A stretch of DNA of 56,776 nucleotides from Duncaniella sp. Its GTDB lineage: Bacteria; Bacteroidota; Bacteroidia; Bacteroidales; Muribaculaceae. Location: the NCBI GenBank assembly GCA_029061025.1, contig JAIDSW010000076.1, positions 1 through 56,776 of the forward strand, written 5' to 3'. Numbering within the stretch: the first letter of the stretch is position 1; every line of letters starts with the position of its first letter. This document shows positions 1 to 56,776 of the stretch, piece after piece. The notes beneath the pieces were generated by a model that saw only the letters and a program-made list of their open reading frames with translations, searched no databases and was not told the origin of the DNA. A program made the translations under genes and the position numbers.

Positions 1-96
1 GGGTAGGGGAGGGGGGATTTATGATTAATGAATTTAAAATTGAGATTGGAAATTGGAGAATTGAGAATTGGTGTTTATGGCGTTTACTGAGTATCT

Positions 97-1023
97 TTAC
101 TTTTCATTATCAAGTTTCACTGCCACTCGGAGCTTGGCGGAGCGGGAGCGGGGATTGCGGGCTATTTCGTCGTCGTCAGGCACTATGGGGCGCGAACCAA
201 GCATCTTCATCGGTGCTTCAACCCGGCCGTAGAAGTCCTTGACCTGACGTCCTTCAAAATTTCCGGTTTTCATGAAATTTTTCACGATACGGTCCTCAAG
301 GGAGTGGTAGGTGATCACTGCCAGACGGCCGCCGGGACGCAGAGCGTCGCAGGCTCCCTGAAGCATCTCGCGCAGTGCCGCCATTTCGTCGTTGACCTCT
401 ATGCGGAGTGCCTGAAATATCTGGGCGAGCTCTTTTTTCTCTTTCCGCGGATCTACCGCCGGAGCCACAATCTCAAGCAGCCTGCCCACGGTATCGACAG
501 GAGCCTGACGGCGCGCGGCAACTATGGCGCGGGCTATGGCGCGCGACTGGCGCAACTCGCCGTAGAGATACATCACGTCGGCAATCCGCTCCTCGTCGGC
601 CTCTTCAAGAAAGCGGGCGGCACTCATGCCGGAGCTGCGGTTCATGCGCATATCCAGGGGTCCGTCGGCGCGGAATGAGAATCCGCGTTCGGGTGTGTCG
701 AAGTGATGAAACGAAACTCCGAGGTCGGCCAGCACACCGTCTACAGCGTCCACGCCGTAAAATCTGAGAAAGTTGGTGATGTAACGGAAATTGGAGTAAA
801 CGATTGTAAACCGCTCGTCGGTCATGGCACGTTCCACAGCGTCGCGGTCCTGGTCGAAGCTGTAGAGATGTCCTCCGAGCGAGGCATCGAGGCGCTCCAT
901 GATGGCGCGCGAATGTCCTCCGCCGCCGTAGGTCACGTCTACGTAGGTACCTCCGGGATGTATGTCGAGGGCTTCGATCGAAGCGCCGAGGAGAGCCGGT
1001 ATGTGATAAGGTTGATCGGTCAC
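97..1023 (-). CDS. rsmH: 16S rRNA (cytosine(1402)-N(4))-methyltransferase RsmH (MraW)
   Basis: ORF translation: HIPALLGASIEAL, YVDVTYGGGGHSRAI, DGVLADLGVSFHHFDTPERGFSFRADGPLDMRM, ITYHSLEDRIVKNFM are RsmH hallmarks. Confidence 0.96.
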   Translation of the reverse strand: MTDQPYHIPALLGASIEALDIHPGGTYVDVTYGGGGHSRAIMERLDASLGGHLYSFDQDRDAVERAMTDERFTIVYSNFRYITNFLRFYGVDAVDGVLADLGVSFHHFDTPERGFSFRADGPLDMRMNRSSGMSAARFLEEADEERIADVMYLYGELRQSRAIARAIVAARRQAPVDTVGRLLEIVAPAVDPRKEKKELAQIFQALRIEVNDEMAALREMLQGACDALRPGGRLAVITYHSLEDRIVKNFMKTGNFEGRQVKDFYGRVEAPMKMLGSRPIVPDDDEIARNPRSRSAKLRVAVKLDNEK

Positions 1024-1226
1024 GGATTGGTGTGTTGGTTTTCAGGGTGTAAAGTTACAAAAATAATTTGCAAATTAAAACTCCCCGTCGATCACTTTTT
1101 GTTAAATTTTTATCTACAACCGACTACAACGCCCTGTGACACCTCCCACCCCGGGATTCACATAATTTGCGATTGTAAATTTTTGAAAATACAAACCGAT
1201 AATTGGTGCTCGCCACATACGAAAAA

Positions 1227-1250
1227 CGCCGATACCCGGAGGCATCGGCG
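1227..1250 (-). terminator. Probable intrinsic terminator downstream of the TPR gene
   Basis: Minus strand CGCCGATGCC-TCC-GGGTATCGGCG followed by TTTTTCG. Confidence 0.55.
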
Positions 1251-1281
1251 CATTATGGAAGAAATTAATGGAATTGGCGCT

Positions 1282-1965
1282 TTATTCGGCCACGCTTGCT
1301 TCGGCGCGCTTGAGATATTTCTTGATATCGATACCGTTTTCCTGACCGTACTGAGGATATTTCTTGAGAATTTCAGCGTATACTTCAGCCTCGGCTTTGT
1401 AGTTCTTGAGATGACGGTATACGGTGGCTTCCTTGATCATGAAAGCGGGTGTGTAGTGAGGATTGTTGTCGGAAATCTTCACGGCTTTCTTGAAACAGTC
1501 GAGAGCCTTGTCATACTGCTCAAGGTTGACGTAGCAGTCGCCCATGAGTGAGCGCGACGATGCGCCGATGATGCTTTCGGTAGGCTTGTAGTCGTCGAGG
1601 TATTTGATAGCCTGCTCATATTCGCCTTTCTTGTAGAGAAGGATGGCGGCATTGAGGTTGGCAAGGTTGCCGCTTTCAAATGAATGGTTGGCGGCTACTT
1701 CCTGATATTTTGCAAGAGCGGTGGAGTCGTTGCCCATAAGCATTTCGATGTCGGCTTCGCCGAGGGCTTTGGAGGCAGCCTCCTTGGCGGGCTGACGGAA
1801 TGCGTAGACATAGATCAGAATCACGGCCACAAGAGCGGCTACGCCAATGCATGACCAGAGGATGATCTTGGGATTGTTCTGTACTTTTTCACCGATACCG
1901 GTGAGGGTGTCATTGACCTCGTCGATTGATGTGCGGGTCTCGTCTTGGGGCTTTTGATTTGCCAT
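1282..1965 (-). CDS. Tetratricopeptide repeat membrane-anchored protein
   Basis: One N-terminal TM segment (IILWSCIGVAALVAVILIYVYAF) followed by TPR-like repeats (YDKALDCFKKAVKISDNNP). Confidence 0.8.
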   Translation of the reverse strand: MANQKPQDETRTSIDEVNDTLTGIGEKVQNNPKIILWSCIGVAALVAVILIYVYAFRQPAKEAASKALGEADIEMLMGNDSTALAKYQEVAANHSFESGNLANLNAAILLYKKGEYEQAIKYLDDYKPTESIIGASSRSLMGDCYVNLEQYDKALDCFKKAVKISDNNPHYTPAFMIKEATVYRHLKNYKAEAEVYAEILKKYPQYGQENGIDIKKYLKRAEASVAE

Positions 1966-2235
1966 TGCGATATGTTACGTTTTATTGGTTACTTATGTGG
2001 ATACTTCTCGGAAAGTCAGTATTTTTCCGAGTTGCAAAATTAATAGCTTTTTCTTAACTAAAAAAATTTCGGGCTGATTTTTAAGTGAATTTTGCTTTTA
2101 TACAGCTTCAAATTTTTGATCCTACGGCGATAATTATACTATTAGTCTTAATTCTGTATCTGCATTGCAAAATATTTGCAACAAGTGTTTATCCTTTAGG
2201 ATAAGTTACTTATATTATTGATTATTAATATCTTA

Positions 2236-2562
2236 TTAATCCTTACTTCGCAAATATTTAATCCACGAATAGTGCTTCCGCCTGCCGAGATAACTGAGGT
2301 CGTGACCATACCGGTAGGCTTCGCGCTCAAATGAAATGTTGTAATAGGCCTTATTCCAGTTGCTGTATTTCAGCAGCTTCACCAACCACTCTATCAGGTA
2401 AAGAATATAAAAAGGAATATAGAGGAGTTCGCGCTGCTGGGCATCGTGTATTTTCTCATGATTGATTACCTTTACAGAAATCCAGCTCTTGTCACGGGTC
2501 AGGTAAATTCCGAAAAGATTCAGGCATATACCATCGGGAATCAGCTTACATTTAACTATCAT
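2236..2562 (-). CDS. Small HExxH-containing putative metallopeptidase-like protein
   Basis: Contains NHEKIH (HExxH) and a downstream FEREAYRYGHD segment; overlaps the uvrC stop by 4 bp. Confidence 0.6.
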   Translation of the reverse strand: MIVKCKLIPDGICLNLFGIYLTRDKSWISVKVINHEKIHDAQQRELLYIPFYILYLIEWLVKLLKYSNWNKAYYNISFEREAYRYGHDLSYLGRRKHYSWIKYLRSKD

Positions 2563-4388
2563 TTTTCTTCGGTATTATCTTCCTCAGCGTGGAGAGCCGA
2601 GTAAACTACCGATGCGCGCGACGGACCTATTACATCGCCTATCTCTTCGAGAGGAGCGGCTTTCAATTTCTTTATACTCTTGAAGTGCGTGAGCAAAGCG
2701 ATGCGTGTTTTTTCGCCTACTCCTTTTATGGAGTCAAGTTCGGAGACGGCTTGAGTTTTTGAACGGCGGTTGCGATGATGGGTAATGCCGAAGCGGTGAG
2801 CCTCGTCGCGCAGGTGCTGGATCACACGAAGCGTCTCGCTGTTTTTGTCGATATACAGCGGCACGGAATCGCCGGGGAAATAGATTTCCTCAAGTCGTTT
2901 CGCGATTCCCACGAGCGCGATTTTACCCCGCAGACCTATGGCATCGAGTGCCTCCACGGCAGCCGAAAGCTGACCCTTGCCGCCGTCCACTACTACGAGC
3001 TGGGGCAATGGCTCGCCTTCCTCCATAAGCCGGGAATACCGTCGCGTGAGCACCTCTTTCATCGAGGCAAAATCATCGGGGCCCTCCACGGTTTTGATGT
3101 TGAAATGTCGATAATCTTTCTTGGATGGAACGGCATCCTTGAACACCACGCACGAGGCCACCGGATTCGTGCCCTGAATATTTGAGTTATCGAAGCACTC
3201 GATATGACGCGGAAGCTCCGAGAGATGAAAATCCTGCTGAATGCGCTGAAGGATTCGATCAGTGCGCAGCGACGGGTCGCGCTTTTCGGCTGTCTTGATT
3301 TTATCGATGCGCTGCTGGCGGGCATTTTTGGCCGAGATTTCAAGGAGCTTCAACTTGTCGCCTTTCTTGGGCACGGTGAAGGTTACTCCGGGAAATTCCA
3401 CATCAGGAACTTCGGCAACGATTACCTCCTCGAAGTCCACGTCGAGCGACTGGCGGATTTCGGCCATCGCATAAGCAAGCATGTCGGCCGAACTCTCGTC
3501 GAGCCGCTGCTTATATTCGAGCGTGACGCTTCTCACCACCGCGCCGCCGCGCACGTGCATGTAATTGACAAACACATCGGCCGAACCCTCCTCGCGATCG
3601 ATGCCAAACACATCCACATCAGTGAGCGCAGGCGATACTATGACGCTCTTGGAGCGGTAGCGCGTCACGAGATCATACTGCTCCTTTATCTCCTGAGCCT
3701 CCTCAAACCGTAATTCCTCCGAGAGTTTCTCCATCTCGTCGCGAAGATAGCGCAACAGTTCGCCGGTCTCACCGCGCAGTATCAGCCTTACCTTTTCTAT
3801 ATAGCGAGCATATTCCTGTTCCGACACCAGCCCCACGCACGGGCCGCAGCATTTCTTGAGATGGTAGTCAAGACAAAGGCGTCCCTTACCTTTGGCGATA
3901 TATTCAGGCGTGATGGCATGGCGGCAGGAGCGAAGTGGATACAGCCGGCGGATAAGTTCAAGCACCGTGCGCGCCACTGCCGTATTGGTATACGGGCCGT
4001 AGAATTTCGAGCCGTCCTTTATGAGCTGGCGCGTAAGAAACACACGGGGATAATGCTCATTGGTCACCACGATCCACGGATAGGTCTTGTCGTCTTTCAG
4101 CAGCACATTGTAGCGCGGCTGATAAGCCTTGATCATCGAAGCCTCGAGATTAAGCGCATCCTGTTCGGTGGGCACCACGATATACTTCATATCGGCGATG
4201 GCTCTGACGAGAAGATTGGTGCGCAGGCGGTCGTGGGTGCGGTTGAAGTAGCTCGACACGCGGCGCTTCAGATTCTTTGCCTTACCCACATATATCACCG
4301 TACCCTCTTTGTCGAAGTACATGTATACTCCGGGGGTATCAGGAAGAATGGATATTTTCTCGGCAAGTTCGGGCGACTTTTTTACCAT
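2559..4388 (-). CDS. uvrC: Excinuclease ABC subunit UvrC
   Basis: GIY-YIG N-terminus (LPDTPGVYMYFDKEGTVIYVGKAKNLKRRVSSYF), UVR motif, C-terminal HhH (LDSIKGVGEKTRIALL). Confidence 0.97.
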   Translation of the reverse strand: MVKKSPELAEKISILPDTPGVYMYFDKEGTVIYVGKAKNLKRRVSSYFNRTHDRLRTNLLVRAIADMKYIVVPTEQDALNLEASMIKAYQPRYNVLLKDDKTYPWIVVTNEHYPRVFLTRQLIKDGSKFYGPYTNTAVARTVLELIRRLYPLRSCRHAITPEYIAKGKGRLCLDYHLKKCCGPCVGLVSEQEYARYIEKVRLILRGETGELLRYLRDEMEKLSEELRFEEAQEIKEQYDLVTRYRSKSVIVSPALTDVDVFGIDREEGSADVFVNYMHVRGGAVVRSVTLEYKQRLDESSADMLAYAMAEIRQSLDVDFEEVIVAEVPDVEFPGVTFTVPKKGDKLKLLEISAKNARQQRIDKIKTAEKRDPSLRTDRILQRIQQDFHLSELPRHIECFDNSNIQGTNPVASCVVFKDAVPSKKDYRHFNIKTVEGPDDFASMKEVLTRRYSRLMEEGEPLPQLVVVDGGKGQLSAAVEALDAIGLRGKIALVGIAKRLEEIYFPGDSVPLYIDKNSETLRVIQHLRDEAHRFGITHHRNRRSKTQAVSELDSIKGVGEKTRIALLTHFKSIKKLKAAPLEEIGDVIGPSRASVVYSALHAEEDNTEEK

Positions 4389-4404
4389 GACTTGTGTTGA
4401 TAGC

Positions 4405-4436
4405 GACGGACGCGTCCATTAGAGAGCGCGTCCGTC
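4405..4436. other. GC-rich hairpin in the uvrC-apt intercistronic gap
   Basis: GACGGACGCG-12 nt-CGCGTCCGTC, 10 bp perfect stem with no U tract. Confidence 0.5.
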
Positions 4437-4476
4437 AGTGCGATAGATTCAGTAAGGTTTTCAGCCGGCTCTACAC

Positions 4477-5049
4477 TCAGAATTTGATGAGCGAGGTCAC
4501 TTCAGCATCAGCCGGAAGCGCGGCGCGACCATTCAGGTCAGAAAGTTCGGCGATGAAATTGATATAGATTTTTTTGGGATTCATCGATTTCACAAGATTA
4601 TAGGCAGCGGCCATCGTGCCACCTGTAGCGAGAATGTCATCGTGAAGCACCACCACATCATCTTCCGTAATGGCATCGCGGTGTATCTCAATCACATCCT
4701 TGCCATACTCCTTATCATAAGAAGCCTGGATGGTATCAGCGGGAAGTTTGCCGGGCTTGCGCACGGGCACAAAACCTGCGCCGAGTTCAAAAGCAAGGAT
4801 ACTGCCTCCGATGAAGCCGCGCGACTCTATACCTACTACTTTGGTCACACCTTTGTCGCGGTAGAGCTGCGAGAGATCCCAGCCGATGATATGCAGACCA
4901 CGGGGATCTTTAAACAGTGTCGTGAGATCGCGGAAAATGATTCCCTTCTTGGGAAAGTCAACTACATCGCGGATTTTGGACTTTAGATATTCCATATTTT
5001 CTGATATTAAATTTTCGTTCATCGCTGTAAAATGTTTCACGTGGAACAA
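4477..5049 (-). CDS. apt: Adenine phosphoribosyltransferase; start may be the internal MNENLISENM
   Basis: PRTase motif VVLHDDILATGGTMAA, GIESRGFIGGSILA, FRDLTTLFKDP. Confidence 0.95.
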   Translation of the reverse strand: MFHVKHFTAMNENLISENMEYLKSKIRDVVDFPKKGIIFRDLTTLFKDPRGLHIIGWDLSQLYRDKGVTKVVGIESRGFIGGSILAFELGAGFVPVRKPGKLPADTIQASYDKEYGKDVIEIHRDAITEDDVVVLHDDILATGGTMAAAYNLVKSMNPKKIYINFIAELSDLNGRAALPADAEVTSLIKF

Positions 5050-5064
5050 TAGTATTTTCTATCT

Positions 5065-6945
5065 TTATCTTCCCATCAGGAGAAGGAGTATATTAATATC
5101 GGCGGGTGAAATACCGGGTATACGTGAAGCCTGACCTACGGTTTCGGGGTCGATACGCTGCAATTTTTGGCGCGCCTCGGTGGATAGTGAATTGATCGTC
5201 GAGTAATCAAGTTTGCCGCGTATCTTCACTCCTTCAAGCCGGCGGAGCTTGTCGGCGATGAGTTGCTCACGCTTTATATAACCGTCATATTTCATGAGCA
5301 CTTCGGCTGCTTCGATTATCTCTTCGCGTCGCTCGGCTTCAATATTCTCTTCGATAAACGTGGCTAATTCGGGCAAACCATCAGCAAGTGTCGAAAGGTT
5401 AAGCGACGGCTGGAGCACAAGACTAATCAGTTTCACACCTTGCTTCACAGGTTGCAATCCGAGCTTCTCAAGATAGGGATTTATAACCGATGCTTTCACT
5501 GAGTAATCGTGACAAAACGTTATAAGAGCATCGCGCTGACGCTTTTTGCTTTGCATAAGCCGATAGCGCCTTTCATCAACAATTCCCACTTCGTAACCAC
5601 GCGGCGTAAGACGCATGTCAGCATCATCCTGACGAAGCAGTATCCTGTACTCGGCGCGAGAAGTAAACATGCGGTAAGGCTCGTCCACTCCTTTCGTAAC
5701 AAGGTCGTCAATAAGAACACCTATATAAGATTCATCGCGGGCGAGCAAGAATCTTTCGTCGCCCCTGGTAGAAAGCGCAGCATTTACGCCGGCAACCAGA
5801 CCCTGACCGGCAGCTTCTTCGTAGCCGGTAGTGCCGTTGATCTGGCCTGCGAAAAATAAGCCCGAAATAAGTTTCGTTTCCAGAGAATGATACAACTGCG
5901 TCGGATCGAAGAAGTCATATTCTATAGCGTAACCCGGACGGAAAAGCTGTACATCGGCAAGTGCCGGGATTGTTGCAAGCGCTCGAAACTGCACGTCGAC
6001 GGGGAGCGAACTCGAGAATCCGTTGAGGTAATATTCCGTAGTCGTTTCGCCTTCGGGTTCGAGGAAAAGCTGATGCTCATTCTTGTCGGCAAACGTTACT
6101 ATCTTCGTTTCGATACTCGGACAATAGCGCGGACCGATACTCTGAATCTGCCCGTTGTAAAGCGGCGAATCAGGAAGAGCCGCGCGCAGTATCTCGTGGG
6201 TTTCGGGATTGGTGTATACGGTGTGGCAAGGTCGCTGTCGGAGCACACGCTTCGATTCAGGGAGATAAGAAAACTTGTGGAAATCATTATCTCCTTCCTG
6301 AAGATTGGTTAATTCCCATTTAACGGAGCGTCCGTCGATACGCACGGGTGTGCCGGTTTTCATGCGATCGGCGCGAAAACCGAGTTGGCGAAGTTGCTCG
6401 GTAATACCGGTTGATGCCGGTTCGGCAACTCGTCCGCCGGGGAGCTTAACCCGACCGGTGTGCATAAGGCCGTTAAGGAATGTTCCGTTAGTAAGCACAA
6501 CCGCCTTGGCACGGAATTCCATACCCAGGGCCGTGCATACTCCTGCCACTTGACCGTCTTCAATAATAAGGCTCGTCACCGAATCCTGCCACATCCATAG
6601 ATTAGGAGTGTTTTCGAGTATCGATCTCCATTTTAAAGAAAAAGCCATGCGGTCGCTTTGCGCGCGGGGGCTCCACATAGCCGGCCCTTTCGAGCGGTTA
6701 AGCATTCGGTATTGTATGGCAGTCAGGTCAGTAACAATACCCATCATTCCGCCGAGCGCATCTATCTCCCTTACAATCTGTCCTTTAGCAATTCCACCGA
6801 CGGCAGGATTGCAACTCATCTGGGCGATTTTATTCATATCGATAGTAATGAGAAGCGTTTCGCAACCCATACGCGCTGATGCCGAGGCAGCCTCACAACC
6901 GGCATGCCCCGCGCCCACAACTATGACATCATAACTGTATTTCAC
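5065..6945 (-). CDS. mnmG: tRNA uridine-5-carboxymethylaminomethyl(34) synthesis enzyme MnmG (GidA)
   Basis: YDVIVVGAGHAGCEAASASARMGCETLLIT, GPRYCPSIETKIVTFADKNEHQLFLEPEG, AGQINGTTGYEEAAGQGL. Confidence 0.98.
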   Translation of the reverse strand: MKYSYDVIVVGAGHAGCEAASASARMGCETLLITIDMNKIAQMSCNPAVGGIAKGQIVREIDALGGMMGIVTDLTAIQYRMLNRSKGPAMWSPRAQSDRMAFSLKWRSILENTPNLWMWQDSVTSLIIEDGQVAGVCTALGMEFRAKAVVLTNGTFLNGLMHTGRVKLPGGRVAEPASTGITEQLRQLGFRADRMKTGTPVRIDGRSVKWELTNLQEGDNDFHKFSYLPESKRVLRQRPCHTVYTNPETHEILRAALPDSPLYNGQIQSIGPRYCPSIETKIVTFADKNEHQLFLEPEGETTTEYYLNGFSSSLPVDVQFRALATIPALADVQLFRPGYAIEYDFFDPTQLYHSLETKLISGLFFAGQINGTTGYEEAAGQGLVAGVNAALSTRGDERFLLARDESYIGVLIDDLVTKGVDEPYRMFTSRAEYRILLRQDDADMRLTPRGYEVGIVDERRYRLMQSKKRQRDALITFCHDYSVKASVINPYLEKLGLQPVKQGVKLISLVLQPSLNLSTLADGLPELATFIEENIEAERREEIIEAAEVLMKYDGYIKREQLIADKLRRLEGVKIRGKLDYSTINSLSTEARQKLQRIDPETVGQASRIPGISPADINILLLLMGR

Positions 6946-7412
6946 TTTTGTCGGTCGGAATTTTCGTTTAACAAACCGAAAAGGAGAGCTTGAAGCCTGT
7001 CAAGTGCCTCATTTTCATGCGCTTCCATAATCTCGCGTTCACCCGGACCCTTGTCGTTGATGCCACACAGATGAAGCACACCGTGTATTATCACCCGCAG
7101 CAATTCGCGGTCATACGTAGTGCCTACCAATTTGGCATTAGAAGCCACGGTATCGAGAGAAATGAACATCTCGCCCGAAACGCGATCCTTGCGTGTATAA
7201 TCAAATGTAATAATATCGGTATAATAATCATGGTGAAGAAATTCACGATTTATGCGCAAAATTTCCTCGTCATCACAAAATATGAATCTAAGCTTTCCGA
7301 CAGTGTAACCGTGATCGCCGGCAACAAGGGAAATCCAAGCATCGAGAAAGCAAGGCCGGATATTGGGCATTGCAACCGACCCGGCAGTGGTCCATTCAAT
7401 ATTCTGGCTCAT
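6942..7412 (-). CDS. ybeY: rRNA maturation endoribonuclease YbeY
   Basis: DDEEILRINREFLHHDYYTDIITFDY and HGVLHLCGINDKGPGEREIMEAHE (H-x3-H-x5-like UPF0054 motif). Confidence 0.95.
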   Translation of the reverse strand: MSQNIEWTTAGSVAMPNIRPCFLDAWISLVAGDHGYTVGKLRFIFCDDEEILRINREFLHHDYYTDIITFDYTRKDRVSGEMFISLDTVASNAKLVGTTYDRELLRVIIHGVLHLCGINDKGPGEREIMEAHENEALDRLQALLFGLLNENSDRQK

Positions 7413-7654
7413 TATTGGATATATTACTCACAAAAATAAGAAAAATAATCCAAACCGCCAAGCCGCAATTTTTCCGGCCGATTATCAGCGCATCCGAAAT
7501 AGCGTATTAAAAGCTGAGCTGCAACAGATTATGCCCAAAATTGCCCTTTGAGAATTAAATAAAATCATCAACACGAATACGTATAGGGAAATATTTCACG
7601 CAAAAACGCTTAAAAAATTGTAATATTAGAGAGTGGAAAATTCTCGCGGCGGAA

Positions 7655-7687
7655 TTTTGCAGTTTTGCGGGAATGTTGCTATTTTTG
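7655..7687 (+). promoter_or_regulatory. Candidate Bacteroidetes-type promoter of the RelA/SpoT gene
   Basis: TTTG then 20 nt then TATTTTTG (TAnnTTTG -7 consensus), upstream of ATG at 7726. Confidence 0.6.
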
Positions 7688-7725
7688 TAAAATGAAGAAA
7701 TAGTATTTCTTAAAGACCGAAAGAA

Positions 7726-9972
7726 ATGGAGCAATATAACCTTACACCCGAGCAGGAAGAACAACTCGTCGACCGCGAGTTTCGCGACCTGCTCGACGGA
7801 TACCTCAGAAGCAATCACCGCAAGAAAGTCGAGATAATAGAGCGCGCTTTCAGCTTCGCCAAGGAAGCTCACAAAGGTGTGCGCCGCCGCTCGGGCGAAC
7901 CATACATACTTCATCCTATAGCTGTGGCAAAGATCGCCAGCCGCGAGATAGGTCTCGGCTCAACATCGATATGTGCGGCTTTGCTCCACGACGTTGTGGA
8001 AGATACCGAGTATACCGTAGAAGATATCGAGCAGCACTTCGGAAAGAAGATTGCGATGATCGTGGAAGGTCTTACCAAAATTTCCGGCGGTATTTTCGGC
8101 GACAAGGCTTCGGCTCAGGCCGAGAATTTCCGCAAACTGCTGCTGACGATGAGCGAGGACATCAGAGTGGTGCTCATAAAGATGGCCGACCGACTGCACA
8201 ACATGCGCACCCTCGGCTCAATGGCTCCCAACAAGCAGTATAAAATCGCAGGCGAGACATTATATATATATGCGCCTCTGGCTCACCGTCTGGGTCTGTT
8301 TGAGATAAAGACCGAGCTTGAGGATCTCAGCTTCAAATATGAGCATCCCAAGGAATATGCCCGCATAGAGCAACTGATCAAAAACACCTCGGAGGACCGC
8401 GACGCGCTCTACACGGAGTTTGCCGCACCCATCCATGCGCGCCTCAACGAAATGGGTATTCAGTACGAAGCCCGCAACAGACTCAAATCCATCTACTCGA
8501 TATGGCGCAAGATGGAGACGAAACATATCCCCTTTGAGGAGGTCTATGACCTTTTCGCCATGCGCATCATATTTGACTGCCCCGATCTGAGCAAGGAAAA
8601 GGAGACATGCTATAAAATCTACGCCGCCATCACCGACCTCTACCGCCCGCACCCCGAGCGCACACGCGACTGGATCACCAACCCCAAGGCCAACGGCTAT
8701 CAGGCGCTCCACGTCACCCTCATGGGACCCGACGGTCACTGGATCGAAGTGCAGATACGCTCGCGCCGCATGGATGAAATAGCTGAAAAAGGCTTCGCCG
8801 CCCACTGGAAATACAAGCAGGGTGAAAGCGACGAGGAAAGCGAGCTCTCGGAGTGGCTCTCGACCATCAAAGACATTCTGGAAGATCCCACCCCGAGCGC
8901 AATCGACTTCCTCGACACGCTGAAACTGAATCTATTCTCATCAGAAATCGCCGTATTCACCCCCAAGGGCGAGATCATCACGCTGCCGGCCAATTCGTCG
9001 GTGCTCGACGTGGCATTCTCGCTCCACTCCGAGATAGGCACACACTGCATCGCGGCTAAGGTCAACCACAAGCTCGTGCCCCTGAGCCATCGCCTGCAGA
9101 GCGGCGACCAGGTAGAAATCCTAACATCCCAGTCACAGACACCCAAGCCCGAGTGGGAAAACTTCCTGTCGTCGGCCAAAGCCAAGACTCGCCTGCGCAA
9201 GGAACTGCGCCGCATTCAGCAGCCTCTCATGGAGAAGGGCAAGCAGATATTCGACAAATTCCTCGCCGACAAAAACATCACCCTCAACAACAATGTACTG
9301 ACCAAGATACTCGGCACCTACAAGGTGGCCAACCGCGAGGAGCTTTTCTACAAGCTCGGCAGCGGCGAGATATCGATAGACGATTATCTGAACGAAAGCA
9401 CATCGTCGCGCGCCCGCTCACTCATTTCCAAGATATTTTCCCTCGGACTGGGAGGCGGAAAGAAAAAGAAAGAAAAGACCGAAGCTCAACCCGACACCAA
9501 AGCCGCCCGACCGAAAATCAACACTAAAGAGAAATATGTGCTGAAATACAACGACCGCGAGCGGAACTTCGTATTCGCCGACTGCTGCCGCCCCATTCCC
9601 GGCGACGAGGTGATGGGGTTCATCAACGACAACGGAGAGGTGGAGGTGCATGAGCTTACCTGCCCGCGCGCTCAGGTGCTCAAGGCAAGCTACGGCCCCC
9701 GCATCGTTGCCACGAGCTGGGATCATGTCGCAGGCTCGTTCCACGCCGTAATCAACATCGAGGGCATCGACCGCCACGGCATACTTCAGGAACTCACCGG
9801 ACTTATCTCGACCCAGCTCAACATCAATATACGCAGCCTCAACATCGAGGCTCACGACGAAGTGTTCACATGCCGCCTCGGCGTACTGGTGCGTGACACC
9901 GACACCGTGACGCTCCTGTGCAAAAACATCCTAAAAATCGACGGAGTAAAGAGCGCCGTGCGCGCCCGTTGA
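7726..9972 (+). CDS. RelA/SpoT family bifunctional (p)ppGpp synthetase/hydrolase
   Basis: HD motif (CAALLHDVVEDTEYT), synthetase region (NPKANGYQALHVTLMGPDGHWIEVQIR), TGS, C-terminal ACT. Confidence 0.97.
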   Translation: MEQYNLTPEQEEQLVDREFRDLLDGYLRSNHRKKVEIIERAFSFAKEAHKGVRRRSGEPYILHPIAVAKIASREIGLGSTSICAALLHDVVEDTEYTVEDIEQHFGKKIAMIVEGLTKISGGIFGDKASAQAENFRKLLLTMSEDIRVVLIKMADRLHNMRTLGSMAPNKQYKIAGETLYIYAPLAHRLGLFEIKTELEDLSFKYEHPKEYARIEQLIKNTSEDRDALYTEFAAPIHARLNEMGIQYEARNRLKSIYSIWRKMETKHIPFEEVYDLFAMRIIFDCPDLSKEKETCYKIYAAITDLYRPHPERTRDWITNPKANGYQALHVTLMGPDGHWIEVQIRSRRMDEIAEKGFAAHWKYKQGESDEESELSEWLSTIKDILEDPTPSAIDFLDTLKLNLFSSEIAVFTPKGEIITLPANSSVLDVAFSLHSEIGTHCIAAKVNHKLVPLSHRLQSGDQVEILTSQSQTPKPEWENFLSSAKAKTRLRKELRRIQQPLMEKGKQIFDKFLADKNITLNNNVLTKILGTYKVANREELFYKLGSGEISIDDYLNESTSSRARSLISKIFSLGLGGGKKKKEKTEAQPDTKAARPKINTKEKYVLKYNDRERNFVFADCCRPIPGDEVMGFINDNGEVEVHELTCPRAQVLKASYGPRIVATSWDHVAGSFHAVINIEGIDRHGILQELTGLISTQLNINIRSLNIEAHDEVFTCRLGVLVRDTDTVTLLCKNILKIDGVKSAVRAR

Positions 9973-9987
9973 TAAGTCGACACGCCT

Positions 9988-12081
9988 ATGAAACTATCCA
10001 AGAAATCCATGTGGCTCCGTGCCATATATTTTGTGGTGGCGGTAGCCGCTATCGTCTACTTCCTGCCGCGCACCAGTCAGCGCGAATATGTGTATGAGGA
10101 AAACCGCCCGTGGAGCTACGGTCTCCTCACCGCTCCCTTTGACATCCCCGTGCACCTCGACTCGGTTTCGGCACGCCACGTAAAAGACAGCATCGACTCG
10201 AAATTCGAGCCGGTATTTATCCGCGATTCCAATGCCGAGAAGCTCATAGTGGGCGAAATTTCCTCACGCCTCAACTCCACCGACACACTCAACATCTCGC
10301 CCACTGAGAAAAACGAAATCATAGCCCGCGTGCGCAAAATCTACAGCGACGGCATAGTGTCGCGCGCTGTATATGCCGAAATCCGCTCGGGCCGACTCCC
10401 GGCTGTGCGCTTCATCCACGACAATATCTCCATGTCGATGCCTACGGGTCAATTCCTGTCGGTAATCCGCGCCTACGAGAAACTCGACTCGTCGTTCCGC
10501 TCGCCCCACGTCCATTCGGCAATCGCGGCAATACATCTTTCAGAGCTGCTTGAGCCCAACATACGCCCTGATTCGGCACTTACCGAGCGCCTGCTCTCCG
10601 ACGCCTATCTCAAAGCCATGGCACCGGTAGGTGTGATACAGACCGGAGAGCGCATAATCGACAAGGGCGAGGTGGTGACGCCGCGCCTTGCCACCGTGCT
10701 CCGCACCTATGAGGAGATGCTCGCCGAGCGCTCCACCGAGGTGGATGCAAGCAGCTATTATCCCATAGCCGGACAGACGCTCTACGTCATCATACTCTTC
10801 GCAATCCTCTACTGCTACTTCATTTATTTCCGCCCGCAGTATTTCAGCAACGATTCGATGATGCTCTTCGTGATGAGCGCCATCACGGCATTGTCGCTGT
10901 TTGCGTTTGCGATGGATGCCACTTTCCGCCACGGCATCTATCTTGTGCCGTTCACCATCCTGCCTATCATCACTGAGATATTCATGGACTCGCGCACGGC
11001 GCTGTATACATTTCTCATCGAGATATTCATCTGCGCGATACTGCCATCGTTTGCCCTGGAGTTTATCTTCGTGCAGTTTGTGGCGGGAGTAGTGGCGATA
11101 GACTCGCTCAACGACCTCGCGCGCCGCTCGCAGCTGATACGCACCGCCGTGCTCATCCTGCTGTCGTATTGCCTCTCATATGTAGCCATCGAACTGATGA
11201 CAAGCGGCTCGATCGAGAATCTCCAGCCGCGCATGTTCGGGCTGTTTGCCATCAACGGCGTGCTCGTATCGTTCTGCTACGTGCTCATATTCATATTCGA
11301 GCGCATATTCGGCTTCACTTCCCGCGTGACCCTCGTGGAGCTCAGCGATATTAACAATCCGCTGCTCCGTGAGCTGTCGGAGGAATGTCCCGGCACGTTC
11401 CAGCACTCGATGCAGGTGTCGAATCTTTCGGCCGAGGCAGCCCGCCGCATCGGCGCCAACGTGCAGCTCGTGAGAGCCGGCGCCCTGTATCACGACATAG
11501 GCAAAATCAAGAATCCCGCTTTCTACACTGAAAATCAGCACGGTGTAAATCCCCACGACGCACTCGACCCGCTCCAGAGCGCGCGTGTCATCACCGGACA
11601 TGTGACCGAAGGATTGAAGATGGCCGAGAAAAACAAGCTGCCGCAGATCATCCGCTCATTCATCTCCGAGCACCATGGCCGCGGCACCGCAAGATACTTC
11701 TACACCACCTACTGCAATACCCATCCTGACGAGACGGTCGACAAAGCCCCGTTCAGTTATCCCGGCCCCAACCCCACATCGAAAGAGACCTCCATACTCA
11801 TGATGGCCGATGCCGTGGAAGCCTCATCGCGCTCACTGAAAGACTATTCACCCGAAGCGATACAGAATCTTGTCAACCGTATAATCGACACGCAGATCGC
11901 CGAGGGACTGCACAACGATTCGCCCATATCGTTCCGCGACGTTCAGGAAATCAAGGATGTATTCGTGCAGCGACTCCGCACCATGTACCATACCCGCATT
12001 TCCTATCCCGACCTGAAGAAAAATCCCGAAGAGACCGCTCAACCCTCACCTTCGGCCGACGTTAATAACAATAAAGCATAA
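9988..12081 (+). CDS. 7TM-HD family phosphohydrolase (PgpH/YqfF-like, putative c-di-AMP phosphodiesterase)
   Basis: Extracytoplasmic N-terminal region, seven TM helices, cytoplasmic HDIGK motif (RAGALYHDIGKIKNPAFYTENQ). Confidence 0.92.
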   Translation: MKLSKKSMWLRAIYFVVAVAAIVYFLPRTSQREYVYEENRPWSYGLLTAPFDIPVHLDSVSARHVKDSIDSKFEPVFIRDSNAEKLIVGEISSRLNSTDTLNISPTEKNEIIARVRKIYSDGIVSRAVYAEIRSGRLPAVRFIHDNISMSMPTGQFLSVIRAYEKLDSSFRSPHVHSAIAAIHLSELLEPNIRPDSALTERLLSDAYLKAMAPVGVIQTGERIIDKGEVVTPRLATVLRTYEEMLAERSTEVDASSYYPIAGQTLYVIILFAILYCYFIYFRPQYFSNDSMMLFVMSAITALSLFAFAMDATFRHGIYLVPFTILPIITEIFMDSRTALYTFLIEIFICAILPSFALEFIFVQFVAGVVAIDSLNDLARRSQLIRTAVLILLSYCLSYVAIELMTSGSIENLQPRMFGLFAINGVLVSFCYVLIFIFERIFGFTSRVTLVELSDINNPLLRELSEECPGTFQHSMQVSNLSAEAARRIGANVQLVRAGALYHDIGKIKNPAFYTENQHGVNPHDALDPLQSARVITGHVTEGLKMAEKNKLPQIIRSFISEHHGRGTARYFYTTYCNTHPDETVDKAPFSYPGPNPTSKETSILMMADAVEASSRSLKDYSPEAIQNLVNRIIDTQIAEGLHNDSPISFRDVQEIKDVFVQRLRTMYHTRISYPDLKKNPEETAQPSPSADVNNNKA

Positions 12082-12093
12082 TTACACGAAAGA

Positions 12094-12579
12094 ATGTCAA
12101 CCGTAACAATCATAATCGCGGGCATTATAGCCCTTGGTGCCGTCGTGGCATCGTTCATTTCACGCCCGTGGGCTCCCGCGGCCGCATTTATAGCGCTCGC
12201 TATCGCGGGCAGCTCCGACGGAGCCGATATTTCAGGCGCCACCTTGATATTCTGGATGGCCGCAGCCGTTATAGTCACGATCATAGTGATGACTCTGCCA
12301 CGCACCGTGGCGCGCTCCACCACAGGCGTAGCCTACATAGCCGGCGCAGCGCTGGCGGGTCTGTTCATCGGTATCTGCATCAGCCATGCGGCTATAATAA
12401 TCGGCACGGTCACGGGCGCGATACTTGGCGCGATCGCCTACTGCCGCACACCATCGGGACGCGCGCTGGGATTTCCCGGTAAAAAGGCTGTAAACTATCT
12501 TTGCGCCAAGGCATTTCCCATCGTAATCACATTCTGTATCGCGGGCGAACTAATAGCCGCCGTCACCATGTCGATATGA
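12094..12579 (+). CDS. Small multi-TM hypothetical membrane protein
   Basis: ORF of almost entirely hydrophobic segments, in operon spacing after the HD hydrolase. Confidence 0.6.
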   Translation: MSTVTIIIAGIIALGAVVASFISRPWAPAAAFIALAIAGSSDGADISGATLIFWMAAAVIVTIIVMTLPRTVARSTTGVAYIAGAALAGLFIGICISHAAIIIGTVTGAILGAIAYCRTPSGRALGFPGKKAVNYLCAKAFPIVITFCIAGELIAAVTMSI

Positions 12580-13292
12580 AACGCACTCTCGCAATCATCA
12601 TAGCCGTCGCAGCGTGCATCGCCGGTGCATGTGCCGCCGTGCTTCCCCAACTCAACCGCGAGAAGCCCGATATGGCGCAGATCAAGCGCGAAATCAACGA
12701 CCGCACCTCGCCCTACTATTACCCGCGGCTCATGGAGGAATTCATGCGCAACGACACGCTCATGAAGATCGATAAATACCGCCATCTCTATCTGGGCTAC
12801 ATGTTTCAGGAAGATTACACGCCCTACCGCTCCAAGGAGAGCAAGATGCGCTTCGCCATCCGCGAAAAAGACCATCATCAGCTCACCCGTCAGGAATGTG
12901 ACTCGGTGATAGCCGACGCCGAAGCGGGTCTTGCCGACAATCCTTTCGATCTGCGACGCATGACGCTCCTTATCGCGGCCCTCAACGAAAAGGGTAAGAC
13001 CAATCTTGCCAAGATATGGCAATACAAGCTCGACTATCTGCTTATGGCCATTATATCCACCGGTACCGGACTTGATGAAGAAAATGCCTGGTATGTGATA
13101 GAGCCGCAGCATGAATATGTGCTGCTCAATGCAATGGGCTATATAGTCGACGATCATCTGTTTTATGACCCGTGCTATGAATATATCACCGTCACCGATA
13201 CTCAGGGGCGGCAGGCGGGAGGATATTACTTCAACATATCCAATCTGCTTGAGGAATATTTCAGAAAGCATCCCGATGAGCTCGATGAATAG
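12576..13292 (+). CDS. DUF4919-like secreted protein
   Basis: Internal start MKRTLAIIIAVAACIAGACAAVLP (signal peptide) is preferred over the ORF start at 12501; body matches my recollection of DUF4919 proteins. Confidence 0.65.
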   Translation: MKRTLAIIIAVAACIAGACAAVLPQLNREKPDMAQIKREINDRTSPYYYPRLMEEFMRNDTLMKIDKYRHLYLGYMFQEDYTPYRSKESKMRFAIREKDHHQLTRQECDSVIADAEAGLADNPFDLRRMTLLIAALNEKGKTNLAKIWQYKLDYLLMAIISTGTGLDEENAWYVIEPQHEYVLLNAMGYIVDDHLFYDPCYEYITVTDTQGRQAGGYYFNISNLLEEYFRKHPDELDE

Positions 13293-13329
13293 CCCCATTC
13301 CGCGCTCCTGCAGTTAATCACATTTCACA

Positions 13330-14343
13330 ATGATACGCAACTATATCACTACTGTAATCATATCGACGGTGCTCGCCTTGGCTGCCGCATGCTCAAGCGG
13401 CGACCGCTTTGAAATCGACTGCGAAATCAGCGGCCTTGACAACGGCAGCGTCGACATGATATACTTCAACGGAGGCTTTAACGCCGTCACAGCTCATGCC
13501 TCCGATTCCCGCGTGAAACTCTCCGGCCGAACCGAGATACCGGCTCTCGTGGACGTGTGGGACAGCGACGGCCGGCTGCTGTTTTCGCTCATCGCCGTCA
13601 ACGGCGACCGCCTCAAGGTGAAGATGGAGCTTGACAATCCTTCATCGGCCGTAATCGAGGGTAATGAGGAATCGGAACTGCTGTCGCGCTTCCGCGCCGA
13701 CAACTCCGCTCTGCTCGCCGCCGGCCCCTCGGCAAGTCTCAACCTGGCAGTGGAGCGCTTCATCATGTCCAATCCCTCGTCGCGTGCCGCCACGGTGGCG
13801 CTCATGACCATCTATGACCTCAACGCCGACCCCGTAAAAGCCGATTCACTCCTCAACCGCCTCGACGCCGATGCACGCAATCTCACATCCATACGCGACT
13901 TCTCGCGCACACTCGCCGTAGCCTCGGCTTCGGTGGCCTACGAGCAAGTGCGCCCCATCACATTCCACGTCAGCACTGACTCCACGGTAGAATTCATACC
14001 CTACCGCCACAAATACTCCCTGTTGGCCGTGACAACCTCCCCTGCCGACACATCATCGGCACGCATCATGCGCGCCCTCAGGAGCGATTTCAGCGACAAA
14101 AAGCTCAATATAGTGGAAACCTCCGTCGTGGCCGACTCGGCGCGCTGGCGGGCCTCCACAGCAGGCGACACGGCCACGTGGTCACAGACATGGCTGCCCG
14201 GTGGCCTCGGTAATCCCACGCTGTCGCTCCTCGCCATACCCGCGGCACCGTATTTCATAGCCGTGGACTCGACGGGTAAACAGTTATACCGCGGATTTTC
14301 TCCTGCCGAGGCCGATTCCGTCCTCCGCTCCCGTATCAAATAA
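13330..14343 (+). CDS. DUF4369-like lipoprotein
   Basis: Lipobox ALAAACSSGD and an N-terminal IDCEISGLDNGSVDMIYFNGG domain typical of DUF4369. Confidence 0.7.
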   Translation: MIRNYITTVIISTVLALAAACSSGDRFEIDCEISGLDNGSVDMIYFNGGFNAVTAHASDSRVKLSGRTEIPALVDVWDSDGRLLFSLIAVNGDRLKVKMELDNPSSAVIEGNEESELLSRFRADNSALLAAGPSASLNLAVERFIMSNPSSRAATVALMTIYDLNADPVKADSLLNRLDADARNLTSIRDFSRTLAVASASVAYEQVRPITFHVSTDSTVEFIPYRHKYSLLAVTTSPADTSSARIMRALRSDFSDKKLNIVETSVVADSARWRASTAGDTATWSQTWLPGGLGNPTLSLLAIPAAPYFIAVDSTGKQLYRGFSPAEADSVLRSRIK

Positions 14344-14355
14344 TTCAGGAAAACA

Positions 14356-15903
14356 ATGCTTCAGAAAACCAACGGCGCAGCCGTGCAGGGCATCGACGCC
14401 ATCCCGGTCACGATAGAGGTATCGGTGGAACGTGGCGCGCTGTTCTGCATCGTGGGCCTGCCCGACACAGCCGTCAAGGAGAGCTACCAGCGCGTGCTTT
14501 CAGCCATTACGCAATCAGGCCACTCATTTCCCCGAGCCCACATCGTAATCAACATGGCTCCGGCCGACGTGCGCAAGGAGGGAGCCGCCTACGACCTGCC
14601 CATCGCCATAGGTATCCTCACGGCGGGCTCAAATATCAGTCCGGTCGTAGACCTGAAGCGATACCTCATAATGGGCGAACTTTCGCTCGACGGCACGCTG
14701 CTGCCCATACGCGGCGTGCTACCCATGGCCATTCTCGCGCGCAAGCTCGGCTACGAAGGCATGATACTCCCGGCGGCCAATGCCACCGAGGCGGCCGTGG
14801 TCAACAATCTTGACGTGTACGGATGCTCGTCGCTGGCCGAGGTAATCGACTTCATCACCGGGGTGACGCAGCTTGAGCCCACGATAGTCAACACCCGCGA
14901 GGAATTTTTCAACGCCGCCATGAGTTTTGACTCCGATTTTATCGATGTGCGCGGTCAGGAAAATGTCAAGCGAGCCCTTGAAGTGGCATGCGCGGGCGGC
15001 CACAACATTCTGCTCGTAGGTCCTCCGGGAGCCGGCAAGTCGATGATGTCGAAGCGAATCCCGTCGATACTCCCGCCGCTGACGCTCACCGAGTCGCTCG
15101 AAACCACCAAGATACACTCCGTAGCCGGCAAACTCAAAAACGGCTCGCGGCTCATCTCCCATCGCCCCTACCGCGCGCCTCACCACACCATCTCACCCGT
15201 GGCGCTCGTGGGCGGAGGCTCCAATCCCATGCCGGGCGAAATATCGCTGGCTCATAACGGAGTACTGTTTCTCGACGAATTTCCCGAATTTTCGCGCGCC
15301 GTGCTCGAAGTCATGCGCCAGCCCCTCGAGGACAGGCATATCACCATATCGCGCGCGAAATATTCCATCGACTACCCCGCGGGCTTCATGCTCGTGGCGT
15401 CGATGAATCCGTGTCCATGCGGATACTACAACCATCCCACACGCCGGTGCACATGTCAGCCCGGAGCCGTATCCCGCTATCTCAGCCGCATATCGGGGCC
15501 GCTGCTCGACCGCATCGACCTGCAGGTGGAGATACTCCCGGTGCCATTTGAGCAACTTTCAGGACCCACCGACGGCGAGACCTCGGCACAGATACGCGAG
15601 CGTGTGATACGCGCCCGCGAGATACAGTCGCGACGCTTCGCCTCCCATGCCGGCATACACTGCAACGCCCAGATGCCCACACGGCTTCTGAACCTCTACG
15701 TAAAGCTCTCGCCCGAATGTAACGGGATACTGAAGAAAGCCATGCAGCGGTTTGACATGAGCGCCCGCGCCTACGACCGCATCCTTAAAGTGGCGCGAAC
15801 CATCGCCGACCTCGACGGCTCTGCCGAAATCCTGCCCGCCCACCTCCACGAAGCCATCTCCTACCGTAACCTCGACCGCTCCTCATGGGGCGCGACTGTA
15901 TAG
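14356..15903 (+). CDS. YifB/ComM family Mg chelatase-like AAA+ ATPase
   Basis: Walker A VGPPGAGKSMMSKRIPSILPPL, MNPCPCGYYNHPTRRCTC, N-terminal GLPDTAVKES. Confidence 0.96.
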   Translation: MLQKTNGAAVQGIDAIPVTIEVSVERGALFCIVGLPDTAVKESYQRVLSAITQSGHSFPRAHIVINMAPADVRKEGAAYDLPIAIGILTAGSNISPVVDLKRYLIMGELSLDGTLLPIRGVLPMAILARKLGYEGMILPAANATEAAVVNNLDVYGCSSLAEVIDFITGVTQLEPTIVNTREEFFNAAMSFDSDFIDVRGQENVKRALEVACAGGHNILLVGPPGAGKSMMSKRIPSILPPLTLTESLETTKIHSVAGKLKNGSRLISHRPYRAPHHTISPVALVGGGSNPMPGEISLAHNGVLFLDEFPEFSRAVLEVMRQPLEDRHITISRAKYSIDYPAGFMLVASMNPCPCGYYNHPTRRCTCQPGAVSRYLSRISGPLLDRIDLQVEILPVPFEQLSGPTDGETSAQIRERVIRAREIQSRRFASHAGIHCNAQMPTRLLNLYVKLSPECNGILKKAMQRFDMSARAYDRILKVARTIADLDGSAEILPAHLHEAISYRNLDRSSWGATV

Positions 15904-15910
15904 GTGCAGG

Positions 15911-16537
15911 TCAGCCGAGAAGCAGGCGGCGCTCGGTGGCTACGGTGACGGGGGAGGAGTGTCCGGAGTAGAGCATGGTTTCGGGCGGGAGTGTGAGGAT
16001 ACGCTCCACTATCGACCGCTCCAGATCGCTGCGGTTGCCGCCGGGAAAGTGGGTCAGACCGGGACCGTGCTCATATAGCGTGTCACCCACAAACGCCACC
16101 TTCTCGTCCTCCGACCAATAGGTCACCGAGCCGGGTGTGTGACCCGGCGTGGCGATGACTTTTAGGGAGAAAGAATTGTTGGCCTTGAGGCGAATTGTCT
16201 CGCCGTCATACACCTCCTCATAGTGAGGCACAGTGATCGGCTGACCTACCGCACCGCTCAGATTCAGAGCCGTATCGGTGAGATAACGCGCATCGGGAGT
16301 GTAGATATATATGGGAGCCGCAAGTTTCTCGCGCAGAAGCTCGGCAGCGCCGAAGTGGTCGAAATGGCCGTGGGTCAGCAGGATTTTCTCTATAGTATAC
16401 CCGCCGCGCACCACCGCGTCATATATGACCCCGGCCTGAGCGCCGGGATCGATTATGAAACCGCTCCGGGTGTCATCGTCGATAAACAGATAGCTGTTCT
16501 CGGCGAATACACCCTGCACCTGTATCTGTCTTACCAT
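15911..16537 (-). CDS. MBL-fold metallohydrolase (glyoxalase II-like)
   Basis: HGHFDHFGAAELL, TPGHTPGSVTYW, YSGHSSPVT; start chosen at internal MVRQIQVQGVF. Confidence 0.9.
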   Translation of the reverse strand: MVRQIQVQGVFAENSYLFIDDDTRSGFIIDPGAQAGVIYDAVVRGGYTIEKILLTHGHFDHFGAAELLREKLAAPIYIYTPDARYLTDTALNLSGAVGQPITVPHYEEVYDGETIRLKANNSFSLKVIATPGHTPGSVTYWSEDEKVAFVGDTLYEHGPGLTHFPGGNRSDLERSIVERILTLPPETMLYSGHSSPVTVATERRLLLG

Positions 16538-16550
16538 AGCTTCTCCCTCC

Positions 16551-17267
16551 TTATAACACACATCCTTCAGGGCCGCAGGCATGCGGACGTTCCTCAGCCG
16601 GGGCGGCATCCTCGGCCTCTTTCATGCGGCGCTCGGCGCGGCGCAGAGCCTCTTTCATCGCATCGGCCGACAATGCCCCGGGCACGGCAAACTCACCGTT
16701 GAACACCATATAGGGCACGCCGCGCACGCCGCGCATCTGAGCCTCGCGCTCGTCGAAGCGCACATCGTCGGCAAAGCGGTCGGAATCAAGCACAGCCTTC
16801 ACTTTCGCCTCGTCCATGCCGGCCTCGGTGGCTACCGATACAAGCACATCACGGTCGGCCAGCACGAGATTGCGGGTGAAGTAGGCATCGAAAAGCAGAT
16901 GATTCAATTTCGTCACCGTGGCATAGTCATACTCAGCCTCGGCGAGTTTCATAAGGCGGTGGGCGTCGAATGTATTGCTGTAGCGCGTGGTGGCGTAGCG
17001 GAAATCGATACCCTCCTCACGTCCAAGTGCCGAAATATGCTCTATCTGCGCCTCGGCCTCGGGGACACTGAGACGATATTTCATGGCAAAACGCTCGGGA
17101 GTGGTGGTGGTGACCTGGCGAGGAGCGCCCGGATCGAGCTCAAACGCACGATAATCTATCTTCACATCATCGGTCATGCCGAGTTCCTCCACAGCCTTTT
17201 CGAGACGAGCCTCACCGATATAGCAGTAAGGACATGCAAAATCGCTCCATACAGTAATTGTCATCAT
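16551..17267 (-). CDS. DsbA family oxidoreductase (FrnE-like)
   Basis: VWSDFACPYCYIGEARLEKA active site CPYC and GVRGVPYMVFNGEFAVPGA cis-Pro region. Confidence 0.93.
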   Translation of the reverse strand: MMTITVWSDFACPYCYIGEARLEKAVEELGMTDDVKIDYRAFELDPGAPRQVTTTTPERFAMKYRLSVPEAEAQIEHISALGREEGIDFRYATTRYSNTFDAHRLMKLAEAEYDYATVTKLNHLLFDAYFTRNLVLADRDVLVSVATEAGMDEAKVKAVLDSDRFADDVRFDEREAQMRGVRGVPYMVFNGEFAVPGALSADAMKEALRRAERRMKEAEDAAPAEERPHACGPEGCVL

Positions 17268-17307
17268 AATTTGTTTCCTTTCTTCTTTTTGTTTTTATGT
17301 AAAGTTG

Positions 17308-17781
17308 TTAGTCTAATATTTGATTCAGCACTCTTACGAAAACCTCCATATCACCCTCCTTCACCATCGAAGCAAGAGCCTGATGACGCTCACAGGCTAC
17401 AGCAAGGATGGCGGGTTGCAGATCCCTGCCCAAGAGGGACAACCACACCCGCAGGCATTTGTGGCTTATCGCTTCGGTATCGACAAGTCCCTTGCGTGAA
17501 AGCGAAGCCACCGTGCGGCACACCGAGGCCTTGTCCTTGCCCAATGTATCGACGATCTCACATTGCTGCAAACCGTCGCGATTGTAGAGCACACGCAGTA
17601 CAAGATACTCCGAAGCCGTTATGTCGAGACCCGCAGCCTTGAGTGCGGCTTCAAGCTGCGATGTGAGCTTCTGATAAGCTTTGCCTATCAGGCACCCTAC
17701 ATTGGGTATCGCATAAGCTGATGTAGTTTCCGTTTTCATACCGATATAACAAAGCAGGCAGCAAAATAGTTGACTAATCAA
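17308..17781 (-). CDS. MarR family transcriptional regulator
   Basis: wHTH region SEYLVLRVLYNRDGLQQCEIVDTLGKDKASVCRTVASLSRKGLVD. Confidence 0.87.
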   Translation of the reverse strand: MISQLFCCLLCYIGMKTETTSAYAIPNVGCLIGKAYQKLTSQLEAALKAAGLDITASEYLVLRVLYNRDGLQQCEIVDTLGKDKASVCRTVASLSRKGLVDTEAISHKCLRVWLSLLGRDLQPAILAVACERHQALASMVKEGDMEVFVRVLNQILD

Positions 17782-17834
17782 CCATTTCGCTGCCCGATAA
17801 TCATTTTCTCATTAATCTCAGGGATTTCATGCCA

Positions 17835-18938
17835 CTAACGGCGCTCCTCCTCCTCAACCCGCGCCACAAGGCGCTCCACGGCCGCAGGCAATGGCTGGAC
17901 TATTTCGGGAACACGGAATCTCTCGTGGCGCATCTTATTCTTTTTCAAATCCTTGTATTCATCGACGGTATAATGCGTAATCTCCACGGGATATTGTTCC
18001 AGATAGCAGTCGACTTCATACGGACGATCGGTATCCATCATCTTTTTCATCCATTTTCCCTTGACCAGCACGTGCAGGGTTGATGTAGTGAATATATAAT
18101 CTTTCAGACCGTAATTGCACGAATCGTTGCGGTGAAATGCAGCTGACTCCACGTAATTGCTCATCTCCATAGTGCAGCCGAGCAGCTTGAAAAACATCGG
18201 ACTCCACACATGCTTCTTATTATCGGCAAGATGATCATGCTCGACTATAAACATATCATTGAAGTTGCGATATACATATTTCGGGAAATGCTTGCCGGCC
18301 ACCGTATCGGAAGCGGCTCCTGATTTCATCCGCTCCGACACTTTCACATCAGCGGAAGGAACACTTGCAAGAATTCCCATAAACGACAGAGAGCCAAGTG
18401 CATCATGGGAGTCGGGACGCAACACCACATCTTGTCCTTCATCGTTGGCAATACGACCGTAGCGGCGCACTCTGCACACCGACGGATGCGCGTCATAACT
18501 GTTGTAACCCTTCACCTTCCCGTCGGCAAGAAAAAATTCAAGCATATATTCGTTGAACACCTGCATGGTGTCACCGCTGACTATACCGGTGCAATACTCG
18601 CGGGCATAGGTGAGCACCCGGGTTACGGGACGATCCACGGGCGTCACAATCACTTCACCGAGGGCATAAGTAGCCGGCGACATAGCCACCGTATCGGCCG
18701 GCATGTCCACCGTAAGCGGTTCGTAGCCGAGACAGCGCAACGACAGGGGATAATCTTTTTCGTTTATCAAAATGTGGCCTTCCGCATCGGTCACACCGAG
18801 GATAATACCCGCCGACGAAACTACAGCAGCGCCTGTCACGGGCGACCTGTCGCTGTCATCAACAAGTGTCACCACATTTCCTGCACGGGCAGTCAGAAAT
18901 AATAAAGAAACGAGGAGAAACGAAAGTACCTTTTTCAT
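17835..18938 (-). CDS. Carboxypeptidase-like regulatory domain-containing secreted protein
   Basis: Signal peptide at internal MKKVLSFLLVSLLFLTARA followed by a CarboxypepD_reg-like repeat (VVSSAGIILGVTDAEGHILI). Confidence 0.7.
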   Translation of the reverse strand: MKKVLSFLLVSLLFLTARAGNVVTLVDDSDRSPVTGAAVVSSAGIILGVTDAEGHILINEKDYPLSLRCLGYEPLTVDMPADTVAMSPATYALGEVIVTPVDRPVTRVLTYAREYCTGIVSGDTMQVFNEYMLEFFLADGKVKGYNSYDAHPSVCRVRRYGRIANDEGQDVVLRPDSHDALGSLSFMGILASVPSADVKVSERMKSGAASDTVAGKHFPKYVYRNFNDMFIVEHDHLADNKKHVWSPMFFKLLGCTMEMSNYVESAAFHRNDSCNYGLKDYIFTTSTLHVLVKGKWMKKMMDTDRPYEVDCYLEQYPVEITHYTVDEYKDLKKNKMRHERFRVPEIVQPLPAAVERLVARVEEEERR

Positions 18939-19048
18939 TGGAGAGAAATTGATATCACGATAATTCTTGGTTACTACCACATAAGACGCAGCTACGGGCG
19001 GATAGTTACAACTGCGCCTTCTGTTTTTTTTCTTTCAGATGATGGTTG

Positions 19049-20464
19049 TCACTCAGGCTTCGGCTCTGGCAGCCAGCGCGAGGAGCGGAGACGGAGCAGG
19101 AATATGAGACCGCGGAACGAGAGCTCCACAGCCATTGCGATCCACACGCCCGTCAACCCCATCGTGCCCACAAGCAGGGCGGCCAATGTAAGGCGCACGA
19201 GCCATATGCTGCCGAAATTCATGCACGAGGGTATGAGAGTGTCGCCGGCACCCACAAACACGCCGTAGCTCACTATAGCGGCCGCAAACATAGGCTCGGC
19301 AAAGGCTTCGATGCGCAATATCGACGCACCGAGGCGGCGTATCTCCTCCGAGGGTGTCATGAGCCCAATCATGCCGTCAGCACCTATCCACATAATGGCA
19401 CCCATCACGGCCATCACGGCCATGCCGAGACTTACACACAGATAGGCAAGTTCGCGCGTGAGCTTGCGGCGGCGCGCCCCCACACACTGTCCCACTATGG
19501 TCGTTGCGGCATCGCTCACTCCGAATCCGGGCATATAGCAGAGGCTCTCGGCAGTGATGGCAAACGAGTTGGCCGCAATAGCTATAGTTCCGAGGGGAGC
19601 CACTATGACGGTCGACATTATCTGCGCTCCGCACATGATACACTGCTGCAGGCCGATGGGTGCGCCTATCTTGAACGCACGACGAAGCACCGGACGTGTC
19701 ACGGCAAAGCTTCCCGATTGACGCATATCAATCTGCGGCGAACGACGCCAAAGCACGTAATTCATGAGTATAGCCGTGATGAGTTCGGCAAGACCCGTAC
19801 CTATTGCCGCGCCCACCACTCCCAGGTCGGCACCGGGAAGGTGAATCGCAATCCCGGCCACGGTGAAGTCATGGGAGGGGAAGATGAGAAAGAAATTAAA
19901 CACCACATCGAGCACACACATAAAGATATTGAGCGCGCTGGGGGTATTCATGTTGCCCGAGCAGCGGAGCACGGCGCCGGCAAGGGTGCTGAGCGTATAC
20001 ACGGGCAGGCAGGCTGAAAAAATCGCGAAGTAAAGCGACGCATTATGGTTGATATCATCGTTACCGCCGAGCCATATGGGAAGATACGGGCTTATGGCAA
20101 GACCTATGGCAGCGATGATGGCGCCGTATATTGCCACGGCCACCGTGCCCTGACGCACCACGGCCTGAGCGCCGGCCTTGTCAGACGCGCCGAGGCGGTG
20201 AGCAACCTGCACTGAAAATGCCGTGGCGGCCGCTGAGCATAGTCCGCCGAACAGCCATGTTGTGGTCTCCACAAGGCCCACCGATGCGGCAGCCTCAGCG
20301 CCGAGCGAACCCACCATCGAGGCATCGATATAGAACATCGCCGTGAGCGACACCTGAGCCAGGATAGCGGGGATACTTAGCAGCACGATCAGGTGAAGGC
20401 GCTCGCCGAATGTCATCGGCTCGCCCTCACGTATCTTGGCAAGCAGTCGCTCCGAGAGTTTCAC
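19049..20464 (-). CDS. MATE family efflux transporter
   Basis: 12-TM pattern; ASMVGSLGAEAAASVGLVETTTWLFGGLCSAAATAFSVQVAHRLGA and the MATE repeat in the second half. Confidence 0.93.
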   Translation of the reverse strand: MKLSERLLAKIREGEPMTFGERLHLIVLLSIPAILAQVSLTAMFYIDASMVGSLGAEAAASVGLVETTTWLFGGLCSAAATAFSVQVAHRLGASDKAGAQAVVRQGTVAVAIYGAIIAAIGLAISPYLPIWLGGNDDINHNASLYFAIFSACLPVYTLSTLAGAVLRCSGNMNTPSALNIFMCVLDVVFNFFLIFPSHDFTVAGIAIHLPGADLGVVGAAIGTGLAELITAILMNYVLWRRSPQIDMRQSGSFAVTRPVLRRAFKIGAPIGLQQCIMCGAQIMSTVIVAPLGTIAIAANSFAITAESLCYMPGFGVSDAATTIVGQCVGARRRKLTRELAYLCVSLGMAVMAVMGAIMWIGADGMIGLMTPSEEIRRLGASILRIEAFAEPMFAAAIVSYGVFVGAGDTLIPSCMNFGSIWLVRLTLAALLVGTMGLTGVWIAMAVELSFRGLIFLLRLRSSRWLPEPKPE

Positions 20465-21624
20465 TTGAGCAGCGCGGATTCTATGCGGTTAAGAGCCTCG
20501 TCGAGCGTGTGACGCCGGCAGGCGAGATTGATACGGATAAAGTTTTCGCCTCCGGGGCCGTAATCACTCCCCTCGCTCACCATGATGCGGGCATCTTCGA
20601 GCAGTCTACGGGCAGTGGCATCGCCGTCAAGGTCGCTTGCGCTCACGTCTATCCATGCGAGATATGTTCCCTCCATGGGTGTGAGTTTCCAGCCTAAGGC
20701 GGGGTGAGAGTCAATAAAGGCGGCAAGCCGGGTGAAGTTGCCGTGGAGATACACACGCAGCTCATCGAGCCAGGCGGCTCCGGCGGGGGTATATGCGGCT
20801 ATGAGCCCTTCTACACCGAAGGGATTCACGTCACACACCTCATTGTCGTTGATGGCGCGGTCAATGCGGCGCGCGGCATCGTCATCAGAGGCCACGATAC
20901 ATGCGATCTGAAGTCCGGCGGTATTGAACGCCTTGCTCGGCGACACACACACGGCCCAACGGTCAGCACCGTCGGTAGCAACCGTAGCATAAGGTGTATA
21001 ATCCACGCCCGGGAATGTCAGCTCGCAATGGATTTCGTCGGAGATCACGAAAGTGGAGTGGCGGCGCGCAATCTCGGCCACGCGGCGGGTCTCGTCGGGA
21101 GTCCACACACGGCCACCGGGATTCTGCGGGTTGCAGAATATGAGCAGCGGAGTGCGGCGGTCGCTGAGCGTGGCTTCGAGAGCATCGAAATCTATGGCAT
21201 AACCGGCAGCGGTCATCAACAAGGGCACGCTGCGGAGCATGCAGCCGTTGTTGCGTATCGATGAGTAGAAGCAGTTATAGGCCGGCGTGAGGAGCGCCAC
21301 GCCGTCGCCGGGGCGCGTGACGGCTTTTATAATGGCCGATACGGCGGGTACTACCCCTGAGGTATATATGAGCCTGTCAGTATTTATTTCCCAGCCGTGA
21401 CGCGAGGAAAACCAGCCGGTAAGGGCGGAGTAAAATTCGGGGCGCACCTTGGTGTAGCCGAATACTCCGTGATCCACGCGGCGGCGCAGCGCGTCGACCA
21501 CGCAGTCGGGCGCGCGGAAGTCCATATCGGCCACCCACATGGGTATGACATCGTCGGCGGCCGGGGTATCCCATTTGTAGGAGCCGGTGTTACGGCGCAC
21601 TACCGCTTCATCAAAGCTGCTCAT
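20461..21624 (-). CDS. MalY/PatB family aminotransferase / cystathionine beta-lyase (paralog 1)
   Basis: VIPMWVADMDFRAP, FCNPQNPGGRVWT, SPSKAFNTAGLQIA (PLP lysine); overlaps neighbours at both ends. Confidence 0.93.
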   Translation of the reverse strand: MSSFDEAVVRRNTGSYKWDTPAADDVIPMWVADMDFRAPDCVVDALRRRVDHGVFGYTKVRPEFYSALTGWFSSRHGWEINTDRLIYTSGVVPAVSAIIKAVTRPGDGVALLTPAYNCFYSSIRNNGCMLRSVPLLMTAAGYAIDFDALEATLSDRRTPLLIFCNPQNPGGRVWTPDETRRVAEIARRHSTFVISDEIHCELTFPGVDYTPYATVATDGADRWAVCVSPSKAFNTAGLQIACIVASDDDAARRIDRAINDNEVCDVNPFGVEGLIAAYTPAGAAWLDELRVYLHGNFTRLAAFIDSHPALGWKLTPMEGTYLAWIDVSASDLDGDATARRLLEDARIMVSEGSDYGPGGENFIRINLACRRHTLDEALNRIESALLK

Positions 21625-22462
21625 CGGTTGAAATCTTGCAGTCGGCGGGAGCGAGCACATTGGCATCTATGATAATCTCGCCTATCGACTTGGCTTTAAT
21701 CGAACCTGTGCGGGGATTCTTGACGCTCGTGATCGGTGAGGTAACTACGGCATCGACCGACGAATCCTCAAAAGCCAGGTCGCAGTCGGCGTCAAAAGTG
21801 CAATTTTCCACCACAAGGTCGCGGCAGTAGCAGAGGGGCTGTGTGCCCGATATGTGGCAGTTGACGAGCTTGAGGCGGCGCGAGTGCCAGCCCAGATATT
21901 CTCCTGAGATTGTCGAGTCGATTATGGTGACGTCGGTAGTGTTCCAGAAAGCGTCCTTGGAGTGTATCTCGGCGTTGCGTATGGTCACGCGATTGCAATA
22001 CTGGAACGAATAGTTGCCGTGTTGGGTGTAACGGTCAATATCGATATCGTCGCAGTGCATGAAAAGATAGTCGGCATTGGCTACTTCCACGTCGCGCAGC
22101 TGAATGTCACGGCAGTGCCAGAGTGTCTCCTGCGCATCGGGAATCTTCACGCGCTCAAGGGTGATATGATCCATGTCACGGAACATCTTGGGCGCTTCCA
22201 CGAGGGTATCTTTCATGATGAGGTCGCGCGAATACCACAGCGCGGCGCGGGCGCCGGGTGTGAAAAGGCAATTTTCGATGGCGAAGTTATCCACATGCCA
22301 GAAAGGGTACTTGCCCTCGAAGCGGCAATCGCGGGCCACGATGTTGCGGCACTGCTTGAGGGCGGATTCGCCCGTGTGGATGGTGACATTTTCAAGAGCG
22401 AGATCGCTCGAAGCAAACAGCGGACGCTCGCCGCCAAACTCTGTATCTTTTATGAGCTTCAT
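21611..22462 (-). CDS. DUF3737 family right-handed beta-helix-like protein
   Basis: Repeated short beta-helix rungs (CRNIVARDCRFEGKYPFWHVDNFAIENCLF) and FGGERPLFASSDLALENVTI N-terminus. Confidence 0.88.
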   Translation of the reverse strand: MKLIKDTEFGGERPLFASSDLALENVTIHTGESALKQCRNIVARDCRFEGKYPFWHVDNFAIENCLFTPGARAALWYSRDLIMKDTLVEAPKMFRDMDHITLERVKIPDAQETLWHCRDIQLRDVEVANADYLFMHCDDIDIDRYTQHGNYSFQYCNRVTIRNAEIHSKDAFWNTTDVTIIDSTISGEYLGWHSRRLKLVNCHISGTQPLCYCRDLVVENCTFDADCDLAFEDSSVDAVVTSPITSVKNPRTGSIKAKSIGEIIIDANVLAPADCKISTDEQL

Positions 22463-22524
22463 AGTTAACCAGAAAATTAGTGTAGCAAAGTTACGAAATA
22501 ATCGTGTATTTTAATACATAACGC

Positions 22525-23442
22525 TTATTCTGATTTGAAAGTTGCCGCAATGGTATGTGCGAGGTTGTTCATCGACAGGCATGTATCGCGGGCAAGAGGT
22601 GTACAGGAGGGATAGCCGAGCGAGATAATGAGCAAGCGGCCCTGAGTACACAGCTCGAAATCATGAGCCGCGGGTTTATATCGGTCAGGAAACGCTTCGT
22701 GGGTGACCAGGATTATCTTGCCGCCAGTTGCCTCTGCTTCATTGCGAATTGCCTTTTCGGCCTGCGAAATAAACGGAGATACGAGCACACCTCCGTTGGC
22801 AGCGGTATAGAGCCATGTTTCCTTGTTTCGGGATAAGACTTCGGGGGAATCGGCCCGATGCACCACAACCTGCTCTTTAAACGGATTGTCAAGGAGATGA
22901 ATGTTGCCGTAAACCATGCACGCATGACCGGCGATATTCACACTGTCGCGCCGATTAAAGAAATCGGGGCAAGCGCGGCGCACGGCCAGTCGCCGGGGAT
23001 TGTCGCGGATATATGCAAACAAGGTGTTGAGATCCCTTTTGCTGGTAACAATCTGGTTGTTGAAGCCATCTTCAAATACGTGATTCTCGCCCGCGGCGAG
23101 ATTGACGGCATTCTTGAATCGCGCTATATAGAAGCCAAGATGCTCGGGAAGTGGCGATTGTACCCACAGCAATATGTGCACATGGTCAGGCATCACCACG
23201 TATTGATCGGCTCTCAGGGCGGGATGGATCGCACTCATGTTATAAATCAGATCAGCGATTTTCTTGCCTGTGTGGGACCAGCGGGTACGGCATGAGCCGC
23301 GGGTGCCGGCCGGAAGCTGCGGGTCTCCTTCAATAACACTTAACGGTGGAAAGTCGCGCCTTCGGGACAGCGTGATCATGTACCGGCATGACGAGCGGTA
23401 GTCGTGCCATAACGCACGCTTGAGCTGAGAGTTGCGAGCCAT
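22525..23442 (-). CDS. REP-associated tyrosine transposase (RAYT, Y1_Tnp/IS200-like) fused to a C-terminal DprA/SLOG-like domain
   Basis: HUH-type YVVMPDHVHILLW, IARFKNAVNLAAG, FEDGFNNQIVTSKRDLNTLFAYIRDNPRRL; C-terminal GGVLVSPFISQAEKAIRNEAEATGGKIILV. Confidence 0.8.
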   Translation of the reverse strand: MARNSQLKRALWHDYRSSCRYMITLSRRRDFPPLSVIEGDPQLPAGTRGSCRTRWSHTGKKIADLIYNMSAIHPALRADQYVVMPDHVHILLWVQSPLPEHLGFYIARFKNAVNLAAGENHVFEDGFNNQIVTSKRDLNTLFAYIRDNPRRLAVRRACPDFFNRRDSVNIAGHACMVYGNIHLLDNPFKEQVVVHRADSPEVLSRNKETWLYTAANGGVLVSPFISQAEKAIRNEAEATGGKIILVTHEAFPDRYKPAAHDFELCTQGRLLIISLGYPSCTPLARDTCLSMNNLAHTIAATFKSE

Positions 23443-23474
23443 CTTTTCAATAATTTAAAGGGAGCTGAAATTAA

Positions 23475-23493
23475 GGGAGCTGAAGCTCCTACA
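23475..23493 (-). repeat. REP-like palindrome with GTAG foot, 33 bp upstream of the RAYT start
   Basis: Minus strand GTAGGAGCTTCAGCTCCC: GTAG followed by GGAGCT-TC-AGCTCC. Confidence 0.6.
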
Positions 23494-23559
23494 CACTTAC
23501 AAATATAGCAAATTTATTTGAAAAAGCTGCGAAGCTTCAGCTTCTGCCATAAAACTAAA

Positions 23560-23589
23560 CCCGGGAGCGAAGGTGGCTTCGCTCCCGGG
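23560..23589 (-). terminator. Probable terminator downstream of the fimbrillin-like gene
   Basis: CCCGGGAGCGAAG-4 nt-CTTCGCTCCCGGG, followed on the minus strand by TTTAGTTTTAT. Confidence 0.65.
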
Positions 23590-23622
23590 CGGGTATAGAT
23601 GGTAAGAGGATATGCTGCGGTA

Positions 23623-24777
23623 TTAATACTGCGAGAGGTCGATTGACTCGATGCCTTCGAGCGAGTCGAGGGTGAATCCGGTAGAGTTCCAGGTCTCGAC
23701 CACTACATCGGTGGAAGTACCTGCCGAGAGGATTACCTTGCCTCCGATGGCATAGTTGAGCATGGTGTTTCCGGCCACGATGTTACCGAATACGTTGTCG
23801 CCCGTAAAGGTGGGGAAGCTGAATTCGGGAGCATTTACCTTGAACACGAGCTGACCGTAGAGCTGCGCGAGCTGAGGATCGTCAGTTCCCTGGTTGAGAG
23901 AGACGGTCTGGGTCTGGTCAGGACGGAACACGAGTCCGTTGGGGGAGAGGATGAGGTGGAAGATGGTCTGGAATCCGCCGCGGATGTCGACCTGGGGGAA
24001 ATTCACCTCGTAGGTCTTGCCGTCGATGGTAGCCGAGAGAGTGGCGGGGGAAGCCTTGGTAGAGGCGGGGATGAGCCACATGGAGGGGAGATCGGCTTTC
24101 CAGCCGGCAGCGTCGATAGTCTTGTTGAAGTCAACGGTAAACGCCTTGCGATTGGTACCGGTGATGTTACCGGTAGAGATATCGAGGTCACCTTCGGTGA
24201 AGATAGTCTCGCCGTTGACAGAGAGTCCGGTGAGCTTGCCTTCGCCTGCATAGCCCGACTTCGAGATATTGAACGAAGCCATGGCCAGAGCGTGCTTCAT
24301 GGTGAGCTTGGCGGTGGTGATACCCTGCGAATAGTTGGCTGCGGCGGCGCTACCGGAGTAGAGCACATCCTGCTGCTCGGTGATGTCGACAGGGTAACGC
24401 AGGGGGTCAAACGAGCCTGAAGCCTTGAAAGGCGCTACGGCGTAGACAAAGAGAGCATTGTTTTGGGTAGTGAACTCCACCACGGGCGAGAGACCCCACG
24501 CACCGTTCTGGAAAGTAGCCTTGACACCCTTAACGAAGTCCTGCGACGAGAGCGAGCTGCCGGTCTTGACAAACACGTTCATAGTGGCCGCTTCGCCCAG
24601 CTCAGTGGTGACCTGAGCTTCGGTGAGCACATTGGTGCTTATCTTGAGAGCCTTTTCCGAAGGAGTGGTGCCGGGGTTGGTGCCGGGTTCGTTCTCCTTG
24701 CTTTCACCGCAGGAGGTGAGTGCCATCGAGCCAAAAGCCGCGAGGCTTGCTATATAAAGATATTTCGAGAATTTCAT
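23623..24777 (-). CDS. Fimbrillin family (Mfa-like) lipoprotein
   Basis: Lipobox SMALTSCGESKE; LTMKHALAMASFNISKSG and a fimbrillin-like N-terminal domain. Confidence 0.8.
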   Translation of the reverse strand: MKFSKYLYIASLAAFGSMALTSCGESKENEPGTNPGTTPSEKALKISTNVLTEAQVTTELGEAATMNVFVKTGSSLSSQDFVKGVKATFQNGAWGLSPVVEFTTQNNALFVYAVAPFKASGSFDPLRYPVDITEQQDVLYSGSAAAANYSQGITTAKLTMKHALAMASFNISKSGYAGEGKLTGLSVNGETIFTEGDLDISTGNITGTNRKAFTVDFNKTIDAAGWKADLPSMWLIPASTKASPATLSATIDGKTYEVNFPQVDIRGGFQTIFHLILSPNGLVFRPDQTQTVSLNQGTDDPQLAQLYGQLVFKVNAPEFSFPTFTGDNVFGNIVAGNTMLNYAIGGKVILSAGTSTDVVVETWNSTGFTLDSLEGIESIDLSQY

Positions 24778-24806
24778 AGGAGTAATTTCGTCAGGATTGA
24801 GTTGAA

Positions 24807-26444
24807 TTATTTCTTTATCTTGAGCACTTTGGTATCACCGTCGGAGGTGGTGAGGGTGAGAGTGTTCTCGCCGTCGCCGAGCTGCGACTTATTGAAAGAG
24901 AACTTGGGCAGGGGCTCGAGAAGTGCCGAGCCAATCTGAGTACCGTCGGGACGGGTGAGGGTGTAAGTGACGCCATGCTTGGTCTTGAGAGTGAATTCGC
25001 CAGTGTTGCGGTCATAGGCAAGCGAAGTCGCTTTCTCGATCTTGCGGTAAGCCACCACATTGATAGTAAACTCGGCGGTGAGTCGGTCGCCCTTGGCGGT
25101 CTGAGCCGAAATTTCTATACCGATGGTGGGCTTGGTGGCATCAAGCTCGGCTGTAGTCACGAGGTTGCCGTCCTTGATAGCGAAGGGTACTTCGGGGAAT
25201 CCCTTGAGGGCAGCGTCGTAAGAGCCCTGCACCTTGAGATTGTAAGCAGCCTTGGGAGCTTCGCCGTTGACAAGAATTTCACCTACTACCGTACCGGCGG
25301 GGAGCTTCTCGTCGATGGTGGTTTCGGTAAGGTCGATGGAGCGGAGCTCACGTTCGGGCGAACCGATACCGATTACAGCCACCTGATCGTAGTTGTACTC
25401 ATAGCCGCTCACGTTGAGGCGGGAGAGCTGGAACCAACCGTTGCCCGAGCCGTTCCAACCCCAGTTGAGGTGGTACTTGCCTGCGCCGTCGAAACCGTCG
25501 ACATTGAAGGAGTGGCCGGCATCTTTCGCACCGGTGTTGGTGTGGGAGATAGCGTTGTAGACCACTGCGCGGCCTGCCGCGAGCTCATTGTAGATAAGGC
25601 GATCCCAGTCACCGTGGTAGCTGTCGCGCCATATATAGTTGACGTCGGAAGGATAGCAGAAATATTTCTTGAGAGCGTTGGATATACGGCTCACCTCATT
25701 GGAGGGGATACCTGAACCGTTGGCGCCATAACCCATCGACACCGATACACCGGCGTGATAGAGCAGGCGGGCAGCCTCGTCGTTGGAGTTGGTGCCGTTG
25801 ATGATAGCGTCCCAGTCGTAGGGCTTCTCATTGTCCCAGTTCACTTCCTGAGCGGTGTAACCGGCAGGAACGTAGCGGAACACACCCTGACCCTTGTTGG
25901 GCCAGCGTTGCACGGTCATAGCCTGACCCATGGCCACTGCCACGCAACCTACGAGCGCACGTCCCGACGCATTGGAGGGACAGTATTTGCTGAAGTTTCC
26001 GTCCTGAGTCCAGTTGACCTTGATGAGCGGGTCGATACGGCCATCATCGGCACGGGAGAACTCCGCTGCCATGTTGGTCCAAGCGGCCGACACGGAAGTG
26101 CGGCGGCGGGCCTCAAATTTATTTACGTCGCCTATCTCGTCGATAACGGCGCGCATGTTTTCAGGGAGATCGGTCACGTCGAGGTTTCCTTCAAGGTTGT
26201 AGCCGATGATAGGATCCACAGCGTCGTCGGTCGAAACGATCACCCAACCGGCAGGCGCGAGATTTACGATATAATACCGGTCCTTAGCAGTGAGAACCTG
26301 CTTCACGGTGGTCTGCTGACCCGAACGGGCCTTTATCCACATTTTGGCAGCCTCTTCGGCACGGCTTTGTGACACGGGGTTGGCCCAGGCGCCTATTGCA
26401 CCCACAGCCAGCAAGATTGCTAAAAAGATTTGCTTCATGTCCAA
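24807..26444 (-). CDS. C10 family cysteine peptidase (streptopain/SpeB-like) with C-terminal beta domains
   Basis: GRALVGCVAVAMGQAMTVQRWPNKG catalytic Cys; AGHSFNVDGFDGAGKYHLNWGWNGSGNGWF catalytic His; propeptide SRAEEAAKMWIKA. Confidence 0.93.
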   Translation of the reverse strand: MDMKQIFLAILLAVGAIGAWANPVSQSRAEEAAKMWIKARSGQQTTVKQVLTAKDRYYIVNLAPAGWVIVSTDDAVDPIIGYNLEGNLDVTDLPENMRAVIDEIGDVNKFEARRRTSVSAAWTNMAAEFSRADDGRIDPLIKVNWTQDGNFSKYCPSNASGRALVGCVAVAMGQAMTVQRWPNKGQGVFRYVPAGYTAQEVNWDNEKPYDWDAIINGTNSNDEAARLLYHAGVSVSMGYGANGSGIPSNEVSRISNALKKYFCYPSDVNYIWRDSYHGDWDRLIYNELAAGRAVVYNAISHTNTGAKDAGHSFNVDGFDGAGKYHLNWGWNGSGNGWFQLSRLNVSGYEYNYDQVAVIGIGSPERELRSIDLTETTIDEKLPAGTVVGEILVNGEAPKAAYNLKVQGSYDAALKGFPEVPFAIKDGNLVTTAELDATKPTIGIEISAQTAKGDRLTAEFTINVVAYRKIEKATSLAYDRNTGEFTLKTKHGVTYTLTRPDGTQIGSALLEPLPKFSFNKSQLGDGENTLTLTTSDGDTKVLKIKK

Positions 26445-26656
26445 TTTTAATAGGGTGATTGTCTGTGTTATTATTCTTTTCTATAAACAGTTAGATGGGT
26501 GGAGGAACTTCCCTTTGCCGCCGTCTACGCTACTCGCGCCGACGATTTTTCCTCCTTTTTCCGGCAAAGCAATACAAAAGTAGTAAATTTCCGTGACAAT
26601 TCCTAACAAAATGATAGTTTTAATAGAATTTTAACGCAAATTTGGTAAAAACTTCT

Positions 26657-27202
26657 TTAAATTCCCGGTTCAACTGCCACGGCAACCGTAGGATATGCTC
26701 CTCGCCAGGGTAAAGTGCCGTAATATCGCTCAAGTGTCACGGTGACCGGACGGCCGGTACCCTGATAGCTCTGAAGCACGCGGGCGAGGGAATCAGACGG
26801 GATGGAGAAATTGATTTCGCGGGCATAGATGCGGGTGGAATCCTCGAGGGCGGCATGCGACACCATCTCGCCCTCAAATGTCTTGCACACGATACCGCGC
26901 TTCTCCACCGACACCACATAGCCGCGCACCTGCGAGTCGGTGGTATAAGGTATGAAGTAACGTATCGACACCGTCACGGCCAGAGCCACAATGATGATCG
27001 CGAAAAACCATACCCAGAATTTCCGGCAGCCGCCGCGCTTCCTGAGCTCGGGATTTCCGGCTGCGGGCTCGGAGCGCGCAGGTGATGATGACGTGAAATC
27101 TACCGTCTGCCCCGGCACGGGAGTGGTATCGGGAGCTTTTCCGGCGTTATCGCTGTTATTGAAATCATGGAGGAAGTAATCCTCGTTTCGGTCAAGATTC
27201 AT
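26657..27202 (-). CDS. Single-TM hypothetical protein
   Basis: ORF with polar N-terminus and one TM helix (FWVWFFAIIIVALAVTVSIRYFI); overlaps the upstream gene. Confidence 0.6.
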   Translation of the reverse strand: MNLDRNEDYFLHDFNNSDNAGKAPDTTPVPGQTVDFTSSSPARSEPAAGNPELRKRGGCRKFWVWFFAIIIVALAVTVSIRYFIPYTTDSQVRGYVVSVEKRGIVCKTFEGEMVSHAALEDSTRIYAREINFSIPSDSLARVLQSYQGTGRPVTVTLERYYGTLPWRGAYPTVAVAVEPGI

Positions 27203-28259
27203 AGGCTGATGATGGTGATGAGGGGCGGTTGCGCTGAAGGGCGATCGCGGTGAAAGTGAATATACCCAGAAGGATGAGCAGAAGGGTCTGCGTACCCATC
27301 ACGAGATTGGCAAATGTAGTCGCGTATTCGGTAGTGAGTCCCGGCACCGTGTAGAGGCTAAGCCCGAATATCACGGCCCACTGCCAGGGGCCGATGCCGC
27401 CGTTGCTTGGCACGGCCATGGAGATGCTCGACAGCACGAAGCACACCAGCACCGCCGTGACGCCATGCTCGGCCACTACCTGCGCCGTGACGGGAAACGA
27501 GAAAAACGCCAGATAGAGCTGAAAGAAATAGCAGCCCCATACTCCGGCCGTGAGCAGCAGCCAGCGACCTTTGCCGGGCATCTTCACTATTACGGCAAAC
27601 CCGTCCCACAGGCGCTGCCACACCGCGCGTATCTTCACCACGGCCTTGGCCTCGGGATACTTCACGAGGATAAAAGCCGGCACTACTATGACGATGATTA
27701 TAGTGAGCCAGAGCCACGGCGAGGTGGCAAGGGTCATGGCGGTATCGTAAGCCTCGGGGTTCTGGCTCAGATAGCTCACCAGCTGGGCGCCGGCGAGCAG
27801 AAACGTGAATCCGGTGATGAGAAGCACCGTAATGGTATCGGCGAGGCGATCAGCGACCATCGAACCGAACACGGTGGCAAACGGTGCCTGCCGGCGCTCG
27901 GCCACAAATCCCGTGCGCCACACTTCGCCCAGGCGGGGAAATACAAGATTTACCGCATAAGTGCCGAAGATACTCAGCGTGAGCTCCCAAAGCGAAGCGT
28001 CGATACCGAGGGCACGCAGCTGAATGCGCCAGCGGGCGGCGCGGAGCACATGACTGAGAATACTTACGGCCAGGGCGGCGCCTATCCAGCGGAAATCGCA
28101 GTCGCGGCGTATGGTCTCTAACATCATGCCGAAATCTATATCATGAAACAGCAGATAGCAGAGCCCCACCGTGATAATGAGCGGGACACCATACTTGAGC
28201 AGGTAGCCGAGTACCCGGCGCCCTTTGCTGCCGGCCGGTGTGACGGATGGTTGTTGCAT
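27192..28259 (-). CDS. YbhN/UPF0104 (LPG synthase TM-like) membrane protein
   Basis: ALAVSILSHVLRAARWRIQL, VFPRLGEVWRTGFVAERRQAPFATVFGSMVADRLAD, SSISMAVPSNGGIGPWQWAVIFGL. Confidence 0.9.
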   Translation of the reverse strand: MQQPSVTPAGSKGRRVLGYLLKYGVPLIITVGLCYLLFHDIDFGMMLETIRRDCDFRWIGAALAVSILSHVLRAARWRIQLRALGIDASLWELTLSIFGTYAVNLVFPRLGEVWRTGFVAERRQAPFATVFGSMVADRLADTITVLLITGFTFLLAGAQLVSYLSQNPEAYDTAMTLATSPWLWLTIIIVIVVPAFILVKYPEAKAVVKIRAVWQRLWDGFAVIVKMPGKGRWLLLTAGVWGCYFFQLYLAFFSFPVTAQVVAEHGVTAVLVCFVLSSISMAVPSNGGIGPWQWAVIFGLSLYTVPGLTTEYATTFANLVMGTQTLLLILLGIFTFTAIALQRNRPSSPSSAYES

Positions 28260-28299
28260 CGGTTGAAAGTTTGAGTTACAAAAATAACGATTTTTTTCT

Positions 28300-28329
28300 T
28301 GCTTTTCTTATATCGTTGAATTATATTTG
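28300..28329 (+). promoter_or_regulatory. Candidate Bacteroidetes-type promoter of xerD
   Basis: TTG-20 nt-TATATTTG (TAnnTTTG), about 25 bp upstream of ATG 28355. Confidence 0.65.
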
Positions 28330-28354
28330 CACTATACACCTAAAAGCGACTGCC

Positions 28355-29284
28355 ATGATCGACCGCTTCATCGACTATCTGAGTCTCGAACTCAACTATT
28401 CGCCCAATACCGCGGCAGCCTATCGCCGCGACCTCGAGCAATGGGCCGGATGGGCTACTGGCGGCGATGTGTCGCAGCTCAAGGTGATGGATGTCACGGT
28501 GTCGGATCTGCGTCTGTATCTGTCGCATCTCAGCCGCACCGGCGCGTCGGCAGCCACACTCAAGCGCAAGGTGCAGGCACTGAAATCATTCTACAAATTC
28601 CTCATGCGCAACCACGGGCTTAAAGCAAGCCCCGCGGCAGCGCTCACCACACCGCGGCTCCCCAAGCGGCTGCCGCTCAACGTGCGCCCCGACGAGACGG
28701 CCGCGATGCTCGACGCCGGAAGCGACGTCTACGCCTCGGCCAACGAGTTCAAAAACATCCGCGACCGCCTTATAGGCGAGCTGCTCTACGACACCGGCAT
28801 GCGCTGCAGCGAGCTTACCGGACTGCTCGATATCAACACCGATACACGTCGCCGTGAACTAAAAGTGCACGGCAAGCGTAATAAAGACAGGATCATCCCC
28901 ATCAGTCCGCGGCTGGCGGAGATGATCGACAGTTACCGGCCACTGCGTCCGGCACCGGAGGGTGCCACCCGACATGTCGACACGCTGCTTGTGAGCGTCA
29001 ACGGACTTCCGCTATCGCGTCACGACGTATACCGCATAATGCGCCGCTGCATGGAGGCGGCCGATGTGCACGCCGCCCGCCGCAGCCCCCACGTGATGCG
29101 CCACTCCATGGCCACCGACATGCTCAACGCCGGAGCCGGTCTCAACACCGTAAAGCAACTTCTGGGTCATGCCTCACTCGCTTCGACACAGGTTTATACT
29201 CATCTGAGTAATAGAGAACTACAACAAAATTATCAACAAGCACACCCCCGTGCGCTAAAAAAAGGAGGACAAAATGGACATTAA
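28355..29284 (+). CDS. xerD: Tyrosine recombinase XerC/XerD
   Basis: LYDTGMRCSELTGLL, SPHVMRHSMATDMLNAGAGLNTVKQLLGHASLASTQVYTHLS (RHRY set); internal ATG chosen. Confidence 0.93.
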   Translation: MIDRFIDYLSLELNYSPNTAAAYRRDLEQWAGWATGGDVSQLKVMDVTVSDLRLYLSHLSRTGASAATLKRKVQALKSFYKFLMRNHGLKASPAAALTTPRLPKRLPLNVRPDETAAMLDAGSDVYASANEFKNIRDRLIGELLYDTGMRCSELTGLLDINTDTRRRELKVHGKRNKDRIIPISPRLAEMIDSYRPLRPAPEGATRHVDTLLVSVNGLPLSRHDVYRIMRRCMEAADVHAARRSPHVMRHSMATDMLNAGAGLNTVKQLLGHASLASTQVYTHLSNRELQQNYQQAHPRALKKGGQNGH

Positions 29285-29561
29285 CATCAAAGCCATCCAC
29301 TTCGACATCGCCGAGAAACTCACCGCGTTTATCAACAAGAAACTCGAGCGCGTCGCCCGTCATAACCCGGCAATCACCACCGCCGACGTATCTCTCAAAG
29401 TAGTGAAACCCGAGACGGCCATGAACAAGCAGGCCATCGTGAAAGTCCTCCTGCCTCAGGAAGAAGTAGTGGCCGACAAGACTGCCGACACCTTCGAGGA
29501 AGCCGTTGACCTCTGCCTCGAAGCCATCGAACGCCAGCTCGAGAAGATCAAGAACAAGTAA
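29274..29561 (+). CDS. hpf: Ribosome hibernation-promoting factor HPF/RaiA family
   Basis: DINIKAIHFDIAEKLTAFINKKLERVAR...DTFEEAVDLCLEAIERQLEKIK. Confidence 0.9.
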   Translation: MDINIKAIHFDIAEKLTAFINKKLERVARHNPAITTADVSLKVVKPETAMNKQAIVKVLLPQEEVVADKTADTFEEAVDLCLEAIERQLEKIKNK

Positions 29562-29585
29562 CATCACCTCATCGTAACGAATAAT

Positions 29586-29629
29586 TGCGGGTGCGCGGGC
29601 AAGATTCCCGTGCATCCGCAACTCGTTTT
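29586..29629 (+). terminator. Intrinsic terminator after hpf
   Basis: TTGCGGGTGCGCGGG-7 nt-CCCGTGCATCCGCAA (two G-U pairs) then CTCGTTTTT. Confidence 0.8.
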
Positions 29630-29665
29630 TCACTGAAAATATCGGGTATTATCACGAAAAATGCT

Positions 29666-29673
29666 TATATTTG
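29666..29673 (+). promoter_or_regulatory. Candidate -7 element upstream of transketolase
   Basis: TATATTTG matches TAnnTTTG, about 90 bp upstream of ATG 29762. Confidence 0.45.
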
Positions 29674-29761
29674 CGGTATATTGCTGCGATATTCAGCGAA
29701 ATACGCATTGATAACAAAGACCGGAAATACAATAAGAAATACCAATCATATTACCTATCAA

Positions 29762-31792
29762 ATGGATATCAAGACTCTTAACCGCGCGGCCGACAATATC
29801 CGCGCTCTGGCGGCCTCGATGGTCGAAAAGGCCAAATCGGGACATCCCGGCGGTGCCATGGGCGGCGCCGACTTCGTAAATGTGCTTTATTCACAATTTC
29901 TTGTCACTGACCCCGATGATCCCAAATGGCTCGGTCGCGACCGCTTCTTCCTCGATCCCGGCCACATGTCGCCCATGCTCTACAGCGTGCTGGCTCTTTT
30001 CGGACACTATACCACCGAGGAACTCTCGCAGTTCCGCCAGTGGGGCTCTCCCACACCCGGTCACCCCGAGCTTCACCCCGAGCGCGGCGTAGAGAACACC
30101 TCCGGTCCTCTCGGCCAGGGTCACACGATGGCCGTAGGCTGCGCCATTGCCGAGCGCTTTCTTGCCGCACGGTTCGGCGAGTGGATGAGCCACAAGACCT
30201 ACGCCTTCATATCCGACGGCGGTATACAGGAGGAAATCTCTCAGGGCGCAGGCCGTATCGCCGGATACCTGGGATTGAGCAACCTCATCATGTTCTATGA
30301 CAGCAACAAGGTGCAGCTCTCCACTTATGTCAACGCCGTTGACACCGAGGATGTGGCAGCAAAATACCGTGCATGGCACTGGAATGTGCTTGAAATCGAC
30401 GGCACCAACCCCGAGGAAATCGCTCAGGCTCTCACCGCCGCTCAGCACGAGACCAAGCGCCCCACCATCATCATAGGTCACACCGTAATGGGTCGCGGCG
30501 TGGTGAAGGCCGACGGCTCCAATTTCGAGGGTCAGTGCTCCACCCACGGCCAGCCTCTGAGCGCCGCCGGTGCCGACTATGCCGCCACGATGCGTAATCT
30601 CGGCGCCGATCCCGAGAATCCCTTCGTGATTTTCGACGACGTGAAGAAGCTCTACGAGGCTCGTCATGCCGAGCTGCGCACCATCGTGGCCGAACGCCGC
30701 AAGGCTCAGGCCGATTGGGAACTCGCCAACCCCGAACTCGCCCGCGAACTCAAGGATTTCCTTGCCAACAAGCTTCCCGAAATCGACTACAAAGCTATAC
30801 CTCACAAGGCCAACATCGCCAGCCGTCAGGCCTCGGCCGACGTGCTCGCAGTGCTCGCCGAGAAGGTCAACAATATGATAGTATCGTCGGCTGACCTGGC
30901 CAACTCCGACAAGACCGACGCATTCCTCAAGAAAACCCATCCGTTCACCAACGGCGACTTCTCGGGCGCATTCCTCCACGCCGGTGTATCGGAGCTCACC
31001 ATGGCCGCCATCATGAACGGTATCGTGCTCCACGGTGGTGTGATAGGCGCATGCGGCACATTCTTCGTGTTCAGCGACTACATGAAGCCCGCCGTGCGCA
31101 TGGCTGCCCTGATGGAACTCCCCGTGAAATACATCTGGACTCACGACGCATTCCGCGTGGGCGAGGATGGTCCCACCCACGAGCCCGTGGAGCAGGAAGC
31201 ACAGCTCCGCCTCATGGAAGAGCTCAAGAATTTCGCAGGCCGTCCCTCGATGCTCGTGCTCCGTCCCGGCGACGCCGTGGAGACTTCAGTAGCATGGAAG
31301 ATGGCGATGGAAAACTTCGACACCCCCACCGCTCTCGTGCTCTCGCGCCAGAATCTCCCCGATCTGCCCGCCGTGGCATCTGACCGCTATGCCGAGGCTG
31401 AAGCCGGCATGAAGCGCGGCGGTTACGTGGTGGTAGAGGCCGAGAACCCCGACGTGGTGCTCGTGGCCAACGGCTCGGAAGTTTCGCTCCTCGTTGAGGT
31501 TGCCGAGCGTCTGGCCGCCGAAGGCAAGAAAGCCCGCGTGGTATCCGTTCCCTCGATAGGTCTCTTTGACATCCAGCCCGAGGAATATCGCCTGAGTGTG
31601 ATTCCCGCTGACGTGAAGGTGTTCGGTCTCACGGCCGGTCTGCCCTCTACGCTGCGCGGCGTGGTGGGTCGCAACGGCAAGGTATTCGGTCTCGACCACT
31701 TCGGTGCATCAGCTCCCTACAAGGTGCTCGACGAGAAATTCGGCTTCACCACCGATGCCGTCACCGCCCTTGTCAAGGAATATCTCGCATAA
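29762..31792 (+). CDS. tkt: Transketolase
   Basis: KSGHPGGAMGGADF, GPLGQGHTMAVGCAIAER, THDAFRVGEDGPTHEPVEQ, FGASAPYKVLDEKFGFT; internal start MDIKTLNRAADN. Confidence 0.97.
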   Translation: MDIKTLNRAADNIRALAASMVEKAKSGHPGGAMGGADFVNVLYSQFLVTDPDDPKWLGRDRFFLDPGHMSPMLYSVLALFGHYTTEELSQFRQWGSPTPGHPELHPERGVENTSGPLGQGHTMAVGCAIAERFLAARFGEWMSHKTYAFISDGGIQEEISQGAGRIAGYLGLSNLIMFYDSNKVQLSTYVNAVDTEDVAAKYRAWHWNVLEIDGTNPEEIAQALTAAQHETKRPTIIIGHTVMGRGVVKADGSNFEGQCSTHGQPLSAAGADYAATMRNLGADPENPFVIFDDVKKLYEARHAELRTIVAERRKAQADWELANPELARELKDFLANKLPEIDYKAIPHKANIASRQASADVLAVLAEKVNNMIVSSADLANSDKTDAFLKKTHPFTNGDFSGAFLHAGVSELTMAAIMNGIVLHGGVIGACGTFFVFSDYMKPAVRMAALMELPVKYIWTHDAFRVGEDGPTHEPVEQEAQLRLMEELKNFAGRPSMLVLRPGDAVETSVAWKMAMENFDTPTALVLSRQNLPDLPAVASDRYAEAEAGMKRGGYVVVEAENPDVVLVANGSEVSLLVEVAERLAAEGKKARVVSVPSIGLFDIQPEEYRLSVIPADVKVFGLTAGLPSTLRGVVGRNGKVFGLDHFGASAPYKVLDEKFGFTTDAVTALVKEYLA

Positions 31793-31812
31793 AAAATAGC
31801 TATTATTCTCAT

Positions 31813-31858
31813 AATTCCTCACTTCGTTCGGAGCACGATCGAAGTGAGGAATTTTTTT
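31813..31858 (+). terminator. Intrinsic terminator after tkt
   Basis: AATTCCTCACTTCG-13 nt-CGAAGTGAGGAATT followed by TTTTT. Confidence 0.85.
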
Positions 31859-32431
31859 CACCTTGAGGCGAGGCGCATGGTCATTCCTTCGGGGTGGGAG
31901 GCAAGCATCTCGGCCAATCGGTTGAGGCGGGCGGCCCAACGGTAGCTCATATTCTGCTTACGGGAATCGTAATTCAGCTCGCCTAAGAGCAGTAGCCTTC
32001 CTGATCCCGGCATTTCAAATTCCCTCCCCGAGGGTGAAAACCGCTCAGGAAAGCCGTTGTCGGTAATTCTCACTATCGAGCCGCCGCTCTCCACGGCCAT
32101 TTTTCTCATATCATTCTCCACCGGATGAATAAAGGGCGAGATGAGGACGCCTCCGTTTTCAATACAATCAATCCAGCCGTCACGATTGGCCTGCAACTGC
32201 GCGGGCGAATATTTTCTCGAAAACCTCACCTGCGACTGATCTCACAGCCCTCGGGGCATCATTCCCTTCCGCTTCAGCCGGATTGCCCGTTACGACAGAA
32301 AGTGCCGGAATGTGAGGCGCCACCTTGAGGGTGATCATATACCGGGCAGGGCGGGTATAATCATGGGGATGTGCACGGCGGTTGTAGCGCGGCGCAGCCG
32401 GCTCCCGCAAGTAGGGATTGGTATCATCCAT
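31858..32431 (-). pseudogene. Internally deleted, frameshifted relative of the RAYT-SLOG fusion
   Basis: N-terminal fragment (RPARYMITLKVAPHIPALSVVTGNP) and C-terminal fragment (SRKYSPAQLQANRDGWIDCIENGGVLISPFIHPVENDMRKMA) parallel the ORF at 22525-23442 but lie in different frames, and the HUH/Tyr core is absent. Confidence 0.72.
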
Positions 32432-32520
32432 CGTGTTACAAACGAGTGAGTAATAATTATTTCGATTGCAAATATACTGCTTCCCGTCTACTATCGCAAT
32501 ATCGCAGCTCGCTGTGGAGG

Positions 32521-32528
32521 TAACTTTG
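32521..32528 (+). promoter_or_regulatory. Candidate -7 element upstream of the portal cassette
   Basis: TAACTTTG matches TAnnTTTG, 19 bp before ATG 32547. Confidence 0.45.
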
Positions 32529-32546
32529 CGCTAAAACATCACAAAT

Positions 32547-33116
32547 ATGAAACTCACACTGACCCAATCGCAGATGAACGAGCGATGGCTCACTCTGCGC
32601 CGCCTCAACACCGTGCCGCTCGCGGCTGTCGTGAGCCGCAACGACGGCATCGACATGGATATGATAGTCACCGAGGAGGTGAAGAAATGGTATTTCAACC
32701 TGCTGCTCACGGCGCCCGAACACATGCTCGCGCCCCGCGATATTGAAGATGCACTCGAAGTGCGACCCGACGGCCGCGGCGGCGGGCAAGTGGTGGTGCC
32801 TCCCGAAGTGGTGAGAATACTTTCGGTGACGATGCGCGGCTGGAATGCCCCGGCACGCATCCTTCACGACAATGCTTTCCCCGAGGGGACGATACGCCGC
32901 GTGCGCCGCCGTCAGGCAAGCCCGCTCACCATGTCGGGACCTGACGATCCGGTGGCACTCATGCACTCAAATGTCATAAGCCTGTATCCGTATATCGACG
33001 GCGACGAATTGCTGACATTCCGCGCCGTGGTGATGACCGACGGCATTTATGAATTTGATTCCTCAGCTTTAACCACAATCTTAGAAGATGAACCGAAATA
33101 TGACTTCACCCTTTGA
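32547..33116 (+). CDS. Hypothetical protein, first gene of the portal-containing cassette
   Basis: ORF with clean start; overlaps the portal-like ORF at its 3' end. Confidence 0.7.
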   Translation: MKLTLTQSQMNERWLTLRRLNTVPLAAVVSRNDGIDMDMIVTEEVKKWYFNLLLTAPEHMLAPRDIEDALEVRPDGRGGGQVVVPPEVVRILSVTMRGWNAPARILHDNAFPEGTIRRVRRRQASPLTMSGPDDPVALMHSNVISLYPYIDGDELLTFRAVVMTDGIYEFDSSALTTILEDEPKYDFTL

Positions 33117-34410
33117 ACGCGCCCATGCGGCATGGGAGGCTATGGCACCGCTGCGCCGCTCCCGTACCAGGCTCAAGAATTTCACCTATGGCGACCAATG
33201 GTCGTGGCCCGTGGCCGATGCCTCGGGGCATATCATCACCGAGGGTGATGCCGTGCGCTCATTAGGCAAGACCCCGCTTACCAACAATCTGCTGCGTTCG
33301 CTCGTAAAGAGCGTGGTGGGGCGCTTCCGCTACAATATAGCCGCCGAGAAGCGCAAAGAAAGTGCCGCACCGGCCTTCAACCGCCTCGACGAACTGGATG
33401 CGCGCACTCTCGAGGAGTTTCTCATATCAGGCTGCGCCATTCAGCGCGTGGTGGCCGAGAAGCGACCCGAAGGATGCGGAGCGTGGGCCGACAAAGTCTC
33501 GCCGGCACTGTTTTTCTGCAATCCGTTCACTGACCCGCGCGGCACCGACATCGAACTTATAGGCATGCTCCACGAGATGGACTGCGAGCAGATGATAATG
33601 AGATTCGGACACGGAAATGCCCGACGGGCGCGCATGATACGCGACACGTGGCGTCGCAACTGCCGCGATGACGATTCTTCCACCGCTTTCTCACATCATC
33701 CCGGCACCTTTTTCAGCGCTTCGGCCGACGGTAAATGCCGCGTGATAGAGGTGTGGACGCTCGACTACACCGGCAACCGCCGCTCGGCATCGTCGTCAAC
33801 CTCTTATAAGGTGGAATGGCATTGCCGTTATTATGCTCCCTGCGGCATGCTGCTCGACCATACGGTATCGCCGTATGCCGACGGATCACACCCGTTTGTA
33901 GTGAAGTTCTATCCGCTCACCGACGGTGAGGTGCACCCCTTCATAGAGGATATCGTGGAGCAGCAGCGTCACATCAACCGCCTCATCACCATGATTGACC
34001 ACGTGCTGGCGGTATCGGCCAAAGGAGTGCTTCTGTATCCGCTCGAAGCGCAACCCGACGGTTTTTCGATAGCCGACGCCGTGGCGCTATGGAACCGTCC
34101 CGGCGGCGTGATACCCATCGACGGCACCGCAGGCCGCATTCCCACCCAGCTCAATTCCGAGGCGTCGACCGACAATGCCGCCCGTCTGCTCGACATCGAG
34201 ATGAACATGATGCGCCAGATTTCGGGCGTATCGGCGGCTCTACAGGGGCAGACTTCGGCCGCCAACCAATCGGCCACCATGTTTGAGAGCCAGATCCAAA
34301 ACTCAGCCATAGCCCTGCTCGATATTTTCGAGACTTTCAATACGTTCCGCACCGTGCGCGATGAAAAGCTTGCACAATGCGCCGGAATCTGCAAAATTAA
34401 CAGCAATTAA
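33088..34410 (+). CDS. Phage portal-like protein (P22-type family resemblance)
   Basis: RLKNFTYGDQWSWPV, GKTPLTNNLLRSLVKSVVGRFRYN, QQRHINRLITMIDHVLAVSAKGVLLYP, ISGVSAALQGQTSAANQSATMFESQIQNSAIALLDIFETFNTFRTVRDEK. Confidence 0.62.
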   Translation: MNRNMTSPFERAHAAWEAMAPLRRSRTRLKNFTYGDQWSWPVADASGHIITEGDAVRSLGKTPLTNNLLRSLVKSVVGRFRYNIAAEKRKESAAPAFNRLDELDARTLEEFLISGCAIQRVVAEKRPEGCGAWADKVSPALFFCNPFTDPRGTDIELIGMLHEMDCEQMIMRFGHGNARRARMIRDTWRRNCRDDDSSTAFSHHPGTFFSASADGKCRVIEVWTLDYTGNRRSASSSTSYKVEWHCRYYAPCGMLLDHTVSPYADGSHPFVVKFYPLTDGEVHPFIEDIVEQQRHINRLITMIDHVLAVSAKGVLLYPLEAQPDGFSIADAVALWNRPGGVIPIDGTAGRIPTQLNSEASTDNAARLLDIEMNMMRQISGVSAALQGQTSAANQSATMFESQIQNSAIALLDIFETFNTFRTVRDEKLAQCAGICKINSN

Positions 34411-34445
34411 CAGTGCGGTATGGTTATTACGCCCACATATCGTGG

Positions 34446-34453
34446 TATTTTTG
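34446..34453 (+). promoter_or_regulatory. Candidate -7 element between portal-like gene and next ORF
   Basis: TATTTTTG matches TAnnTTTG, about 40 bp before ATG 34495. Confidence 0.45.
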
Positions 34454-34494
34454 CAACGATAATAGTAAATAACCACAACCTAAATCTTATCTAT

Positions 34495-34860
34495 ATGCTT
34501 GAACTTGTCGATCGCCGCAACCGCGACTTCGCGCGCCGCTGCAAGGAAATAATGGAACTCAACCACGCTCCCGAGTCGCTCTCGTCTCTCGCTGCAAAAG
34601 CAGCCGCATCAGCCGCCCCGTGTTACTACGTGAGCTATGACATGGCCGTGCGCACCGTGCGCGAATACCGCCGCGGAGAGCTTGGCACAATCAGCCCGTT
34701 ACGCCGATCCATGTGGGAAGAAATCAGCCGCAAGGTAGCCTCGTTTGAGGCCCGCGGCTACGGCTACCATAGGGCAGTAGAGACGGTGCTTCGCACAGCC
34801 ACCGCATCGAGCTTCTTCATCTCACCCGTTACAGCCCGACATATCGCGGCGAAAATCTGA
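34495..34860 (+). CDS. Hypothetical protein, third gene of the portal-containing cassette
   Basis: ORF with internal start MLELVDRRNRDFARRCKEIMEL preferred. Confidence 0.6.
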   Translation: MLELVDRRNRDFARRCKEIMELNHAPESLSSLAAKAAASAAPCYYVSYDMAVRTVREYRRGELGTISPLRRSMWEEISRKVASFEARGYGYHRAVETVLRTATASSFFISPVTARHIAAKI

Positions 34861-34878
34861 CGAATACCAATCAATTCT

Positions 34879-35355
34879 ATGAACTACACACTCTACACGG
34901 AGAAAATTCTCCCCATCGCCCGCTCCCTCGCCGCAATGCAGATTCTTGCCGACAATCACGGCGAGGGCGACGGCGCGCATCCCCTCAGCCCGCTGCTCGA
35001 GGATTTCAGGCTTCCGCTCGTGAAGCAGCTCATGCTCCAGTCTTATATAGAAATGACCATAAATCTACGCCGGTATATCGATGAAGCCGAGATACCTCAG
35101 GCCGACATGGATTTCGATCGGTTTAATCTAAGCTTCAACACTCCACGAGGATTCGGCAGCGTGGAAGCCGATATGCTTCTGTCGGCGATGGAACAGATAA
35201 TAGCACTCGGCACGGTAGCGTCAGTCATGCGTGTGTGGCGTCCCGAGTCGCCGGCAGCCGCCAATGCCTTCTCTAATCTCGCCGCCGAATATCTCGCCCG
35301 TGCACTCTCGCTGCTTTTACCGCCGTTTCCCAAGGCAATACTTCCGGTATTATAA
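34879..35355 (+). CDS. Helix-rich hypothetical protein, fourth gene of the portal-containing cassette
   Basis: ORF MNYTLYTEKILPIARSLAAMQIL..., 18 bp after the preceding gene. Confidence 0.62.
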   Translation: MNYTLYTEKILPIARSLAAMQILADNHGEGDGAHPLSPLLEDFRLPLVKQLMLQSYIEMTINLRRYIDEAEIPQADMDFDRFNLSFNTPRGFGSVEADMLLSAMEQIIALGTVASVMRVWRPESPAAANAFSNLAAEYLARALSLLLPPFPKAILPVL

Positions 35356-35492
35356 ATTGAAAATTGAAAATTGAAAATTGAAAATGGAGAATTTAGAATT
35401 GCTGATGTAACAGCTAATAATTCTAAATTCTCCATTCTAAATTTTCAATTCTAAAAGAATTTTTCCATTCTAAATTTTAGATTTTCAATTCT
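35353..35492. repeat. AT-rich heptad repeats arranged as an inverted repeat
   Basis: (AAATTGA)n-AAATGGAGAATTTAGAATT facing AATTCTAAATTCTCCATTCTAAATTTTCAATT, and a further partial copy. Confidence 0.85.
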
Positions 35493-36583
35493 TTAAAGTA
35501 GGCGTCGAGCACATCGCGGGCGGCTGTAAACGAGCTCTGCAAATTGGCAAGCACGCGCTCCTCTTTCTCGGCGAGCATCTTTTCAACCACGGGATTGGAA
35601 TAGAAATGGTCGCGCAGCTTCTCGTTGATGGTCTCATACATCCAGTAACGGGCCTGCTCCAGACGGCGGCGCTCGAAATATCCGTTGGCTTTCACGAAAG
35701 CGAAATAGCGGTCGATCATATCCCACACCTCGGGAATGCCGAGCTCGAAATAGCCTGAGTAGGTGAGCACCTCGGGCTGCCATCCTGAAGCCGTAGGCGG
35801 GAAAAGATGCAGTGCGCTGCGGAATTGTGCCTGAGCCAGGCGTGCACGGTCGATATTGTCACCGTCGGCCTTGTTGATCACAATACCGTCGGCCATCTCC
35901 ATGATGCCGCGCTTTATGCCCTGCAGTTCGTCGCCCGTGCCGGCAAGCTGGATAAGCAGAAAGAAGTCGACCATCGAGTGCACGGCGGTCTCGCTCTGAC
36001 CCACACCTACGGTCTCGACGAAAATATTGTCAAAACCTGCGGCCTCGCAGAGCACTATAGTTTCGCGTGTCTTACGCGCCACACCGCCCAGTGACCCAGC
36101 CGAAGGGCTGGGGCGAATGAATGCCGACGGATGCTGCGAGAGCTTCTCCATGCGCGTCTTGTCACCGAGAATACTGCCTTTGGTGCGCTCGCTCGACGGG
36201 TCGATGGCAAGCACGGCCAGACGGCCGCCGTCGCGCAGCACATGGAGGCCAAACACATCTATCGACGTGGATTTACCTGCACCGGGCACACCGGTGATAC
36301 CTATGCGCCGCGAGTTGCCCGAGTAGGGCAGGCATTTCTCAATCACCTCCTGCGCCACAGCCTGATGCTGCGGATTGAGGCTTTCGATAAGCGTGACGGC
36401 ACGCGACAGTACTGTCACGTCACCCTTGAGTATACCTTCCACAAGCTCTCCGGCCGAGGGGAGGGGCTTGCGGCGCACGCGGGTAAGGTAAGGATTAACC
36501 ACAGGCGGCTGCTTCTCGGGGCCCTGATTCACATTAAGCGACCGGTAGCAGCTCTCATTTTCAGGATGCTGTATATTGTCCAT
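35477..36583 (-). CDS. meaB: Methylmalonyl-CoA mutase-associated GTPase MeaB (ArgK family)
   Basis: RIGITGVPGAGKSTSIDVFG, LAIDPSSERTKGSILGDKTRMEKLS, VETVGVGQSETAVHSMVDFFLL, VINKADGDN. Confidence 0.96.
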   Translation of the reverse strand: MDNIQHPENESCYRSLNVNQGPEKQPPVVNPYLTRVRRKPLPSAGELVEGILKGDVTVLSRAVTLIESLNPQHQAVAQEVIEKCLPYSGNSRRIGITGVPGAGKSTSIDVFGLHVLRDGGRLAVLAIDPSSERTKGSILGDKTRMEKLSQHPSAFIRPSPSAGSLGGVARKTRETIVLCEAAGFDNIFVETVGVGQSETAVHSMVDFFLLIQLAGTGDELQGIKRGIMEMADGIVINKADGDNIDRARLAQAQFRSALHLFPPTASGWQPEVLTYSGYFELGIPEVWDMIDRYFAFVKANGYFERRRLEQARYWMYETINEKLRDHFYSNPVVEKMLAEKEERVLANLQSSFTAARDVLDAYFKELKI

Positions 36584-36651
36584 CGGGTAGAGATTTTGCT
36601 TTGTCTATCTGATAACAAAATTAGCACAAATCTCCCAAAAGTCAAAATAAT

Positions 36652-36876
36652 CTATTTCCTCTCACCCTCGTGATTTTCTTCCCATATCAATGTTGCGAGA
36701 TATTTCTCACTACGGCATTGTAGATCCGCTACTCCTTCCTCTATCATATCAGATACAGCTGAGGTATAGTACATATCGGTGGCTTCATCTAATGAAATTC
36801 CAAATAATTCACACAGGCTCATAATAATTTTTGCCACTTTTGATGCCCGTATCACTGTTCTGCTTTCTTCGGTCAT
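36652..36876 (-). CDS. DUF3791-like small protein (module gene 3)
   Basis: ASKVAKIIMSLCELFGISLDEATDMYYTSAVSDMIEEG; 4 bp overlap with upstream gene. Confidence 0.75.
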   Translation of the reverse strand: MTEESRTVIRASKVAKIIMSLCELFGISLDEATDMYYTSAVSDMIEEGVADLQCRSEKYLATLIWEENHEGERK

Positions 36877-37343
36877 AGTTTTCGGCTTTCAATGTGTTTA
36901 AGGCAGTCATTCAGCATCATTTGTGATCTGATACAATACTGATTATTAGGCTTTTCATATTTAAGCAATCCGAGTGTTTCGTTTTCCGATAACTCTCCTT
37001 CAAAATATCTGTCGAGGGTTTGAATAACCTTATCGTTAGCAATACCACCTACCACCATATCAAAGTCAGTATCATCTTTACCCGCCCTGCACTTCGATAC
37101 AAAGTCAAGCCAAATCTTGTCGTAGGCATCAAATTCGAGAATCTTCCATTCGGCAGGATCAAATTCCAATTCATAAGTATTTATCCAAGCCTCCTTGTTG
37201 CGACGCAGAAAGCGCTGAGCATATCTCACAGCCTGATCCTCCATTGAAGTCAGGTAAAATCCTCTGCCAAAATCAAGAAAATCCCGGGAATGTTCCGTAT
37301 CAGGCCTGCCGACCGAAATATACGAAGAATGATACAGCTTCAT
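36873..37343 (-). CDS. DUF3990-like protein (ADP-ribosyltransferase-fold candidate toxin)
   Basis: LYHSSYISVGRPDTEHSRDFLDFGRGFYLTSMEDQAVRYAQRFLRR and KVIQTLDRYFEGELSENETLGLLKYEKPNNQYCIRS. Confidence 0.82.
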   Translation of the reverse strand: MKLYHSSYISVGRPDTEHSRDFLDFGRGFYLTSMEDQAVRYAQRFLRRNKEAWINTYELEFDPAEWKILEFDAYDKIWLDFVSKCRAGKDDTDFDMVVGGIANDKVIQTLDRYFEGELSENETLGLLKYEKPNNQYCIRSQMMLNDCLKHIESRKL

Positions 37344-37558
37344 TGAGGTAATACTCCTTTTTCTTTCATGAAATCAGTAATATCGTCCATCAGATAACGG
37401 GAACTGAATGTATGAAGCACGTCATATGAAGGTACAATATAATCATATAGAATACCTGAACTTTTCAATCGGGCATAAACATCGCTCTGGCTCAATTTCA
37501 GCCGTTGAGCAAGTTTACTGATACAATATGTCACAAATTCAAGGGTATTCTTATCCAT
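37340..37558 (-). CDS. DUF3791-like small protein (module gene 1)
   Basis: LEFVTYCISKLAQRLKLSQSDVYARLKSSGILYDYIVPSYDVLHTFSSRYLMDDITDFMKEKG; 4 bp overlap with the DUF3990 gene. Confidence 0.8.
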   Translation of the reverse strand: MDKNTLEFVTYCISKLAQRLKLSQSDVYARLKSSGILYDYIVPSYDVLHTFSSRYLMDDITDFMKEKGVLPQ

Positions 37559-37574
37559 GATTTCTCCTGTAATT

Positions 37575-38636
37575 TCACTCCCCCGTCAGTCTTATCATTT
37601 CGGTGGGGTTGACTGGGTCGTTGGCTATGATGGAAATGCGGGTATTAAGAGGAGCGGAAGGCTTGAGACGAGAGGGATCGACAGTGACCGTAACGCGCGC
37701 CGATTTTCCTTTCTTGATCTTCACAGCCGAGACGTCGAGTGTCACGGCGGGATCCTGGCAGGTGACGCTGCGCAATATCAGCGGATCGGTACCTGAGTTG
37801 GTGATCTTAAACGTGTGGGTGATTTTCTTCAGCGAGCGGTCGAGATGACCGAGGTCGATACGAGGTTCGCTCAGCGTCATCACCGGGCGCTTGTCCATCT
37901 GCGCCGGGGTGAGGGTTGAGAAGTCTTCCTTGATTATAGCGACGGTCTCTACATTGACAGGGTCGTCGCCGGGCTGTGGAGCGAGACCAAACGAGCCTGT
38001 GGTAAGTCCCCAGTCATTGCTGAGATCAGAATGCAATATGCAGCTTACCACAAACTGCTCGCCGGGAGGCACAGTCTTGGGCTCGCATATCACATTGATG
38101 TATTTGGGTGCACCCGTGATTACGGGATGCAGTGTGTCGGGCGAAGCATTGTAGCCTTCGAGCGATTTCACAGCGGAGTGATCTTTTATCACAGGGCCGT
38201 AGGCCACGGTGGTACCGCGCAGACGCATCGGACCGGCCTCTACCGGATAGCGCGACTTGAGGGTATTGCCTGCTCCTATCACAGTGCCGCGTATCTTCAG
38301 CGTCGTGCGTGAGCGTTCGGCATCGGTCTCCACGTAGATATTTTTCTCAAACTTTCCCGGACGACCTTTCGGGTCAAAACCTACGGTCACCACAGCCGTG
38401 TCGCCGGGGGCGACAGGCTCGTGTGAAAAGGTCGGACGGGTGCAACCGCAGTTGGCTCTCGCGGCCACTATGGCCAACGGTTCCGTGCCTTCGTTGACCA
38501 ACTTGAAGTCACAGTATACGGTGCCCAGATCCTCGTCGAAAGCTCCGAAATCATGAATCTTTTCAAGCCAGCGCACCTGAGCCTGACTTGTGATCGCACA
38601 TAACGCTGCTGCAGCTATAAGAAAAAAGCGTAGCAT
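37575..38636 (-). CDS. DUF1573 domain-containing protein (long)
   Basis: WLEKIHDFGAFDEDLGTVYCDFKLVNEGTEPLAIVAARANCGCTRPTF. Confidence 0.9.
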   Translation of the reverse strand: MLRFFLIAAAALCAITSQAQVRWLEKIHDFGAFDEDLGTVYCDFKLVNEGTEPLAIVAARANCGCTRPTFSHEPVAPGDTAVVTVGFDPKGRPGKFEKNIYVETDAERSRTTLKIRGTVIGAGNTLKSRYPVEAGPMRLRGTTVAYGPVIKDHSAVKSLEGYNASPDTLHPVITGAPKYINVICEPKTVPPGEQFVVSCILHSDLSNDWGLTTGSFGLAPQPGDDPVNVETVAIIKEDFSTLTPAQMDKRPVMTLSEPRIDLGHLDRSLKKITHTFKITNSGTDPLILRSVTCQDPAVTLDVSAVKIKKGKSARVTVTVDPSRLKPSAPLNTRISIIANDPVNPTEMIRLTGE

Positions 38637-38643
38637 GGTGGTA

Positions 38644-39027
38644 TCAGGGAATGATAGTGCCTGAGAATGTCAGTTTCTGGCGTGAATTTCCGGCATTGGT
38701 CTTGACCTTGACCACACGCTCAAATTCACCCGAGCGGCCTCGGGGATCAAACGTGATGGAAATCTCTCCCTCCTTGCCGGGCTGAACGGGCATCTTGGGA
38801 TAGGATGGCACGGTGCAGCCGCAGCCGCCGTTGGATACGGATACTATCACGAGTGGTTTGTCGCCCGTGTTGGTAAACTTATATGTCGCGGTCACCTTAC
38901 CTCCGTTGGCACGGATGGTGCCGAAATCATGACTCACAGCCTCAAATTTTATCTCGGCTTTGGATTTTGCTTCGGTTACAAAAGCCGTAAACATCACGGC
39001 AAAGAGGAGAAAAAGTATTTTTTTCAT
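38644..39027 (-). CDS. DUF1573 domain-containing protein (short)
   Basis: FEAVSHDFGTIRANGGKVTATYKFTNTGDKPLVIVSVSNGGCGCTVPSYPKMPVQPG. Confidence 0.93.
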   Translation of the reverse strand: MKKILFLLFAVMFTAFVTEAKSKAEIKFEAVSHDFGTIRANGGKVTATYKFTNTGDKPLVIVSVSNGGCGCTVPSYPKMPVQPGKEGEISITFDPRGRSGEFERVVKVKTNAGNSRQKLTFSGTIIP

Positions 39028-39057
39028 CTTAAAAATTTGGTTAATCTTGATTAAAAA

Positions 39058-40245
39058 TCACAGACCTGCTTTCACTAAAGCCTCGCGCAACTGGTCAAGG
39101 GCGGCAATGATGGTGTGACGCGGGGCGGCGACATTGAACCTCATGAAGCCGTCGCCTTCGTGGCCGAACATAGCTCCGTCGTTGAGAGCCAGACGCGCAC
39201 GGTTGACAAACAGGTCGATCAATCCGTCATGATCCAGTCCCAGTCCGCGGCAGTCAAGCCATATCAGGAATGAAGCTTCGGGGGCCACGGCCTTGATGCG
39301 CGGCATATGTTCGCGGCAATATTCCTGTACGGCAGCGATATTGTCCTCGATATATTTCAGCGCCTCATCGAGCCAGTCCTCGGCGTGGTTATATGCGGCC
39401 ACGGTACCTACCACGGCCATCATCGTGGGCTCGCCGAATTCATTTACCTCCATCCATTCATAAAATTCCTTGCGCAGCTTCTCATCGGCTATCGCTATCC
39501 ATGAACTCGACAATCCGGGTATATTGAATGTCTTTGACGGAGCGCCAAGCGCTATACCCGTCATGCGGGCTTCCTCACATGTGTCGAGATAAGGATAATG
39601 CTTGCGGCCATGCAGCATCAGGTCACCGTGAATCTCATCCGACACCACCTTCACGCCATATTTCGCCGCCAGACGAGCCACACTTGCAAGCGTGTCGCGG
39701 CTCCACTGCAGGCCTATAGGATTGTGAGGATTACAGAGTATCATCATGGCGGGATGCTCCTCGGCAAATATCTTCTCGAGACCTTCGAGATCCATCGAAT
39801 AATTATCGTCGGCATCACACACGAGCGGATTTTCCACCGTCACGCGGCCGTTTCCGTCGATGAGGCGGCGGAAAGGATGATATACCGGCGGCTGAATCAC
39901 TATCTTATCGCCCTTGCGGGTAAAGAAATTGATAATATAGCCTATACCTCTCACCACGCCGGGAGTAAATGTGAGCATCTCGCGCGTCACCCTCCACCCG
40001 TGGCGGCGGTCGAGCCACGATATTATGGAATTCCAGTATTCATCGGGCACGGCGGCATAGCCGTAGACCGGATGCGATGCGCGCTTCAGGAGCGCGTCGG
40101 TGATAGCGGGATGGGTGGGGAAGTCCATGTCGGCGATCCACATGGCGCGTATATCATCGCGGCCAAACATCGGCAGCAGTGCGTCGGTCTTCATGCAGCC
40201 TGTGTGGCAGCGGTCTATTTCCCGGTCAAAATCGTAGTGGTTCAT
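39058..40245 (-). CDS. MalY/PatB family aminotransferase (paralog 2)
   Basis: DDIRAMWIADMDFPTHPAI, LCNPHNPIGLQW, APSKTFNIPGLSSSWIAI. Confidence 0.94.
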   Translation of the reverse strand: MNHYDFDREIDRCHTGCMKTDALLPMFGRDDIRAMWIADMDFPTHPAITDALLKRASHPVYGYAAVPDEYWNSIISWLDRRHGWRVTREMLTFTPGVVRGIGYIINFFTRKGDKIVIQPPVYHPFRRLIDGNGRVTVENPLVCDADDNYSMDLEGLEKIFAEEHPAMMILCNPHNPIGLQWSRDTLASVARLAAKYGVKVVSDEIHGDLMLHGRKHYPYLDTCEEARMTGIALGAPSKTFNIPGLSSSWIAIADEKLRKEFYEWMEVNEFGEPTMMAVVGTVAAYNHAEDWLDEALKYIEDNIAAVQEYCREHMPRIKAVAPEASFLIWLDCRGLGLDHDGLIDLFVNRARLALNDGAMFGHEGDGFMRFNVAAPRHTIIAALDQLREALVKAGL

Positions 40246-40289
40246 GGTGAGTCAGGATTGAATTTATGAATCACAAAGGTAATACTTTT

Positions 40290-41354
40290 TTACCTTTTCT
40301 TCACCGATTGACCGAGAAATGTGACGCCTATTCGCGAAATGCAGCTGTCAGGGTGCGCGCGCATATAGCGGAATATGATCCAGGGAACATATATACCTGT
40401 CAGGAGCGACAGTAAGCTGTAGATCCACCATGGCAGGGTGACAAAATGACTGAGCACCTGCTGGCTTAATACATTGAAATACCACGACAGCAGGAAGATA
40501 ATATAGTTGGAGCCACGCAGATGGTCAAGCACTCCTATGTGCTTTGATTCAAGAATCTTTGCAAGACTGATATTCATCGCTATACCGAATATAGAGCTGA
40601 AAATCACGAAATCAGTATTCTCCGCGATCAAATACAGCACAGCCCACACCGCTGCCGTAAACACCAAAAACCACATCGATTCCCAAGGTATCGCCCGATC
40701 CACGACTTTCATGTAGCGGGCATACATGAGTCCCAATACGAAATACACTGCAAGACGGCAGGTATCGCTCAGCGAAAACCATGGCTGATGCAGGGCATCG
40801 ATCCAAGGCAGCGCTCCGTAGATCATCACGAGAATAATATATACGGCAAGCTCATTGATTCTGATTCTGCGGGCTATCAGTATCATGCCGTAGGTGATTA
40901 CAAGCAGGGTGAAACTCGTCTGCAGAAACCAGAAAAGCGGAATTATCATCCTGTCGTTTCTCAACAATCCCTCGGCAAGACTTCTCCACGACATCTCAAT
41001 CGCGTCGTCGGCCATACCCGACATCATGGCACGTGGTATAAAAGTGACCACCGTGAGGGTGACAAAGGGCACCATAAGTCGCTTGAGCTTGCCTGCGACA
41101 AAATCGGTCCATCTCACCGCTCCGGTTTTCATCACCACAGTATATCCGAGCAGGAATCCCGATACAAAGATAAACAGCGGCATCCTGAACGAATACATCA
41201 TCCGGTAGATATACGTAGTCTTACCCTCGCATCCATCAGGATACTCGTGCATCGAGTGACCGAGCACTACAAGTATGATACCTATGATCTGAAGATATGA
41301 TACAAACCGCAGAAATCCGGCAGTTCTCTTTTCAGTCAGCACTGACGAAGTCAT
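40290..41354 (-). CDS. Acyltransferase 3-like membrane protein
   Basis: VLGHSMHEYP, SFRMPLFIFVSGFLLGYT, multiple TM helices. Confidence 0.87.
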   Translation of the reverse strand: MTSSVLTEKRTAGFLRFVSYLQIIGIILVVLGHSMHEYPDGCEGKTTYIYRMMYSFRMPLFIFVSGFLLGYTVVMKTGAVRWTDFVAGKLKRLMVPFVTLTVVTFIPRAMMSGMADDAIEMSWRSLAEGLLRNDRMIIPLFWFLQTSFTLLVITYGMILIARRIRINELAVYIILVMIYGALPWIDALHQPWFSLSDTCRLAVYFVLGLMYARYMKVVDRAIPWESMWFLVFTAAVWAVLYLIAENTDFVIFSSIFGIAMNISLAKILESKHIGVLDHLRGSNYIIFLLSWYFNVLSQQVLSHFVTLPWWIYSLLSLLTGIYVPWIIFRYMRAHPDSCISRIGVTFLGQSVKKR

Positions 41355-41977
41355 TTTATTATCTGCCTTATCATTTTCCTCAACACCAGCGGCGATTCCG
41401 GTCCCATATTGAAAATAAGGTCAAGCACTGAGAGTCCGGGAATGAAGCCGAGTCTGTCAGCCCGCACCTGATAATATTCTACAGCGGGATACCGGAAACC
41501 GTCATCATATATATCCGTGACCTGAGTTGATGAATCATGGGGAGCAGGAAGCATAAGTATGCGGCGAATCTCGGCATCTATCGCACTGTTAAGCTCCACC
41601 ACCGGCTGATCTTCCGCAACAAGCAGCGGCAAAAATCGCGGGGCGTAGAATTCAAAGTACGGAGTGCGTCCATAGGCGCTCTCGAGAGCAGTGCGGTGCA
41701 CGTCGGTCCAGTTACCGTGAGCCGACACCTTTATGTCACTCCACCTGGCAGTGGATGCCGATTGAGGTTTGGCCGTGGGTACGGTAAGCCGCAGCGGTCC
41801 GTTGACATCGGCTATCACTGTGCGATGTACGGCCTTCTGCCGCTTGTCGTAGCGCGCATCGTTCATCACCACCGACCCGCTGCTTGCAGCAATGGCGGCA
41901 TAATAATTTATGTCGCCGCAGTAACGCGACGGCACGGCGAGTATACGGTCAGGATAAACTACAAGACGGTTGCGCAT
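41351..41977 (-). CDS. WbqC-like family protein
   Basis: TVPTAKPQS, FEFYAPRFLPLL and overall WbqC pattern, 4 bp overlap with the acyltransferase. Confidence 0.8.
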   Translation of the reverse strand: MRNRLVVYPDRILAVPSRYCGDINYYAAIAASSGSVVMNDARYDKRQKAVHRTVIADVNGPLRLTVPTAKPQSASTARWSDIKVSAHGNWTDVHRTALESAYGRTPYFEFYAPRFLPLLVAEDQPVVELNSAIDAEIRRILMLPAPHDSSTQVTDIYDDGFRYPAVEYYQVRADRLGFIPGLSVLDLIFNMGPESPLVLRKMIRQIIK

Positions 41978-41981
41978 TTTT

Positions 41982-42338
41982 TTATGCTTTCTTTTTCAGC
42001 TTAACCAAATAGGCCGCAACTGTAATGAGAGCAAGGAAAGCAGGAATCCACAGAAGCGGGAGTACATCAGTCATTTCCGTGCAGAAATAAGTGACGGTTA
42101 CTGACAGAGTAAGAGCATAAGGGAAGCCTAAATCAAGAATAAAATCCTTGAGCCCGGATGATTGAGGTATCTTATTACTCAAACATAAACCTGCAATAAG
42201 TCCTGTCACTGACAGAGCAGCCAAACCTATCATCATATATGCCAGTACCAGGTTCCATATCATTCCGATAATTATAAAAGGGAACGCAGCATTAAAAATG
42301 GCACAACACGATACCGTAAGCGCATTGGATTTAAACAT
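41982..42338 (-). CDS. Hypothetical 4-TM membrane protein
   Basis: ORF dominated by TM helices. Confidence 0.65.
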   Translation of the reverse strand: MFKSNALTVSCCAIFNAAFPFIIIGMIWNLVLAYMMIGLAALSVTGLIAGLCLSNKIPQSSGLKDFILDLGFPYALTLSVTVTYFCTEMTDVLPLLWIPAFLALITVAAYLVKLKKKA

Positions 42339-42362
42339 GGTGGCTATGAATTACAGGTAAAG

Positions 42363-43832
42363 TCATTTCGAGGGATTGGCCGAGGTAAAGATGCGGTTCC
42401 AGCGTATTTTGTCAAGGCCTCCTTTATCCTTGTCAAATGACACGAGCACCAGTTCCGGCTTACCTACTATGTGGTCTTCAGGCACGAATCCCCAGTAGCG
42501 GGAGTCGAGCGAGTTGTCGCGGTTGTCACCCATCATGAAGTAATAATCCATGGCAAACGTATAGGTATCGGCCGGTTTGCCGTCAATATAAGCCTTGCCG
42601 TCCTTGAAATATGCATCATGATGACCCTCATAGTTGCGTATGCACCGCTCGTAGGTGAGCCAGTTGTCGTAGGTGAGCGGTATGGTGGCACCTTTCTTGG
42701 GTATCCAGAGTTCGCCGTAATCGGCGCGGGTCCATGTATCGGCTATACCTTCGGGAAACAGGAAATCACCTTCGGGAGCCGGTTGTTTCATGATTTTGCC
42801 TACAGAGCCGGAGGCTGTCATGTCAGCCACCATCTTGTCAGTGAGCGGCGAGAGATATATCGCAGGCACTGACCCATCTTCATTGACCCTGAATCCGAGC
42901 GCCTCTATTCCGGGTATATCGGCGGGAGTCACATTGATGCGGTGACGGTCATCCTCGCTTATACCCCATGAGTCAAACTGCTCGTCGGTAATCGGCGACG
43001 ACGTAGCCTGATAGTAGTAATTGAACTGCGCGTCGGCAGGTTTCACGATTGCTTCGCCATCTATGTAAATCACGCCGTCGGTTATGCTTATGGTTTCGCC
43101 TGGCAATCCCACGGCACGCTTCACATAGTTTTCCCTGCGGTCGACAGGTCGGTAGATAATCTCTCCGAACTGGGCGGGATTTCCATGCACGGTCTCGCGG
43201 CCAAACATGCGCACGAGCGTGTAATAATCGGGATTCTGCATCTTCAGCGCCACCGTATCACCGGCAGGCACATTGAATACCACTATGTCGCCGCGCTCCA
43301 CGCTGCGGAGTCCGGGCAGACGATGGTATTTCCATTGCGGATTTTCGAGATAACTCTTTGTATTGATGATGGGAAGGGTATTTTGCGCGAGAGGGAAATG
43401 GACAGGAGTCATGGGCACACGCGGTCCGTAGACCATCTTGTTGACCCACAGATAGTCGCCTACAAGCAGCGATTTCTCAAGCGACGACGACGGTATCTGA
43501 TAATTCTGACCTACGAATGTAAAGACGAAATACACGAGAATCAAGGCATAGACTATCGCATCTACCCAGCTCATGATACCTTTCACCACCTTGTTATTGG
43601 ATTTCTTCCACCATGTAAAGGGAATATAGCCGGTGATGTAAATATCGAAAAGGAGCAGCCACCACAGGGCCACCCACCAGTTGCCGAGCCATGCCACCCA
43701 CAGGAAGAAAATCAAGGATACTATACCGAATCTTATCCAGCGTCCTTTGGTATTGTTTTTTACACGTGATATGAAATCTTCCTTAAATGATTTCGGGCGG
43801 TTTTCCTGCTGTGTATTATCGTAGGGTGTCAT
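42363..43832 (-). CDS. lepB: Signal peptidase I (large Bacteroidetes form)
   Basis: YQIPSSSLEKSLLVGDYLWVNKMVYGPRVP, ENYVKRAVGLPGETI, MMGDNRDNSLDSRYWGFVPEDHIVGK. Confidence 0.96.
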   Translation of the reverse strand: MTPYDNTQQENRPKSFKEDFISRVKNNTKGRWIRFGIVSLIFFLWVAWLGNWWVALWWLLLFDIYITGYIPFTWWKKSNNKVVKGIMSWVDAIVYALILVYFVFTFVGQNYQIPSSSLEKSLLVGDYLWVNKMVYGPRVPMTPVHFPLAQNTLPIINTKSYLENPQWKYHRLPGLRSVERGDIVVFNVPAGDTVALKMQNPDYYTLVRMFGRETVHGNPAQFGEIIYRPVDRRENYVKRAVGLPGETISITDGVIYIDGEAIVKPADAQFNYYYQATSSPITDEQFDSWGISEDDRHRINVTPADIPGIEALGFRVNEDGSVPAIYLSPLTDKMVADMTASGSVGKIMKQPAPEGDFLFPEGIADTWTRADYGELWIPKKGATIPLTYDNWLTYERCIRNYEGHHDAYFKDGKAYIDGKPADTYTFAMDYYFMMGDNRDNSLDSRYWGFVPEDHIVGKPELVLVSFDKDKGGLDKIRWNRIFTSANPSK

Positions 43833-43837
43833 GTCGA

Positions 43838-44563
43838 TTATAATATGTTAAGCGAGTGAAGCATCTCGGTGATGGTGAAAATACCATGTCGACCGGCAAG
43901 CCATTCGGCAGCCATTACGGCACCGAGGGCAAACCCGTCGCGCGAGCGGGCATCGTGGGTGATCGAGATTGAATCTACTGCCGAGGTCCAGGTTACGGTG
44001 TGTATACCCGGCACTTCGCCGCGACGTTCGCAGCTTACGGGGATTATGCCGTCACCTTCAGCTTCCTCGCTCCAGGCTTTGTAGTCAGGATTTTCTTCCA
44101 TCATCTGCTCAAGAAGAGTGATTGCGGTACCCGACGGGTGGTCGAGTTTATGTATATGATGGGTCTCGCTCAGCGAGGGAGTATACTGAGGGAGTCGGCT
44201 CATCATCGCGGCAAGACGACGGTTAAGTTCCATCATCACATTCACTCCTATCGAGAAATTAGTGGCGGCCAGCAGGGCGCTGTCGTGAGCCAGCACATAT
44301 TCATCCACCTCTTTCTTGCTTCCATACCATCCGGTAGAACCGCACACCACAGGCACGCCGGCCTTTACCGACAGCATGATATTTCTAGCTGCCGACGACG
44401 GATTGGTAAACTCTATCGCCACGTCGGCCTTACGGAACGCCTCCGATTCAAATTTCGATTCCTCGCCGGCATCAATCACGGCAGTGACCTCATGACCGCG
44501 CTCCAGCAGAAAACGCTCGATGGCCTTACCCATCTTGCCATAACCTATGATAGCTGCTTTCAT
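43838..44563 (-). CDS. dapB: 4-hydroxy-tetrahydrodipicolinate reductase
   Basis: AIIGYGKMGKAIERFLLERGHEV, VEFTNPSSAARNI, ETHHIHKLDHPSGTAITL. Confidence 0.95.
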   Translation of the reverse strand: MKAAIIGYGKMGKAIERFLLERGHEVTAVIDAGEESKFESEAFRKADVAIEFTNPSSAARNIMLSVKAGVPVVCGSTGWYGSKKEVDEYVLAHDSALLAATNFSIGVNVMMELNRRLAAMMSRLPQYTPSLSETHHIHKLDHPSGTAITLLEQMMEENPDYKAWSEEAEGDGIIPVSCERRGEVPGIHTVTWTSAVDSISITHDARSRDGFALGAVMAAEWLAGRHGIFTITEMLHSLNIL

Positions 44564-45084
44564 AGCATCTGAAGGGCCTGAAGACTGTCGAGTATCTCCA
44601 TGTGGGAGAGGTTGCGGCGAGCGGATATGGCACGCGCGAAATCTTCGGCCACATTTTTCACTCCGTAATGGGAAAACAGTCGGTTGAGATAATTGAAATC
44701 CTTGTCGAAAAGGCGGTCAAATTCATCTTCGTCAAGACCGCAAGTGTCACGTCCCTCATCAAGAGCTGTAGAGCGTATGAGTTTGTGCAACTCTGAGTTG
44801 ATAGTGAGCTTGTTCTGCACCATGTTACGGCACATAACATTGGAAATCAGCATCACAAGCGAGAGGTTATAGTTGTGAAGCAGTCGGTTCCATGCACTTT
44901 TGGCCGAAAATTCGGGATTTCCCGAGAAATAAAAATCGGCCCGCAAGCGGAGTATATCGCCGGGCTCGCGGTCAATATCTATCGACGTGAGATATTCCTC
45001 GCCGTCAAAAGCCACGAGACCTATAGCCATGCCGGCCGCGCCATAGGCACGGTCAGCATCATCAGTATATCTTAACGGGTTCAT
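44560..45084 (-). CDS. Conserved hypothetical protein
   Basis: ORF with 4 bp overlap with dapB and operonic position. Confidence 0.6.
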   Translation of the reverse strand: MNPLRYTDDADRAYGAAGMAIGLVAFDGEEYLTSIDIDREPGDILRLRADFYFSGNPEFSAKSAWNRLLHNYNLSLVMLISNVMCRNMVQNKLTINSELHKLIRSTALDEGRDTCGLDEDEFDRLFDKDFNYLNRLFSHYGVKNVAEDFARAISARRNLSHMEILDSLQALQML

Positions 45085-45085
45085 A

Positions 45086-47509
45086 TCAGTTTACTACAAG
45101 TATTTTAGCTACTACATCGGCAGCCGATGCAGCGGAATCAGCCTTGGTGGAAGCAAGCACATAATATACGCCGCTCTTAACGCGCGCGCCCGAAAAATTA
45201 CATCCGTCCCACATTGCCATACCGCCTTCCGAAGCTGTCTCGGCCACTACATTCATCGCCGAGTCGCATATCTTGATGCGTGAGTCGGCCATAAGTCCGG
45301 TAATGGTGATCCAGCCGGTATAGTCGGGTGTTACGGGATTGGGATAGGCATATACATCGGAATAATCGGGTCGGGCAGGGGAGGAGTCGGAGCTGTATTC
45401 GGCTACACCGAAAGGTGTGGCCATAAATACTGAATTGCTCGTGGGATGAGCATATACGGCATATACTGTATTTGAGGGCAGCATAGAGTTCTCGGCAGTA
45501 TAATGACCGAGTATTTCATCGCCCGAAGGACTTACCAGATACACACCCGATGCCGTGGTGCCTATCCACTTGCGATTGGAGTTATCTACCGATATTGAGG
45601 TGATGGTTTCCTTTTCAAGCAGGTAGTCGGCCAGATTTGTGCCGTCGTTGCGGGGCACCTTGAGGTGATTGATGCGGAAGTCGGGCGAGGCAAGGGTAGC
45701 TGGATTGGTGATTTCGACCACTCCCTCAAATGTTCCTATCCACACTTTTCCGTCATGATCCTCCGCCATGCACGATGCAAAGGTCAAGTCATAATTTTTA
45801 CCGTCCTGATCGATAAACGAGGTGAGCAGATATGACTTGTCGTCGGTAAAATTTGAATCAGTGCCGCGGGTATCTATAGCAAGCAGCATGGATTTATTTG
45901 GTTGCACAATTACCATGTTGCTTTTCTTTAGAGGCGCTATGGTAACGTCTTTAAACGATGTCATTTCAAATTTCGTGGCATTGACCCAGTCAGAAGAAGT
46001 GACCGACGTAATATTCTTGCGCTTGGCCGCCGGCAATACAAAGAGGTAATTATCCAAAGCATGACAAGCCACCCACAGATTGCCCGCTTTGTCAAACGCC
46101 ATGTTTACCACACGACTTCCCGAGCCGGCAAGATTGGGCAGGGGAGAGTTTTCCCAGTCAAATTTCATGATTTCCTGACCGTCTTTCACCACATACACTC
46201 CTTCCGTACCCGACGACATGTAGAGTATCGAGGAATCATCGGGATCCTCGAGAATATATGTGGGATTCACCAATACAGGGCCATTGCCATTCTGTGTATT
46301 AATCGAGCCTACGTGTTTGGCGCTGACATTTTCAGCCGCCACCGACACAAATTCGCCGGCCTCATACTTATCGGCAAGCTGCACAAGGGTGATACCCTCG
46401 CCCTGTCCTCCCACTCTGAAATTGGAGCGGCCGAGATTGGTGGTATAGAAAGCTTCACCGTCAGTCGACGGTATGATATAGGCCGGGATGTCAACCGTAG
46501 TAGAGGGTGTGGGTTTATATCGGTCGCGGAGCACTTTGTGATTGTCCTTATCGGCAATATACCACTCGGCAATACCGCTTTTACCGGCAACCCATACCTC
46601 ATCAAGACCTTTGCACGTATCGAACAGATCCGAGCCGAAAGCTTCAGGCACAGTACCCTCGTTGATCCAGTTACCCTGCGGACGGGCAAGTGAATAGATA
46701 GTTCCTGCTACATTGGCAAAGTATACCTTGTCGCCGCAATCCTTCAGGGAAGTTACATTGCTTCCTGCGCCTATATAGTTACCTTCATGCTTGACTTCAC
46801 CGGTGGCTCTGTCAAGACGAAACTTTTTCACTACTGACGATTCGGTTCCTCCAAACATTCCGTTCTCAGGATCCATGACAGCAAATGACGTGCAGCCGAT
46901 GTTATCGTCAATTCCGGGCTTGAAATTTTCAAACTTGTTGAATTTGCTACTGCGCGGCAAGGAGTATAATTTCTTATTTGAAAGTATCACGTAATAATCG
47001 GGGAAGAGTACGATCCTGGATATATCCTTATTGAATACACCCGATTCCCTTACCTCGTGGCGCTTGGTGTCATAGTGCACCAGTCCGAAATTGGCGGCAA
47101 CATACATGTTGTCACCGTCAAATACTATGTCGTTGATTACGGGGGGTATGCTGAGCGTGGCATCCTTGATGTCAGGAAGATTCACCACCTCATCGTTGTC
47201 ATAGAGCAGGTCGATATTACCGTTGCCGTAAGCTATGGCAAGATATTTGGCAGCATGATTATAGAAAATGCCTGTCACGTTCACATCCGAGAGTATATTG
47301 CTGCGGTCATAGGCAAGAGCGCCGTCGGCTTTCTTGTCGTAGCCATACAGGAATCCTGAATTTATGTAATATACCCTGTCATTCGAGTCAACTATCTTTG
47401 ACACTTTGGGACCGAAGACCGGATACAGTCTCCATGAACCCACGGCAAGCTGAGCCGAAGCGTTGAGTGAAACTACAGCAATGAGAAGAGCGAGGAGTTT
47501 TTTTATCAT
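45086..47509 (-). CDS. PorZ-like beta-propeller protein with C-terminal sorting-like domain
   Basis: N-terminal VGSWRLYPVFGPKVSKIVDSNDRVYYINSGFLYGYDKK; ILSDVNVTGIFYNHAAKYLAIAYGNGNIDLLYD; C-terminal VYAYPNPVTPDYTGWITITGL. Confidence 0.78.
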   Translation of the reverse strand: MIKKLLALLIAVVSLNASAQLAVGSWRLYPVFGPKVSKIVDSNDRVYYINSGFLYGYDKKADGALAYDRSNILSDVNVTGIFYNHAAKYLAIAYGNGNIDLLYDNDEVVNLPDIKDATLSIPPVINDIVFDGDNMYVAANFGLVHYDTKRHEVRESGVFNKDISRIVLFPDYYVILSNKKLYSLPRSSKFNKFENFKPGIDDNIGCTSFAVMDPENGMFGGTESSVVKKFRLDRATGEVKHEGNYIGAGSNVTSLKDCGDKVYFANVAGTIYSLARPQGNWINEGTVPEAFGSDLFDTCKGLDEVWVAGKSGIAEWYIADKDNHKVLRDRYKPTPSTTVDIPAYIIPSTDGEAFYTTNLGRSNFRVGGQGEGITLVQLADKYEAGEFVSVAAENVSAKHVGSINTQNGNGPVLVNPTYILEDPDDSSILYMSSGTEGVYVVKDGQEIMKFDWENSPLPNLAGSGSRVVNMAFDKAGNLWVACHALDNYLFVLPAAKRKNITSVTSSDWVNATKFEMTSFKDVTIAPLKKSNMVIVQPNKSMLLAIDTRGTDSNFTDDKSYLLTSFIDQDGKNYDLTFASCMAEDHDGKVWIGTFEGVVEITNPATLASPDFRINHLKVPRNDGTNLADYLLEKETITSISVDNSNRKWIGTTASGVYLVSPSGDEILGHYTAENSMLPSNTVYAVYAHPTSNSVFMATPFGVAEYSSDSSPARPDYSDVYAYPNPVTPDYTGWITITGLMADSRIKICDSAMNVVAETASEGGMAMWDGCNFSGARVKSGVYYVLASTKADSAASAADVVAKILVVN

Positions 47510-47513
47510 ATTT

Positions 47514-48089
47514 CTATCTGAATAAAATCTTTAAAAGTTCGGCTGTGGCACGGCCACGGTGAGAAACAGCATTTTTTTCACTGTCGGTCATCTGGGCGAA
47601 TGTCTTGTCGAAACCTTCGGGCATGAACACGGGATCATATCCGAAACCCGATTCGCCACAGCATTCTTCAGTGATTTTTCCTTCCACCTTTCCTTCCACC
47701 ACATACTCCTTACCGCCGAGCTCGAGAGCTATCACGGTCTTGAATCGTGCGGAGCGGTCAGCTGCGTCTTTCATGCGATCGAGCAGCAGGGCCACGTTGG
47801 CTCGGGAATCACATTCGGGTCCCGCATATCGCGCCGAATATACTCCCGGCTCGCCCCCGAGGGCGTCGACCATCAGTCCGGTATCGTCGGCAAAGCAGTC
47901 GCAGCCATATTTTTCGCTCACATGCCGCGCCTTTATGAGGGCGTTACCCTCAAGTGTATCGGCAGTCTCGGGTATATCGTCATGGCAGCCTATATCGGCC
48001 AGCGAGAGTATTTCGATGCGGTCGCCAACTATTTCACGCAGCTCCGAGAGCTTGTGGTGATTATTGGTGGCAAATACTATTGAACTCAT
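47514..48089 (-). CDS. rdgB: RdgB/HAM1 family non-canonical purine NTP pyrophosphatase
   Basis: [65 protein letters not shown]. Confidence 0.97.
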
Positions 48090-48121
48090 TGAACTATAAC
48101 GCGGTGACAGGTACCTATATT

Positions 48122-50896
48122 TTATACCACAACTATATTAACAATTTTTGCAGGTACGAATATAATCTTCTTCACCGTCTTGCCTTCAAGCCACTTGGCG
48201 GCCTGTTCGTGGGTAGTGGCGAGTTTTTCCACTTCCTCGCGCGGCATGTCGGCGGGTGCCTGTACGTTAAATCTCACCTTGCCGTTGAACTGCACGGCAT
48301 AGTTTACCGAGTCATCCTTCAGATACTTCTCGTCGGCTTTCATCCACTGAGCGTCGCATATGGTGGTGGTGTTGCCCAGGGCGGTGTGCCAGAGTTCTTC
48401 GGTGACGTGGGGTGCGAACGGTGCAAGAAGCACGAGCAGTGTTGAGAGCACGTCGCGGTTATGGCACTTCTCAGCTGTAAGTGTATTTACACAGATCATG
48501 AAGGCTGCCACCGATGTGTTATAAGAGAAATTCTCTATATCATCGGTCACTTTCTTTATGAGCTTGTTGATGGCCTTGAGTGACTCGGTGGAAGGTGCGG
48601 CATCATCCACAAGGCATGTATCTCCCTTGTAGAAAAGTGCCCAGAGTTTCTTGATGAAACGGTGCACGCCGTCGATACCATTGGTATCCCACGGTTTGCT
48701 CTGCTCCAGCGGGCCGAGGAACATTTCATAGAGACGCAGCGTGTCGGCGCCGTAACGCTCCACGATATCGTCGGGGTTCACTACGTTAAACATCGACTTC
48801 GACATCTTCTCCACGGCATAGCCGCAGACGTATTTACCGTCCTCGAGTATAAACTCGGCATCCTTGAATTCAGGGCGCCAAGCGCGGAATGCGTCGAGAT
48901 CGAGTATATCGTTGCTCACTATGTTGACATCCACGTGTATGGGAGTTACGTCATAATCTTTTTTAAGTCCGGCGCTCACGAATGTATTGGTATCCTTAAT
49001 ACGGTATACGAAATTGCTTCGGCCCTGTATCATACCTTGATTGATGAGCTTGCGGAAGGGCTCGGCCTCGCACACTACTCCGAGATCATAGAGGAATTTG
49101 TTCCAGAAACGCGAGTAGATGAGGTGACCGGTGGCATGCTCGGTGCCGCCTATATACAGGTCGACATTACGCCAATACTTGTCAGCTTCTTCCGATACAA
49201 GTGCGTCGTTGTTGCGCGGATCCATATAGCGCAGGTAGTAGGCCGATGAGCCTGCAAAGCCGGGCATGGTGTTGAGTTCGAGAGGATACCCTTCGGCGGT
49301 AGCCCAGTTTTTGGCGCGTCCCAGCGGCGGCTCGCCCTTTTCGGTGGGAAGATAGGCATCGACTTCGGGAAGGAGCAAGGGTAGCTCGCTCTCGGGGAGC
49401 AGATGAGGTATACCGTCTTTATAATATACAGGGAACGGCTCGCCCCAGTAGCGCTGACGGCTGAAGATGGCGTCGCGCAGGCGGTAGTTGACCTTTACCT
49501 TTCCTATTCCTTTTTCTTCGATGAATTTCTTTGTCTTGGCAATGGCCTCTTTCACCTCAAGGCCGTTGAGGTCGAGTTCCGGACCTGAGCTGTTGATCAT
49601 CGTTCCTTCCTTGGCGTCAAAGCTCTGCTCGCTCACGTCGGCACCTTCTATAAGAGGAATAACAGGAAGATCGAAATGACGGGCGAAAGCATAGTCGCGG
49701 CTGTCGTGGGCAGGCACGGCCATGATGGCGCCCGTGCCGTAGCCGGCAAGCACATAGTCGCTCACCCACACGGGTATTTCTTTTCCCGTGAGCGGATTGA
49801 CAGCCATGGCGCCGGTAAACACACCGGTGACCTTCTTGTCGATCATTCGCTCGCGCTCGGTCTTGTGACGTATCGAGGCTATATATTCGTCGACTGCGTT
49901 ACGTTGCTCCGGAGTGGTGATCAAATCCACATATTCACTTTCGGGGGCAAGCACCATGAAGGTGACTCCGAATATAGTGTCGGCGCGGGTGGTGAATATT
50001 TCGAGCTCCACATCACTGTTCTTGATGGGAAATTTCATTTCAGCACCCTCGGAGCGTCCTATCCAGTTTCGCTGGGTCTCCTTGAGCGAGTCGCTCCAGT
50101 CTATGGTATCGAGGCCGCGCAGCAGGCGCTCGGCGTAGGCCGACACGCGCAGACACCACTGGTACATCAGTTTCTGCTCCACAGGATAACCGCCGCGTAT
50201 CGACACGCCTTCGCTCACCTCATCGTTGGCAAGCACTGTGCCGAGTTTCGGACACCAGTTTACCATCGTGTTGCCGAGGTAGGCGATACGGTAGTTCATC
50301 AGCACGTCTGACTGCTGCTTCTCATCCATAGCCTTCCACTCGTCGGCGGTAAAGCTCAGCTCTTCGCCGCAGGCTGCGTGCACACCCTCGCTACCTTTTT
50401 TCTCAAAGTGAGCTATGAGCTTGGTTATAGGCTCGGCACGGTCGAGGGCGGTGTCATAGTAGCTCTCAAACATTTTCATGAACGCCCACTGTGTCCACTT
50501 GTAAAACTCGGGATCACACGTGCGTATCTCGCGGCTCCAATCGTAGCAGAATCCTATCTTGTCGAGCTGCGAGCGATAGCGGGCGATATTCTGAGTGGTG
50601 GTCTTCTCGGGGTGCTGACCGGTCTGGATGGCATACTGCTCGGCGGGCAATCCGTAGGCGTCATAACCCATGGGATGAAGCACATTGAACCCGTTGAGAC
50701 GCTTATAGCGCGAATATATGTCGGAGGCGATATAACCTAACGGGTGACCCACATGCAGTCCCGCTCCCGAGGGATAGGGAAACATGTCGAGTACATAGTA
50801 TTTCGGACGTGAGGGGTCGATTTCGGCACGATACACATTATTGTCGCGCCAGTATTGTTGCCAGCGGCTTTCGATGTCGCGGTGATTGTATTCCAT
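48122..50896 (-). CDS. leuS: Leucyl-tRNA synthetase
   Basis: [22 protein letters not shown] (HIGH region), [41 protein letters not shown] (KMSKS). Confidence 0.98.
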
Positions 50897-50897
50897 T

Positions 50898-51008
50898 TTA
50901 TAATTAATGATTAAGGATTAACGATGATTGATTAATGATTAATGATTAACGATTAATGATGAATAGAGAATCTTAAATTTTAAATTCTTAATTCTTAATC
51001 ATTAATCA
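50898..51008. repeat. AT-rich heptad repeats arranged as an inverted repeat
   Basis: GATTAAGGATTAACGATGATTGATTAATGATTAATGATTAACGATTAATGAT facing TTCTTAATTCTTAATCATTAATCAT. Confidence 0.85.
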
Positions 51009-51944
51009 TGAAAGTGAAAGCATCCGCTCGATGGGGAGACGGGCGCGGTCGATGATGGCCTCGTCGACATGAATCTGCGGCTCAAGGTCGCGCAGGCAGT
51101 CGCACAGTTTCTCGAGGGTATTGAGTTTCATGTAGGAGCACTCGTTGCATGCGCAGGTGCTGTCGTCGGCCGGAGCGGGAATGAAAGTCTTTTCGGGACA
51201 TTTCTTCTGCATCTCATGCAGTATGCCGCTCTCTGTAGCCACTATAAATTCGGTGGCATCGCTTTCGGTGGCATATTTCAGCAACACTGCTGTAGAGCCT
51301 ATCACATCGGCCAGCATTCTCACTTGCGGGCGACACTCGGGATGAACCAGCACGGGCGCATCAGGATGCTCAGCCTTGAGCTTCATGATCTTCTCCACCG
51401 AGAATTTTTCATGCACATGGCAGGCGCCGTCCCACAACACCATCTGCCGTCCGGTGACAGAGTTGATGTAATTGCCTAAATTTCGGTCGGGACCAAAGAT
51501 AATCTTCTCATCTTTCGGCATCGACTCCACCACCTTCATGGCATTGCCCGAAGTGACCACTATGTCGGTCAGAGCCTTCACGGCAGCCGAAGTGTTGACA
51601 TAACTTATTACGGTGTGACCGGGATGTTCCTTGATGAAAGCCTCGAAGTCGGCGGCATCGCAGCTATCGGCCAGCGAGCAGCCCGCTTCGAGATCCGGCA
51701 CGAGCACCACCTTGTCGGGACACAGTATCTTCACCGTCTCGCCCATGAAATGCACGCCGCACATCACTATCACTTTCGCATCGAGCTTCGACGCGATCTG
51801 AGCCAGCGCAAGCGAGTCGCCAATGAAATCGGCTATGTCCTGAATCTCACCTTTGGCATAATAGTGAGCCAGGATCACAGCATCTCTTTCCTGCTTCAGT
51901 CTCTGAATCTCCCGGAGGAGTCCTGCCCGGTTTTCAACTTCCAT
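51006..51944 (-). CDS. nadA: Quinolinate synthase NadA
   Basis: AHYYAKGEIQDIADFIGDSLALAQIA, CGVHFMGETVKIL, DRNLGNYINSVTG, CACNECSYMKLNTLEKL. Confidence 0.97.
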   Translation of the reverse strand: MEVENRAGLLREIQRLKQERDAVILAHYYAKGEIQDIADFIGDSLALAQIASKLDAKVIVMCGVHFMGETVKILCPDKVVLVPDLEAGCSLADSCDAADFEAFIKEHPGHTVISYVNTSAAVKALTDIVVTSGNAMKVVESMPKDEKIIFGPDRNLGNYINSVTGRQMVLWDGACHVHEKFSVEKIMKLKAEHPDAPVLVHPECRPQVRMLADVIGSTAVLLKYATESDATEFIVATESGILHEMQKKCPEKTFIPAPADDSTCACNECSYMKLNTLEKLCDCLRDLEPQIHVDEAIIDRARLPIERMLSLS

Positions 51945-52125
51945 TTTTTATTAATCGAAAAAAATTTTTTAAAATAAAGAATTTTAACAGGAGCAGTAAT
52001 GCGTGTAAATTCACGTGATAACTTTCAGCCATTTTCCTTGCATTTCAGGGTTATTGATACGGGGTTAACATTCTGCCGCCCTTTTTCAACACTACCCGCT
52101 ACTGAAAGATAGACGTTTACGCGCT

Positions 52126-52639
52126 TTATCTACACTATGTTTATAAGGTGCAAAGTTAATAAATTCTTGTGTAAAATCATCATGCAAAATGTCAAAAAGG
52201 GTACTGAAAAGTGTGTGTATAACTATGTGACATAATATTTGCACCGTGGTGTCATCATCGTTATAAGAATTTGAATCTCAATTTTGCAAGAGTAACTTGT
52301 TGAATATTCTCAACAATTATCTACACGGTTGCTGACACTCTTTTCAACACACGTTTTCATCATCATTAATTAGTATTCAACTGATTGTGCTTACAAAAGT
52401 GGAAAATTTACATGAAATTTACACAGCTATTGACACTTTATATACATCATAAAACTCTCTTGTTCAGTCATACTGTTATGTTTCTTTACATAGTGTGGAT
52501 AACAATGCCTTACACTATCTACACACCATCTTTTGTGAATTTACACCCATGTTGACAATTTACTTAATCAACACGCTTATATACACTTTATCGACATGAT
52601 AAATCATTGATTAATAGATGGTAATAGCAGTTATTTACA
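52126..52639. other. Candidate replication origin (DnaA-box-rich, AT-rich non-coding region)
   Basis: DnaA-box-like 9-mers: TTATCTACA 52126 and 52317, TGTGTATAA 52214, TTATATACA 52438 and 52577, TGTGGATAA 52494 (perfect TTATCCACA complement), TTATTTACA 52631. Confidence 0.6.
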
Positions 52640-52653
52640 TGGTGTAATTTGTA

Positions 52654-52675
52654 CGGACGCGAATTTTCGCGTCCG
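52654..52675. other. 22-bp near-perfect palindrome
   Basis: CGGACGCGAA-TT-TTCGCGTCCG, 10-bp stem. Confidence 0.7.
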
Positions 52676-52750
52676 CATCCACAACATGAATTGAACCGAT
52701 AGCCTAATGATGACAAAAAGATCACCGCTAACGCTAATATCGTCATACTC

Positions 52751-52788
52751 ATTTTGCTCCGCCGGGCGCTTCACAGGAGCGCCCCTAC
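52751..52788 (-). repeat. REP-like element with GTAG foot
   Basis: Minus strand GTAG-GGGCGCT-CCTGTGA-AGCGCCC-GGCGGAGCAAAAT. Confidence 0.75.
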
Positions 52789-52827
52789 AATATTGCCATT
52801 CAGAGATATGGTTGTTATGTGTTATCT

Positions 52828-52863
52828 GTAAGAGCGCTCCAGGGAGCGCCCGGCCGGGCAAAA
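52828..52863 (+). repeat. REP-like element (degenerate foot), inverted relative to 52751-52788
   Basis: GTAAGAGCGCTCC-AG-GGAGCGCCCGGCCGGGCAAAA. Confidence 0.65.
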
Positions 52864-52880
52864 CAGTAATTATAAAATAA

Positions 52881-52909
52881 CCGCTTGCCACAATGATAAT
52901 GACAAGCGG
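52881..52909 (-). terminator. Probable terminator of the thioredoxin-like gene
   Basis: Minus strand CCGCTTGTCA...TGGCAAGCGG followed by TTATTTTAT. Confidence 0.6.
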
Positions 52910-52931
52910 ATTATAATATGATATATAGTGA

Positions 52932-53228
52932 TTAAAGCGCGCGGTCGATAAGTTCGCCCAGCTGGTTGGCAGTCTTTTTACCACTTTCGCGCATCAGTTC
53001 CTCGCCTTCCTTGAAAAGAATGTAGCAGGGATAAGCCGTGATGCGGAAGTGTTCGCTTACGCGGTTGTTGAAATGGTTGGGGAAATAGATTACATGAGCC
53101 TTTCCCTCATACTTGGCGCTCACCTCTTCCACTATAGGTTTCACCTCTGAGGCTTCTTCCTTGCCCTCATGCACAAATGCCACTAGAGTAGGCATCTTTT
53201 CTTTAATGATTTCTTCAAGATTTTTCAT
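52932..53228 (-). CDS. Thioredoxin-fold protein lacking a CXXC active site
   Basis: EIIKEKMPTLVAFVHEGKEEASEVKPIVEEVSAKY...FRITAYPCYILFKEGEEL: Trx-like layout and cis-Pro, no CXXC. Confidence 0.82.
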   Translation of the reverse strand: MKNLEEIIKEKMPTLVAFVHEGKEEASEVKPIVEEVSAKYEGKAHVIYFPNHFNNRVSEHFRITAYPCYILFKEGEELMRESGKKTANQLGELIDRAL

Positions 53229-53332
53229 ATCTGATCTGTATTTTTAATTTCTGTAATTATAACGCCCAAGCCACAATAACGGTTTACACCCGCGCAACTG
53301 AATACAATTTTAAAAAATATAAATTTACATGA

Positions 53333-53396
53333 TTATATACACTTTTTCTACATCATAATACATTGATTATTAATAGATTAAATATAGTTATTTACA
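53333..53396. repeat. Partial duplicate of the DnaA-box-like segment at 52577-52639
   Basis: TTATATACACTTTTTCTACATCATAATACATTGATTATTAATAGAT...AGTTATTTACA parallels TTATATACACTTTATCGACATGATAAATCATTGATTAATAGAT...AGTTATTTACA. Confidence 0.75.
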
Positions 53397-53725
53397 CATT
53401 GTAGAAAAAGTTGTGATTACTTTTTTACATGATAGATAAGGATGCCATATTGAGATTTGGTAGTGCATAAAACCCCTGAAAAGTCGCTCAGCAGCTTTAT
53501 ATAAATAATTGAATAGCAGAATATACAAGTGATGAGATATGATCCGACAGCAAAAGGTGTCTGCAATGAGATTCTTGTTTATGCTTTTTTATATTGCTGT
53601 TTAAATGGCGAACAAGGAGGAATAAACTCGGTAGGGTGTTGTTCGTTAAATTGACTGTATTACACCTAAATAACCCTCATACCTCTATTAACCAAATGAC
53701 TTTCCGAAAGTAAAGGCACATTTAA

Positions 53726-54799
53726 TTATATATTGCTCTCTATTTCTTCTACTGTTGGTAATGTTCCTTTGAAATCAACAGGAAAGAGTTTTGCCAATTC
53801 GTATTCAGAAATACCGATTGGTTCATTTATGGCTTCTAAAGCGTATTTAGCCAACACATTATCTTTTGTCTTGCATATCAGTATGCCGATTGTTGGATTA
53901 TCTGTTTCTGCACGTAATTCGTGATTGACAGCGGCAACGTAAGTGCCAAGTTGTCCGAGACTGCTTGCTTCAAATTTCCGCGTTTTTATTTCAACTACTA
54001 CATAACAATGTAGTTTGGTGTTGTAGAACAACATATCCAAGAATTGCTCTGTACTTCCAACCTTAATCCTGAATTCGCGTCCCATATAAGCAAAGCCGCT
54101 ACCCAATTCAAGCAGAAATTTTGCAATATTATTCTCTAATGCATCTTTCAACTCTTTCTCTCTATAATTCTCTGCTATACTGATAAAATCAAATGTATAT
54201 GGGTCTTTTGTTATCTCCTGTGCTAAGTCTCCGTGAGGCTGAGGTAATGCACTGTGAAAATTTGTAATTGCTCGTCCTTGACGTTCATACAAGTCTGTAT
54301 CTACAAAATTTTCAAGCATCCCACGAGACCAATTGTTCGCTATAGTTTTACGGACAAAGAAAATAGCCTTGTCGATATTATCTTGATACTTATCCATGAT
54401 GACCTTGTGATGTCCCCAGGGTATCATAAAGATTTCTTCCCCAACTTGGGGAACAATTTGAGATTCTTGTTGCGTAATTTCTTCCTCAACTTGGGGAAGA
54501 AATTTATCTGCCTTTGGATAAAGCAGATAGAATCGCTGCATATATCGAAGATTTGTAGGAGAAAAACTTTTTACTCCGGGCAGTAAAACCTTTAAGTCTT
54601 GACTGACATTCTCAAAGAATTTATCTCCCCACTTATATTGCGATTTCTTTTCTGTTATTTCTCGACCTAAATTCCAATAAAATTTTAGCATTTCAGAATT
54701 AACAAATGTGGCAGCTTTTATTTGGCTACGACGGAATTTTTCACTTATAATAGTGATCCATTCTTTATAGGTCTTATCTGTGTTAAGAAGTGTACTCAT
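53726..54799 (-). CDS. DUF1016/YhcG family PD-(D/E)XK nuclease-like protein
   Basis: MLKFYWNLGREITEKK, SFSPTNLRYMQRFYLLYP, PWGHHKVIMDK, FLLELGSGFAYMGREFRIKVG...LFYNTKLHCYVVVEIKTRKFE. Confidence 0.93.
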   Translation of the reverse strand: MSTLLNTDKTYKEWITIISEKFRRSQIKAATFVNSEMLKFYWNLGREITEKKSQYKWGDKFFENVSQDLKVLLPGVKSFSPTNLRYMQRFYLLYPKADKFLPQVEEEITQQESQIVPQVGEEIFMIPWGHHKVIMDKYQDNIDKAIFFVRKTIANNWSRGMLENFVDTDLYERQGRAITNFHSALPQPHGDLAQEITKDPYTFDFISIAENYREKELKDALENNIAKFLLELGSGFAYMGREFRIKVGSTEQFLDMLFYNTKLHCYVVVEIKTRKFEASSLGQLGTYVAAVNHELRAETDNPTIGILICKTKDNVLAKYALEAINEPIGISEYELAKLFPVDFKGTLPTVEEIESNI

Positions 54800-54961
54800 G
54801 ACAGCAAAGTTACGCAACATTCCTGAATTTCTCTGCCTTTTCCAACGCTTTTAATGTGCGGTAACTTCGTGTGTGATGTTTACAGACCGGAAAATATTTT
54901 ACGGTTACGGCTCATTATAATTTTTTCTGCACGCTAAATGAAATTTATACATGCTCCCTAT

Positions 54962-55076
54962 CTTATTTAATTAATTGAATTGCAATCCTGTAGGGGCGCT
55001 CCATGGAGCGCCCGGCCGGGCAAAAGGTAATTTCAGTCATTGTGCTCAAATAGCTCCGCCAGACAAAAGGTAATTT
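54962..55076 (+). repeat. Dispersed non-coding repeat copy 1, containing a GTAG-footed REP (54990-55025)
   Basis: CTTATTTAATTAATTGAATTGCA-ATCC-TGTAGGGGCGCTCCATGGAGCGCCCGGCCGGGCAAAAGGTAATTTCAGTCATTGTGCTCAAATAGCTCCG. Confidence 0.82.
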
Positions 55077-55090
55077 CAATATTCATGCTC

Positions 55091-55128
55091 ATTTTGCTCC
55101 GCCGGGCGCTCCTGTGAAGCGCCCCTAC
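55091..55128 (-). repeat. REP-like element with GTAG foot, inverted relative to 54990-55025
   Basis: Plus strand ATTTTGCTCCGCC-GGGCGCT-CCTGTGA-AGCGCCC-CTAC. Confidence 0.75.
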
Positions 55129-55168
55129 CGGATATGCGGGTGATAATCGGTAAGTTGTGATAGATAAA

Positions 55169-55198
55169 AAAACAGGGACACAGCAATTACTGTATCCC
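55169..55198 (-). terminator. Probable terminator reading leftwards
   Basis: Minus strand ACAGGGATACAG-6 nt-CTGTGTCCCTGT followed by TTTTTT. Confidence 0.7.
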
Positions 55199-55479
55199 TG
55201 TGGTCGTGGGGCGGGTGGGGCGAGTGTATCAGCACAAGCGATGGCTTGAACGATGTCGATAACCCTTCGTTTTCCGGTCAAGAGCTAAATCAGCCTCCGA
55301 ACAGTCAAGTCATCAACGGCTAAGTGTGTTTTGGAAAACCGGTCATTGTAATGAGCACAAGGCTTACTGAAAAATTACCGCGTTTTACGGCGGCTCAAAA
55401 TTTTCTTGCGAGTAATGATACACCGCCCTCATCCCTGCGGGCGACGGCGGCCATAATCCGGCACCGTCGGATTCCTACC

Positions 55480-56376
55480 TCACGACTTTGACTTACCGAG
55501 TTGCGATACCGTTTCGTAGATGTCGCGCAGCGACTCGGGTATGCGTATGCGCAGAGCGGCTATTTCTTTTGAGCGGGTGCATTTATGTTCGGCCAGACGG
55601 GCCTCTACAATGTTGCACTGGGCTGCCCAGTCGCTCATCTCTTGCGAGAATTTGGTTCTCGCTGCAAGTTCCGATTCTTCTACGGCTTTTTTACACTCGT
55701 GTTTCATGGCATTAAGCTGCGACTGCACGTCGCGATACTGCGCCTGAAGTGAAAAATACACATCCTCCACCACTTGAGAATCTACCGTGGGCTGGTAGGT
55801 AAATATGAGCGTATCGCGTCCCTTACCCTCCACTTCATGAGGTTTCTTGCCCTTAGCCTGCAACTGCTGGCGCGCTTCGGCCAGTTCTCCCCCCGGGTGT
55901 ATGGCTTTGCCGAGAGTCGACGCAAGAGCTTCAAGCGTGTAATAGCGACAACGCTCGTCGATTGTCTTTGATGCGTAATAGTCATCTTCGGTCAAATAGT
56001 AGCCGAGGTGTGGTTCTTTTTCAAGATCTAAGCCGCATTCTCCGGCATAATCTTCAAAGTTCAGTTGTCTTACTTTGCTGAGTAATCTTTCCTTGGCTTT
56101 AATAGCCTCGCGAAGCCACGCTATAAGTGATTTTGCCTGGGCGACGCGTTTCAGTAGCTCAGGAATTTTTTCCACTTCCGCATTATCAGCTCCCTTATTG
56201 AGAACATTGGGTTTTTCTCCGCTTATGAGGGTGACAGTAGTGGAATATAGTGTGATTTCCTTAAGCGAAGTTTCGATTTCGCTTATCATTTCCTTGGCCA
56301 GATTGGCGATGTGATTGGCCGAGGTTGAGGTGAGACCCTTTCCGTCGGCATCAAAAAATATCATGTCCTTTTCCAT
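55480..56376 (-). CDS. Hypothetical coiled-coil-rich protein
   Basis: 298-aa ORF with helical/charged composition; TAnnTTTG element just upstream on the minus strand. Confidence 0.75.
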   Translation of the reverse strand: MEKDMIFFDADGKGLTSTSANHIANLAKEMISEIETSLKEITLYSTTVTLISGEKPNVLNKGADNAEVEKIPELLKRVAQAKSLIAWLREAIKAKERLLSKVRQLNFEDYAGECGLDLEKEPHLGYYLTEDDYYASKTIDERCRYYTLEALASTLGKAIHPGGELAEARQQLQAKGKKPHEVEGKGRDTLIFTYQPTVDSQVVEDVYFSLQAQYRDVQSQLNAMKHECKKAVEESELAARTKFSQEMSDWAAQCNIVEARLAEHKCTRSKEIAALRIRIPESLRDIYETVSQLGKSKS

Positions 56377-56409
56377 AGCATTTTTCTTTTTGATGCAAAA
56401 TTATATACC

Positions 56410-56421
56410 CGTTGCGCAACG
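56410..56421. promoter_or_regulatory. 12-bp perfect palindrome in the promoter region of the 55480-56376 gene
   Basis: CGTTGCGCAACG, about 10 bp upstream of TAATTTTG on the minus strand. Confidence 0.45.
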
Positions 56422-56522
56422 TATCTGCGCACAATAAAAAATAGTTGTTATAATAAGAAAAAATCTCTCGGCGACAGCGCGATAACCAACCGCGGAGAGG
56501 TGAATCATGACCTGGTAAAGAA

Positions 56523-56575
56523 CCGCGGAGCGACGAGGTAGTGAGGGCGTATTTTACAACCTCGCCGCCCCGCGG
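56523..56575. other. GC-rich imperfect long hairpin
   Basis: CCGCGGAGCGACGAGGT ... ACCTCGCCGCCCCGCGG, two A/C mismatches. Confidence 0.55.
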
Positions 56576-56693
56576 CTTATTTAATTAATTGAATTGCAGT
56601 CATGTATGGACGCACACTGGGGAGCGCCCGGCCGGGCAAAAGGTAATATCAGCCATTGTGTTCAAATAGCTCCGGCCGGCAAAGGTAATTTCT
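56576..56693 (+). repeat. Dispersed non-coding repeat copy 2, with a decayed REP
   Basis: CTTATTTAATTAATTGAATTGCAGTCATGTATGGACGCACACTGGGGAGCGCCCGGCCGGGCAAAAGGTAATATCAGCCATTGTGTTCAAATAGCTCCG aligns along its length with 54962-55076. Confidence 0.82.
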
Positions 56694-56776
56694 ATAATCG
56701 TAACCATCCGAAATAAGCCGTCTTTTACATGGATTTTTTGAGAGCGAACTTTGCGATCAAAAAGGCCATGTTTAAT

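Follow-up and report, generated by a model that had tools for sequence, protein, structure and literature searches.

Results

Organisation of the locus

The analysed window, i.e. the whole stretch of 56,776 nucleotides, carries on its minus strand an open reading frame of 305 aa with two domains, which confirms the gene as it had been drawn in the first-pass annotation. A head-to-head pair of REP-like elements lies 34-102 bp upstream of it, and a second, decayed copy of the gene is found elsewhere in the window. The features are:

22525..23442, minus strand: RAYT-DprA fusion gene, 305 aa (ORF and relatives)
22948..23442, minus strand: N-terminal RAYT-like HUH/Y1 nuclease domain, residues 1 to ~165 (NF047646, Y1_Tnp, PDB profile, Foldseek)
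23176..23184, minus strand: HUH motif H87-V-H89 (conservation among 31 relatives)
23011..23013, minus strand: candidate catalytic tyrosine Y144 in YIRDNP (invariant, 31 relatives)
22528..22941, minus strand: predicted C-terminal DprA-like half-domain, residues ~168-305 (profile comparisons)
22753..22797, minus strand: DprA-like core motif GGVLVSPFISQAEK, residues 216-230, the probable counterpart of DprA VVSGLAxGID (alignments)
23476..23503, minus strand: REP-like element 1, TTTGTAAGTGTGTAGGAGCTTCAGCTCC (TTTG, 10 nt, 5-bp stem, TTCA loop)
23517..23544, plus strand: REP-like element 2, inverted, TTTGAAAAAGCTGCGAAGCTTCAGCTTC (same layout, compensated stem)
31861..32431 (ends approximate), minus strand: decayed second RAYT-DprA copy (HUH core lost)

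The window also holds a long ORF at 33088-34410 (plus strand), which by eye is phage portal protein-like.

The N-terminal HUH/Y1 domain

The N-terminal half of the protein contains the motifs MPDHVH (H87 and H89) and YIRDNP (Y144), and thereby the combination of an HUH motif and a single catalytic tyrosine in Y..NP that characterises RAYTs. Among 31 relatives H87 and Y144 are invariant, while H89 and N148/P149 are kept in at least 90%. The NCBIfam model REP_Tyr_transpos (NF047646) matched 30 of the 31 family members (best 2e-13) and Pfam Y1_Tnp matched 27, in agreement with the HUH/Y1 signature reported earlier from the sequence. The window protein itself gives 4.6e-8 with NF047646 and differs from RAYTs as modelled there in that it scores 33.1 of the 80 bits demanded by the curated cut-off, a value which no gene in the 149 genomes of the window's family reaches. 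In the PDB, the family profile retrieved Y1 transposases and TnpA-REP (2xm3, 2ec2, 4er8), and the top Foldseek matches of the whole-protein AlphaFold model (mean pLDDT 52, informative for the HUH part alone) were ISDra2, IS608 and TnpA-REP. One full-length fusion (locus L033, genome G088) has HVQ in place of HVH and has lost the NP of Y..NP, its C-terminal domain being intact, and is possibly a nuclease-dead derivative.

The C-terminal DprA-like half-domain

The C-terminal ~135 aa form a separate conserved domain, as had been proposed, which is present in every full-length relative and also occurs alone in other proteins. It was left unnamed by a Pfam search alone. A profile built from 34 of these domains brought up no PDB chains under E 0.05 other than four distinct DprA sequences, the direct matches being weak (E ~0.01). 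Profile-profile alignment (hhalign) of the fused domain with trimmed DprA cores of relatives gave an E value of 2e-4 over 127 columns, co-linear and domain-wide, compared with 0.09-0.77 for five column-shuffled DprA controls. The closest homologues found, aligning at 5.6e-10 with the fused domain, are short standalone DprA-like proteins of ~155 aa (L102-L105) from the order; they lack an HUH domain and reach further at their C-terminal end. Two of the three standalone relatives scanned matched Pfam DprA (PF02481; 6.7e-7 and 7.4e-5), and one matched the PADLOC model of the PsyrA antitoxin (4.5e-9).

In the alignment register the conserved Arg of VxxR in the C-terminal domain falls on the Arg of DprA GTR, the segment LVSPFIS..E on VVSGLA.GID and R..CL.MN.LA on the RNRIIAG segment. 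The domain thus shares with DprA/Smf the first half of the Rossmann core, with SG replaced by SP and the Asp of GID by a conserved Glu, whereas the later half with VVE..GGxLITA and the further domains of DprA/Smf are missing. Compared with what defines a DprA, i.e. a full Rossmann core with SGxAxGID and GG(S/A)LITA, only the first half was found and its motifs are altered; the domain-wide profile homology expected of the wider SLOG/DprA-like superfamily was present (2e-4 and 5.6e-10). AlphaFold, given three alignable sequences as input, left the C-terminal region unfolded (pLDDT ~30-55; mean 43 for the domain alone), and its fold is therefore read from the sequence profiles. Since the first DprA half is aligned and the second is missing, we infer a DprA-derived (SLOG-type) half-domain corresponding to the first part of the DprA fold, rather than a DprA. 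The DprA/SLOG likeness suggested by the first-pass annotation accordingly holds at the level of profile homology, but for the first half of the fold only.

The weak direct matches and the altered or missing SG..GID and GG motifs could also be taken to mean that the domain is some other Rossmann-type domain with a generic likeness to DprA. This seems unlikely to us, since all four top PDB sequences are DprA, the profile alignment is co-linear over the domain, and the standalone relatives tie it to PF02481.

Distribution and selection

Within the window's family, 49 of 149 genomes contain a match to the fusion protein, with a maximum of ten in one genome, and 42 of the genomes (counted by hand from the listings) have a strong one (E < 1e-20); most strong matches span both domains. 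Across 295 genomes of the order the C-terminal domain was present in 17, which belong to several families; most of the ORFs concerned are 320-530 aa long and have the HUH domain in front. In 396 genomes of the phylum, the matches listed outside the order align up to about profile position 165-200 and are mostly ORFs of ~170-230 aa, i.e. unfused RAYTs. Among these listed matches the fusion was thus seen only within the order, and the RAYTs elsewhere in the phylum are unfused. Unfused RAYTs are present in the window's family and in the window's genome as well.

The window's genome encodes two further full-length copies, 44% and 40% identical to the window protein. In the decayed copy at 31861-32431 the N-terminus and the still open C-terminal domain lie in different frames. 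For all eight pairs of close relatives with a defined ratio, dN/dS was 0.07-0.43 in both halves. Both domains are under purifying selection, and the fusion is an established, conserved family. A related gene (L038), from a record labelled Clostridium, nests within the same clade, so that either a mislabelled record or a transfer of the gene may lie behind it. Plasmids and phages gave no family match, and a scan of viral contigs with the family alignment gave no relatives.

At eight of the 38 loci with the gene located (L119-L121, L123, L124, L127, L128 and L135) the fusion gene lies downstream of a comM/yifB-type Mg-chelatase gene, directly or, in one case, with one ORF between; genes at this position are spread over several clades of the tree. 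Elsewhere, the comM/yifB-type gene is often found near dprA.

It may be asked whether the protein works through its DprA-like domain, with the HUH domain as a leftover, for example as a sensor of nucleotides or DNA in the manner of PsyrA, a DprA-like antitoxin. Three observations agree with such a role: the PsyrA match of a standalone relative, the HVQ-bearing fusion that keeps its C-terminal domain after its second HUH histidine became Gln, and the decayed window copy, in which the HUH core is lost and the C-terminal domain still open. We nevertheless regard it as unlikely, given that H87 and Y144 are invariant, that the N-terminal half is under purifying selection, that the genes are accompanied by REP doublets (see below) and that the window protein itself has no match in PADLOC. 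For the last reason a defence role of the window protein was also dropped.

The REP-like doublet at the gene

The inverted doublet at 23476-23544, which is the arrangement that flanks RAYT genes, had been overlooked in the first-pass annotation, where the absence of IS200-type ends was noted; indeed no IS ends are evident in the gene flanks. The stems of the two arms differ (GGAGC/GCTCC versus GAAGC/GCTTC), and both pair. Folding reproduced arm 1 as drawn; for arm 2 the energy model favours an alternative stem. An Rfam search around the gene gave no match.

Inverted hairpin pairs are also found in the upstream DNA of relatives, and some genes have hairpins on both sides. A strong inverted pair (score of at least 14, within 400 bp upstream) is present at 17 of 68 fusion genes and, among the control genes next to them, at 8 of 268 (p 8e-8). 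The TTTG-hairpin layout, which was derived from some of the loci then counted, occurs upstream of 19/68 fusion genes and 24/268 controls (p 1e-4). Other boxes in place of TTTG gave 1-12 matches, and GTAG was found in a single one of the 68 upstream regions. The REPs at these genes are therefore not GTAG-footed, as the palindromes of RAYTs were described in the first-pass annotation: where RAYT-associated REPs have GT[AG]G at the foot of the hairpin, these have a TTTG box at a distance of 9-11 nt from it. In the other families of the order, a clear doublet is rarely seen at the fusion genes.

Dispersed copies in the genomes

The motif of the L038 flanks matches genome G149 at 43 places with no more than one mismatch, and the reversed control at none. 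Fifty-one elements read from this genome fall into four main stem types, with 152 of 153 variable stem cells paired (permuted controls: mean 100, maximum 122), and they avoid ORFs, as 30 of 47 lie outside despite an ORF coverage of 82% (p 6e-12). A motif of the window type, TTTG-N10,11-GAGCTTCAGC, occurs 13 times in G117, 17 times in G113, 11 in G140, 6 in G102 and 5 in G007; reversed as a control, it occurs at most once in any genome. The outer stem pair varies by genome yet remains paired, being C-G in G117, T-A in G113 and G-C in the window.

The motif of the paralogue L002 in the window's genome, TTTGTCTYCGGGTG (14 nt), has 20 exact matches in that genome, is present in only 11 of the 149 family genomes and has no conserved hairpin. 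It stands in tandem at the flank of the L002 gene (G000, contig C251, 14332-14466) as well as dispersed in the genome, and it has the TTTGTC box in common with the hairpin-bearing elements. No second copy of the window gene's own REP type was found in its genome (87% complete), and amplification of this REP there was accordingly rejected. Dispersal of a cognate REP is thus absent for the window gene and present for the paralogue, G117, G140 and G149. The REP processing suggested in the first-pass annotation therefore stands in outline, through the doublets and the dispersed copies in relatives, without the GTAG foot.

The association between REP-rich genomes (split by hand from the listings) and a fused RAYT has a p of 0.002 overall and 0.18 after removal of the genomes from which the motifs had been taken. 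Three genomes, G006, G007 and G113, are REP-rich (22, 5 and 17 matches) and have no fused RAYT. Perhaps the fused RAYT was lost there or another RAYT serves these REPs; the elements would be either orphans or served by an unfused RAYT.

The HUH/Y1 domain, the up to ten copies per genome and the hairpins flanking some genes on both sides are what one would also expect of an ordinary IS200/IS605-like insertion sequence which carries an accessory domain and transposes as a unit. This we consider very unlikely. The copies in the window's genome are 40-44% identical to the window protein and not near-identical; L002 and L023, from two species, share their position and the sequence downstream of it; L003 and L200 are closest relatives across different species; the dispersed elements are short and gene-less; and plasmids and phages have no match.

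Discussion

The two-domain anatomy, the intact motifs, the purifying selection, the doublets and the dispersed, stem-covarying copies are best explained if the protein is a RAYT-like HUH transposase that has been domesticated in Bacteroidales, ends in a truncated DprA domain of the SLOG type and handles REPs of the TTTG-hairpin kind, and we consider this probable. The protein is neither a canonical RAYT nor a full DprA, as each assignment fails on a tested feature. Like RAYT/TnpA-REP proteins (Quentin subclasses 2.2, 2.4, 2.5, 2.7 and 2.8) it combines an HUH motif with a single Tyr in Y..NP, has no IS ends and is encoded beside inverted REP doublets, the cognate REP being dispersed extragenically in relatives. 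Unlike them, the family has a large C-terminal DprA-like domain, and its REPs carry TTTG 9-11 nt from the hairpin instead of GT[AG]G at the hairpin foot.

According to the part of the 2018 TnpA-Y1 classification considered here (PMC6006769), the REP-associated subclasses carry GT[AG]G tags, and a small number of proteins of excessive length were excluded, being regarded as fusions or errors of annotation. Large C-terminal domains are described there for subclasses 2.1 (HTH/DnaA-like) and 2.3 (subclass-specific), but neither is associated with REPs, whereas the present family has a DprA-like domain together with REPs. Subclass 2.6 shares the phylum (Bacteroidetes) and REP-like structures without GT[AG]G, but has a median length of 179 aa, the motifs NH[LIV]H and YIH[QN]NP and, in the same part of that text, no described DprA domain; nor is a DprA-like domain mentioned elsewhere in that part. 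A further study (PMC3733652) describes the GTAG and CGTC superfamilies and not TTTG. Full-text literature searches, whose scope leaves out most subscription papers and preprints, gave nothing relevant that joins RAYT or HUH with DprA and nothing relevant on REPs in Muribaculaceae; a prior mention of any of these in such sources is possible. Relative to PMC3733652 and the considered part of PMC6006769, we judge the family to be a RAYT variant that is new and has a REP class of its own.

If the protein acts as RAYTs and the IS200/IS605 enzymes do, its HUH domain would recognise the hairpin of the REP in the single-stranded DNA of the replication fork, a step supported by the association of the hairpins with the genes; the hairpin repeat of the relatives looks like the target of the fusion enzyme. 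The left end of IS200/IS605 has its cleavage site 5' of a hairpin, and as TTTG is similarly placed, 9-11 nt 5' of the hairpin, the box may serve as the tag, and our guess is that the enzyme nicks nearby. It may then move or copy the REP doublet, as proposed for RAYTs and REPINs. DprA handles and binds single-stranded DNA in recombination, and the DprA half-domain, for which binding of nucleotide or ssDNA had been suggested in the first-pass annotation, might hold or protect the single-stranded intermediate, or tether the enzyme to the intermediate or to a partner; this role is the least certain part of the mechanism. It is possible, and we offer this tentatively, that the family constitutes a REP/REPIN system of its own kind, in which TTTG-tagged hairpin doublets are spread in Bacteroidales and the built-in DprA half handles the single-stranded intermediate in place of the host factors on which other RAYTs would depend.

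In the published classification, as far as the considered part of PMC6006769 goes, REP processing and a large C-terminal domain belong to separate Y1 proteins, and the fusion family appears to combine the two. Its extra domain would derive from a protein that handles single-stranded DNA in recombination, and such a natural fusion gives a testable hint as to which factors take up the REP single-stranded intermediate. A REP class of the abundant gut Bacteroidales, TTTG-N9-11-hairpin, is defined by the family as well; we found no earlier REP literature on these bacteria.
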